Below, in pieces: positions 1 to 64,000 of a stretch of 64,000 bases of DNA. Numbering within the stretch: the stretch's first letter is position 1; the number at the start of each line of letters is the position of its first letter. The stretch comes from Neoscytalidium dimidiatum (Eukaryota > Ascomycota > Dothideomycetes > Botryosphaeriales > Botryosphaeriaceae). The notes below the pieces were generated by a model, which saw nothing but the letters and a program-made list of their open reading frames with translations, did no database searches and was not told where the DNA came from. The stretch is taken from NCBI GenBank assembly GCA_037367355.1, contig CM074703.1, positions 3,286,001 to 3,350,000 of the forward strand. Direction: 5' to 3'. Position numbers and translations under genes: made by a program.

Positions 1-175
1 CATGCACTGCCACATCGGCTGGCACACGTCCGAGGGCTTCGCCCTGCAGATTCTGGAGAGGTACACCGAGATCCAGGACAGCTTGATCGACTACGATACC
101 CTGAACTCGACGTGCTCGGCCTGGACGACGTACGCCGAGGCGAACTCGGTCGAGGAGGAGGACTCGGGTGTGTAA
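1..175 (+). CDS. Multicopper oxidase (laccase), C-terminal fragment
   Basis: This is the last 57 codons of a gene that starts outside the window; the reading frame opens with the first bases and ends at TAA 173-175. The visible peptide begins with HCHIGWHTSEGFALQ, which matches the laccase L4 copper-binding signature (HCHIxWHxxxG), so the residues ligating the type 1 copper and the type 2/3 trinuclear cluster are present at this end. The downstream residues, a LIDYDTLNSTCSAW stretch and an acidic tail ending DSGV, fit ascomycete laccases, whose C-terminal tail can plug the solvent channel. The family oxidises phenols with reduction of oxygen to water, usually as a secreted enzyme. Substrate and signal peptide cannot be judged from this fragment. 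Confidence 0.9.
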   Translation, partial: MHCHIGWHTSEGFALQILERYTEIQDSLIDYDTLNSTCSAWTTYAEANSVEEEDSGV

Positions 176-893
176 TGCTGGTCACATCAAATCAAGCATA
201 CTTGCGTAGCGGCTCCTCGGCATCTTCCTACCGTCTTTTCGATGTTTTCCTTCTGACTATCATCATTCAATGTACAATGCAACGGATTTGGTGCAGGCGT
301 TCTTTATCATATGTCAGAAATATACAATTTATGGTCACAAAGTTGAGAAAGACGAGTTGCATGAAGTTCGTGACCGACATACTAATCACTTACTGGGAGA
401 TTCGTAGTAGGCAGGTTCTTGGCTCTCGGCTTACAGGAGGAACCCTGCGCTCCTCATATCTTCAAAGAGTTCGTATAAAGCGTCATCGTCCGCTGGCTTC
501 TTCTCTGCTTCCCTGAGATTTCTTGCGGGTTTAAAACTGCAGTACTCAGAGAACGGGACTTCTCTGTAAATTTCTTGGAATGGAATGCTCCATTCACTGA
601 AAACTCTCCCACACATACGATCGTTAGCATACCGTAGGTCATTCCATCTCGTCTCCCAAGTCTTGGCTGCCTATGTGATGTGCGTATATTTTATGCAACT
701 CTCTGCAAGGATTAGGTGGGCCTCTGGAAGGTCGAAAGAATGAAGCCAAGCATAGCCTTTGGGTGTTATAGAACGGAGGGAATTAACATTCGACTAAGCT
801 CTAGGTACAAAAGAAACTACTAGAGAGGAGTGAATTCTAAGAAAGGAGAGGTTTGAATAGAAAAAGAAAATACGCTGGACAGAGAACGAGTAG
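176..893. other. Intergenic stretch, nothing recognised
   Basis: About 0.7 kb between the laccase stop and the end of the NACHT pseudogene. Only short open frames without recognisable similarity are present. The left part presumably holds the laccase 3' UTR. Confidence 0.5.
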
Positions 894-3104
894 CTAAACG
901 AGTCGTACGGAGCTAACCCATGATACGGGGGGTGCCTTTGATTGTGATTGTGGGCGGATCAGGAACTCTCGGGCTGTCTGCTGCAGAAAGTAAACCATTC
1001 GGTGATGGACATGCACGAACAGTCCGCACCATCCCCTCAAATTGTTTGCAAAATCGTCCTCGCTCTCCAGATCGAGGTCTTCTCCAGTTCGTGTCTTCGG
1101 TGTGACTGATAGTGCAATCTGCAATTCTTCGAGGGTTAGGGGGTGGAAAGCTGCCATCATAATGCTTATTGCTCGGCGTGCTTTCTCCACGTCTCTTGAC
1201 TGTTCCAAGATCTTCTCATATACCGAATTGACATCTTTAGGAAGGTTATCAACAGTCGAGTCGATTCCCTTTGGTGTCTTTTTGAAGCCATGATGCTCCA
1301 TAAAGCCGAAGATAAGGTGAACCCGGAGGTGTGTCCTGTGCTCCATGCTGCACAGGTTTTCGCAGAGATGTTGCTTTAGCTCTGGTCCTAATCCCTTCCT
1401 CATGGCTGATGATTCCACTCGATCTATCATGGCCAGGTTGATGTCTTTTGATTTAAGACGTTATTCATCCTCGTCTTCTCCGGGTATCCTGATGTTTTTG
1501 AAAGTTCTTCATAAGGCCCGCAAACTTTCCCGTTACCCAGTCATAAGGTCGGCCCAAAGAGAGGAACTTGAAACCAGTTTCATTTATTCCCGAGGTCGAA
1601 AAACTCTGAAATAGTTCTCATGAAGTCGGAAAATTCGGAGGCCTTACATTCATTCGATCCGTCAACATTAAAGACAACGGGTCCACTGCTCGTGTCCGTG
1701 ATGGCGTTCTTAAGGATGCTCCGCAGCGAAGAGAGCAACTCAGGACGCTTCTCTCCATCCTTCCGATATTGCTCCATGGCATGCTCAAGAAGAGCGAGGT
1801 TCCGAGAGAAAAGTTGATGCAGAAAAGCGCAGAGTGCCTGATTGATGTACTTCTGGTCTTGCCGATTGAGAAAGAAATAGCAAATGGTCGTGGTAGCCGG
1901 CAGTGACTCCAGCAGCTCCTTGTCGACAAGGTGTCTTGCCAGGACTGACTTACGACAGCCAGGATCCGCTGTAACCAGGAGCGGGCATGCATCTTAAGCT
2001 TGCAGCCAGTGCTTGTAGTGCGAGTGCTCCAAGAACTATTCGCATGTGTCGTCAAGTTTCTTGCGCACCTTGTCCTTGTAGGCTTGTAGTCGGAAAGCGT
2101 GAATATCTGCAGGCACTTCCTTTCTTCCTCAAACACCGACATTTGAAGCTGAATTTCAGCAATTTTCATTTGTCGAATTGCCACGTCCAGCAGCTTGTTT
2201 CCACAGCTCATGGATTATTGCGACTTTTCGTTCAGGGTTTTGATCTGGTAGAGAGTCGAAGCAGAGTTGACAAGCTGAAGACCCTCCATGAGCTTGGACT
2301 CTTGGGTCTCGATGGCTACCCTCTTACCTTTCCAATCTTTTGTGTGTAAATGTCCTGGACTATAGTCTGATCCAGGTGAAGGTAAAGACGCAAAACATAC
2401 TGGATCTGAATTTCAAGGGTTGCGCGGTAGAGGTTGACACGTACTCGAATCTCTGCACGCATGACAGAGTCGACCGGCGGCAACTTCATCCCATCGGGTA
2501 GCTTAGAGTCCGGGAAGATCAGGGATTCAAACGCCGTCAAATAGCTCAATTGAGAGGTGACTTACGTGAACGCCTCGGAGCTATCCTCCTGCTGGTGACT
2601 GGTTTGGTAAAGACCGGTAGGACGCGACATATACGCCGCCCATGCGATAGAAGCCTCCGGAGAGGCGGGTACAGCTTGTTTGATTACTTTCTGCGCCCAC
2701 AGAACCCATTCAACTGCCTGGGCAGCTGCCTTGCATCCCCCCCACCGGTCGTCTCTTTGTCTGCATCCAGTCCGATTTGAGTTATACGATCAATCTTGTC
2801 TTTTCGACTCGAAACAGAAGACAGCTGCGTGCCTCTATCATCGGTATACATGTAAGTACATATGCAGTGCACAACGAGGACGTCGCTCTAAGGTGGAAGT
2901 AACGGCCTTGGCAAGCTCCTTGTCAATTGGTTTCTCATATTCTTCCAGAAGCGTGGGGTTCGGGGCGTGGAGGACATCGTAGGCGCTCTCCCACAGGGAT
3001 AGTTCTCTGTTTATTGCAGGCTTTTGAGTGTCATTAGCACCCGATGCGGCATACTCGTCCTTCTCTCGAACCGTTGCAAAAATTGCAATTTCCTCCCGAT
3101 CCAT
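894..3104 (-). pseudogene. NACHT-domain STAND (NLR-like) gene, degraded
   Basis: The minus strand carries recognisable pieces, in order, of a fungal NACHT NTPase. Around 2940-3000 is an N-terminal NACHT-associated region (SLWESAYDV, LEEYEKPIDKEL). Next comes PEASIAWAAY near 2660. A helical part (LIFPDSKLPDGMKLP) lies at 2470-2530. The nucleotide-binding core at 1580-1990 contains ADPGCRKSVLARHL and SGPVVFNVDGSNECKAS. SLGRPYDWVTGKFAGLM follows near 1500-1545, and the post-NACHT helical region (KKTPKGIDSTVDNLP, RPLTLEEL-like, VYFLQQTAREFL) at 900-1430. Relative to the family pattern GDPGCGKS the P-loop has lost a key glycine, and the Walker B motif (normally LDALDEC) is altered. The frame is broken by a stop near 1581, a shift near 1500 and another stop before 1430. 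STAND NTPases act in fungal nonself recognition; this copy is almost certainly dead. The N-terminal limit is approximate. Confidence 0.85.
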
Positions 3105-4020
3105 TGGGCAGAATTGGCCTCCTCTTCCACATTGGTAGTCGCATCTGTTTTCCCAACGTTTCAATCTCCTTGCGACGACTGAAAAGCGATTCTCGGTCCT
3201 GGAGGCGAAGTTTGAGCAGAGTCTGCTGTGTCCAAGGACTTCCTGAACGGTTTCCGAGAGAGCCAGAACTTGCGAGAGCGCCCAGGCCTGAATCCCGAGG
3301 CCGCGTTCACCCGAAAATCCTTGGAGAGTGGCATGATGCGCTTTCCTGGTAACAAAAGGAATAAAGGAATCCGGGTGACATTGAGGTTTTTGTGATAGAG
3401 GTTTCAAAGCCGTGTGGGCATAGTAGAGTATTTGCAATTAAAAGAAAAAGCTCCTTGGGGCGACAGAAGTTGTGAAAACGCCCCTGCATGTTTGACGTGT
3501 CGTACAGTGAAGAGACCCACTTGCTGGATGGAGTTGCGGAGATACCATCGGAATTATCCGCGTCTTGCGTCGTGGAGAGTGACCGGCTCAACTCCCACAC
3601 CAAAATGCAAACGTATGGTTCAGTGTTGCTTCTTTTCTACAAATGATAGGGAATTTCGTCATTCAGCTCTGGGCATAAGAGTGGCGTTAATGAAGTGATC
3701 CATCATGGTTCATGAGCAGTCGAAGGAGTCATCCGGACGTAGGTGTAATAATAATTACTGAAATCTACGTCCGGACGACTGCTTCAGCTGCCCGTAGTTA
3801 GTTTGCTTCCTGTTGTTGACAGAAGAAGACTTCCCGTTACCTGCCGAAGCTCAGTCAGCTCTCGGTTTTGCATCTCGTTCGCAGAAAAGTCTTATGTGAA
3901 CTGTTAACCAAACGTTCTCGACAGTTTACACGACCAGTCCGTTGCAGGAAAGCATAAGCTCGCGGGTATCCGTGATCTACTTGGCTTGCCAACAGCTTCC
4001 AGAAAAGGCAAAAGGATTGA
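3105..4020. other. Intergenic stretch holding a transposon-like palindrome
   Basis: Between the NACHT pseudogene and the end of the HET gene. Apart from the inverted repeat at 3711-3796 (listed separately) I see no gene; the open frames here are short and unrecognised. Confidence 0.5.
3711..3796. repeat. Imperfect palindrome with about 32-bp arms (MITE/terminal-inverted-repeat-like)
   Basis: The left arm 3711-3742 and right arm 3765-3796 are inverted copies around a 22-base AT-rich spacer. Both arms read CTACGTCCGGA at the inner end when read outward and continue with a related GACTxCTTC sequence, with about three quarters of positions matching. A third copy of the motif lies at 42844-42875. 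This is the structure of terminal inverted repeats of a small DNA transposon or a MITE, but no transposase or target-site duplication was identified. Confidence 0.55.
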
Positions 4021-5994
4021 CTATACAAGGAACACGCGGCGAATTGGCGCCTTCTCAATGCAACGCTTGACCTCTCCACTTTGTTCAACGATAACCTGAC
4101 CGAGCCTCAGGAAGTGATCGGGTAGCTCTGGAGACGCCGGGCGCAGGATCACGCAGATATGCCTCCCGTCCGTCTCGAAGCCCAGAGTCCTGTCCGGATG
4201 CTCCCACACGAGCGGGACGCAATACACGACTTCGTCTCGCAACGCACTATCATCCTGGTCCATGATAGCTACCCCGCAAGGATCAGTCCCGTCACAGAAC
4301 CGTATCTGCCGCACCGTCTTGGGCATATCCAACGCATCCAACTCATCGTCCGACAGCGCAACGATGAGCGAGGGGACGAGCCTCGCGTCCATCTCCAGCT
4401 TCCTCCCAGCATCCCGCACCGCAATCGAGACGCACGGCTCCAGCTTCGCGTCGGTCGTCGACGCCCCGCCCTCGAAGATATCCACCGCCCCCATGGTCGA
4501 CGCCCACGACCACGAGGGTATGTCGCCCAGCTCCGCCGGCCTCTCCAGCCACTCCATCTGGCCGCGCGACCAGGCCAGGTTCCCCGCCAGCGTGCTCTCC
4601 CACAGGCCGAACAGGTACGCGCCGCGCGCCGGCGGCGCCCTGCCGAGCTCCGACGCCACGCCCGCCAGCGCGACCAGCTTGTCGCGCGCGTACGTCAGCC
4701 GCCGCCGCGAGTAGTCGCGCGCGATCGACGACCACAGCCGCCGCTGCCACATGACGCCGCCGAACGTCGAGCCGTCGTGCGCCAGCAGGCCCCCCTCCCC
4801 CGCGGACCCGGGCTCCCGGCAGCCCCAGACGAGGCTCGCGCGCGTGAAGTACGCGATGCGCCGCGCCAGCGTCGACTCCTGCGCGCACCACGCCCGCGTG
4901 CCGAGCACGCTGCGCTCCGGGTCGGCGTCGCGCGCGCGCGCGGGCGCGGCCCGGGGCGTCGAGGTACGGCAGCGTGGCGGAGAGGGCGCCGCCGCCGCCG
5001 AGCGAGCGGAAGATGCCCGCGGTCGGGTCGGGTGAGTCGGCGGCGGCGATGACGAGCTGGGCGGTCTGGTAGACGGCGGCCATGCGCGCGGCCTCGCGCG
5101 CCCAGTCGGCGGCGTCGTCCTGCACGATGCAGAGGCTGTCGATCCAGAGGTAGCGCAGGCCGACGTGGCGGGCGATGCGGATGGCGTCGCGGTAGGTCCG
5201 GGGGAGCTGGCTTTCGCGCATGCCGGCGGCGTGGGACGCGATCGTCTGCGCGGTTGTGCGCGGGGGCAGCTTGTCCGGAGGCCCCCAGCAGTAGCTCAGG
5301 GCGGCGAAGTGGCCGCGCAGGCCGTTCGCGATGACCAGGGAGATGGTGTCGGCTCCGGCGCTGAGGTCGAGGACGCGGGTCGGAAGGGCGGACGCGGCTT
5401 CTCCTTGGATGAGTTCTCCTCCGTACGTCTTGCGGCATTCGGAATGGTTGTCCAGGCAAAATGAATATAGGTTCTTGAGCAAGGACAGCGCCTCGGGAGA
5501 GCCAGAGTTGTTCAGGTAGGGACCGGATCTGAATTGGGTGGATGTCGCGGCTGGGCTTCCTACGTACGGGATCAGAGAGGGTCTCTGCAAGAGCTGCCTG
5601 GGGCTTGCCAACCTGGGTCGGCATAGAAGCGGACATCTCGATCGAAAACATCGCCGGCGAAGTTGTTCCCTTTGTGTTTGTAGCGGACGGTGAGTGCAGG
5701 GGCAAAGGGCGGCGTCAGATGTCCGAATGCCTTCGACTTGTGTTGGCCTCTGTTTGCAAATGCGACCAGCTCGATTCTCGGCGGATCAGGCAGCTTTCCG
5801 TGCTTTGCGAACTCTTCTTCAAGGCTGATGCCTTCTTCAATGAAGACGTCGCGCACGCAGGCGCACAGAGCACATGATGCGTACTTCAAGTCCGGGATGG
5901 CGTAGAATTCGTTCCCGGAATCGCGGAGCTGGTTGCAGGCCTTTTCGAGGACGGCGGTGCACTTTTGGCACAGGGCGGTCTCCTTCGGGCTCAT
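4021..5994 (-). CDS. HET-domain (heterokaryon incompatibility) protein, frameshifted copy
   Basis: Start ATG 5994-5992; intron 5612-5560 (53 nt); stop TAG at 4021-4023. The N-terminal exon has paired cysteines (LCQKC, SCALC), as in many HET proteins. The second exon contains the hallmark HET blocks: AALSYCWG, LPRTYRDAI, YLWIDSLCIVQDD, AVYQTAQLVIAA, and later TRAWCAQESTLARRIAYFT, followed by IPSWSWAS in the C-terminal half. HET proteins trigger cell death when genetically different hyphae fuse. The frame is interrupted near 4930-4960 inside a run of CG dinucleotides: the upstream frame reads arginine/alanine-rich nonsense, while the frame one base off continues the HET sequence (DADPERSVLGTRAW). 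The exon sum is 3n+1, so adding one CG unit (or removing one base) restores it. Either this is a real disabling slippage or an assembly error. Apart from this, the gene looks intact at about 640 codons. Confidence 0.85.
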
Positions 5995-6826
5995 GGACGT
6001 TTGCCTTGGGGTTGCGCGGTAGGGATAGCAGTCCGGCGGAACTAAGCAGATAAGCACGGGTGAAAGGGCGCATACAAGTCGTCAGTTAGCTGGGCAGTCG
6101 ACGGGCACTCGGGGCGCCGAAATGCCGGGCGGCGTCCGGAGAGTTCTGCTTACGAGCCCAAGGCCCCGACCCCGCAAGTCACTTGCTCAAAGGATGCGCT
6201 GAACAGGCCACATGATGAGAGACGCAATAAGCGACGACGGCGAGACGAAGATTATTGCTTTTGAGAAAATCGCTCAACACTCAAGGCGACCGGCCCTAGC
6301 GCCGCCTTCTATTGTAATGTGGTGCTGGCTTGGCCACCGCGCGTAAGGCTGCCGTCTTGCAAGTGGATCCACGACAGTTGTCGCCAAGGCCCACAAAGCA
6401 CACTGACATTGCCAGAAAAGGCAATCTGGCGCTGGCGCATTTTTCCGAATCCAGGAATAATAAGGCACGGCGTCTTCTGTCGACGCCCGTAGAGCGGCTT
6501 AGAGTTCGCAGAAAATGAGCTCCACCTCCGCTGTCGGATTGCCCTGCGTCCGCCTCGTATATCGCGCACCGTGCAGGGGCGGGAACACTAAAACAGCAAG
6601 ATAACCGAGCCGCGCAGTGCTCCGATGGAAAGCGCGAGCAGAGCGGCGAAGCTTTTTCGCTGACCTTATCTTTGCCGGGCCGGGGCGCACGACAGCCGAA
6701 GTCCAGCTTGCGCCATCCTTGCGCCCTGGCCGCCCCCGCCGATTCTTTCACATTCTCATCTCTCTTCCCTCGTCCGCTTGCGCTTCCAACCGTAGCAGCA
6801 GGCGACTTACTTCACGGCTCGGCAGG
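5995..6826. other. Divergent intergenic region between HET and MFS genes
   Basis: About 0.8 kb separating two oppositely transcribed genes, so it must hold both promoters. The part before 6827 is pyrimidine-rich (TTCTTTCACATTCTCATCTC type), as in many fungal 5' leaders. No gene seen. Confidence 0.5.
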
Positions 6827-9126
<2,300 letters not shown>

Positions 9127-10991
9127 AGGATGCATTCAGAGAGGGGGAACGAAAGAGATGGCGCGTCGCAGAAAAGCATTTTTACGGGCGTTTTTTTGAG
9201 GAAAGGGCTGCTTCGTCTTTGGCGTTGATGGTTGCTTCTTCGGGTTGGAAAAAGATTGGAAACGAGGACAGAAAAGTCCGGAAAAGGATACGAACAAAAT
9301 TGAAGAATAAGGGTAAGATTGCATTTGCGCCTGGATACTGGTATCAAAGGCTGCTTGATGAAAAGGAATAAGTGGGCACATCTCATAGAAGCATTGGTGG
9401 AAAAGAAAATATACACATGACATTGGTAGGGCTGGCGTGAACCGTGCAACTCGTGGTGACACTTCGGCGACTCGATGTGATCTGGACTCCCCGCGATCAG
9501 CAGCATCGAATCGCGATGAACCCCACCACTACAAGCGGCCTGCAGTCGTAGGGCTTTGTGAAATTAGGACCGTCACTCGCGAACTCTCATCCCGCCAGTG
9601 TCGACGGAGATTGATGGTGCCACTTTTGCCAGCGTAGCGATCTGCGGAGGTTAAAATCAAATAAGGCACCGAAAGAAGGTTGAGCTGGAGCTTATCCCTA
9701 CCGCATCCCCTCTTCTACCTCTTGGCTTATTGAAAAGCAACGCTTGTGGGCTGGCGGACTGAAAATCCGTACCGCGGTGCTGGGACGCAATCGACGCCGG
9801 GGATGTCGTTATGTCTTGGCTTCCATCTAAGCTTAAACTCAACCCGTTTTGGGACCGATCACAACATCGCCTGGCCCCAACGGACGTTTTTCTTTTTGAG
9901 AATTCGGCTAAAGGGCTAACCTTACATGTCATGCTGACCGCTCTACATGGAAAAGTCGACATGGGTGCTGCTGTTTTTGGGGGATCTGCAATCGTAACAG
10001 GAGACTTGAGATTAATTTCAATGTGGGTTTGCACCTTGTTTGAACCATACCTCGTACGTCGGTACCCAGACTTCCGGACTGTCGCAACCGAACGAAAAAG
10101 ATCCTCTTCCGATTCTCTGGGATCTAAGCATTTACGCAGACCGCGCTGTTCAATGAGATCGGTGAAATTTCTGTCCAGAAGACCGGTTCAACGACGCACG
10201 CCCTACGGTATTCGTCGCCGACACGGCGACAGTGTGCCAACTCGAGCCTCTTACTCGACCTTTTCTCCTACCCCACTGATCCAGTTTCGGTTATGCCAAG
10301 GTAGATCCAGCTGATCTACGTTACAGTGACATTGTTAGCGTCCGCATGGCTTCCGCGGTAATATCCACTAGTGATTGTTCTGGATTCCCATCACAACCTG
10401 CTGCCAGAAAACGCTTCATTGCCGAGACGTACGGTCCTGCTCAAATTCTGCGTCCTCATGCTTATGTCGAAACAATGAGTGCATTCTGCAATTGAGCAAT
10501 CGAGGCTGAGATGCTTCTTTTACAGCAGAGGGCTAAGTTAGTGAATACTATGTAACGACATGTTCCTTGGATGCCTTTAGGACCCCGCAAATTTACCGGA
10601 ATGATAGCCTTCCGGTCTATCATTGCCTACTCCTTTTTCGAAAACCCCGGCCACTCATGAAATATGCACCGACCACACCCTCCTATTCGGTTCTAAACCA
10701 TGATGTGGCTGAATCTCGTCACTCTGAGCTGGAGTACTTGGAACGGGGCTATGGCTTTAGTGAACTTCGTTGCAGATCTCCACTCGAATAAGTAACCCAC
10801 CAAATTCTCAAAGTATATTCGCCATCAGTAACGTGGATTGTCCAATGCAGCGTCCAAGGCTGCTGTGCGGCACGGTGAAGCTCTTCAAGAAGGTATAAAG
10901 CTACGACAAGAGTGCGTGGGAACCACTTTCTTGACCACCCTAACATCCTTCATTCAACCTTCTATTTGTTGCTTGCGGGACGCTGAGCACC
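9127..10991. other. Intergenic stretch of about 1.9 kb, no gene recognised
   Basis: Several open frames up to 167 codons exist (for example 9811-10314, plus) but none shows recognisable motifs, and base composition is not gene-like. The segment before 10992 presumably carries the promoter of the next gene. Confidence 0.45.
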
Positions 10992-12647
10992 ATGCAGCGC
11001 TTCATTATCGCGTCCCTTGCGGGGCTTCTGGCTACCCCTTCCACGGCGCTCTCATTGCCTCCTTTGATTCCATCAATTCCTGGAGTCACTGAGCCACTTG
11101 CGAGCAATGCACCTCCGCTTCCAGTCCTACAGCTCCCCACTCCACCCCTGGAGAGCCCGCCGTTCACACCCAGCACCATAAAGCCTAAGAAGATTGGCTA
11201 CTTCTGGACTGGTGCTGGCGACAACATCCACGCTGGTAAGCACTGTCAACGAAGCATATGGTTTGCTCATTGTTAACGTCTTTCAGACTTCCTTGCCACT
11301 TACAGTCTTGATGATGATACGTTCGGTACCCTTCTCTGGATCACCGACGTTCCAACCAGCGGCAACAGTCCTCATCATCTCGGCCCTTCCCGGGATGGAA
11401 AGACTCTTATTGGAGGTGGACTGCTCTCCCTTCTCAAGACTCAAGTAAGACACTGATTGCACGTTTTCTCTCGCCCACGCTAATAGCCGGTAGGATACGG
11501 CCTACTATTTTGACACGAGCAACCCATACCAGCCCAAGTTCTTGAAGAGCAACCGCGGCATTCTCGGCTCGATTACCGACGAGATCCGCGCTAAGCCAGA
11601 TGGCGGCTTCTTCATCACTTACATGGGCTCCGCTGTCGGTACCTCTCCAGGACGTCTGATCGAAACTGATGCAGACTTCAACATCATCCACGAGTGGCCC
11701 GAAGATGTCGGAGGGACTCTCAATATTCTTGGGGAACAGTTCAGCCCTCACGGTTTGAGTGTTGACTGGGATAAGAACATTATTCTCACTTCGGATTTTG
11801 TCGTGCCGCTCAGCATCCTCAAGCCGTCTCTGCAGATTCAACGCGCCAACACTCTGAGACTGTGGGATCTGCCGAGCCGCAAGATCATCAGCACCATCAC
11901 CATTCCCGACGTGAGCCCGCACCTCTCAGCAACAGCCTACAAGTTCAACTGACATGATCGAAAACAGGGCGGTGGTATCCAGGACGTCAAGTTCATTCCC
12001 GGCAACCCCGAAAGCGCCGCTCTCGCGACCGCCGTGCACCTCGGCCAGGTGTGGGTCATCTACCCCTTCCGCAAGGACGCCAACGGCAACCAGGGCGTCG
12101 CCGAGCTCCTCTACGACCTCGGCCCCAAAGCCCGCGACACCATCGCCATCTAGTACGCAACCACCCCGCACCCATCCCCCAACACACACACAAACACAAA
12201 CACACACACACACACACACACACACATCACGCTAACCCCGCGGCTCCTCCCAACAGCTCCGACCTCACCTCCGACGGCAAGCTCGCCTACTTCACGCTCA
12301 CGACCGCCAACCACGTCGCGGCGCTCGACATCAGCGACCTGGGCGACGTCAAGCGCCTCGACGACCCGGACGAGGACCAGCCGCTGATCGGGCCCCACTA
12401 CGTCAAGGTCGCGCCGGACCAGAAGCACCTGCTCGTGACCGACTACTTCGTCCAGACGGGCGACATCGGCCTGATCAACACGCCCGCCGACTTCAAGGCC
12501 CAGTACATCGACATCCTGGACGACGGCTCGCTGCACTTCAACCGCTCCATCGACTTCAGCCGGGAGTTTGAGAATCGCGGCGGCGCGAAGCCGCATTCCG
12601 CCGTCGTGTTCGACCTCACGGATCCGGAGAACCCGCTGTACTACTAG
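10992..12647 (+). CDS. Secreted selenium-binding-protein / methanethiol-oxidase-like beta-propeller
   Basis: Five exons: 10992-11235, 11287-11444, 11494-11910, 11968-12152, 12257-12647; 464 residues. The start ATG opens a signal peptide (MQRFIIASLAGLLATPSTA) followed by a proline-rich linker. The body matches the SBP56 family, to which human SELENBP1 (methanethiol oxidase) belongs: GYFWTGAGDNIHADFLATY, SPHHLGPSRDGKTLIGGG, EIRAKPDGGFFITYMGS, FSPHGLSVDWDKNIILTSDF, HYVKVAPDQKHLLVTDYF. Repeated histidine/aspartate-containing loops are typical of the metal-binding propeller. By family knowledge it may oxidise methanethiol or another small sulfur compound; that is inference, and extracellular location is unusual for SELENBP1 itself. 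The fourth intron carries a CA repeat. Confidence 0.82.
12181..12228 (+). repeat. (CA)n microsatellite in an intron
   Basis: Imperfect then pure CA repeat within the intron 12153-12256 of the SELENBP-like gene. Confidence 0.9.
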
Positions 12648-14349
12648 GCTGGGGTGCGGTGGGGTGAGTAATGTTAGGGGGTTGTGTGGAGGAGCTGGTG
12701 GGGTGGCACGTTTGGTGGCTCTTCTTGGAGCTCGGTGTCGAGAGCGTAATCAGTGGGGAGAAGTGTTCGTCCAGAGCTCAGATAATATTGACGTCCTACG
12801 TAATACATGAATTTGGATTTGATATATAATTGCATAATTGAACGCATGTCACTGTGCGGAGCTTGTTTCAGGACTCTCAGCACCGCCAAGTAGTTAGCCC
12901 AGTTGGGAAATCCAGAAGTGGTTTAGCGTAGCCTGTTCCTCATAAAACGTAGCTCATCGTGTAGGCCCTTAGAAGGAGCAATCCATTGAGTTCAAACAGA
13001 GCTGTCCCGGGGAAGTCCTTCGAAGAGCAGAGAGCCAAGCCGCAACCGATTTCAGAGTATTTCGATTGAAGCAATCTCTGTTCGCGTAGCCTGAGTGCGG
13101 TTCATCTTCCGCCTTTTCAGCACGAGTGTAAAAAGTATGGTTTGGGCTATGGCTGAGGCATTGGAGCAAAGCATGAGTTACAGACCGTTAGCTTGAAAAT
13201 TGATCCATAGTTGACTAACAGACTTTTCCCGCATATCTTGTCTTTCTACATATATACGTGTTTGTGTGAATGTACCGGCAACCAATCACTCAACCCCATC
13301 CTCGTTGGAGCTTGACCGAGTAGTCATCGACCGGTGCCACGTAACCATATCAGTATTAGGCCATTCTTCAGTCATTGTGCTACACATACTATGGTAGTTT
13401 TCTCCACAGTTAATAATTGACGGTTTTCTTGATCTCGCACGGTCCGGCTCCCCCGCTATTATCAGCCTTCAAGCCCAACTGGGACAGCCGCCACTCCACA
13501 CCGCCATTGTCGTTGGCTCTTCAAACGGCAAGGTAGCCGTCATTAAGAGCGCCCAGGCCTGTCCCAGGGTATCCGACCGCCCAAACGGGCTCGCTGTGCC
13601 AGCTGTGTGTGATGCGATGGAAAATATGGGGATGGATGCTTTGGGTTCGGTACAGAGCAGAGAGATAGGGTAGGACGACGACTGCACACCCATTTTATCC
13701 ATCACGGCCAAGATCAGGCACATCAGGCGCATCGGACATCCCGTTCATAGATCCAAACGGTTGACGAATATGTGCAGCGACGAGACATTTTCGTCGATAC
13801 GTCAAAAGGTCCGAAATGCTCGGACCTGGAACGAAGTTCTCGGGCTTGGAATGGAACACCGTATCAATCGCTTATGCAGGAGCTTTGACTAAATTGCGGC
13901 TCTTACGAGGTGCGGAGAAGATTCCTCTTTCGAACTTAAGTTGGGATAGTGCATGATGCCGCCAAGATATAGCTCGACGTCAACCCAGTCCCAGGCGAGT
14001 CGGGTCGCACTTTTTCTTCCGTCTTTCATCACTTGTTTATCTGCACGACTCATACAAACAATTTCCGATAGGCGGGCCTCGATGTGCCACCGTTACGGTA
14101 GGTTGCGGAGCCGTTTCCTACTCTCTTCCACTTGATAAGGAGAAAGCGCATTCCATATATTACAAGCCGAGAGTCCTCTAAACTAACTGATGAGCTGTGT
14201 GGTATCTTCAAGGATAGGACGCATGAAGTACGCCTATACTTGAGGAATTGTTTCGTGGGCAACCTCAGGCAGAAAAAGCTGTATGGATGCTTTATGAAGC
14301 ATGCCGTTCATTACATAATTTACATTCATATGCGCCGTACAAGACATCA
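12648..14349. other. Convergent intergenic region, no gene recognised
   Basis: About 1.7 kb between two converging genes. Only short unrecognised open frames. Presumably the 3' UTRs of both neighbours plus spacer. Confidence 0.45.
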
Positions 14350-15234
14350 TCATATCCCTCCAAGCAGAACCACCGTACTGATGAGCGTCAGCAATATCAC
14401 TCCAGACCCCTGTACGTGCTCCGCTCCATCTGCACTTGCACTTGGTGATGCAAAGCCGACACTGCTCTCGCTCGTTGCTCCTCCGTTCTCCGCCGAAGTC
14501 GTGCTGGACGCAGTCTCCTGCCCGCTACTCGTCCGTGTCCTCGTCGCCGCCCCGGATCTGGTAGCCCCAAGTCCGCTCAATATCAAGCCTCCGAGCCCGC
14601 CAGCTGTTGATGTCAAAACAGCAGTGGACCCGTCGACCACGACCTCCGTCACTCCACTCGTCCCTGTCTGCACCACGGCAACGTCACCACCAGCCAAAGT
14701 CACTGTCTCCCCAGGCGTCAACGTCTGCCCACTAACCACCACGCCACCATCCCCATTCACACCCACCTGCTGCCCACCCACGGTAGCGACTGCCCCCAAG
14801 CTCGGCAACGTAGTCGAACTTCCATCGACAATCACCTGCGTCGCGCCCCCGGCGACGGTCTGCACCTGCACCACCCGGCCCCCACTCAAAGTAACACTCC
14901 CACCCGGCGCCACAGTCTGCCCACCCACGACCACCGCCCCGCCATCCCGCCCCTCCGACACCACCACCCCTCCCACCGTCGCGACTGGCAGATCGCCACC
15001 ACCAACGGTCCCAGTCTGCCCATCGACAACAACCTGCGTCGCGCCCCCGGCAACCGTCTGTACCTGCACCACCCGGCCCCCACCCACCGTCGCGCTCGCA
15101 CCCACGTCCACCGTCTGCCCGCCCACGAAAATCGCGCTGCTGCCGCTCGGCGCGACGCTCACCGTCTGCCCGCCGACCACGACGATCGCGGACCCCTGCG
15201 CCGCACGACCGCCGGCGGCAGAAGCAGCGGCCGC

Positions 15235-15273
<39 letters not shown>

Positions 15274-17329
15274 CAACGCGGCCCCCAAGTCGCCCACCGC
15301 CGTGCTCCCGCCCACGACGACCTGCGTCCGCCCCGCGCCGTCCGTCCGCAGCACGACGGGCGTGCCCGCAGATCCGCCGACCGTCACGGTGGCCGCGCCG
15401 GCCGCGAGCGACACCGTCTGGCTGCCGCTGCCGACGACAACAGCACCGCCGGCAGCGGTCGAGACGGGCACGCCGCCGACTGTGATGACGACGCCGGGCG
15501 CGGGTGCGGGCGCGTCGGTCGAGCCGGCGGGAAGGGGCAGCGCGGACGGAGACGGCACCGCGACCGTGCTGCCGCCCGCGACGAGCTGCGTCTCCCCCGC
15601 GGCGTTGGTCTGGACGACGACGGTCGCGACGCTGCTGGCGGCCGGTCCTTCCGGCCGCCCTCCCCCTCCCCCTCCTGCTGTTGCGGGAGCGGGGGCCGGG
15701 ACGGCGACGACGTTCGTGCCGGGCGTGAGCGGCTGGCCTTGCTCGCTCGGTTCCGCCCCGCCGGAGCCTGAGCCTGAGCCCGGTCCTGAGGCGCTGGCTG
15801 CGGGCGCGGGCGCGGGCACGACGAGCGGTGCTGCGGGCGTGGATGCGCTGGGTTGCGCTGGCTGGGGCGGCGTGCCGGCGACGACGACGACGACGGGCAC
15901 GCCGCCGACGGTGAGGGTCGTCGACGAGGGTGCGGGCGCGGGCGCGGGCGCGGAGGGCGTCTGGCCCTGGGCGCTGGACTGGGGCTCGGGCTGCTGCGGG
16001 GCGACGGTGCCGACGGTGGTGGGCTGGCTCGGCGTCGTTTCTCGCGGCTGGGTCGGCTGCAGGGAGGAGGCGATGAGGGAGATTAGCGTGCCGATGAGGT
16101 TGGGCCGGGACGTCGTGGCGTCGGGCTCGTCCGGGTCGGAGGGCTGGGTCGCCGGCGGTGCGGCGGTGGTTAGTGAGGGAGGGGGGTTGGTTTCTTCGGG
16201 CCGCTGGGGCTGCGCGGAGACGGCCGTCGTGGTTCCTGGCGGGTTGGCGGCGGTGGTGGGCTCGTCTGGGGAGCTGGTCGGTTCCGGTTGAGAGGTCGCC
16301 GCGTCCTGGGTGTTCCTGTCGGGGGAGCTTGTCGGCGAAGGCTCATCCGCCGTCGTCGGCTCTGCGGTGGATGAGGGTGCGCTGTCGTCGTTGATCGTTG
16401 AGCGCAGCGTGAGGTACAGCGTGGACGAGAGGTACCCCACCGGCGCGGTCAGCCCGGTCGTTGTCACGAATCCAGGCGCCGTCGGCAGGGCGCCGGTCGC
16501 GGAGCAGGAGAGAGCAACGGCATCTTGATCGTACGGGGTGGGGAACGCTTGCACCACGTCGCGGGCGATCTCGAGGTCGAACTCCCAGTCGATGCCGGCA
16601 GGGTCGTCCGCGTCTGGCGCGGGCGCTTCGCCGAAGGGCTGGACGGTCGTGTAAGGCACGTAAGCGCCCGAGGCAGCCGTGGCGTATTCAGTGACAGGGC
16701 CGGTCGCAGTGGAGCCGCTAGTTGTGGTCGTTCTCGTGGCAGAGAAGTACCACGGCGCCCAGGAGCAGACGGAGCCACCGCCCGATGTTGTCGTGGCGAC
16801 CTTGCCCCACCAGGTGTAGCCGGAGCTGAAGGCGGTCCATCGTTGCGGATAGGCGACGGTCGTGACGACGGTCGTCCAGTTGGATCCGGGCGGCCCTGTT
16901 GGGAGGGAGATGGTAACGTTGGCTGTTCTTGTGCCGGCAGAGTTGGTTGGAAGTGCAGTGACGTCGCTCGGGAGAGCAAGGTATGATGTCGATGTACTCG
17001 TCGTGTTGGTCCGGTTGTTGACGATGATGTATTCGACCGCATACGAAACGGTCGTTGTGCCGGAGAAGAGTTTCCTGGTCCACCCGAAGGCTCTGGCTCC
17101 TTCAGAGAAGTACGTGCAGTTGGCGACACATGCGGCGTCAGGAATGACTGTTGGCAGTGGGGGGTTTGCCGTTGTTAAGTTGGTATAGTAGCCAGCTACA
17201 ACAGTTAGTCAGTGCACGTTGGTAAGCTCGTGCTTCAAAGGCCGTCTTACTTTGGGATTGAGCGGACGCGCTCAAGGTCAGCGACAGCAGGACTGAAAGG
17301 ATCAGCATCGTCGCAGATACGAACAGCAA
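14350..17329 (-). CDS. Large GPI-anchored cell-surface repeat protein
   Basis: Two exons, 17329-17251 and 17195-14350, joined across a 55-nt intron; 974 residues. It starts with a signal peptide (MLFVSATMLILSVLLSLTL) and ends with a GPI-attachment pattern: a small-residue region followed by the hydrophobic tail GVILLTLISTVVLLGGI. The first 260 residues are threonine/serine- and cysteine-containing with many N-glycosylation sites. A long Pro/Thr/Ser spacer follows. The C-terminal half has tandem Val/Gly/Thr repeats built on VVVGGQTV...GGRVVQVQTVAGGATQV units, predicted to form stacked beta-strands. A CGCAGA hexanucleotide repeat encodes an Ala-Ser run in the middle. This fits a covalently linked cell-wall protein or adhesin; no ligand is evident. 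A long open frame on the opposite strand is a codon-bias shadow. Confidence 0.82.
15240..15271. repeat. CGCAGA hexanucleotide repeat in coding sequence
   Basis: About five units that encode alternating alanine and serine in the GPI-anchored protein on the minus strand. Confidence 0.85.
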
Positions 17330-17845
17330 CGAGAGACTGATGGTCGAAGCTCGTCCTCAAATCACGAAGCTGGAGACGAATATCAAGCGGGCGAGAGCAG
17401 CGCGCGACGACGCGGAGTGAATATTATTTGTGGACCACATGGCAGGCTGCAGTCGGTCTGGCCAGGCGCTGTTTTTGGAAATGCCGGAGAGCGAACGGGG
17501 CGGCAGCCTTGTTCTCACAGGTGCCGGGGTAGCACATATTGGTTTTGGGGGCTCAAATGCTGGATTTCGAAGTGAATACACGCGGCATATGCACTGGCGT
17601 CAGCAGATTATATTAACTGCAGGCAGTGCGCTGTCTGGGCCGTTGGGGCCGCGCCAATCGGCCATCTCCGTGGCTGAAAAAGAGGCTGAAGGATCGTCTG
17701 GGGTCCAATCATCCCGTTCCTTGTGGGCTGAGCAGATGGCCAGAATAGCTCTCCTCCCCACTCTCCGATTCGCTCAACATGTTGGCCCCGGAAGCTTCAA
17801 ACCCGACACCCAGGTACAATTTTCTCGCTGCCGAGAGCTCGTCCA
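17330..17845. other. Intergenic stretch, nothing recognised
   Basis: Half a kilobase upstream of the GPI protein and downstream of the aldo/keto reductase; expected to hold the promoter of the former. Confidence 0.5.
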
Positions 17846-18900
17846 TCACATGTTAGTCATGTGCATGACGTGCGAAGGATACCTGTCGCCGACAACTTCG
17901 AAGCTTGCCAGAATCCCATCGATCTCCTTCATCTCCTCCTCGCTCAACTCAACCGCCTTCGCATTCTCTTCCACCCGTGCCGCCGTCGTCGCTCCGGGAA
18001 TGGGGATGATGACGGGCATATCCGGCCGCTTGGAGAGGGTCAGAATCCAACCGATGGCAAGCTGCGCCGGCGTGCAATTCTTCTTCTTCTTGGCGAAGTT
18101 CTCCAGCGTCTGCGCGAGCTCGACGTTCTTCTCGAAATTCCCGGGCTGAAAGCGCGGGAACATCCTGCGGTGATCGCCCTCCGGCAGGTCCTCAAACTTC
18201 TTGAACTGCCCGGTCAACATGCCGGCGCCGACTGGAGAGTACCTGAAGGAGCTAGGTCAGCCTTTCCGCGATGAAGCACTCTTGAGAGAAAAACACCATT
18301 TGGCACTCACGCAAGGATGGGAATGTCCAGCTCCTTGCACGCGGCCGTGATGCCGTTCGTCAGCGGCTCCGTCTGCCACAGCGACAGCTCGATCTCGACG
18401 GAGGCGATCTTGGTGAGGCGCGCGGCCTCGCGGATGGTCTTCGCGGAGACCTCGCTCAGGGCGACGCCGTCGATCTTGCGCTCGGCCACCAGCTCGGCCA
18501 GGGCGGCCAGGGTCTCGTCGAACGGCACGTTGGGGTCGCGGCGGGCGGGCTCGAAGACGTCGATCCTCTTGCGCGGGCCCAGCGCGTCGATGCAGGCGTG
18601 CACGCTGCGCCGCACGCCCGCGCGGCTGCCGTCCGGCGTCAGGTGCGGCACGATGCAGCCCTTGACGTTGAGCGACACCGCCGCCGCGTCGTCCGGGTAC
18701 TTGGCGAAGTACCTGTTGAGGAGGGCGAGCGAGTTGTTCTCCGGCGGCCCGTAGAACTCGCCGCCGTTCCAGGCGTTGCAGCCGTGCGCGAGCGCCGCGC
18801 GCATGGCGGCGAAGGCTTGGTCGTCTGGCACGTTCCGCGCCGTGAGGCCCATGAGGCCGTAGCCGATGGGACCGACCTGCTTGCCGAGAAGCTGAGGCAT
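17846..18900 (-). CDS. Aldo/keto reductase, pyridoxal-reductase-like
   Basis: Two exons, 18900-18311 and 18242-17846, with a 68-nt intron; 328 residues, the usual size of the family. The N-terminus MPQLLGKQVGPIGYGLMGL is the first strand of the TIM barrel. AWNGGEFYGPPENNS carries the active-site region, with tyrosine present and asparagine where many AKRs have aspartate. LNVKG carries the conserved lysine. IVPHLTPDG, AYSPVGAGMLTG and the NADPH-binding stretch IPIPGATTAARVEEN follow, and the end is a GDRYPSH tail. The family reduces aldehydes with NADPH in the cytosol; the overall pattern is closest to fungal AKR8-type pyridoxal reductases such as fission yeast Plr1, so vitamin B6 salvage is a reasonable guess, not proven. 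Confidence 0.85.
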
Positions 18901-20614
18901 TGTGGAGGAGTTGGTTACTGATGTGACTTGGGCGCTTGAGGATATTTGATTGCTGGCGCCGGGGAGTATGCAATCCTCGCGCGTGTTTTATAGGCATATT
19001 TTCGTTGGATGTGGCAGCGGAGGGGTTCACGGACTTAGCACAACCGCCGTTAAACCCGGAAGGAATGCCTTCTTGTTGGCAGCTTGTGAACCGGAAACAA
19101 TCGGCTCGTTTCGGCAGAAAATGACCATTGACGAGACATCGTCTCTGGACGAGGAAATCTGGAGACGTCTGGACAATAGGTAGGAGCTCATGATACTGTC
19201 TCTTAGTATCCCTGGCTGCGTGCGAGCTGTGTGAACTTCTAAACCTGCCAGGTTCATGTGGAGTGCAGCATGGGCTAGCCACGTTCCCCTTGCTTTAGCT
19301 GTACGCTAAAGATAAAGCAGCAAACAGTGCAGGGTTCATATCGCTGGCGTCCCACAATGATCAGATTTGCGGCTGATTTCCTTTAGTCCGGCCTGTCAAC
19401 TTCGGTTGCTTTGATGGATCGAAGATTGGCATGTTTGGGTTTCCCACTGAGGTGCATCGGATGGAATCTATGAGGCACTTATGTGACTCGAGATAGTTGC
19501 AACGGGGCTCAGGATATGTAGAGTCAAGCTTAAGCGGGAAGCCAGTAAGCTAGATTTTCTGTCCTACTCAACAAGGTTAGTTCAAATAGGTGCTGATCAC
19601 TCTCCTTTGTGATCGCTACCCAAAGAAAGTCGCTTAACCTTCGAATGCAGTGAGTCTTTTCCTTTTCTTCTCGTGAGATGGATTGCTCCATCTCGGTGTT
19701 GGGGTGTGCATTCGAGATTTTTTTGTTGGGCACGTTTCGCCATGTGCAAGATGACTGGGGCACGAAAGTTGACGACGTGATGCGCAGGCGCATATGATCA
19801 GGGCGATCGAGCACGCATGCTGCTATGTAGACAATGTAAGTCACAGGTGACATGGGCGGTGGGCGTGGTCGGTGGTAGCCTTCGGTGGCGGACGAAAATG
19901 CGTCTGGCGGGTGCGATAAGTGCGGGGTCGGAAACGAGTCGAGGATGGTCGGCACTTGTTCGCAAAATAATGGCAGTTGCTGACACTAAACACGTTATGC
20001 ATGGCCGGCATTCCAGTTGCTGCTGTCGAATAAACGATATGGCGTTGCGTGACGGCATTGCAAGTGAAGGGTGAAAGGCGGTGGTGAGCTGAAGAGGATT
20101 CAGGCAACAAGCACAAATCTTAGCACGAAGCTTACCGAGGCTTGGTCGATTAGGCATCGCTCCCAATCCTGGCGCTAATCACTCTTGCTTGACACGCCCT
20201 TGAACCATCTCACAAGAGCACTGGTTTCTGTTTCTCCAAAAAAAAAAGGATTTCTCGCTCGTACTGCTTATGTGGAGAATTCGCCGGTTGCTCGAAGCAG
20301 TTAAGCTAGTTCACCGACCTCACCATCGCCTCGTGTTTCTTGACTTGACTGCAAGATGACCAGCCGGATTCAGCAATACGTCAATGGATTAGGCAGGTAA
20401 GACACAGAGGGCTGAGCCGTCCAGCTCGCTTATACGCCTTCTTGGAACGACACATGACATCGTGAGTGAAGAGCCCTCAGAACGCCCTGAACATCAGTCT
20501 CAGCTTGTCCACGGTCAACGCCGACTCAAGCCATGGCTTTGGATTATAAAATGGCTGCTGGAGAAGACGAGAAAAATCAGAGCTGTCCTGGCTTCTGCGT
20601 TTCCAGCAGGCAAA
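18901..20614. other. Intergenic stretch of about 1.7 kb between divergent genes
   Basis: No protein family recognised in any frame. A small GC-to-AT shift is visible in places, but no repeat structure stands out. Confidence 0.45.
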
Positions 20615-21726
20615 ATGCGTTTGCCCCTCTTGTTTCCTGTTGTCGTCGCGGTGGTCGTGCTGGGCTCTCCGGTCGCGAAACCCAATCACTTCAATGGAGA
20701 CGTTTTGGCTGAAAAGGTAATCTGATTTGTCCAAAATGAACAGCATCCGCAACTAATCCACCTGCGCGAGTCAAGTCAGTCGCTCTCTACCAACCGGACT
20801 CGGCCGTCGAGAGTACCGTCGCCCACCTCGAAAAGCGCCTGAACATGTTCTGGCTTCTATTGGTTGGAATCAGCCTGCCGAGCAATCCATGGACCTTCTT
20901 GTTCGGCCTCTATTCATTCGTGCGCTCCACCATGGACGTCATCAAGGATTGCAAAGACGGTATTCACCAAGATTGCATTTTTCACGGAGTCGATGCCGTT
21001 GTCTCCATCGCGTTCGGAGTATACAAATTCCGCTCAGGCATCAAGCGGGAGATTGACGGTCTTCCTGTCTTTGCTTCTCTTGGCTTCAGTGGTCGAGAGG
21101 TTCACGCGCACATCGAGCCCGTTGACGGCTTGTTGACGAAGGCCTCCGTGTTCACCGCCAACAATGGAACTTGGGAACACCATGCTTCCCTTGTTTATGA
21201 GAACATCACCACTCACCATCTCATGTACCGGGTGGCCCATCCTGACGACCTCGGGTTTGACAACGACGGCTCCTACCACCACTATCGCGTCAAGCCCACT
21301 CCAGAGTACTCTCAATTCCTTCAGAAGCGCGCCGAGGATACTAGCAACAACCTCGTGACGGATTATCTTTGGAAAGATGAGTACGTGTCCATCTAATCTC
21401 TCACCCACACTCCAATTTAACTTCCAAACAGAAACAAGGACGTCTGGCAAGACTTCCATGATGTCGGTGATTATAACCAGATCGGAGCTCCCGTGGCCAA
21501 TTGGATGGAAGAGAATAAGTCGGAGGCCACTTGCGCGGTGCCTGCTATTGAGATTGCTACCCATGGCGGCTCAAGTCGGACCAATGGTGATAAGGGAGTC
21601 ATCGGTCAGTCTCTTACCATATAGCCCTTTACTTCCAGTGCTGATACGCATATAGCATATGGCTGGAACAATCAGCCTTTCAACTTCAACGGCAGGGCCG
21701 GCGGCTGGGTTGACAGCTGTGGCTAG
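20615..21726 (+). CDS. Secreted protein of unknown function with Kex2-type site
   Basis: Four exons: 20615-20716, 20776-21380, 21432-21604, 21656-21726; 316 residues. The start is chosen because it opens a clear signal peptide (MRLPLLFPVVVAVVVLGS). Near residue 53 is EKR, a likely Kex2 processing site, directly followed by a hydrophobic stretch (MFWLLLVGISLP...FLFGLYSFV). Downstream come two cysteines in DCKDGIHQDC, a soluble middle part with one NGT and one NIT glycosylation site, and a C-terminal region with THGGSSRTNGDKGV, GWNNQPFNF and a final GGWVDSCG. I do not recognise the family. The exon structure and consistent phase argue for a real gene. It could be a host- or microbe-directed secreted protein, but the sequence does not say. 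Confidence 0.7.
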
Positions 21727-21999
21727 CGGAGAGCATTATTGAGGTCCCGCAGGAACGGAGGAGCTCAGTGAGCATATTACCATTCTTTTGCTGCCGACCG
21801 GCAATAGCTACGCAGCTTTCCATAGAACTTCCCCTTCACCCCATTTGAATCATGATCGTGAGACCTTCATAGAAAGCAGATATTCTCCATCCCTCGTTTC
21901 CCGCTTCCAAACCCTCTAAACTGTCCGTCCAAGTCCTTCTCACCTCGCATCTGCACGAACCGAGACCCTCCGGTCCGCGCTCGCCACCTCCCCAGCGAA

Positions 22000-24132
22000 T
22001 CAACGCCGCTCGTCCGCCTCCAACACCTCCCGAATGCGCTGGCTCGGCAGCCACCGCTCGGCCGGCACGACCCACCACGACACGAGCCCGAACACGGTCA
22101 CGATGCCCATGATGACGGGCGCGTAGTTCAGCGTCTGGGCCGAGACGGGCCACTCGTACGGGCTGAACAGCACCGCGACGACCCACGCGTTCCACCCCAC
22201 CGCCAGCGCCTGGAACGGCCGGCTCCACGCGCCGAGGCTCCACGCCGGCTTCGGGAACGTCGCCGGCGTCAGCACCAGCCGCCCCAGGCAGATCAGCCCG
22301 TACGCCGCCGCCGACGGCACGCCCGCCGCCGACACCAGCGACGTGAAGGCCACCCCGGACGGCAGGATCGTGCACGTCACCACCGCCGCCACGCCCCACA
22401 CCACGAGCACCGCGTTCTTCGGCTGCCCGTTCTCCACCCGCGCCACCCAGCTGGAGAAGGGGAGCACCCCGTCGCGGGCCACGGCGAAGACGAGGCGGGA
22501 GGCGGCGACGATGGCGATGGCGGTGTTCTAGTAACGATAGTCGGTCAGTGTTTGGTGGGGGAGCAAGAGGAGAGGTTGGTGGTAAGAGAGGAGATGTATA
22601 TATATATTAGGGAAGCGGAGGCGGATACGTACAAACCAGAGCGCCACGACGCACACAATGTTCATGACGACGTGGCCGCCACGCCCGAGGACGACGGCGT
22701 AGAGCGGGACGAAGGGCTGGGCGCCGCCGAAGGAGAAGAGCGTGTCGGCGTCGGGCTATGGACCAGGTATTTGTCAGGCACTCGTGCGTTCCAAGTACGA
22801 AGCGGTTCGAAAAAAAAAAAAAAAACTTACGACGCAGAAGAGGAAGAGGATCACGACGACGAAGCCGCCGAGACCGCTGACGACGGTGCTCCAGAAGATG
22901 CCGCGGGCTGCGGAGACGGACGCGTTGCGCGTCTCTTCGGCGACGTGTCCGGATGCGTCGAAGCCGATCAGGATGCCGGCGGTGGCCAGGTACGAGAGAC
23001 ACCAGTTCCAGCCGGCGGGGGCGCCGGTGCCGTTGTACGTCGTCATGAAGGCGTCGTGCGTGGAGCGGAAGCCATAGGTGTTCTTGGTGCCAATGGGGAG
23101 CCAGATCATGTTCAGGACGAAGTCGAGGACCACCGTGAAGGAGGAGGCGTAGAAGATCCAGCGGAAGTAGCGGGCTAGTAGGTGTGATCGGTAAGTGCAA
23201 GGTGCGAAGTGTACGGTGGATGAGGACTTACGTGGGAGCAGGTTGGCAATGGCAGCGATGGCGAGCATAACTTCAGTGCATATCCACTGGACGGCGCGAA
23301 ATTTCACACTGGATGCATCGGAAGGGAAGTCTACGTTGAAGACTACTATTTCCTATAGGACCGTCAGAATCGGGGATTCCAATGAAGGTGAGGATTGTCA
23401 CTCACAGAAAGCATGTAGTTGACGGCCGCCTGCGTGTTGCCTGTCGATGTTGTCAGTTACCGATATGCACGGGACAAGGGCCACTCACTGGCGCAGAATG
23501 TTGTCCATGCAGTAGTACTCCACCAAGCCACGACGAACCCAAAGAGTCTGCCAAATCGGGGGCCACCGGCTTCAGCGGCCCACAGATAAATAGAACCTGC
23601 CAAGGGCAGAGATGAACATGTTTCGGCAATCACAGCTGCGGTGATGAACGTAAAGAAACAGGTCACAATGAAACTTGTCCTGCATGCGAAATAATACTGT
23701 TAGCAGAGTCGATTAGGATTCTCGCGACAAAGGCTAACCAGTAGGCGAGGTTTCCGCCCGCGGCAATTCCGGTACTGAATGTCACACGGACACCGCCGAC
23801 AAAATATAATGCGGCTACAACGTGTAAGCATGGGCTAAGGTGGGATGGGCTGGAAAACAAACCGAATGTGGTGGCGAAGTTATGGAAGAGATTATACGTT
23901 CGATGGAGTACCTGGATGAATCAGATTGCGGCGGGCCAAAATTTCCCGGTGGTGTCACGAACGGGCTTATATCCCAGATGGCGCTACAAAGCAGTCAGCA
24001 TTGCACGGAAAGCTTGTAGAGACGAAGGCTACAGACAAGAACCTCAGCATCCTTGGTATTGTCCTCTGGTTCGTCTGCCGTAACAGGCTCTGGGCCCCGC
24101 TTTACTGCCAAGTCCGGTTCTTCTTGCGACAT
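22000..24132 (-). CDS. APC-family amino-acid/choline/GABA-type permease
   Basis: Ten exons: 24132-24037, 23983-23963, 23911-23863, 23814-23739, 23679-23489, 23440-23406, 23352-23232, 23174-22831, 22755-22633, 22527-22000; 527 residues. A hydrophilic acidic N-terminus is followed by LGYKP-VLHRTYN, then by segments characteristic of fungal APC permeases: [91 protein letters not shown], and [11 protein letters not shown] with [10 protein letters not shown]. Twelve membrane segments can be read. It sits in a clade with yeast Hnm1 (choline) and Uga4 (GABA) type carriers; substrate cannot be assigned. One exon is only 21 nt and another 35 nt, so simple gene finders will probably misjoin it. Confidence 0.88.
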
Positions 24133-24656
24133 TGTGGGGGATCGGCCGTCTGCCTTCGGTCTGTCGGGTGAACCTGTCAAACTGCCGCAACCTTGCAGGT
24201 GCTGTTCGTCTCACTATGTAGTATGCGCTCTCTGGACGGCAAATAGGAGCAGTATTGCGGCTTATCGAGTGTTGCAGCACGTCATTGGAGAGCGATGCAC
24301 GTCATTGACAATTTTTGCGTCGCTCCGGGCGCGGCTTCGGCCGCTCGCCCTACTCTCGGCAAAGACTGCGGTACCGGAATCCAATTACAGTAAAAGTGTG
24401 TATGAACATTTGCTGACTGCTCGACCATGGCGTTCTCACCGACAAATGGCTGCGTAAAAAATGGTCAAGAGCAGAAAATATCTACGATGACTGTCAGATT
24501 GGCTCCGTTGACGCCATTGCTGGCTGCGGATTTCTCAACGGAGCTCTCCGCCAGCTCTGAAATAATAGATATGTACGGGCGTAAAGCAATTGTGCCTTTA
24601 ACGCCATCCGATTCCTTTACGGGGCCCTGTTCACGTGACAGTACATCGGAGCCACA
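24133..24656. other. Divergent promoter region between permease and P450
   Basis: About 0.5 kb separating two divergently transcribed genes; nothing else recognised. Confidence 0.5.
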
Positions 24657-26681
24657 ATGGAATTCATCTCACTCCCCATCTGTTTCGCGGTCTCGATTCT
24701 CGCCCTACTGTTTATTGTCAAGGTGAGCATGGAAGTTTTTCGAAGGCGTGTCGGAAGAGTTTTGACCGATTGCTGACCAGGGCCTCCAACGAAAATATAT
24801 CTCGCCGTTAGGCGCTGTACCGGATGCGAGTGCCGTAGCCCCTTTGTCACGCCTGTTGTGGGCCTTTCCTCAGGAGCATTTTGGGAACATCACACTCGAG
24901 CTTCCCCGTCTCCATGAAAAACTTGGCGAGCATGGTGCCGCCATATTCCCCGAGCAGTATACTAACTTACGCACCAGGACCTTTAGTGCGCATTGGACCG
25001 AACGAAGTTTCCTTCTACTCTCTTGAAGTGTACGACTTGGTGCACAAAGTCCGCAGTGAGTTCACCAAAGACCCGCGGATCTACGGGGAATTTGTCCAAG
25101 ATGGACATCCCGCTCTTTTCTCCATCACGTACGTCAGATGCTCGCTGCGATTGGGTCCTGTACTGAGACGGTGTGAAAGGGATGCGGAAGAGCATGCGAA
25201 ACGCCGGAGACTCATGGGCCAGCTGTTCAACCTTAGCAAAATGGATAATCTCCGGGAGCTCATGTTAGAGCATGTTCAAACCTTCACTCAAGCCCTAAAG
25301 CAGAACCGCCATAATTCCGTTGATCTTGTCCCAGCATGCCGGGCATTGGAGGCAGACATAGTTTGTGAGCATCCCAGTTGAACCAACTCACCGCCGTTCC
25401 TGACATATTCGTAGCCTCCTTCGGCTTCGGCACACCGGTTGGCGCTATCCGCTCATGGCTCAGGGGAGAAGAACTTGCAATGGTTGCGAAGAATGATGAG
25501 AAGTCCACATGGATGCCGGTGGTAGGGCGATCGCACACCGCCATCAGAGAGCAAAGCTGACCTCGTGTTGAGATGACGAACTTCCCCGGCCTTTGCCTTG
25601 TCTGGGAGAAGCTGGAGGATTTAGTCTACCGGACAACAGGGTGGCATACGAGGTTCGATCATGCCATGCGGGAATTCGACTCTGTGAGCATCTCAGGGAG
25701 CGCGGAAAACTCCAGGCACTAACAAACATCAGTGGACTGCAACTGCACTCCGATCTAACCTGTCGCAAGAGAAGCAGAGTTCGTCGATGCCCAATTTCAT
25801 CCGGGCGATGGTCAGGTCAGGGCTTGCCCCTCAAAGTGCTTTGTCCGAGGCGAAGGAAATGCTCGGTCCGGGTACCGACACCACTTCGGCCTCGCTCGCA
25901 CACATTCTGTGGGCGCTGGCGCACAATCCTCAGTTCCAAGAAGAGCTCTTTAGTGATCTCTCAAAGGCCGGCTTCCCCGAGCACATGAGCAGCCTCGAGA
26001 GCATCCCAAAGCTGAAAGCTTGCGTGAAGGAGGGCATCAGATGGGCGGGAGCAGCAGCGGCAATGCTCCCGCGCGTCGTTCCGAAAGAAGGCGTGGAGCT
26101 GTGCGGGAAGTTCATTCCTGGTGGAGTATGCCGTGGCCGTCCCCAGTTTTTCCAAGCTCCGGTGGATGTCGCTTACAAAGGACCGCAGACCGTTCTCAGC
26201 TCTTCCCCGATCTGGTACCTCCGGGACAAGACCGCGTTTCCGAACCCAGAGGAATACGACCCATACCGATGGTTGACCCCTGACGGGCTGAGCCTCAGCG
26301 ACGGGCTCCCGCTCAGGGACAAGTATTACATCCCCTTCTCCAAAGGATCCAATGTCTGCATTGGCGCCCAGTAGGTCTAGATCTTGCCCTGATCCAGATC
26401 TGTGCCTGCGTACTGACTAGACACCAAGCTTTTCGTATTACGAGCTGTATCTGTCTGTCTCACACGTGATCCGCAATTTCCGAATCCGTCTGCACCCGTC
26501 CTCGCGGTCGACCAAGTGCCTCCTGACGTCGATATCGGCGTCTTCGGCCAAGTTCCAGCCCGTGCAGCTGCCCCCTCGGCGCGAATGGGTCGCCGCGGTG
26601 CCGACGCAGCAGCTGCTCGTCGTTTTGGAAGAGAGGGGACAGGAAGGCGAAGTGACGCAGGTGGAGGATCGGCGGACATGA
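24657..26681 (+). CDS. Cytochrome P450 monooxygenase
   Basis: Nine exons: 24657-24722, 24781-24934, 24978-25128, 25180-25364, 25415-25521, 25573-25683, 25733-26125, 26189-26370, 26429-26681; 533 residues, a normal length. An N-terminal membrane anchor (ICFAVSILALLFIV) is followed by GPLVRIGPNEVSFYS, the I-helix LGPGTDTTSASLAHIL, the ExxR motif in KEGIR, the PERF-like YDPYRW, and the heme loop PFSKGSNVCIGAH with the axial cysteine at about residue 446. In FxxGxRxCxG the arginine is replaced by asparagine. The second intron is only 43 nt. The 63-nt intron 26126-26188 is in frame and free of stops, so a retained form would stay open. ER-bound oxidation of a hydrophobic substrate is expected. No biosynthetic cluster is apparent around it. 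Confidence 0.9.
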
Positions 26682-28387
26682 CGCCGTTGGGACGTGCAGA
26701 GGGGAGAGTGGTTATTTGGCTCCCTTCTGGCCGCCGATGCAACCTAACGGATGCGGGTCGACGCGTTGCGACCTGCAGGCGACCAAAAACCAAACCAGAC
26801 CAAACCACGGGTCGACCGGTCCACCGAGCGGATCGCCGAATCGACATTGGGCCGAAGCGTCGGCATGCGCATCTGGCGTGAAGTTCTTTTTCTGATCAGT
26901 CCACCGGCAATCTTCGATTCATTTTCCGCTTGCAGTGATTTGCTCGTGTTCGCTTGTGCACACAGCGACGGCTCGTCGGTCCAGAAGATGGGCCCGGTAT
27001 GTGGCCCACCGCAATGGGTCACGTGATGGAATGTCCTGAAAGAGAGTCTCGGCTCGAATCAGCTGTGCAAGTTGAGCAAGTTGACGCGAGTCGACCGCTG
27101 CCGTGCTCTCCTGCCCCGGGACTTCCGACTTTTCCACTAGATTTTCGTGTTGTAGCCTCACCCCCTCCCCCGTATACCGTTTAGTGGAGCATGGGGAGCC
27201 CCGAGGGGTGCCGCGGAGCGGTCTTTATTCGCGGCAGCGACGGCATGACGTCGAACCACGGGGAGGTGAGGCGCAGCGGATGCAGGCAGTTACGGTTTTT
27301 GAGATGTTTCCTCGTCGGGCGTTCTTAATATGGGTGGTAGTGGTGGCCGTCTCAATGCGCAGGCGGCCTGACGGCTGTCAGGACGTCAGAAGGCAGCGGT
27401 TGCCGCAGATTGTCGAGCGTGCGCTGTTTAGCAATGATGTTTAGGGAAACAGCCTTCCAGAAACGAGCAGTTGAGGAGCGGCTTCCCCTGAAATTAAGCA
27501 TGGATACGGCAGTCGTTCGCGGTGTCATTCGTGGGGAGTCGGCAGATGAGGCGTCTAGTGGCTTGAACGGAGTTGCTAGCAGTGGCTGGGGTCACATGTG
27601 AAACGGCTCGGCGCAATGAGAAGGGTAAAGGGCCACATTACAGAGCGGCTTAGGGCCACTCCGAGTTTTTCACGCCCGGCCAAAGCCGCCGCCCGTCGGT
27701 CACTGGTTACTTGTCATTTCATCAGTCCGCTCTCCACAGAGGGCTGTTGCCGCGCGTCTGGCTGGCAGCTGCTGCACCGTGGCCCAACGGTCACTGCTGA
27801 TCACTGAAGCGAGATCAACCATGACGGCAAGCGGGCGCGGGAGCGAGGTTGCGCGCCGCTTGTCTCGTCGTGTGTCGCTCGGAAGCGTTGCTATTCTGAG
27901 TGCTGATCCACGGCAGGATTGAAGTGTTGGTCATCGCAGGATCCGTTCTCCTGACGATCTGCGGCGAATGAGCGCCCAAGCACCCGTCGAGCAGGGCAGC
28001 CCTGGGTTGTTGCTCTCCTTTGCCCAGGCACACCAACCAGGAGCAACCGTCCATCAGCCGCCGATGTTCAGCGGTCTCTTGCACCGCCGCAATAGGCCCG
28101 ACCGTGATGCGCAATCAGAAGCCTACCCTTCCAAACAGCCAACAGCATGCCTGGTCCACATTTCGATACGAAAGGGTTTGCGGACATGCCGTCATGCGCC
28201 GGCTGCCCTGCACCCGCTGTGCCGCCGCCGTGCGCGCCTGGTGAATAAAGCCTTCCATATTCTCTCCCTCTCCCATCCACACTCCTTGTCGCATGGCCTT
28301 GCACACACTCTCTTAATTGTTTCTGTCTGTCTCGGCGTGCGGCTGCCAATCATTTTTTCCCTTGTCACATAAACACTCTCTTTTAGG
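26682..28387. other. Intergenic stretch of about 1.7 kb, no gene recognised
   Basis: GC-rich, with many short open frames on both strands but no recognisable motif. The last few hundred bases before 28388 contain CT-rich stretches typical of a promoter and 5' leader for the GMC gene. Confidence 0.45.
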
Positions 28388-31002
28388 ATGACTCGTTTTT
28401 ACTCCCTATTGCCGCTCGCGGCTCTTCTCGCTCTTTTCGATAGATCCCAGGCAAGAGCCATCAACGACGAATTATTAGACCAGTATGACTATATCAGTAT
28501 GTGTTTCTGCCAAGCAGCATTGCTAAATGACTGTTGCTAATTCAAACTCTTAGTTGTCGGTGGAGGAGCCAGCGGCCTCACGGTCGCCAACAGGCTTACC
28601 GAGGACCCTTCAGTGACTGTCCTCGTTCTCGAGGCAGGCCCCGTTGATGAAGATGAGGAGTGGATGCGGGTACCTTTCTTCGTTGGAAACGACCCTTCAC
28701 CACCAGCAGGCTCGCTCTCCGGCCACTTGCAGTACGACTGGAACCTTGGAACGGAAGCTCAGATCTACCTCGATGGAAAGACCAGACACTACCCGCTTGG
28801 CCGTGGTGTTGGTGGAGGCACTCTTATCAATGGCATGCTTTGGAACAGAGGAAACATTGGCGACTACGATGACTGGGCCACGCTGATTGGTGACGAGGGA
28901 TGGAGCTGGCAGTCCATGATGCAGTATTTCCAAAGAGTAGGACCAAGAGCCAAGCCATTGGAGACATATGCTAACCCCCCGATCAGAGCGAGACATTCAC
29001 CGCCGACTACTCGCCCGAAGATGCCGAGCGCTACCAGATTCACAGTGACCCAGCCGTCCACGGCGGCGCGGTTGGCGGCGTCAATGTCAGCTACCAGGGC
29101 CACTTCTACGCCGGCACTCACCACTTCTACAACGGACTGAACGAGCTTGGCGTGCCGACCGAGGGTGACCCTAACGCTGGCAACACTGCTGGAGCCTCCT
29201 TCCTGCCCATGTCCATTGACCCCGTCACGAAGACCCGTGCCGATGCTCGCAGGACTCACTACGACCCCCACGCTTCACGTGACAACTTGTACATCTCCAG
29301 CGGCCAGTTTGTGACTCGTCTCATTTGGGATGATGAGGCTGGGTGTGGCGCTGGTAATAACGGAACCGGCATCAACAACCCTGGTGGCGCCTCGAATGGG
29401 ACTATTCCGGGCGTTGTTCCCGGCAACGGTACGGCCCCTGGCACGATTCCGGAAAACGGCACGGGCGGATCCACTCCCGTGGGCGGAAGCAATCAAACAA
29501 ATCCTTCGGACCCCACGAACCCCTTCAGCCCTGTCAGCTCGAGCGTCGATGGCGAATCGTCCAACGGCGCATCTGGCCACGGTTCTGGATCAGGCTCTAA
29601 CTCTGGATCTGGATCTGGCTCGGGTTCGGGCTACGGCTCTGGTTGGTCCAATATTACAATTCCCTCTTGGAGCAACGGCACTGCTCCTGCCACTACCAGT
29701 GGCGACAGCAGTGACGGTACTGGCAGACACTGGGGTCTCAAGCTCGATGATGTTGAGGGTGGTCTGTCGAACGGCCTTGGTGTCTTCAACTTGTTCCCCG
29801 TCGGACAGCTGTTCGACTTGCTCAAGAGTTCCGCTCCGGCGGACTGGGACCCCAGCTCTGGCGTTGAGGTCCACGAGGTGACTACCACCTCCTTCGACTG
29901 CAACTGCCAGGAGAACGCCTGCTCTGCTGGCTCCTCGAAGAAGAAGCGGAACGCCAAGAAGAACAAGAGGCAGCAGACCCAGTGCAAGCTCCGCGTTGGT
30001 GGTGTTGAATTTGCTGCGGATGCCAGTGCTCAGCGCCGCGTGATTACCGCCAAGCGCGAGGTTATTCTCGCCGCGGGCGCAGTCCACACACCTCTGATCC
30101 TCCAGCAGTCTGGCGTTGGCGATTCCGACCTGCTCTCCTCCTTCAACATTGAAACGCGCCTTGACCTGCCCGGCGTTGGCAACAACTACCAAGATCACTA
30201 CATGTTGGCCTCCAACAACCACTTCGCCGCGAACGACGACACCCCGGTCGCCTACGCCACCAACACAGACACCAACCGCAACCTATTCTGGAACGAGCAC
30301 ACTGGTCCCTGGACTGCCGGCCCGCCCAACGGCGTCGCATTTCCCTCGCTCAAGGACATGACGGACAACTTCACCGCCGTGCTCAACTGGGCCGAGTCGC
30401 TGACTGCTGAGGAGCACCTACTCGACGGCCTCGACGACACCATCGTGGCCGGCTACGAGCGCCAGAAGGCCCTCCTCGTTGCGGCGCTCAACGACGCGAC
30501 GCGCGGGCAGTTCGAGATCCTCAACAACAACGGCGGCTCCTTCACCTACTCGCTCATGAAGCCCTTCTCGCGCGGGCAGATCCGCATCCGGTCGGCGGAC
30601 CCGTTCGACACGCCCGTCATCGACCCGCGCTACGGCAGCAACCCGGTCGACCTCGCGTACATGATGGAGGCCATGCGCTTCAACCACCGCCTCGTGCACA
30701 CCGACGCCCTCGCCGCCCTCCAGCCCGAGGAGAATTACCCCACCGCCGAGCAGGTCGCCGACGACGCCCGCCTGCTGACCCTCATCAAGGGCGGCCTCTT
30801 CACCGAGTACCACCCCACCGGCACCGCGTCCATGCTGCCGCTCGAGGAGGGCGGCGTCGTCGACGCCAGCCTGACCGTGTACGGCACGCAGAACCTGCGC
30901 GTCGTGGACAGCAGCGCCATGCCGCTCATCCCCGCCGCCCACCTGCAGGCCTGCGTCTACGCTTTCGCGGAGAAGGCCGCGGACTTGATCAGGGGCAACT
31001 AG
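28388..31002 (+). CDS. Secreted GMC oxidoreductase with a long low-complexity insert
   Basis: Three exons: 28388-28496, 28554-28936, 28987-31002; 835 residues. A signal peptide (RFYSLLPLAALLALFDRS) leads into the FAD-binding Rossmann motif IVGGGASGLTVANRL, the GMC signature region RGVGGGTLINGMLWNRG, and later AKREVILAAGAVHTPLILQQSG, YHPTGTASM and PAAHLQACVYAFAEK, where the two catalytic histidines of the family lie. Family members oxidise alcohols or sugars and yield hydrogen peroxide. Usual length is about 600; the surplus is an insertion of roughly 218 residues (about 279-497) rich in Gly, Asn, Ser and Thr, with many N-glycosylation sequons, a cysteine-rich patch (CNCQENAC) and a lysine-rich patch (KKKRNAKKNKR). 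It sits between VTRLIWDDE and CKLRVGGVEF, a surface position in the fold. Confidence 0.9.
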
Positions 31003-32813
31003 GGGTTTCCTTTTTCCGGCTTGGGTAGACGGGTAAATTAGTGGAGGAGTAACGGAGCGGGTTCTTTCTCTTTTCTTTTTTTTTTTTTTAAAGATCGAGG
31101 GGCCCTTGCGTTTCATGACTTGCATGCCCGTGTTTTTGTAGATACCAATGTTTAATTGCACTCTTTTGCCTACAAGCAGAAATACGTGTGGTCATGAGCT
31201 CATTGGAGTTCGGCATTGTGTTAAATTACCAATTCGGATTTAGTGCATATCTCTTGCGAGGCCGCGTCGGCCTGTGTTTTGATCTTCTTTCCATCCCTTT
31301 CCCGACAGCAAGCAGGGTGGTCTTACTTGCTTAGTGTTCGCTCTCCCTAGTCTGTGTGAGACACGTTTCGTACGCATACGTTGTTTCAGTGTCTTGGCAA
31401 ACCAGAATAATGGCGTCTCTGGTATATGTGATGGTATTCAGGTGGTGTTGCAAGCCAAGAACCGGCCGTATGTAGTCTAAACAAGCTCAGAAACAGCGAC
31501 ACCTCTGCACTGGGCGAGACTGTTCCAAATTGCTTTCTCTGAAACATTTGCAGTTGGAACATGAGGAGCCAAATTTAGTACTAAAGATGAACGCCGCTTA
31601 TATTATGTGTTGTTTGTGACAGTTTTATGGCTTGGCGGTGCCTCGTCCGATGAGGTGATGTGCGACTGAAGCATCATATGTTTATTCTTTTTATGGGTGC
31701 GGAGTGGGTCATTACTACCGTTCAAAATTCTGACGTGTGTTCGTGGTAGATTAAAGTTGGTCACAGGTAGATGACAGCTGGCCTGAGACGAACGTGACGG
31801 GGCTGGATGCGATCACATGTTGTACGCCTGCATGCTGTACGGTTGAATCTTCCTCGCTGTACCTGCGCGGACTTCAGCATTCGGATGTGCGCAGTCCTAC
31901 TACGGTAGTTAGTTTTTTTTTTTTTTTTCCACCTGTTACCCATGATGAGTAACCTCAGCATTCCTTTCGACCGACAAGCACGGACTTGATCCCTGCGAAG
32001 ATAGGAAGGAAAGCTCGTCCGGACTATCAAAAAATGTCTATACTAATAGTATATCTCTTATCTATCCAGAAAAAGAAAAGTTAAGATGCTCTAATGGACG
32101 GGAAAAAATAGCTATTGTAGTAGGGAAAAGAAAGATGCACTGCTAGCAGCGCCTTTGCTTCATTTACCATGTTATCTTACGGCACAACTAAGACTAGGGT
32201 TGAAATTCCCATTAAATCGGCAGTTCAAGGAATTTCGGTTTTTCTCAAGGTATAGCAGAAGGAAACATAGAACAAGGCGGAGGGATTACTCCATGTGCGC
32301 AGAATGTAATCGCGAGGAGCACCGTGCTCATACGTCATACGTCCCACAGAATACGCGGTACGCTGCACATTATACGCTGTACGTGTTCAAAAAAGGCAAA
32401 TGGGTGCGAACCTGACAGCGCCACAATAAGGGGTAAATCAGCATGGAAAAGGAGGATTCTGCCCTCATGATAGTAATTCAATGTGTGCATGCTTTCAATA
32501 CCTGCTGTTTCTCTTTAAGTTTTTAAGAGTATCTCAAGTATAATAATGGTCATTCTTTCACAGCTGTGATGCTCGCAGTCTTGACTACGGGACGCGAGGA
32601 GTATTTTGCGGAGGAATTAGTCTAACGCGCAAATGCTAAGATAAAGATTTCTTGTTTCCCCATTGGCTCTGGAGGATTCGTTGCTGCAGGAAGCAAGCCA
32701 GGTTGCTGATCCTTCGGCAAGGCGCTGATCCAGGAAAATCTACGCTCTCCAGTATGTAAAGGAGTATAGACATTTCAAATGGGTTTTCGATCCCAGATTG
32801 ACTGCATCTCAGC
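31003..32813. other. AT-rich intergenic stretch of about 1.8 kb
   Basis: Contains T-runs at about 31077-31090 and 31914-31929 and no recognisable coding sequence. Presumably the GMC 3' UTR, spacer and the GH1 promoter. Confidence 0.5.
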
Positions 32814-34771
32814 ATGGTCTCCTTACATCTCCTCCTCGTCGGGGCTACTCTAGTCCATGCTCAGCAAGTCTACGTTTCTACCAGTGGCTCTTCTATAAGG
32901 CCGCAATGCAGTTCTGCTGCGGCGGAATTTCCGAGCACGTCAAACTTCTCATTTACGCAGTCCGAGACGATAAGGACTGCGACAGCCGCCCCAACTCAAA
33001 CGTTCCCCACATACGGTCTTCCCTATGCATCGATAAGCCCGTCGTTTTCCAATCTCTCGACAACGACCTGGGGAAACTGGTCTCCGAACACCACAGCTGT
33101 TCCCAGCACTGACACTGGTCCATACGGTCAAATGTCCTGGTCCGCCTTGTGGAATGGTCTTCCATTGACCACATTCTCTCGCGGCCTTTACTCTACAACT
33201 GTGTCGCCGACTCCCGTTCCTTCAAGTTCCCTTGTTCTCCCACCTCCTCTCTACTTCGGCCCACAGGACTGCTACGAATTCCCTTCAGCTTTCATGTTCG
33301 GCGTAGCTGGCGCTGCAGCTCAAGTCGAAGGCGCTGTCGCTGACGAAGGCCGGGCTCCCACGACAGCAGACGTGCGAGATCAACTCATGGCGCTTGGAGG
33401 ACCAGCAGTCGAAGCTTATTTTCCGAACATTACGGCAGACTACACGGCTGTTGAGCACTACTGGCTATACAAGCAGGATATTACGCGCTTGGCGGCAATG
33501 GGTGTGAAGTACTATTCGTTTAGTATCTCATGGGCGAGGATCTTGCCATTTGCTCTACCGGAGACTCCAGTAAATCTGCAGGCCTTGCAACATTATGATG
33601 ACTTGATCAACTTTGCCATCTCAAAGGGTGTCGAGCCCGTCATCACGTTGCTGCACGGCGATGCGCCTCTGGTCTTCTTCGGCGGAGCCGACGAATACCT
33701 GGAGCAATTGACGGTCAGGAACTACTTCGGACACTTCAATGAGGGCTACCAGAATACTACATTCCTCGAGGCATTCGTCAACTATGGGAAGATCGTCATG
33801 GCGCATTTCGCCGACCGCGTGCCCTTGTGGGTGACGGTCAACGAGCCGCAGAATGGTTGCATCAGTGGCCCATCATTCGACCATTTAATCAAAGCGCATG
33901 CACGACTGTACCATCTTTACAAAGAGCAGCTGCATGGTAAAGGAAGTGTGACCATGAAGATGAGCGGAGCACCCGCCGTACCGCAGGATCCGAGAAATGA
34001 ATCACACGTTGCCGCAGTAGAGCACTACAACGGCCTGAATTTTGGAGTTTTCCTCGATCCCTTAGTTTTCGGCAAAGATTACCCGGACGCGTTCAAGATG
34101 ACGATACAAGACTACGTGCCGCTAACCGCCGCGGATCTCAATTACCTCAAAGACACGATGGGTCAGTTAGACCTCCTTCAGGGATAGATTCCCAACGCTA
34201 TAAGTAACACTTCACAGACATCGTATCCATGGACAGCTACTCCATCCCTACCGTCTTCCCTCTCGAAAACATCGACATCGCCACCTGCGCCGCCGACAAC
34301 GCCACAACCAACACCAACTACCCCTCCTGCGTCGGCTCCACGCAAGCCACCACCAACGGCTGGCTCATGGGCTACCACGAAGCATACTTCATGTGGGCGA
34401 CCCCGACGTATCTCCGCACCGCGCTGTCCTACATCTGGACCACCTACCGCAAGCCCGTCGCCATCACCGAGTTCGGCTTCCCCCGCAGCACCGCCTACGC
34501 GCTGGACGTCCCCTCCATCCAGTTCGACGTGCTGCGATCGCAGTACTATTTGAGCTACATGACAGAGGTACTGAAGGCTATTTGGGAGGATGGAGTGGAC
34601 GTGGTGGGCGCGTTCGCGTGGAGCTGGGTCGATAATTGGGAGTGGGGCACGTACGGGTACGAGTTTGGGTTGCAGTACAATGATCGAGAGACGCAGGAGA
34701 GGCACTTTAAGCGGAGCTTCTTTGATTTGGCGGATTTTGTGGAGTCGAGGAGGATGAAGGTGGCAAAGTAA
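32814..34771 (+). CDS. GH1 family beta-glucosidase, secreted, with Ser/Thr-rich N-terminus
   Basis: Two exons, 32814-34161 and 34218-34771; 633 residues. A short signal peptide (MVSLHLLLVGATLVHA) is followed by about 140 residues rich in Ser/Thr/Pro with several N-glycosylation sites, then the catalytic barrel: FMFGVAGAAAQVEGAV, YYSFSISWARILP, VTVNEPQNG with the acid/base glutamate at about residue 344, PVAITEFGFP with the nucleophile glutamate at about residue 534, and AFAWSWVDNWEWGTYGYEFG. Both catalytic carboxylates of clan GH-A are therefore present. The nucleophile motif is TEFG, not the common TENG. The enzyme should hydrolyse beta-glucosides outside the cell. The extended N-terminus is not part of the catalytic domain and may be heavily O-glycosylated. 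Confidence 0.88.
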
Positions 34772-35695
34772 GGGGCGCCAACTCTTCAAGACATCGAATG
34801 TTGCACCGGTCTTTGCTGTGTAGAGTTCCGTGTAAGGATTTGATGAGATGGTGTGAACATGCGACATTCCTTCCGTATTAAATATTGAAAGTCTGTGGAA
34901 ATAATGCTGTGGAGTAAGCGATCCTGCCGCTATGTTGTTGGAGCTGTTCTATGGTAATCCTTCTTGGCTTTGGTCGCAATGCAACTGCAAATATCTTGAA
35001 GGATAAGAGTACCTGAAAGCAAGATTGCGAGATTACATCAACAGGTATCCCTCGCCTCGCTTGTTGTAATTATATCCTAGATCGCAACGACAAAAGATCA
35101 CTCCCCGGCTTTGAGCACAGGAAACTCATGTGGGCGTATAGAAGGGCTATGAAGAAACAGATGGAATATTCTGAGAACGCATCGACTGACTGCAGAGGCC
35201 TGCTCTATGAGTTGGTTAGCGAGAAAGTCAACTAAAACAACAGGACCCTCCGCGAAGCCTGGGAAGCTGCGCAGGATGGTCGCAAGTATGATAAGGAACA
35301 AGTGAAGGATAAGTTCATTATTTGAGGTATTAAGTTGGGCCCGGAAACATTTGTACGAATGAAGCTGACTCTTGAACAGCGCAGATAATCAGCTATGTGG
35401 GGACCTGCCGGTTAAGTACGCGGAAGCTGTTCGTTTATTTGATAAACGTGTAAGCAGAAGGGAAGAGGCCTCAGACACAGCGGGGCGCGATTCTGGGCAA
35501 TGAGAGCTAATTAGCTGGATTGTAATTATGCAAATCGATATCTAGGTCCATGAAACTCTGGAGAGGTTGAGATGAATGTTTAAATATGAAGACTGAAAGC
35601 GACTTTCGTTTTGTAGATGTCGATACGAAGGACTAGCAGAGTACGTGTTTTGATAATTAATAGACGTATCTTTCAACGGTTCTTTATATGAAGAA
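34772..35695. other. Convergent intergenic stretch, nothing recognised
   Basis: About 0.9 kb of AT-rich DNA between the GH1 stop and the end of the minus-strand gene that follows. Confidence 0.5.
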
Positions 35696-36717
35696 TTACG
35701 CAGCAGTGGTCATGTCGGAATCGAAACCTTTCTGGATTTGAGCTGCCACACTCCTTTCCGGATGCGACTCCAAATTGGTAGCCCGGATTCTCTGTCTCAC
35801 AGTCAGTCAGCAAACATTAACACAACCATAATACTCACCGCGTATGGGCGGTCGATCCCCACCATATTGACCCAGTCCCGCTCATCCATATCCTCAAACC
35901 GCACAACCTCCGGCCCACTGCCGAAGGCGACACCCTCCCTAAATACCAACGGCCGCGGCTTCGACCAGGGCCACCCGAACAGCGCCAATCCGGTGCTCGT
36001 CTTCGCCCTGATCTGCACCGTCGCTTTGAACGCCGCCGCCCCGTCGTCCCTCTGCACGAGCACCGCCGCCCGCAGCTCGCGCGGCACGCCGTCTCCCTGC
36101 TGCTTGTTCTCGGTCAGCGTCCAGACGACCTCGTCGAAGCGCTCGCAGCCATGCTCGTCGGCCTCGTCGCTCGTGAAAGCCTCGCCTATGACTTCGGTGC
36201 GGAATTCCTTGCCGTATACGACGTCTTTCGCGGCGGTCGCGTCGACGCCGACCTGGAAGGGGACCGGGGCGGCGGTCAGGGCGGCCGAAGCGGTAATGCT
36301 GCGAGTCGTTGTGACTTCTCCGACCTGGACGCCGCTGTGAATCCGTTTCGGTCCGTACTGCGGGACGACTGGCCAGGCATTCTCGCTGATATTGTCGGGA
36401 AGGAAGTTGACGCAGACTTCGGCCCTGGAGAAGCGACTGGCGCTTTGCGGCTCGAAGGAGAAGCGGAAGTGGAAGATGATCAGCGTTGCCGGTTTTCCGT
36501 GGAAGGTGCCGTGGGAGAGATGTACGACGTCGCCTGACGCGTGCCAGCGACGCACTTTGTTGCGGATGGCGCGAGGAGTAGCTTCAGTGATGTCTTTCGG
36601 CGTTCGTACGCCGAGCGTCAGGTCTGATAAGTCGATTTCCAGCTCAGTGCTACTGGAGTACTCGCTCTTGAATTTGAGGTCTTCATCGTTGGCGTTGGGT
36701 GGCGTTACGGGATCCAT
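35696..36717 (-). CDS. Uncharacterised beta-rich protein, divergent partner of the CHAT gene
   Basis: Two exons, 36717-35839 and 35791-35696, joined over a 47-nt intron; 324 residues. The second exon was chosen because it keeps phase and gives a clean stop (TAA 35698-35696). No signal peptide or membrane segment is visible, so it should be intracellular. The sequence alternates polar and hydrophobic residues in beta-like stretches: VVHLSHGTFHGKPATLIIFHF, EVCVNFLPDN, VVWTLTENKQQGDGVP, LRAAVLVQRDDG, FKATVQIRAKT. I do not recognise a named domain, although the pattern of paired beta segments around WxLxENxxxxxGxP recurs in uncharacterised fungal proteins. Its start lies 470 bp from the divergent CHAT gene. 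A substrate or effector role for that protease is inference. Confidence 0.7.
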
Positions 36718-37187
36718 ATTGAAATTGGGTGAGGTTTGACAACCGTTGCAAAATTACTGTGAGGAGCTAAATAAACCAATATTTGTCGTCAATAACAGCC
36801 CAGGTCCAGACTCGGCTACGTTTGCCTTTCTCGCGTGTGGCTGCAACCAATTCTTGTTGCAGCTCTTGGCGAGAGCAGGATGGCTGATACGCACCCAATG
36901 ATGTGGATGATCTGCTGTGTAGCTTGGTGTGGCCGTCGCAGCTGAAAAATTGCCAAGATGCAACAGAAAATACCCTTTGAATGAACAGAGAAGAACGCAG
37001 CCAACGCCTGATTGCAGAAAGATTGCATAAGTCACGCATCAGCTGCGGCTGAGATCCCAAAACATAGTGCTGCGGGTATCCAAAATTCCCCGATCACCCC
37101 GCCTTTCGCCTTCTTCAAACCTCAAATCTTTGTCCACTTAGCTTTTGTAAAACACCAGTTGCATTGGTGACTTCAATCGCAGTTCAA
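36718..37187. promoter_or_regulatory. Shared divergent promoter region of the CHAT pair
   Basis: 470 bp between the two divergent start codons with no other gene, so both promoters must lie here. No specific operator motif was recognised. Confidence 0.5.
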
Positions 37188-40100
37188 ATGGATCCACGCA
37201 AAGCCAAAATCAAGCAGGCCCAGCGCCTTCGCGATCTCGGCTTCTACAACAATGCCTCAGTTCTCTACGAACAACTGGCTACACCAGAACTGGAGAATTG
37301 CTCTATCTTTTTGGAATGGGCCGCTATGAAAGTTGAGCAAGGTCTGATTGGCCAGTGCCGCGACAAGCTGGATGCGCTGGAAAAACTCCTGCAGCATGAA
37401 AGCGCAGATCAAACCTACAAAGCCATATTCGAAATGCTCTACGCGACGGTTACCATCATCGGAGAGGTTGCATTCTCCGAACCCATGAAGAAGCTAGAAC
37501 GAGTCTTCCATGAAGAGCTGGAAGGGAGGACGGTTGAGGAGTATGATAAAAGAGCTGTAAGTGAAATCTGATCTCTACAAGGATGCCTCTACAAAAGCTG
37601 AGCATGTGGCTCGATTCAGGTTACCATCGTCGTGCTCTATCATCTTATGTGCCGCCTCAGAACAGTCTACGGATATATGCCTGAAAACCCCATCCTCACT
37701 GTTGAACATTCTATCCTCGGCGAGCTCTGTCGTTACCTCATCAAAGAACGCCGCTATGCCGAAGCTCTTCGAGTTTCCCGAATTCTATATAATAGAGAAG
37801 ATAGACTGAACGCAGTCAACAAGAGTCAAATGCTGAGGGAAATACTCAACTGTCCGGACGTCCCAGAGCTTGTGCGTGCGGAGACGCTCTTGGAATATGC
37901 CGAGGATCTACAGCAGGTCAGCTTCGATAACGAGTGGATCCGATTCATGGAGAAAGCAGACGAGGTTTATCGCAGTGCCGGTCACGCTTATGGCTCATTA
38001 TTGATCAAGCTCCATCTACTTGAGAAAAGGAAGCTGACGGTAGATGACCATCAAGCAGCCGTGGAAATGCTCCGCATCAAGAAGAGCATGGAAGAAGTCG
38101 GTTACTGGACAGGAGGCCTTGACGCTTTGCGAACCTACTCACAGTTCCAATTGGATCGCTTAGGAAGGCTGGAAGAGGACATGTTAGTAGAAATCGACTC
38201 CGAGCTGCTGCGATATCGATCAATTTGCAAGAATAATTTTGATTGGATTTCCCAGACAAACCTCAACTTCACCCGCTGGCAGCTTAGCGGCGCGAACATT
38301 GGCAAAGGTCTTCACGTCCTCGAGCAGATTTACGATGAGATGGCGGACATTGAGGCGCCTTTCTTGCTCGCAGACACGCTCGGGAAACTGCATGAGGCGT
38401 ACATCAAGATCGGTGATGAAGAGCGGGCTGCAGCTTGCCTTACACGACGACCGGAGGTTCTTCCTCGCAAGATGGTCGTTCTACTCGGTGTAGATCCCTT
38501 CTACAAGAGCTTGAAAGAGGGCACGGACACTCCTGACTTGGAGTCTTCCCTTGCGTCCCTTCAGAATGAGATACGCATAGCTATGGAGATGATCCAGATG
38601 ACAACATCCCTTCAAGAAAGAGGGAATGAAGTGATGCGGTTGTCGCACATCTCAAATCTCTACCTGATGGCATTGAACAGGCGTGGAATCGAAAACACTC
38701 GGCGCCTGGTCCAGCCTTGCCTGGAAGCAGTCCATGGAGCTTGCCAGCATCTAGACAACAGCCAGGCCAATCTTTGGACTAGTAATGCCTTGCAGACAGA
38801 GGCCCGTCTTCTGTTCATGGAGGCATATCTCAATGAAGACAAGACGATGAAAGTCAGCCTCATGCAGGAATCCTTACAGATCCATGAAAGGACATTTACC
38901 AGGTTTAAGTCCCTGAGAAGGAAATTCGACATGGCCATGGCGAAGCAGAACATTGCGTTGTGCTACGATTCCACTTGGCAATTCAACGCTATGCCATCCC
39001 AATCCAACGACTTCTCCAGAGCAGCCGCTAATTATGCGGATGCCAAAGAGCTGCTTGCAAGTAGCGGACAGCTCGCAACTCAACAAATGGTGATCCGGAC
39101 CGGTATCCAATTCTGGTTCCGAGGACTTCAAAACAATGTTGACGTGAAGACGTGGTTCGGTCTCAGCTCCGTGTCCCCAATGGAAACACTGATGAAGTAT
39201 ATCGAAGAGTCCGAGAGGCTCTCAACCATTGAACGTAACGACATGGCCGCGCTAGATCCGGAACGCGCTATTCTCGCGAAGCAAGCCTTGCGCAAAGATC
39301 CGGCTGTCCAATCTGTGTACGACATTGCCATCAAAGCTTTCGCCCGAATTGATGACTATGAGAACGTATGGAAGTGGGTCCAGAAATCGAAAGCGCGCAG
39401 CGTCTCAGACATGCTTGCCCTGGGCGTGAACTTGCCCGCTGATCTTGTGGCAGAGATCGATGCGGACCCAGAGCTGCGTCCTCTGCTGGATCAGGAGTGG
39501 AGTCTGCTACAGAAAATTGAAGGCGCAGAAGCATCGCAGAAAGTCTACCTGAGAAAGCAGGTGGATGCGCTCCGCAAGAAAATGCGAAAACATCCCACGC
39601 TCGGGAAAATCCTAGATCTCCGGGAAGGCGAACCAATCACTCTGTCTGCATTACGCAGTCTGGGCAACCGGATGGTGGCTGGGCGTCGGATTCTTTTTGT
39701 TGACTGGCTGACCATTAACGATCATGTCTGCTGCCTGATAGCCTCTAATGAGGGCGTGAGAGGTTATCTTGTTGGAATGTCGACCGAGGATTGTAACAGG
39801 TGGAAGGAGAAGTACCTGCGCCCTAAGGTTACGGAAGTTGTTGAAGACGGGGATGAATCAGCGGAGGGGAAAGTATGCAATACAGGAAAAGCAAAGGAAG
39901 TAGAAGACAAAAACCACAGGAACACTAAAGCGCGAGTCATAGTAGAATATCCGTTGGCCGAAGACGACATGGATCCTCTTCGTGAGATTTCCAAGCTGAT
40001 ACAACCGGTGATCGGAGAGAGCAAAGACGCAGACTTGTTCGTGTTCTGCCCTAGCGGAGTCGTACATGGGATTCCCCTTCACGCAGCTACAGTTGCCGAG

Positions 40101-40859
40101 GATTCCGATACTTCACTCATCGAGCGTAATCCAGTGGTCTATACCAGCAGCATGACTACTTTCGAGCATTGTATGTCACGACAAAAGCAACGCAGGCATG
40201 GTACAGCCAGCTTTGTCGCGGTATTCGAAGAGACAGTACATGGGCCCCTCGACGACCGAGGCCGAGTCTTTCGAGACCGGGTCTATGCGTCAGTCAGAGG
40301 CATGGCAGCAAAAGCGACTACATCCACTATCCTTATTGGAGAGGATGCTTCTCCGACAGCCGTCTCGAAAGCCTTTGGAGCAGACTTCGTGTACTTTTAC
40401 GGTCACTGCTCTGTTGATGAAGAGAACATGCTTAGACAAGGTCTGCTTCTACACCCCCAAATGGATGCCTCCGGGAAGCTCGAATCACCCAAATTTACCG
40501 CCTCCGACATGTTTAGCACTCCAATCCAGCCCTCAAATGTCGTGCTCATGGCATGTGCCTCAGCATCAGAGTCCCACGCTCCTGGAGATGAGCCACTCGG
40601 TATTACCACGGCGCTTCTATGTGCCGGAGCTTCTTCTGTTACAGGCACTATGTGGGCGGTCGACGTGCGGACAGCCTTGGCATTTACAGATAAGTTCCAT
40701 AGCACTTTTTCGGAGGAACTGCTGCGTGAACCATCCTCAGTGGACTTGGCTGTTGTTGTTCAGGAAACAATTTGCAGGATGAAAAAACGAAAAGACAGCA
40801 AGACTCCATTCCACTGGGCATCTTTCTTATTGCATGGGTCCTGGCTCGTAGAGAAGTAA
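37188..40859 (+). CDS. TPR-like helical protein with C-terminal CHAT (caspase-like) domain
   Basis: Two exons, 37188-37556 and 37620-40859 (63-nt intron); 1202 residues. The first 780 residues are helical with repeat-like segments (QAQRLRDLGFYNNASVLYEQL, YLIKERRYAEALRVSRILY, GKLHEAYIKIGDEERAA), as in TPR arrays. The C-terminal 400 residues form a CHAT domain: RRILFVDWLTIND, DLFVFCPSGVVHGIPLHAA, GADFVYFYGHCSVDEEN with the predicted catalytic histidine at about 1052, and NVVLMACASASES with the predicted catalytic cysteine at about 1102, then GITTALLCAGASSVTGTMW and an HWASFLLHG end. CHAT proteases are caspase/separase relatives; fungal members are linked to nonself responses. The first ATG compatible with the frame was used. 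Both dyad residues are present, so it should be active. Confidence 0.9.
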
Positions 40860-41299
40860 TGTCAAGAATGGTTTATGATTAGCAAGGGATTTTGGCTTCA
40901 ATGACCCTGAAACATAGTTCTGTGCAGTAGAAATAGTCATTTGAGTATAGAACTTGCCAAAGGTACAAAGGCTACGGTACAAGGGTATTTCACCAGCTCT
41001 TTAAGCGCGTGCTGTTGGAGCATGATGAATTTCTACGATAGATATGGCCGCAAAAATCAGTACAGTCGTGGGAAGTTTTAAGCGACCACAACCGCTGGTC
41101 TCGAGCACACGCTTTCTGTAACGCCGAATACAAATTTTAGATGGTACGATTGTCAAGCTGGAGAAATTCGTAGATGGAACGTGAAAATACGTGGGTTCGG
41201 GGCTCTGCAACGCGCAATACGGCCTCCTGACATCAGCAAAATTCCCCAGCCAATTTCGGCTAAGAGCCCTAGGTCTAGGAGGAAACGTGCCCACCTATC
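40860..41299. other. Intergenic stretch downstream of the CHAT gene
   Basis: About 0.4 kb, no gene seen; base composition drifts toward that of the RIP-like relic to the right. Confidence 0.45.
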
Positions 41300-41807
41300 T
41301 AACTCGTAACCCCGTGATTGGGGCTAGCACTTCTAGAGCTTCTAGAGCTTCCGGAGGTTCTAGAGGGTCTAGACGTTCCGTAACGCGCGTATACGGACTA
41401 TCTTTATACGGTCGTAATTCTTAAAGTTTATCTTAGTACGTTGTTCGTACTAGCGCTAGCGCCGCGTAGCTACTACTACCGCCTACGTATAGAATTTCGC
41501 TTAATCGTTCGGATTTTACCTTCTTTTTTAGTAGCGTTAATAGCTATAGAGAGAGAGCTTTAGCGAATTCTACGTATACAGACTATAAGAAAAGAAATAA
41601 GTATTTTCTTAGAAATCGTCCATACGCGCGTACGAAATAACTAGACTTTCTAGAAGTACTAGAATCTCTAGAATCTCTAGAATCTCTAGAATCTCTAGAA
41701 TCTCTAGAAGCTCTAGAAGCTCTAGAAGCTCTTTAGTCGAGCCGGACTATAAATTAATGTTATAGTCCCTACGTTCTAACGCGGGTCGACTCGGGGTCGA
41801 CAACTTA
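41300..41807. repeat. RIP-like degenerate relic, TpA-rich
   Basis: The segment is strikingly rich in TA dinucleotides and in CGCG/ACGCGCGT words but has very few CA or TG dinucleotides, the signature left by repeat-induced point mutation of a former repeat. It includes AGAATCTCT/AGAAGCTCT tandem repeats and a small perfect hairpin (GGACTATAA, 7-base loop, TTATAGTCC) at about 41747-41772. No coding capacity remains, so the original element cannot be named. Confidence 0.65.
41661..41732 (+). repeat. Eight-copy 9-bp tandem repeat (AGAATCTCT/AGAAGCTCT)
   Basis: Five copies of AGAATCTCT followed by three copies of AGAAGCTCT without spacer. Related TCTAGAG words occur at 41329-41375. Confidence 0.9.
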
Positions 41808-41819
41808 GTGGCTTGGCGC

Positions 41820-42654
41820 TCGGGGAATTTTGCTGATGTGACCGTCGGAGACACTCTTCATTCGGCTGCACGCGCCCGCTGCCCGAAGAACATACCAACA
41901 GGCGTGGCTCGCCGTGAGTACGCTGTGCATCTCCGCGATGTTACCATGGCTATGCTTGGCATTTCGCATACGAAGAAAACCCGTGTAGGCGATGACTTCG
42001 TGCGAGGAGTCAGCGGTGGCGAGCGGAAGCGTATCACCATTGCGGAGGTAGCGGTAGGAGAGCACTACCAGGGCTTTGTCGAACCGCGCAAGATGGACCA
42101 ATCAAATGGCCAGAGGCTGAAGTCGCCGCTTACTCTCTCGTACTCGGAACAAATGCGTCTGACACTTTGGCGCAGCTGGGTTTTGTTGAAGTCGGAACCC
42201 AACATCTCAGCGGCAATGTTGATCACCAACGTCATCGAAAGTTTGATCATCAGCAGGTTGTAGAACAACCTGCCTGAAAATACCACAAGCCGTTTTTGCC
42301 GTGGAATGTTTTTTTCTTCATTATCATCATCAACGCATTTGGCAAATGCTCCTGTCCGTTGCACGGCCAACGAGATGCTCAGTTTCAGCGCCTCGAATGG
42401 TACCACGTGCGCCGAGTCTATGGGACCTTACATCAACAGCCATGGTGGCTAACTTGTAGATGGTGCTGCGAGAGAATGCGAATACTGCCCGACGTCTGAC
42501 AAGAATGTGTTTCTGCAGGGAATAAACGTCTCCTTTTGGCGTCGGTGGAGGAACTTCGGTTTTTTGTGTGTACTGTGTCTTCAACATAGCGGCTAAGCTC
42601 GGGCTCTACTGGTTATTCAGAGTGCCGAAGAAGAGCAGGACGAAGAAAGCATGA
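41820..42654 (+). pseudogene. PDR-type ABC transporter remnant with internal deletion
   Basis: The remnant starts inside the first nucleotide-binding domain ([25 protein letters not shown]) and includes the ABC signature [14 protein letters not shown]. It then jumps straight into the membrane part ([31 protein letters not shown]). After a stop at 42261-42263 it continues in shifted frames with NLPENTTS and FFFFIIINAF, then ANEMLSFSASNGTTCAE, CEYCPTSDKNVFLQGINVS and RWRNFGF, and finally NIAAKLGLYWLFRVPKK with a stop at 42652-42654. That order matches the N-terminal ATPase, first transmembrane block and C-terminal CDR end of pleiotropic drug-resistance transporters. A full gene would be about 4.4 kb, so most of it is gone. 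Proximity to the RIP-like relic suggests loss by repeat-associated decay. Confidence 0.85.
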
Positions 42655-43866
42655 CTTCAACTAGCTTGAGTGTATTTAGACCCCTACATAATTGACAACG
42701 GTCGAATGGATACATAAATCAAGTGCACATGAAAACGGCTATAAGTGCATTGATAACTTCGTTTCCAGTAATGAAAAAATAGAGAATAATAACATGAAAC
42801 AGTCAGCGGTATAGGAGCCAAGCACCCTCAAGTGCCCTCCATCTTACGTCCGGACAACTGTTTCAATTCCCTACGTGATTCCGCAGATGCTATTGTGCTC
42901 TCCATATGGTACACCCACGTGAAGCTCCAATACTCTTGTGAAGATGGTTATTGAATTCAAGCGTTAGAACCGCAAAACAATTCCGAACTTTGTATACTAT
43001 CTGTATCAATAGCACCGTTTCGTTCCACTACTGCTGAGTTCTGGTTCAGCGCATTTCATAAGCTGCCATCTGAAATTTCACCCCGCAATCAATTTCTCTT
43101 CATTATAAAGACTATTAAAATCATTGTCAGCTTCCGTGCTATGACTTTTGGTACCATCTTTCGTTGCTACAGTTCTATCAGCAAAACATGAGGAATTTCT
43201 GGAGGGCATGACAAGCCGTGGTACCGCTGCATCTTTCTCGTGATGCTTCATTTATATCTTATGCGGATCTCAATGCATCAGTTCTGACGCAATGAATATC
43301 TAGTTGAATCACTAGTCTATAGTCTTTGATAATCCATAGGTGAGACTTCTGCCGGTCCATAGACATGTCGCTGTGCTACTGATCTTGAGAGCCATGGGAA
43401 ATACATAGCTTCTGCTTCACGAGAGAGGACAAAAGATAGAATGGAGAGGGTAGGGTACTGTTTTCTAGAAAGTAGACTAGTGTTAAAGTAACCCTGCGTC
43501 CTTCGCATAGTGAATATTGAACAGAACAGGAGATATCTAAGTCCGAGGACTTTTTCGTGCTTTGAATCTTCTTTAAAGTAATATTGATGCTTTCATTATT
43601 CAAGTCTCTTGAATGTAAGGTTCCTTTATTGAGCAGCGGTGTGTGCACAAACATTTGCCATTCTGCTGTGTCGGTATATATGAAATGACAAATCTTGTTG
43701 CAGCTTTTCGATATGGTCTGGGTCGTGCAATGCTTGGAGAATTCGAGGATATCTACCACTTCTTTCCCTGACAACACCCGTTCATGCGCACGCCTTCCTC
43801 GAAAAACCACAATACACGGTTGAATAACGACGTAGAAACCCCGTAATGTGCCAATTTCGTGAATGA
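42655..43866. other. AT-rich intergenic stretch with one transposon-end-like motif
   Basis: Carries the copy at 42844-42875 of the TACGTCCGGAC motif found in the palindrome near 3.7 kb. A 164-codon open frame on the minus strand (43376-43870) begins with ATG but shows no family I recognise. Confidence 0.45.
42844..42875 (+). repeat. Single copy of the TACGTCCGGAC transposon-end-like motif
   Basis: Shares TACGTCCGGAC, ACTG and TTCA spacing with the right arm of the 3711-3796 palindrome, 39 kb away. No partner in inverted orientation was found nearby. Confidence 0.45.
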
Positions 43867-44130
43867 TCATGAAAGATCAGCCGAGTTTTTCTTCATGCTC
43901 TGGGATTGCGTTAGGATAACACATGCTCGCCTAAGTTCTGGTATACTTACTCCATCTAGCAGAAAACAATGGGGCGCACAAGCGATAGGGTCGAGGTTGC
44001 ACCAGACTTTGCAGTTGCAGCAAGGTGTGTGCTCCGCGAACACGTCCTCCTCGGACTCAAGACGCTTGGGAAAGACTGGTGTAGCCATAGTCATGGCGAG
44101 GAGAGCAAAGAAGACATAAGCCGCCTTCAT
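43867..44130 (-). CDS. Small secreted cysteine-rich protein (effector- or antimicrobial-like)
   Basis: ATG 44130-44128 opens a signal peptide (MKAAYVFFALLAMTMA). A pro-segment ending in PKR, a Kex2-type site, follows. The mature part is acidic at first (LESEEDVFAEH) and then holds six cysteines in a CC-C-WC...C...C pattern (TPCCNCKVWCNLDPIACAPHC). A GTAAGT...CCTAAC...CAG intron of 51 nt can be read near 43898-43948; being a multiple of three without stops, both spliced and unspliced forms stay open and end at the same stop (43867-43869). The size and layout match small secreted effectors or antimicrobial peptides of fungi, but no family is recognised. Confidence 0.6.
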   Translation of the reverse strand: MKAAYVFFALLAMTMATPVFPKRLESEEDVFAEHTPCCNCKVWCNLDPIACAPHCFLLDGVSIPELRRACVILTQSQSMKKNSADLS

Positions 44131-44643
44131 GATGAAAAGTTTTGCGCGTCTGTTTCTCTGAAATCGCAATATTCGTGACCGGGATAGAGGGCTTTCGACG
44201 AACTCAGTGTTGAAAAAAGAGGGCGGGGGGATTCCTACATTTTATACTAGCTACCTTTTGGCGCACCGCTCCAGAGATCACAGGTTCCGAATGCTTGGGT
44301 TATTTTTTTTTTTCATGGCTCAGGGTAGTAGCCATGCCAGAGAAGCGCCGAGAATACCGAAAAACTTTACACGCCCGGGCAGAAAACAAATGCAACACAT
44401 TCTCACACACGACGGAAGCTCAGAGGATGAAAGTTGTTACGAGTCAATGTTTTGAGTATATCTACTAAGTCATCTTATAGCTCTACCGATCACGTCGCCA
44501 CTCGTCCACTAACCCATGTCTTTTTGGCCCTACTTTTACCCCAAAGCCATGACATAAATCTGATTTCATCGAGGCTTCACCCAAGCCTTCTTCATATCCC
44601 CCAGTCATAAATCACTCGTCCAAAGCCTCATAGCCAGTCCAAA
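44131..44643. other. Divergent intergenic region between two small genes
   Basis: About 0.5 kb; nothing recognised beyond probable promoters. Confidence 0.4.
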
Positions 44644-44830
44644 ATGCCGTGCGCTAGTACACCAGGCTACAAATCCAGCGCGCTAGGTGCCTCGGGTAAG
44701 TCATCTTCGCTACAACCTCAGCACCACGCCGTTGCTAACCGTGAAAGCACAACGAATGCATACCCGAAGACCAGGAATCGCGTCTGGCCCGCTGAAAGAA
44801 GATGGGGGCTACGTTTCACCACCGGCATGA
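44644..44830 (+). CDS. Possible 44-residue small protein, spliced
   Basis: Two exons, 44644-44695 and 44748-44830, flank a textbook 52-nt intron (GTAAGT donor, TTGCTAACC branch site, AAG acceptor), and the phase is kept. The product begins MPCASTPGYKSSALGAS and ends GPLKEDGGYVSPPA. No signal peptide, no membrane segment, no known family. The support is the intron anatomy alone, so this is a weak call. Confidence 0.35.
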
Positions 44831-44849
44831 CATCATCCTGAGCGATGAT

Positions 44850-45698
44850 TCATAGCTCCTTTTCCAACACCGCGTTTTCAAGCTGTACATCCTCGTTTTT
44901 CACCTGATTGTCACTAAGAGCATCCAAAATCCCGGTGCCGGCAGCTCCTGTGATGGCAAGAAGCTGTACAAGCCCGTTGGCAGCTGCGAGACCGTGTCCA
45001 CCCATGGCAGCGCTCTGGAGCGTGGCGAAGATGCTCCCGGCGACGATCGGTCCAAGTGCAGCTTGATAGCTCGCGGCCAGCGACCCTACAACCGTGTAAG
45101 TGACTACCCGCTATAGGGCGCGGTGAGGACCTGAGGTGCACATACCGGCAGCCGGCCCGGTCGGAGTGAAGCCGAGGGCCTGCAGCACGGGAACCGTCAC
45201 AATGCCTGGCACCAAGAACACGAGGCCGCTAGTAACGTAGAAGATAGTCTGGTGCGGATGCTGCTCGGTCCACATCAGGACCCGTCCGGGGAGATCTTCC
45301 CATCTGATTGCTGAGACTGCAGTACCCACTGCAGCGCCGTGTTTGATGAACAAGTGCTCGGCGTCTCCTGGAATGCGCGCCCAGTCGACGCTCATGACAG
45401 CCCTGGAGACGTCTCTGCCGAATGTGTCGAAGAAACTGTGCACGTCTGTAGCAGCCTTGTTGATATCGATCTCTGACAGCGCTTTCGAGACGTCGCCGGC
45501 TGCGTTGCTGACGAACTGCTCGACATGCTTCCTGGCTTGATCCAGATCGATGTTGTCGACTGCGCGCCGGGTGTCCACTGCGGCATTCCCAAGAAAACGC
45601 CCGGCTTCGCCCACGCCGGCTTCGACATTGATTGATGAGAGCTCGCGCTGCGCGTTTGCAGCAAAGGTGCCAATTGCGCCCCAGACGTCTGGGATCAT
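44850..45698 (-). CDS. IFI6/ISG12-like (interferon-inducible 6-16 family) membrane protein
   Basis: Two exons, 45698-45146 and 45085-44850, with a 60-nt intron; 262 residues. The N-terminal 130 residues are amphipathic helical repeats with recurring DxxRAV and SxIDxxKA-type phrases (RRAVDNIDLDQARKH, VSKALSEIDINKAATD). A hydrophobic part (TIFYVTSGLVFLVPGIVTVPVL) and the glycine/alanine-rich domain GPAAGSLAASYQAALGPIV, SIFATLQSAAMGGHG follow; this domain is the family hallmark. It ends with an acidic NEDVQLENAVLEKEL tail. In animals the family sits in mitochondrial or nuclear membranes and modulates apoptosis; fungal relatives exist but their function is not established. The protein is probably an organelle-membrane protein here. 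Confidence 0.8.
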
Positions 45699-46273
45699 TG
45701 CTATGGTTCGACGCGGAAATGATAACGGATGAGAAGATGGTCGGCGTGGATGAGGCGGAGCTGTGCGCTTGTCATGGACTTGGGAAAGGGATTTGCTGGC
45801 TGTTACACAGGTGCTTACTCAAACGCATGCCTCCTCAGAAAGAGCTCCACAAGGCAGGATAGCTGTTAAGAGGAATGGTGGACGATACGGTGGACTATGT
45901 GGCCTAAGAACGCTGAACCTCCGAACGCCGCACTTACCCGGCGAGCAGCATCCGTGCCCCTCAAACTACCACTTACAGAATCAATATCAGGAGCATGAAT
46001 AGAATCAGAGCCTGGTACGTTACGGTCCACTAGGTCAAAGCCTGTCTTGAACATAATAAGCGCTTGGGGAAAGCCAAGATCGAAAGGATATTGTGGAAGG
46101 ATAGGCCAGTCATCAGTACACTGGGAGAGACGTAGGTGCAGGCCAAAGTACCACGGTACGTGACCACTATACGACACGAAAGTCCCATGGGAAAAAGCGA
46201 AAACGAAAAATAAAGCTACCAACACCCCCACGGCCTCTGCCTAACGCTCCTGCACGGCGCGCCTCTTGCCGAA

Positions 46274-46304
<31 letters not shown>

Positions 46305-47165
46305 GCGGCAACGGCAACGGCACGACAGCCGGGCCGAACGCCCGCGGTGCTGCGTCGGAAGGCGAGCATCTCGCACGGGTCGGTGCATGCGCGGAACGTG
46401 ATGCTCGTGGCGGGTTAGGGTGGATGAGTGGATGAGGGAGGAAGGGGTGGGCAGGGCGGTGCTGATTGATTTCAACCGGTCGAGGGCGAGGGAAGGGGGG
46501 GGCGATCGAAGAGGCGGTGGGTGGATCTGGTGGAGCATGATTGGGAGGAGGTGGATGGGCTGTTTGGGTAGGGGATTGGGGGGGAGAGGGAGAGCAGGGT
46601 GGATGGGTTTGTGAGGGGGCGGACGGCAGGAGTGGACGGGCCTGGGGGAAAAATTGCTCGACGGTAATATTGGTGTGGAGTGGGGTGCTGAATCAGACGA
46701 TTTTGCGCCACTCCGAATAGAGGACGCTCTTCATAGCTGCGTCTTTGTTCGCATACGGTCCTCTTATTGTTGCATGACGCATACTTGTGCGACGGGGGTC
46801 AGAATCCCGCGCGACGATGAGATGTTCTACTCGATCGGAGACATGGTGTAACCAGGCCAAATTCAGTAATTTGGTTTATCCGAATGAGGTCCTTAGTAAC
46901 TTCCCTTATATGTAGCCCGGGATCCTATTTCTGACCTGAGATATGGGGGCTCAGGCTGCCACCATTTGGTCGTCTCCACTACTGATTCACCATCGGAACA
47001 CGTGGAAAGCTGCAGATGGACAAAATAATGAAAGCGAAACGTTACTTCTTGTTTCAAAATATATTCATACAAAAGGTTGAAGAAGAAGTAGAACAAGTGT
47101 TCAGATCGTAACCAAGAGCATTGGTTATCAGCTCAGCTGATCTTTTTCTTTTTTGTTCATCTCAA
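45699..47165. other. Intergenic stretch of about 1.5 kb with low-complexity GC repeats
   Basis: Holds a (GAC)n(GGC)n run at about 46268-46310 and C-rich/G-rich tracts at 46480-46620. A 42-codon frame on the minus strand (46369-46241) is built mainly on the repeat and was not called. Confidence 0.45.
46268..46310 (+). repeat. (GAC)n(GGC)n trinucleotide repeat
   Basis: Six or so GAC units followed by GGC units, outside any supported gene. Confidence 0.85.
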
Positions 47166-48133
47166 TCATTTCAGCTCGCCAACGTTCTCAGCGAACGTGC
47201 CGAGGACATTACCTGCACCAATGGTTAGAGAAGCACACCTTTTATCAGCGAGGCAGGGTTGACTTACCGGCCGGCGAGTAGCGGCAAGTGATGAGGCGGC
47301 CCTGAGAGCACTCGGCAACGCCGCAGCCGACCTTGGTGGTCTGCTTCCAAACAACCTGCGTGAAGTGCATGACATCCATCGGAACGTCGTTCTTGCCCCA
47401 GTACGAGCCGTACTGGTCGATTTCACCGTACCACATGTCCAGGGTCTGCTGGGCGGTCAGTCCAGAGCCCATGGCAAGGTTCTCGCCGTAGTCGCCGCTG
47501 TGTCACGTGTCAGTGAGCCGAACGCAGCTGATGAGAGAGCGATCGAGTGAATGGACATACCCCTGGGAGTGCTCGAAAACACACTTCTGCGAGTGCTCCG
47601 TGGCGCCCTGAGCAAGAGTCTCATCCCAGGCGACGTCGGCGGTGTCGACGTGCTTCTGGCGGCGGGTGTTGTGCTGAGTGACCCACTCGTTGCCGCTCGA
47701 AGAGGAGGTGCCAGAAGAGGAGCCAGAGCTGGACGGGGTAGAGCTGGGCGAGGGTGTCGTGTTAGCAGAGCCGCCGGTGCCGGTGCCGGTGCCGGTGCCG
47801 CTGGAAGTCTCGGTGACGGTGGTAGAGCCGCTCGATGTGTTAGAGGCGCTGCCGGAGGAACCGTTGCAGAAACTTGCGCTAGGGAAGTACTCGCACACCC
47901 AAGAAGGAATGTTCTGAGTACCCTGGGCCTCACTACATCTCGAGGGTTAGGAATGGGAACAGGTGGGGACGAGGGGGGCCAACAGCGGAGTGGCGGACAT
48001 GGGTTGGAGGGTGGACTGCCAAACAGATTGTGGCAACCACCTCTTTTTGGGTGGAGTGGACATACCGCTTGATGACGGGAGTAGCCACGGCCAGCGAGGC
48101 AAGGAAGGGCAGGATGACGGCGGAAGAACGCAT
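47166..48133 (-). CDS. Secreted CAP-domain (PR-1/SCP-like) protein
   Basis: Four exons: 48133-48066, 47932-47561, 47497-47268, 47212-47166; 238 residues. The signal peptide (MRSSAVILPFLASLAVA) is followed by IKREAQG, a Kex2 site with a Ste13-type EA dipeptide formed exactly at the first splice junction. A Ser/Thr/Gly-rich spacer with TGTGTGTG then leads to the CAP domain: WVTQHNTRRQKH, LAQGATEHSQKCVFEHSQGG, YGENLAMGSGL, and VMHFTQVVWKQTTKVGCGVAEC with the CAP signature and the conserved cysteines. Fungal CAP proteins such as yeast Pry1 bind sterols and fatty acids outside the cell. Export of lipids or a role at the host surface is plausible; the sequence supports only the domain call. Confidence 0.88.
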
Positions 48134-49344
48134 GGTGATGGCGAGTCAAAGTGACTGAAAGAGAGAGTGTGTGATAGCGCTAAGACGTATCTGTTTGTGA
48201 TGAAAGCAAAGAATGGATGCTTCGGAAAACCTGGAAGCGGAAAGGAATGACAGAAAGGTCGAGCTCAACTGGGCCAGCGTCGATGCAAGAAGTAGTGCAA
48301 ATGGCGTGGAGGGCTACTACTTAAGGCCTTTGAGAGAAGCCCTACCCGCCTTCCGGGGTGGCTGTTTCATGGAGGCGCCGACGAGGATGGCGGGCCAATC
48401 ACGGCACATCAACCCGCGACGTTCGCTGAAGCTAGTTTAATGAAACTCACATATCCGTGGTACACAACGGGCGCTTGGCCGACTAGGACCCCACGCCGAC
48501 TTCTCGTATAGGCGTTCGACGGGCTGAAGAATAGAATAAGAGCAGTGGCGGGTTCGTGCGGCGGACAGGCGCCCAGAGAACACGAATTCCTGAGAGAAAG
48601 GCCGGGGCTGCCAAGAATGGACGCAACAAAACATGACGTGAGGCCAATTTCTTGCCGTGCAGACGCCGCACCGCTGCATTAGCTGACCCAAGAACCGGTC
48701 GGCGGGCGCCGGGATATGCCGGCGGGACGGGTGATGAAGAGGGAGCGAAGTGGGATGGGGGTTAGTGAGCGGGAGATGAACGTTGGGCCGTATAATCTCG
48801 TTAGAGGCCCGGCCTTGGCGTCCTCCAGAATTTGTTCGAACAGTAAGCCGAACCTGTCCAATCACTGCGCCGCGTCTCCGGCTTCATTACCGCATGGCGC
48901 CGTAAGAGAGCTCGGTGATTGGCAACTGCCCGCCTTACAGCCCCTCAACACGGCTGCCAAGGCCGTCAATTGATAAGCTTACACGGGTATTGATTGTTAA
49001 TCTGCGGCTCCGCGCTGCGACGGGTGTTTCGCCTGCATGCCATATGCTGCTCTAGAACTGGGATCGGGCGGGGAGAGAAGGCCGAGCGCCTGCGCGAAAC
49101 GCTCCTGAAATTAGTCCGCCCGAAGAAACAGTCCAGACTGTCGCTCCTGTGAATAAGCTTATTATCTTATGTGCTGGTCTCCGTGACGTGGCGATGAGCG
49201 GGGTACGCCGGAACAAATGACGTTGACTGTGGTGCTTCTTTGAAAACATTGAGCTTGCGGTTATTATCTTAACAGTATACCTACTACGCAAAACATTATG
49301 TGATATTATGTGTGTATATGTTCTGTGATCGACAGACGCCCTGC
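48134..49344. other. Intergenic stretch of about 1.2 kb, nothing recognised
   Basis: Upstream region of the CAP gene and downstream of the tyrosinase; no coding motif seen in any frame. Confidence 0.45.
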
Positions 49345-51077
49345 TTACTCGTAGACGTAGCAGAAGGGTCCCGCCGTCGTGCTCAGGAGCTCTCCCAGCT
49401 TGAACTCCTTGTCGGGGGCGACGAAGCCGAGGCTCACGGTATCGTCGATCGTTCCATTGCGATGCGGCTCAAACCCATCATTCATGCTGTACGGTCCTGC
49501 CACGGCGCTCGCACCGGCGGTGCGCGATTCCGGCTCCAGCATCTGCCACTGCCACCAAATGCGGTCGATGTTGGAGTGGTGCGTGAAGAACCTGGGCCCT
49601 GTGTCAGCGCTCCGATCGAAATCCGAGACAGTGGCTACACTCACGCTGGGTCTCCCGGCGACACATACAGGTCACGACCAGGATCACCTCCTGCAATGGG
49701 AAAAAGTCAGTTTTGTACTTATGAGATTTTAGTCAGACCGTGGCGGCACAGCGCTCGTTTTCGCACAACTCCGATATTATCGAATCCTGCCCGCAGCCCC
49801 TCCCACATGAGAAAGTTGATCCGGTGGACTTACCTAGAGAGAAGTGGCCGCCACCGTGCACGCCAAGCTGATCAGTGTTCGGGTAGCCCTGCATCGTGAA
49901 TTCGAAATCGTAGATGTCTGTATGTTGAGTGAGCAGGCTAAGGACTGCTGTCTCATTCGCAAAGCGCTGGTTCGCATCGTCGGTCAAGCTACGCTTCAGG
50001 CATCGCGGGTTGTACTCGAACTTGTACGAGGAGTTGTCGCTCTTGCCGTTCAGCAGGCTCAAGCCATCAGGGCCAAGGTTGACCGTCATGTTGGCAAACG
50101 GTCCAGATGTAACGCAGCCTCCGCCGGTACCAGGGGAGAGGATCGTGGGCGCATCCGTGTTCCCGTTGACGATGATCCTGTCGGAGGCTGAGTAGTTCAG
50201 GGGTGCGCCGTCACCAGACAGGGACGTGGCACTGCCGTCAAAAAGAGGGCTCTTCGCAAGCCCGGTCTTCGCCGTCTTTGTCCAATCCTGCCGTCTGTCA
50301 GCGGGAAGCTTCCGCATGGCGTCAGGGACTTTCTCACCCAATAGGGCTGAGCGCCAGTGTAGCCGCATTCATTGCGCAAGGCTTGCTCGTACTCCCAAGT
50401 GAACCAACGATGCCATCCAAGGAAGTTCGCCTATGATTGGTCAGTTTCAATCCCGCCATGTGGAAGATTATGACCCTTCAAAGCGTAGTAGGCATCCATC
50501 CATACAGAGTTCAAGCAGTTTTCCAGATGTGAATATCCAGCAATGTTCAGAATGTCAACGCCTAAAGGACTGCTAGAACTCTATTGCGGATTGGTGGTTG
50601 ACATGCTGTACCAGTGCCTTGGGTACGCTTTGCTGAAGGTTAAAGGGTAAAGTTCGTTCGCCACCCTCTGTAGAGCGCTGGCTGACATACATTGAAGTGA
50701 ATGTAGTTCGTCTGATTGATATGAGCGACAACCCAGTCATCATACCGAGTCTTGGCGCCAGGAGCGAGATCGGACGGAGTCTTCGGTGCTTTCTTCTGCA
50801 GGCAGAGCACGGCATTGGAGTACGCAACCCTCTCATCTGCGGTCAAGTCTCCCCACCATTTGCGGACCGAGAGCTTCTCCGGAGTGCAGGTGGAATTCGA
50901 AGATATCCTCGCCTTGGCGACGGTGAGGGCATTTTGGGAGAGTTGCTCGAGAGTGGTATTGGCGAGGTTCAGGAGCGTTGTGGTCGGCTGGTCAGTGGCG
51001 GCTTTAAGGAGAGGGCTTGCTTCGACGCTGGCACCTGCAACAAGCAGGGCCGCATTAATCAAGTGAGTAAGCTGCAT
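49345..51077 (-). CDS. Secreted tyrosinase (type 3 copper monooxygenase)
   Basis: Five exons: 51077-50691, 50430-50338, 50287-49834, 49690-49645, 49591-49345; 408 residues. The signal peptide MQLTHLINAALLVAGASVEA precedes a helical pro-region. The copper A site is formed by HINQTNYIHF in exon 1 and ANFLGWHRWFTWEYEQALR in exon 2; QPYWDW follows. The copper B site is GVHGGGHFSLGGDP and FFTHHSNIDRIWWQWQ. All expected histidine clusters are present, so activity on phenols (melanin-type chemistry) is likely. It lacks the long C-terminal lid of mushroom-type enzymes. The first intron, read as 260 nt, is much longer than the others, so its boundaries are the least certain part of the model. Confidence 0.86.
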
Positions 51078-54050
51078 GGCAGTCCTTAACGTCCTGCTAA
51101 AGAGAGTGGCTGATGGAGAAACGAGCGACAGTAAGGCACGAAACTAAGCATTGCAGGACAGCGGCGCTGCTTAAGATCATTGGGGGAAGTACGGAAGGCC
51201 GTGACACTATCCGACTACGGCATCATCCTCGCTTGTTAGCCGGGCCCACCGCATGGACGACCTGATGTTTCTGAGTCGGCGCGGAGTCGTGAAAGGGTTT
51301 GGCAGCGCAGTTGGAGCTGGGTGTTGTTGCTCAGGCGGCCGGTATAGGGATGGACTGATTCATGAGTCCCACAGCCAAGCCTAAAAACCTGCCTAGTTTC
51401 CTCGCGCTCGAGACGCTGTGCGGCCCAAATTCCAGCCGGTCCTCATCCTTCAAATTGAAGGGTGCGATCGAGTTTCCACTGATAGGTCGATTTGCCGACC
51501 AAAAGTCTATGTTCTGTCGATGACGCAATGGGAAACGCGTGTGTTGGCGCAACATTCTACGCGTCTTGACTGCCTATTAAGCTTTTTGCTTGTTCTACTA
51601 TGACTATCAGCTGTATCCGCCCGGAGAGAGCTCTGCATGGAGTAGGGAGTCTTATCAGGATTGCAGCGGATCCTGAATCGAGCCGAGCGGCCACGTTCGC
51701 GGTGCTAAGCCTCAGCCTCCCCTGTTTGGGAAAAGATTAGATCACAATCTTCAGGCGGGCAGTCAGGCTCCACCACCAGCATCGAAATGCCAAGCTATTC
51801 CTTTCCCGGCAGTCCGCACGATACTGCGGCAGAAACCTACTCCCAACTCTTGGTTCGAGTTCTGTGACAAGCAATATCTTTGTTTTTGTACAACCGACGT
51901 TTGAAAGTGCCATATACAGCTAGCTTCGGGATCCAAATCTGCACCGGCATTTATTATTTTTCTATGCCGTGACTGGCATCTTGGTCGGCAAGCGACATCC
52001 CTTGAATGACAGACAGCATGTTTCGACACATCACTACTCCGTGGAAAAATACCAAAAATTCATTTCGCCGCTGCTTGAATTCTTGGCCGAAGCCCGGAAG
52101 GATGTGAACTCTACCCCACCATTGGCAAAGCATCAAGTTTGGGAAATGGACCTTGGAGCCATGAACTATGATAAATCGATGTTGTAGGTGATCTAATGAC
52201 GAAGCACATATCCTGCATAAGGCATTCAAGAGGAAATGAAGCACGAAATCGTCGGTTTTGAGAATGCGATGTTGCGAAGCTCGGACTGATGTTTCCTAAG
52301 CACGAGCTATTTGGATTCGAGAAGCTAACTTTTCATAGACTCTGAGACGTCTTGGCAGAGCTACTTCAGAAAAACCGAGGAAGGCTGACAAGGCAATTAC
52401 GAGGAGCAGAAAATCGTCTAACCGCAACTATCCAAGCTCAGTCGCGTTGAAGTGGTAGACGTCATCTGCAAAATTCAACATTAAGCAGAAACAGGCCGGG
52501 GATATTCCGCCGCAGAACTTCTCTCGAAATATCACTTCAGGCTGCAGCGCTTGATCACGTACTATCATACTGCTTGCATTTGGAATATTCACAGTTTCAT
52601 GTGCCACAGTCATGATAGTTTCGATACGCAGTGTTCAAGTCCTTCGACATCTCGTTCTCGGAATCCCCGGAGTACACCGCGTATTCACATCTCGGCGTAC
52701 ATGTGCCGAGTTCTCTTTCGAAGACCTTTCGTATTCGAGAAGCCCGGGGTCTCGGTTCCACGTTAGCCGCGGTATGCCAAGCCGTCTATATCCGGCGGGA
52801 TGACTTTTGCTCAGTGCTGCCTTCAACGTTGAAAATGTTTAAAGCTTGCTATCGCAATGGTTTGGGGAATGAAAACGTGTTGCATGTTCCCAGAGTAAGG
52901 CATCGCGCAGACTAACTCCCGGGATCCCTGTAACTACGTACGGGCAATTTCATCAGACATCTAAGGTAAAGTCCTCTAAGATCAGGGAATTCCACATATA
53001 TGGTTGACGAACGCTGCATTTGGGTAGTAAGCTTTTGTTCTGGGAGTTTTGTATCATTTTGAGATTGATAGCTGCATTCGGAAGGATTGCTTCAGTCCAA
53101 ATCTGTGCGGTAGAGGGGCCAAAGAAGCAAACAATATCCCGAAAAAGCAACTAAACTAGAGATTCAGTAATTTGGGCACTATAGACACTTGTACTATTTC
53201 GGTCAGCCATGAATGGGTTGCGGGGTTCGGATTCTACGGGCCCTCCGAGTATCCAAATAAAAATGGCTACTGACCGGCATGCTCGGAGCCGAATGCTTTG
53301 TTAGATACGAAAGTTAGTATAATAAATGGTGCATAAATAAAGCTGAATGCAGGGTGCTTTGCAACGTAGTATCCTTCATTGGCTTGACACTCCATCGCAA
53401 ACCTACTCACAATAAACCCCATAAACCAACAACCATGCGCACGTCGGCTTCATAAAAGTGCTCCCACCTCCCAGCATCGACCAGGTCTTCTCTATGGATC
53501 GTGAGTGAGGTGGTTGAAGCGTTGACGAGGGGGAGAAGGGACGGCAAGGGCAAGCGCGTGGGTGTGGATACCTAGGTGCTTGGTTCCGGCGGTCACGCCG
53601 AGGCATGATAGGGAAATACTTGGTGTGAGTGCTCCAAGCTTCTTTAATCTTTGTCGATTGTCACAGCTGATGGTATTTTACTGATTGATTGGTTGGGAGC
53701 GGCTGTACTATCATCACTGTCAGCCGGGCAGTCCGGAGGAAATGAAGAACTTCCTGGGGAACGATATCAAGGGATGGGCAAAGAAGAGATGGGTGGAGAG
53801 AGAGAGCGGAAGAAGTCGATGTAGGGTGTGTTCAGTACTTTGGTGGTTATCATATTACACAAGCTGTAAGAGCAAGACATGTCTTAAACTATTGGAAAGC
53901 GACAAATCGATTTTGTACTAGGGAACAGTATATACAAGTTGCAAACGAATGTATCTCTCTGTTCTCTGTACAGACACCGCTAAACGTCGAGCTTCACCAT
54001 CGTTTGTACAAACTCTCCGCGATGATCGTCTCCAAAATTCATGTCATATT
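51078..54050. other. Intergenic stretch of about 3 kb, no gene recognised
   Basis: The longest gene-free part of the window. Open frames are short (under 100 codons) and unrecognised on both strands; frames around 53400-53600 (minus) and 53685-53921 (plus) were examined without result. Composition is close to average and no repeat was noticed. Confidence 0.4.
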
Positions 54051-54881
54051 TCACGGGCAATCGTCCACGCCATTGTTGGTGTACACGCAGTAGGAGCTAA
54101 TACCCGTGCCCAACTTGGTCGGCTCATCGCCATCATCATTGCCTTGGTACCAAGCACAAATGTTGTCGACGTTGTCTGCACAGGTGCCGGAAATAGTCGC
54201 AGTGTCGCCGTAGTTGGAATTAACGCCAGCAATGAGGTCTCCGTTGACTGCCCAGACGCCAGACATGGTGACGGTGCGCTTGTACTGAGTGCCGCAGTTG
54301 CCGCAGCTGCGGTAAACCTTGCCAAAATCCTTGGCATAAAAGTCCTTGACCGAGACGGTGCCTCCGCCGTTGTGCTGGATGATCTTGTCCTCGGCACTGA
54401 AAGCACCACCGCCGACGACATACGAGGTGCCGGAGGTTTGCTTGATTGTCAAGGCATCTGTGCGTCACTTTGCTTAGCCTGCATCCTCCTGTATTATGTT
54501 GCCAAAAGGAGACTCACCCTCGCAGACTTTCTCCCACCAGACGTTCTGGATGGTGCAGGGGCCAAGACAGTGCACGCCTTCGTTCTGATCCGCGCCGATG
54601 ATCACGTTCTTCAGTGTGCCGCCAGATTGGACCAGGAATACGGCGTCTTTGTCTCCACCTTCGTTCTGACCTCCGCACGAGACGCCACGGTCGTATCTCT
54701 TCATACCGCCGTCAAAGGTGCTGATGGTAGTGGCGCTGGGAAGAACAACATGGCCGGAAGAAGCGGGTAAGACATTGGTGGCGAAGCGTTTTCCAAGCAC
54801 CTTACTTGGCGCATCCACAGGAGTGGCCACAACTGCGCCGATAGACGCGGCAAGGAGGACGAAGATGGTTGAGAGCTGCAT
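54051..54881 (-). CDS. Pectate lyase, PL3 family, secreted
   Basis: Two exons, 54881-54518 and 54457-54051, 60-nt intron; 256 residues, typical for PL3. Signal peptide [19 protein letters not shown], then a possible pro-segment ending LGKR. The catalytic domain shows the PL3 landmarks: [74 protein letters not shown] and YKRTVTMSG, with paired cysteines of the parallel beta-helix. These enzymes cleave demethylated pectin by beta-elimination with calcium, outside the cell, and are common in plant-associated fungi. Confidence 0.92.
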
Positions 54882-55934
54882 CTCTGGTTACCCGAGTGGG
54901 TGAAGTGCACAGGGACTTGGTTGGTCTGATCAACAAAAGTAATCTGCTTGTGGGATCACGTCAACAGAAAGCCATTCAGGAACGGTTCTTTCGCAGATTT
55001 ATACCAAGCTATCTAGCCCCCCTGCTCACCATCTAGCACAAGAACGGCGGAGAAATTCTTCACAGCGACGAGCACACCGGCGCGCTGCCAAGAATTGCTT
55101 GATATTGTAGCTCTTGTGGAGACCTGCCACAGTCCAGGTGTATCCCTCATTTCCACCAGCCATCGTCAGGCTCCTCCGCCCCGACTAGCCCAGGTCGAGG
55201 CAACGGCCTCCAGGAGTTTTTGCTCCGCTGGTTGGCATCCCTGCCACTACCCAGGGCTGCGCATCCACTGCGGGAAGGTCAATATGGACAATCGGGGAGT
55301 TGAGATAGCGGAGCCGACAGCACCATGTGAAGAAATCAGGCGAACTTCACTCCTTTCGAGCGTGTTCGCCGGGGCGGTCAGCAAGCCTGACCCCGGGCCG
55401 GCAGACATGCCTGTCGTATGGGGCCGCGGTTCGTCGGCTTGCACGCCGGTGAGCCTCTCAATCTGTACCCCACACTCCGAAGCCGCATGGTGTCTGGGGT
55501 AACTTCCACCAATGCCGAGGCCGCCTGCTTGCGAAACACGTCCTTGGCAAATCTTGGCTCCGCTATTTCCCGCCAAAAAGGTTGTACAAGACTCTCTTGG
55601 CAAACTTTGGCGTGGAATGTGACCGTAGTACGCTGGGAAGAATATGCCGGGCCGACGTGTTGTAGCGCAGACTGCGGGGTGGACCAGTTGTCATTATCTG
55701 GTGGCTGACTGCTGGGCATTTATGTAGCAAATCACCATCTGCAGGGGGCCATGTTGGTGAAATAACCGGCGTTGCTATAGATTTGAACACGCCCCAAGAG
55801 TTGCAGGGGGGCGATCCGATTCGCCGGATCGCCTTCGAAACGGGACTACGAGTAGTGGTAAATGTCTTGGAGTGCTCGGCTGTAGGATGGCGCGGAGAGA
55901 AAGAATTTCTTAGTACATGCACCGCCGTGTATCT
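54882..55934. other. Intergenic stretch of about 1 kb
   Basis: Promoter region of the pectate lyase and 3' side of the C6 regulator; open frames at 55250-55720 show no recognisable family. Confidence 0.45.
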
Positions 55935-58703
55935 CTAGTTGTCTGCATTAGTTCGCGTGGAGAAAGGGTTATCTGCAGCCCCAAAACCAGAGTAGATGTC
56001 GAAGGTGAAAGGACCTTCCACGGTATCGAGACCCACACTGAGCCAATTCGCCCAGTCATCAGCAATGCTATCTGGAAAGATAAGATCGTATTGCTCTGTG
56101 GGAATCGGAAGAACACCGTGTTCCTGGGTGATGCCGCCGCTGATGGCCGCGTTCTCGGCATCCATTGGTGGCAAATCAGTAGTGGTAGAAGTAGATTGCG
56201 TGTTGGCGGCGGGGCCGCTTTCCACGTTACTCTGTCGATTTCCAGATCGAGTGGTGGCTGCTCCAGCCTGAACCCTTTGGATGAGAAACAATAAACCGGA
56301 AGTGAAATGTGCCATTGCATGCATGTCATCAACAACAGCCCGATCCAAGGCGCGGGAAACTCGATCCAGCAGATCTGCTGTATTGGCATCCATAGACGAA
56401 CGAAGGCCAGATCCCTGAAGATTGGTGCATATCAGCACGAGTCGAAACAGATGGCAGCGCTTTGTGTTACCTTTAACAAGAGAGTTGCAGATGTGAATAC
56501 CCAGGTCATGGTCGTAAATGGTATGAAATGCAGGTAGCCTTCTTTCTCAAGGTCGAGGCACAGCTCCAACGTACGGATGCTGGATTTCCCAATCTTCAAT
56601 GTGTGAGAGGAACGTTTCTTGGGCTTCTCGTAATGTGCAGGGAGACGAACCTCTTCGGCCAGCTGGATGTCTCGGCGGCTCCGCTCGGATCGCAGGACTT
56701 CGGCAACGCCTAACCCTTGGGGGCGATACGAGCGTTCAAAATGTTGAATGTCTGGTCCTTGAGCTGTATGGCCGCGCAGGCGTTCGATGATGGCTTGGAA
56801 GGCGATTGCATGCACATACATCCATATGTTGTGATATTGGATTTCCATGACCTTCCGGAGGCCAAATGGGCCTGTAACACATATCAGCAACATGAGCGGC
56901 GAAGGAGGCAACGGCAGGCACCTGGTGTTTGCTGAAACTTGTTCCACCAATCATTCAATATCTCAGCTAAGCTAGATATCATCTCAGGATGGCGATCGGA
57001 GGCCACAATCTCCTTGGTGGCGCTAAGAGAGGAATACATGGTGTTTTCAATAAGGCGACAGAGACGGTAGGCTTCTGCCCTGGCACGGAGAAGCGGTGCA
57101 AATTGGCTCTCGCTGGCATACTCATCCGTAGTTGTGGGAGATGGTTTCGGAAGTTTGAGGAGCGAATTGCGGCCAAGACGAAAAGAGGTCTCCCATACCA
57201 CAGGAACAAGCATGTCTCTGATCCGAGCGCGACGCCAGATGTTCGAGGGAACGCGTGGTCGTGTTTCTCTCGATTTACTGAGGCCTTCGACCAGACTTAT
57301 CTCATCTGCCAAATTGACAGCGTGGCCGAGGAGACGCCTTTGGAATTTAGTAAAGGTCGTGGATGGAGCGTGGACAGGACGAGGTCTTACCAGGAGGACG
57401 CATTCATGCGACGGGTCAGCATGTAAGCTTTCTGGGTCTCTTCGTCTGCGAAACGAGTGGTCAGCCTTTGACCGAGGCACAGGCATCAACGTGCAGAATA
57501 GGCCCTGGTGTCTGCGGAGTAGTAGTACAAACCGACGATGGAGGATTGACTTATTGTAGGCTCTCCCGGTTCCATGCCGTACATGCCAAGAGAGCCTGCA
57601 GTATCGCCCTGGTTGGGCATGACATCAAGCGGGCGAGGTCGCTGAAAAGCGTCAGAACTCTCTGGAGTCGGACGGGAGCGGGGGAAATACCCATTCAACA
57701 AACAAAAGAATACTTTCGATGGTGGAAAGCACGCGGTCCTCACGGGCGGCATCAGTCTCAGCACCCCATAGAGACTGCTGAATCCCTTGCTGGGCTTTTT
57801 TGAAAAGAAGGCCGTGGAGCTCGTGTGCTCGCGAGCTAGCAGCAGTGCCCTCAAACCAGACGTAGCGGGAGGCGACGGTGAGGATGGCAAGGCACAGGAC
57901 AGAATCATGGGTGGTTAGCGAGGCGCGGCGGGAGGGATCTCGGTATGTCTCATCAACAAGGGGGAGCATTGGCTCCATCCAGTGGAAGTAGCTGAGCAAG
58001 GGTTGTTAATGAGTAGAAGCCTTTGGGTACGAAGAGAGAAATACCACTGGAGAAGGAACTCCGCCTCAACAGGGCTGATCCACCCTTCCCTGCAAAGCTG
58101 GAAGCCAGCCCAAGCAGATAGATCTCGGGATCTAACTTCACTTTCAAGGGCCGAGGGATCGCACGGACAGGGACCTGGACGGTCGCGAGTGCTGTAAGGT
58201 GTTGAAGAGGAGGTGGCATGGGAGCGAACCCCGTGATAGCTGCGCGAAGGCTCAGGCACAGGCGCAGCAGGGCTGCCATTCGGCACATCCGGGCGAGTGG
58301 CGGGAGCATGCAAGCCTACCGACGGGATGTCGCTTGGAGCGGGATCTACCTGCGGGCCGAGGTGGCTTCCTGTGGTTGCTGCTCCAGAATATTGGGGTTA
58401 ACTCATTGGATGCTCCCCAATGGGGCCGGTGGGATACGCACAATCAAGGCCTTTCGCACGCCTCCGTCTCGTGCCCCTCACGGCAGCCCTGGGCGGGCCG
58501 AAAACGCACTCCAGACGTGAGCGACGACATCGGGCGCAGGGCGGCTGGGGGTCGTCGGGTGAGCCCAGCTGGCAGCGCACCTTTTGCTCCTTGCAGGCGA
58601 GACAGGCCTGGTAGTTGCGGCGTGGGCGGGCGTAGGAAGGCTGAGCCGGAGATGATTGGCGGGCTGTAGCCGGCGGCGTCGAGCTGCCGGTGGTGGAGGC
58701 CAT
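55935..58703 (-). CDS. Zn2Cys6 transcription factor
   Basis: Eight exons: 58703-58442, 58378-58045, 57991-57691, 57641-57533, 57445-57391, 57337-56922, 56871-56471, 56414-55935; 785 residues. The N-terminus has the binuclear zinc cluster with six cysteines (ACLACKEQKVRC ... CARCRRSRLEC), a basic linker (RGTRRRRAKG) and then the middle homology region of fungal C6 regulators (WMEPMLPLVDETYRD, HDSVLCLAILTVASRY, LLFVEWRPRPL, ILNDWWNKFQQTPGP). The end is an acidic, aromatic activation-like tail (DDWANWLSVGLDTVEGPF). The first intron (63 nt) is needed to remove an in-frame stop; its GTGCGT donor is the weakest junction. The overall pattern resembles Aro80-type activators. Nearby pectate lyase, GH127 and sugar transporter genes are possible targets, but no binding site was verified. 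Confidence 0.87.
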
Positions 58704-59481
58704 GCGAGGTGCCGGCGGGCGATTAGATTGTGATGGGGAGAGACTGCGAGCGTGGCCAGCTGCGACGCTGGCGATGCTTCCGACCTGAGCCGAGACTTTC
58801 GCCGAGGAGGAAACAGGTTGCCGCAGTCTCGCTGCTCGACAGTGGCCGTTTGCGGCCAGGACAACTATTCCTTAGATCGCTACTGCTGTGTCGCAATTTG
58901 TGCGCGGCGACGAACCAACACACTGCAACCTCCAGCTCTGCCACGCGCAATGGCGCACGATACCCTATCAACACGGCGCTTTGTTCCCTTCTATTTCTGT
59001 CTTTGCGTTTCCAACGACCTCGCTAGAAGGGACCAAGTAATCCTCATGCTAAAGCAAGCTGACCACTGACGCTGCGACCAAGCATGCTGACAGGGCCCAG
59101 GGCGCGACGGAACCAGTTGGCGTTCATCCACGTGCTGATGCAGTCGTAAACCATACCTGTTCAGGAAACAAAAGGGACTCAGCTCTATGCCAGTTTCGCC
59201 ATCTGCGCCCCCACGACCCACCTGTCGATCTGTCGTCCGCCGATTTCCGGCCTAATCCGACGTGGACCGGCCTAACATTACATCCTCTGAGTGCACAAGC
59301 CAAGCTCTGTATTCGCCTTTTCCAGCCTCTTATCTTGTAATACACCGGAACATGGATCTTCTCTACTCCGTTAAATCGAGCCCGGTTCCAGAGGCCCCCG
59401 CTACTGGATCCTGTGCATTCGATTTCCACTTTCCTTTCTCCTGCCTAACTGTTTCTTCTCCACGAAAACAACACAGCAAAC
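58704..59481. other. Divergent intergenic region between the C6 regulator and QCR8
   Basis: About 0.8 kb holding two promoters. A pyrimidine-rich leader (TTTCCTTTCTCCTGCC...) precedes the QCR8 start, as expected for a highly expressed housekeeping gene. Confidence 0.5.
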
Positions 59482-60024
59482 ATGGGTGGAGGTGGCCATG
59501 GTGGCACCAATCCCCGGCGTCTCAACAATGTGTACGAAGCACTCCCACTATATCTCCCATTGGATGTTGCTGACCGCTGGCTAGTTACGTGAAGGACCCG
59601 CACTGGGGAGGCCCGCAGTGGTACAGCTTAGAGAACCGCATCGCAAAAGAGTAGGTAGCGCAACCACCACCTGGGCGAGGGCGTTGCTGATAAGCTGTAG
59701 GTATCCGAAGCTCACCGCATGGGGCGACCCGATTTGGGGTACCGCCGAGAAAGGCATCACCTACTACCGCCTTTCCCACAACCGCCAGCGCGCAATGGCA
59801 GGCGCCTTTCACGGCGCAACTTTCAATCTCTGGCGGAGATCCAAGGCTCAGATCCTTTACTGGGTTCCGCCTTTGCTTGCTGGATACTATCTCATGAATT
59901 GGGCTAACGACTAGTACGACGCTTCTTTTCTACCCTGTCTGTGCATCTCGCTTACGCCGTCTATAGCAATACATGGTTGAACTCGAAGGAGGGCAGGGCC
60001 GCAACGGCAAATGATGAGCAATAA
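59482..60024 (+). CDS. QCR8: Cytochrome bc1 complex subunit 8 (ubiquinol-cytochrome c reductase)
   Basis: Four exons: 59482-59531, 59585-59650, 59701-59913, 59967-60024; 128 residues. It begins MGGGGHGG, the glycine/histidine-rich start typical of ascomycete QCR8, and continues with YYRLSHNRQRAMAGAFHGA, FNLWRRSKAQILYWVPPLL and AGYYLMNWANDYNTWLNSKEGRA, the single membrane helix and intermembrane-space tail of the subunit. It is a nuclear-encoded part of respiratory complex III in the inner mitochondrial membrane. Three small introns interrupt a very short gene. It converges on the GH127 gene with only 24 bp between the stop codons. Confidence 0.92.
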
Positions 60025-60048
60025 GTACCATAGGAATGGAACAATCTT

Positions 60049-62533
60049 TCATCCACTCTTGCTTCTAAGTCCCACCCGCATCTGGCCTTTACCGCCCCGG
60101 TTGGCCCGGAAGTAATACGGCACAAACTTCAAAACTTTCGCTACGTCTCCTGCTTCCAACGAGCCCGAAGTCTCGGGCAATGGTGACCGTTCTGGAATCT
60201 TGAGGAGAGACACCCCATCGTGCGCTGCGAGCGAAACATACTTCTCATTTGTTGTCGGGTCTGTCTCGGAGGACTCGGTAATACGGCATGTTGGGTCGAA
60301 CACCACGGACTTAGAATAAGGTCAGGAGTCATGTCAGAAGGCAAATTGGATACCATCTTACCTTGAAATGATCCTCAACCCACGGGTTGTCAACATCCTC
60401 GACGCAGTACACAATTGGTCCTCGTGCCAACGCGACGATATCCTGATTAGTGTACGGATGGGGACGAATTGGTCTGGGTTTGAGAGGAATGTCCAGCTGA
60501 AAGTTTGAGTGTTCTTTCAACCACTCGGCTGGTATGTGCAGGTACCCCTTCTGCACTGCCAGATCTGATAAGGAAGGAGAAACCTTGATGAGTGCACGTG
60601 AGTATCACTGTGTAGTATGAAGGGTTGTTTCAGACGTACCTGCCACTCCGATGCCCAGCTTGGGATTCGCAAGTTGAGGTCTAACTCAACGCCATCCGGG
60701 ACCTTAACTTCAAAACTGACGTTGCCCTCATAAGGCCATCCAGAAGCTTGGTTGACTGTCACAGCAGAGTCTCCAACCGCACCGGTCAGTGTTGCCGAGC
60801 CGTACATATGTACGTTGACCGACGCCTTCGCCCTGCTCTCGTCCACCTTGCTAGTCCAGAAGTACCCGCCCAAGTACCCCAGTAGCCTCGCCACATTCGG
60901 CGGACAACACGCGCACGTGAACCACTCAGACCGCTTTGAGAGGTCCTGCTCACTCGATGCGAGCTGATTCACATACGTGAAAGCTTTTCCATCGCACGAC
61001 ATCCCCGTGAGCACGGCATTATAAAAGCTCAGCTCCAGGACGTCGGCGTAGCGGCCGTCAAGCTCGTTCTGCAGCACCAGCATTAGCGACGCCCAGCACG
61101 CCCCAATCACCACCCCCCATGTAAACTTTCAACTCACCTGCAGCAGCCTCTCCGCCAACATCATAACCCCGATCGACGCACACGTCTCTGCATAACACCC
61201 ACCCTCATCCGACCCCTGCGGCAACACATACCCGGCCCCAAACCCCTCCCACTGCCGCACCGCCCCGATCCCGCCCGTCAAATACATCTTCCTCCCCACC
61301 ATATCCTCCCACAATCTCTTCACCGCTTCATCCATCGCCTGCCTGGCCCCCTCCCCCTCCATCCCTACCAAGTCCGCCGCCGCAGTCAGCAGATACATGG
61401 CCCTGACCGCATGTCCCTCGACCGTCTGCTGCTCCACGAGCGGCACATGCGCCTGCTGATACCAGTAGCTCCTGCGCTGGGGATAGTAGTGCGGCCGCTC
61501 GTTGAACCCCTCACCGCGCCGTTCGCTCTCGACATCGTAGAAGTGCCGGTGGCCGTCGGCGCCCGCGGGGTTGCCGCGCTCGTCGAGGAAGTAGGCCGCC
61601 AGCGCGAGGTGCTTGGGGTCGTGCGTGCGCTTGTGCAGGCGCAGCAGCGCGAGCTCGATCTCCGGGTGCCCTGGGTAGCCGTGCAGCTGGCCGGCGCCCG
61701 GGCCCAGGGTCGCGGCCAGGAGGTCGACGTACGCGGTGATGGGGGCGAGGAGCGCGGGCGTGTGGAAGAGCTGCTCGTGCGCGAGCGCCGCTTCGATGAG
61801 GTGGCCGGCGTTGTAGCTGGGGGCGGGTCAGCGTGGTTGGGTAAGTGGGGATAAGGGGGGGTAGATTGGAGAGGTGCGGCAGATGATTTTGCCCTTCGGC
61901 TGGCAGGAGCGGGCTGATACTAAAGACCGTGTAACAGTGCGCAGGCTGCTCAGCGGTGAAGCAGGCATTCGAACTTAAATGTTGCCGAGACCTGTGAACA
62001 TTTGCATCCAAATGACTGCTTCAACTCCAGACAGGAAGCCCCTGGCTGTGGCTCGAAGTGTATGTTTTTTTTTCTGCCATACTTGTGGTAGGCCGGGATA
62101 CATACAGCTCATGAAGGTCGCGCAGGTTTGTGAATCGCTTGTCCGGCTCGACGACGGTGAAGTGGATGTTGAGGTAGCCGTCCGGCTGTTGGGCGGCGCG
62201 GATCATGTCCACGAGCTCGTGCACTGCGTGCTCGATCTCCGCATTTTGCCGTTCTTGTAGAAAGTAGCACGCGCCTTCTATCCATTTTGCTACGTCCGAG
62301 TCCCAGAATAGGTGATTTGGGACGGGCGGCACGTCAGGGGGGTCCGAGTATGAGGGATGCCATTTGAGTTTGAAGGCATCATATCGCCCCGTTTCCTTGA
62401 GAACTTTGAGCTGGTACAGCAAGGTTTGCTGGAAGACGACTTCTCTTTTCTTTCCGCAGAACGAGTCCGGGTCGAACTTGGTGTTGACAAATGTTGTTTG
62501 CGGGTTGTTCGGCTGTACTCCCTTGCCTGCCAT
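60049..62533 (-). CDS. GH127 family beta-L-arabinofuranosidase
   Basis: Five exons: 62533-62106, 61816-61138, 61068-60640, 60550-60362, 60309-60049; 661 residues. No signal peptide is visible, so it is probably intracellular. Landmarks: FDPDSFCGKKREVVFQQTLL, LFWDSDVAKWIEGACYFL, RFTNLRDLHELYNAGHLIEA, GKMYLTGGIGA-like RKMYLTGGIGAVRQ, GCYAETCASIGVMM and WFTCACCPPNVARLLGYLGG. The Glu and Cys of AETC together with the CC pair of the second motif correspond to the zinc-cysteine active site described for bacterial HypBA1, where one cysteine is the nucleophile. The substrate is expected to be beta-linked arabinofuranose oligosaccharides from hydroxyproline-rich plant glycoproteins. The first intron (289 nt) is unusually long. 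ATG 62533 was preferred; an in-frame upstream ATG near 62599 would add about 22 residues. Confidence 0.9.
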
Positions 62534-63082
62534 AGCTTCACGACGCTCCTGAAAAATTGCAGTGTGAGGGATGGCACGCAGAGGAGACTTGCGGCACATG
62601 AAATATCTCCCCTTGGCTGAGAAGCGCCGCAGAGGTGGCACAGAGCTCTCCCACCTTCGGCATACCTACTCCGGCAATCTCGCACCAGCCTACATTGAGC
62701 AGATATTGGATTCGTCGAAGGAGCGGCAGCTCGGCAAGTGGTGATGGCATTGTGCGCTGTTCGCCGGGTAGGCGTCGAGCCCACCGCCGAAACACCCCGC
62801 ATTCGGCCACACCTGGGGATGAAAACTCCGGTGGGCTGAGACCGCGTGGCGCTCCCTTCGCTTCATGCGAGGCCAGGAAAGACGGGAAGAAGCAACCAAA
62901 CAACGCCTCGATGCCGGAGGCCAGAATCTGACCAGCAAGCCTTAACAGCGGCGAGGATGTGGGCGGTCGGTTTTCATAAGTACTGCGGAGAACATCGTCG
63001 AATTTGCGCGACACGGGCTGCATCGAGTCCCCCCTGATTTCCTTCTCGACCACGACTTCCGAGGGATCATCGACTACCCAAA
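62534..63082. promoter_or_regulatory. Shared divergent promoter of GH127 and sugar transporter genes
   Basis: 549 bp between two divergent starts with no other gene. A CGG-containing segment could bind a C6 regulator, but no defined palindrome was verified. Confidence 0.5.
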
Positions 63083-64000
63083 ATGGCAATTCTGGACAAA
63101 TTCTTCCCTCCCGGAGACCGCTATGCAGCACTTCTACTGTATGGAATGGTCTTTGCAACATGCTTCAACGGCTATGATGCGGGAATCATGACGGTCATTT
63201 TGGCCGACAAGCAGTTCACAGATTACTACGACGTCGACGCCAATAAGCAGGGCGTCATCGCGACGATACCGTGGGCGACAACAGGCAAGTCATTCCTAAA
63301 ATAGGGAGCTGCATTTTCTGACAACGCACGTAGGACTGGCGCAGATATTTGTCGGTGGCACTCTTGCAAATCTCGTCGGCCGACTCTGGGCTCTTCGGAT
63401 TTCCATCGTGCTGATGTGCATTGGAGTGTAAGGCGTTTGAATCCCCGCTATGCGCTACTGTGCCTGACTAGATATAGGGTTGTCCAAGTTGTACCTAACA
63501 CATATGGGGTCTTGGTTCTCGGTCGTCTCATCACGTAAGGCTCCTCTTGACGTCTGGCGAGGGCGTAGCTGACTGGCAGTAGTGGTCTTGGATTCGGTTG
63601 CGTCTACATCGCCACGAATCTGTATGTGGCCGAGTGCTCACCAGCAAAGCTCCGTGGCAGCTTCGTTGGAACGGTGTCGAAATTCGGCTACCAGCTAGGC
63701 ACACTCATCGCCTTCTGGGCTGGCTACGGCATGTCGTTCCATACTTCACCATACAACATTGCATGGAGGGTGTCGAATGTCATCCAGATTCCGATCGGAC
63801 TTGCGTTCGTGGTGCTCTCGTTCTGGTATCCTGAAAGTCCTCGCTGGCTGCTTGAGAAATATCCCGACACACCAGAGAAGTGTCTCAGCAACCTGGCCAA
63901 GATACGATCTGGAACGCCGTCGGACGAGAACGTTCAGGTCGAGTTCCACGAGATGGTAGCCTCGTACGAGTTCCGCAAGAAGTATGAGCCGGGATACATC
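63083..64000 (+). CDS. MFS sugar transporter, truncated by the window end
   Basis: Exons 63083-63284, 63334-63427, 63478-63534 and 63580 onward; the last is still open at 64000. The first intron is GC-AG: the donor AG|GCAAGT is the standard strong context for that class, and it gives GLAQIFVGG in frame. The protein opens with a short cytosolic tail then ALLLYGMVFATCFNGYDAGIM, TIPWATTGLAQIFVGGTLA, a GR motif in NLVGRLWALR, VLVLGRLITSGLGFGCVYIATNLYVAECSPAKLRGSF, which is the sugar-porter signature with the PAKLRG loop, and PESPRWLLEKY, the classical PESPR motif. It belongs to the sugar porter family in the plasma membrane. With the divergent GH127 gene it may import arabinose or a related sugar (inference). 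Confidence 0.9.

What the first reader, a model, noticed from the sequence alone, without database searches (positions are those of the whole stretch)
35696..40859. CHAT protease gene with a divergent unknown partner: possible two-gene cell-death or defence module
A 1202-residue helical/TPR-like CHAT protein with an intact His/Cys dyad (about H1052 and C1102) shares a 470-bp promoter region with a gene for a cytosolic, beta-rich 324-residue protein of unknown function. In fungi, proteases and their pore-forming or other effectors (for example gasdermin-like proteins) are often encoded as neighbours, and CHAT proteins are caspase relatives. The partner could be the cleaved effector or an inhibitor. 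This link is inference from position and family only.
Basis: partly seen in the sequence, partly recalled or inferred. Interest (0 to 1): 0.75.

Follow-up and report, generated by a model that had tools for sequence, protein, structure and literature searches.

The report
Fungal protease paired with pore-former candidate
A fungal caspase-like protease gene sits head to head with a gene for an undescribed protein that may punch holes in membranes, and a second copy of that protein sits the same way beside a different kind of protease, so this looks like a self-destruct switch built from new parts.

The parts
37188..40859 (+). CHAT protease gene, 2 exons (37188-37556, 37620-40859), 1202 aa; helical N-terminal part, CHAT at C-terminus
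39996..40838 (+). CHAT protease domain, residues 916-1196; catalytic His1052 codon 40404-40406, Cys1102 codon 40554-40556
   Evidence: Pfam PF12770 E 7.4e-31; genome search over cut-off; residue numbers; conservation.
35696..36717 (-). Partner gene, 2 exons (36717-35839, 35791-35696), 324 aa, candidate executioner
   Evidence: homologs; paralog beside S8 protease.
36718..37187 (.). 470-bp shared intergenic region between the divergent start codons
   Evidence: In the C5 pair the gap is 467 bp with the start codons taken at L009 3373 and 3841 (290 bp if an earlier in-frame Met of the protease frame is used).
35920..36552 (-). Partner residues 56-266, the stretch that aligns with the alpha-hemolysin/leukocidin fold in both models
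36133..36387 (-). Partner residues 111-195, low-confidence segment lying where hemolysins carry the stem hairpin; holds a conserved TSDEAD motif (182-187)
   Evidence: pLDDT below 50; conservation. Position as stem is inference; the amphipathicity test did not support it.
35696..35919 (-). Partner residues 267-324, C-terminal tail beyond the hemolysin-like part; candidate inhibitory tail
   Evidence: Outside the aligned range of the hemolysin-type rows; its last part is variable among orthologs. Role is inference.

Best explanation
This is a two-gene, protease-controlled cell-death module of the kind known for fungal gasdermins, with a different executioner. The large CHAT protein is a sensor: its helical N-terminal part is thought to perceive non-self or damage and to switch on the caspase-like His/Cys protease at its C-terminus. 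The neighbouring 324-aa cytosolic protein is kept inactive, perhaps by its C-terminal tail or by a locked central hairpin. Cleavage by the protease lets it oligomerise into a hemolysin-like beta-barrel pore in the cell's own membranes and kills the cell. Shown here: the two genes, the CHAT domain with its catalytic residues, and the family's position beside proteases of two unrelated clans. Strongly suggested: co-location in one other source, from matching contig data. Likely: the hemolysin-like fold. Inferred: sensing, cleavage, pore formation, death.
For: Two members of the partner family were found in the genome. One is head to head with CHAT at 470 bp, the other head to head with a gene stretch carrying ankyrin repeats and Peptidase S8. 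Homology of the two members: an HMM built without the paralog finds it at 51.5 bits, E 1e-14 over the loci held; hhalign 96.8%, E 2e-10. S8 and CHAT are the protease classes that flank fungal gasdermins, about 63% and 19% (PMC10197012 passages), and a TPR-bearing CHAT protease activates a gasdermin in P. anserina (PMC12881547, section 21). Two gasdermin-S8 pairs are present here. Partner ortholog P0001 and CHAT ortholog P0006 show the same source, the same number of contigs (3) and the same longest contig, 8768 bp. Fold: 50 of 50 rows shown for model 2 and 46 of 50 for model 1 are hemolysin/leukocidin/cytolysin-type toxins, by title (entries titled only 'Structure-based discovery ... S. aureus' by recall).
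Against: Both AlphaFold models are weak (mean pLDDT 42.7 and 48.0), made from 4 and 6 sequences, and share input, so they are not independent. In one search, 17 of the 50 rows have an rmsd of 10 A or more. Foldseek's best hit is a Thermus protein, TTHA1873, not a toxin, and only 27 of its 50 shown rows are hemolysin-type. No Pfam Leukocidin match at E up to 10. Residues 111-195 are not significantly amphipathic in 6 of 7 members. The C5 ankyrin and S8 stretches lie in separate frames that I take as exons of one gene without modelling the introns, and the genome search reads one stop inside its S8 match, so that gene's integrity is not proven. Linkage elsewhere rests on contig bookkeeping in one case; N. 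parvum and M. phaseolina could not be tested. No expression, cleavage or toxicity data.
Confidence: 0.5

Rival explanations
1. The partner is the protease's substrate but not a pore former: a beta-sandwich signalling, lectin-like or adaptor protein released or destroyed by cleavage.
For: Several other beta-sandwich proteins appear in the Foldseek list, including its top hit TTHA1873. The stem-like segment is not amphipathic in 6 of 7 members. Model confidence is low.
Confidence: 0.2
2. The partner is an inhibitor of its protease, as in a toxin-antitoxin pair, and the protease is the killer.
For: A divergent layout with a shared intergenic region would allow balanced expression.
Against: One homologous family accompanies proteases of two unrelated clans, CHAT and S8. 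A common inhibitor is less expected than a common substrate type, although a shared non-catalytic contact is possible. No inhibitor family matches in Pfam.
Confidence: 0.1
3. The partner is a very divergent gasdermin.
For: Same genomic slot, similar length (the RCD-1 chains have 261 and 248 residues), beta-rich, no secretion signal.
Against: hhalign to the two gasdermins of this genome: probability 0.1, paralog 0.24. No PDB hit for partner or profiles and no gasdermin among the 7 weak hits of the paralog (best E 0.13), whereas a true gasdermin from this genome finds RCD-1-1 at E 9.5e-6. The profiles compared are shallow (2 and 7 sequences).
Confidence: 0.08
4. The pair is an anti-predator store: a cytoplasmic nematotoxin precursor with its activating protease, like the leukocidin-like P450139 of Coprinopsis cinerea.
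For: P450139 is a cytoplasmic fungal protein with HHpred similarity to leukocidins over 75 residues and with nematotoxicity (PMC6434838 passages).
Against: The passages read mention no protease neighbour for P450139. Sensor-like protease architectures (ankyrin; large helical) fit intracellular perception better.
Confidence: 0.08
5. Coincidental neighbours without functional link.
For: Only one genome was open to direct inspection.
Against: 17 S8 loci and 3 CHAT loci give 40 neighbour slots among an assumed 13,000 genes (recalled order of magnitude), a chance of about 0.3% that the second, unselected family member also borders one. Matching contig data for orthologs.
Confidence: 0.04

Closest known systems
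Fungal gasdermin (fGSDM) two-gene clusters with S8 (Q2L) or CHAT proteases, e.g. the P. anserina TPR-CHAT/gasdermin pair
   Same: Adjacent genes, one a large multidomain S8 or CHAT protease, the other a small protein of about 300 aa without secretion signal.
   Different: The small protein is not detectably homologous to gasdermin.
Small beta-barrel pore-forming toxins of the alpha-hemolysin/leukocidin family
   Same: Best VIA-align match of both partner models, 132-183 residues aligned in the hemolysin-type rows.
   Different: No sequence match to Pfam Leukocidin, no signal-peptide-like N-terminus, an extra C-terminal tail, a protease neighbour, apparently intracellular.
Coprinopsis cinerea P450139, a leukocidin-like cytoplasmic nematotoxin
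   Same: A fungal, cytoplasmic protein with leukocidin-like similarity (PMC6434838 passages).
   Different: Known as an anti-nematode toxin; no protease partner in the passages read; sequence not compared here.
A. fumigatus hetB, a CHAT protein acting in heterokaryon incompatibility
   Same: A large fungal CHAT protein (1,327 residues) in a cell-death locus (PMC11138114 passages).
   Different: Its target is unknown; the alternate allele encodes a 149-residue protein without annotated domains.

Membership tests
CHAT peptidases | CHAT domain over the curated cut-off with His/Cys dyad | tested here: met
   108.1 bits against cut-off 24; H1052 and C1102; His in 6 of 6 and Cys in 5 of 5 aligned sequences that reach it.
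Fungal protease-effector two-gene clusters | S8 or CHAT protease gene beside a small candidate-effector gene | tested here: met
   Window pair and C5 pair.
Fungal protease-effector two-gene clusters | Linkage conserved between species | tested here: inconclusive
   One case by identical source, contig count and contig length; two other species not testable.
Fungal protease-effector two-gene clusters | Protease cleaves and activates the effector | not testable with these tools
   Needs biochemistry.
Fungal gasdermins (RCD-1/HET-Q1) | Sequence homology to gasdermin | tested here: not met
   0 PDB hits for partner and profiles at E up to 10; hhalign 0.1 and 0.24; positive control E 9.5e-6.
Fungal gasdermins (RCD-1/HET-Q1) | Gasdermin-N fold | tested here: inconclusive
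   Low-confidence models; fold searches show at most 50 rows each and cannot exclude it.
Alpha-hemolysin/leukocidin small beta-PFTs | Leukocidin sequence profile (PF07968) | tested here: not met
   Not among the families matched at E up to 10 by the 7 family members. The genome search found none either, but nothing rang in its controls.
Alpha-hemolysin/leukocidin small beta-PFTs | Hemolysin cap/rim beta-sandwich fold | tested here: inconclusive
Alpha-hemolysin/leukocidin small beta-PFTs | Amphipathic stem hairpin | tested here: not met
   Beta-moment of the 111-195 region no better than shuffles in 6 of 7 (p 0.51-0.79); paralog p 0.034 with its peak outside the proposed hairpin. Crude test.
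Alpha-hemolysin/leukocidin small beta-PFTs | Secreted (signal peptide) | tested here: not met
   No strongly hydrophobic 9-residue run in the first 50 residues of 7 of 7 (maximum mean hydropathy 0.78).
Alpha-hemolysin/leukocidin small beta-PFTs | Oligomeric membrane pore | not testable with these tools
   Needs biochemistry.

The most novel reading that the evidence does not exclude
Fungi own a second class of protease-triggered executioner beside gasdermins: intracellular proteins of alpha-hemolysin/leukocidin fold, each encoded head to head with a caspase-like CHAT or an ankyrin-subtilisin sensor protease, so that a fold known from secreted bacterial toxins serves as a self-destruct pore.
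Probability: 0.4. Interest if true: 0.88.

Novelty: new variant of a known kind. Interest (0 to 1): 0.7.

Why it matters
Fungal protease-effector clusters are known with gasdermins as effectors. An unrelated effector family in the same slot, beside both protease classes that gasdermins use, would show that the protease sensor is the constant part and the executioner is exchangeable. It would also put a hemolysin-type fold, known from bacterial virulence, into fungal self/non-self cell death, and it gives a concrete pair to test in yeast.

Tried and rejected
Gasdermin identity of the partner: rejected by sequence. The Pfam gasdermin model finds nothing in this genome, yet fungal gasdermins are present, so that model is blind here. 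No gasdermin chain is among the 50 rows shown or; this is no exclusion.

Searches that led nowhere: partner profile in viral contigs and genome contigs, no confirmed relative; Leukocidin family in the own genome, nothing rang anywhere, controls included; PADLOC for P0006, P0001, P0004 and the paralog, only one weak methyltransferase match to the paralog (E 0.0039), taken as chance. Amphipathic hairpin test: negative in 6 of 7. The three CHAT matches outside the window fall in two loci, C1 (L010) and C11 (L011); neither has a partner-family neighbour in the fetched 9.5 kb.

Literature: searches (9 of 9 papers listed; 20 of 90; 20 of 72; 20 of 24; 15 of 39; 4 of 4; 10 of 5,309) showed, in listings and abstract starts, no paper on a hemolysin-type effector in fungal protease clusters; the lists are capped. 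Clave et al. 2022 (PMC8851545) is not held and nothing of it was read; I rely on two reviews, of which I saw passages and one section.

A comparison with sequences of staphylococcal or clostridial toxins was not made, because I fetched no toxin as a yardstick; only PDB titles and scores were returned.
Full report
Observation. The two genes are as described. The CHAT gene has one intron and encodes 1202 aa with the CHAT domain at 916-1196; His1052 and Cys1102 sit in the expected motifs. The partner has one intron near its 3' end and encodes 324 aa. The start codons are 470 bp apart. The genome is 43.8 Mb in 40 contigs, and the pair lies about 121 kb from a contig end.

The partner family. One search of the protein database gave 3 homologs at 57-62% identity. 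A profile search, in which only the 8000 best candidates were scored, added 2 at 41% (source jgi). The partner itself has no Pfam match up to E 10; three weak matches to unrelated families occur among the seven members, best E 0.013. No PDB sequence matches the partner or its profiles. Within the genome, a search with relative P0004 found the partner and one other locus, C5:3477047-3477547, E 8.5e-6, and the reverse search returned the window gene, E 4.7e-6. An HMM built without the C5 protein still detects it at 51.5 bits, E 1e-14, over the loci held. hhalign gives 96.8% and E 2e-10 over 188 columns.

The second pair. The C5 protein's gene is head to head with a stretch on the opposite strand that carries ankyrin repeats (E 9.9e-11) and Peptidase S8 (E 3e-13 for the C-terminal half; the N-terminal half at E 0.07, below cut-off). 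These lie in separate open frames, which I take as exons of one gene without having modelled its introns; the genome search reads one stop inside its S8 match. Asp, His and Ser triad motifs are visible in the frames (IGLIDDG, GFHGT, SGSSVA; motif names recalled). With the start codons taken at L009 3373 and 3841 the gap is 467 bp; an earlier in-frame Met of the protease frame would make it 290 bp. CHAT (cysteine) and S8 (serine) are unrelated proteases, so the pair was not simply duplicated whole; the constant element is the small protein beside a protease. Seventeen S8 loci (23 matches) and three CHAT loci (4 matches) were found. With an assumed 13,000 genes, the chance that the unselected second member borders one of them is about 0.3%.

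Linkage elsewhere. Partner ortholog P0001 and CHAT ortholog P0006 carry identical bookkeeping: source lgn, 3 contigs, longest 8768 bp. They therefore very probably lie on the same contigs. For N. parvum and M. phaseolina the records do not allow the test. The CHAT hits at 30% identity (P0009, P0010) are on contigs of other lengths than P0004 and P0005, so nothing can be said there.

Known kin. Reviews state that about 80% of fungal gasdermin genes lie beside protease genes, about 63% S8 and 19% CHAT (PMC10197012, passages), with WD40, ANK or TPR repeats on many of the proteases, and that a TPR-bearing CHAT protease activates a gasdermin in P. anserina (PMC12881547, passages and section 21). 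This genome has such pairs. A 293-aa protein on C4 matches N. crassa RCD-1-1 (8jyz_A, E 9.5e-6) beside a DUF7580-S8 gene. A second gasdermin on C1 (37% identity) has an S8 match about 860 bp away on the same strand. These serve as positive controls for both method and layout. The window partner and its paralog do not match these gasdermins.

Mechanism. The layout, the two protease classes and the precedent argue that the protease is a sensor and the small protein its substrate and executioner. If the fold is right, the executioner would be a cytosolic hemolysin-like pore former, held inactive until cleaved. No signal-peptide-like stretch is present in 7 of 7 members. A conserved TSDEAD motif (partner 182-187) is present in the partner and 3 of 3 close orthologs, and as TSDEA in P0004/P0005, but is absent from the S8-paired paralog. 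It is a candidate protease-specific segment; this is inference. A fungal precedent for a cytoplasmic leukocidin-like protein is C. cinerea P450139, a nematotoxin (PMC6434838 passages). A CHAT gene also underlies hetB incompatibility in A. fumigatus (PMC11138114 passages).

Verdict. A protease-effector module is well supported (about 0.75 by my judgement); the complete mechanism with a hemolysin-type executioner about 0.5. The papers listed by searches (capped lists) gave no report of such an effector in fungal protease clusters.

Noticed in passing
L011:2281-8018 (own genome C11): Another CHAT gene is followed on the same strand by a caspase-like gene (Peptidase_C14 E 5.4e-6 over cut-off; ORFs): two caspase-type proteases side by side.
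   Followed up: partly
L038:2109-5327 (own genome C4) and L019/L040 (C1): Two gasdermin-S8 pairs whose gasdermins the Pfam gasdermin model misses.
   Followed up: yes
window 4343-5785 (-): HET-domain gene (Pfam HET E 4e-27), about 30 kb from the pair.
   Followed up: no
window 41330-42263: AT-richer stretch with 9-bp tandem repeats (CTAGAATCT, about 10 copies at 41641-41732), followed by an ABC-transporter-like fragment at 41766-42263 (E 1.5e-4, below cut-off), perhaps a decayed copy.
   Followed up: partly
window 28975-34771 (+): GMC oxidoreductase and a GH1 beta-glucosidase beside the pair; ordinary neighbours.
   Followed up: partly
L041 (own genome C5:2975586): Very weak gasdermin-like match (E 0.02; 0.0024 with a 2-sequence profile over the loci held); probably chance.
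   Followed up: no
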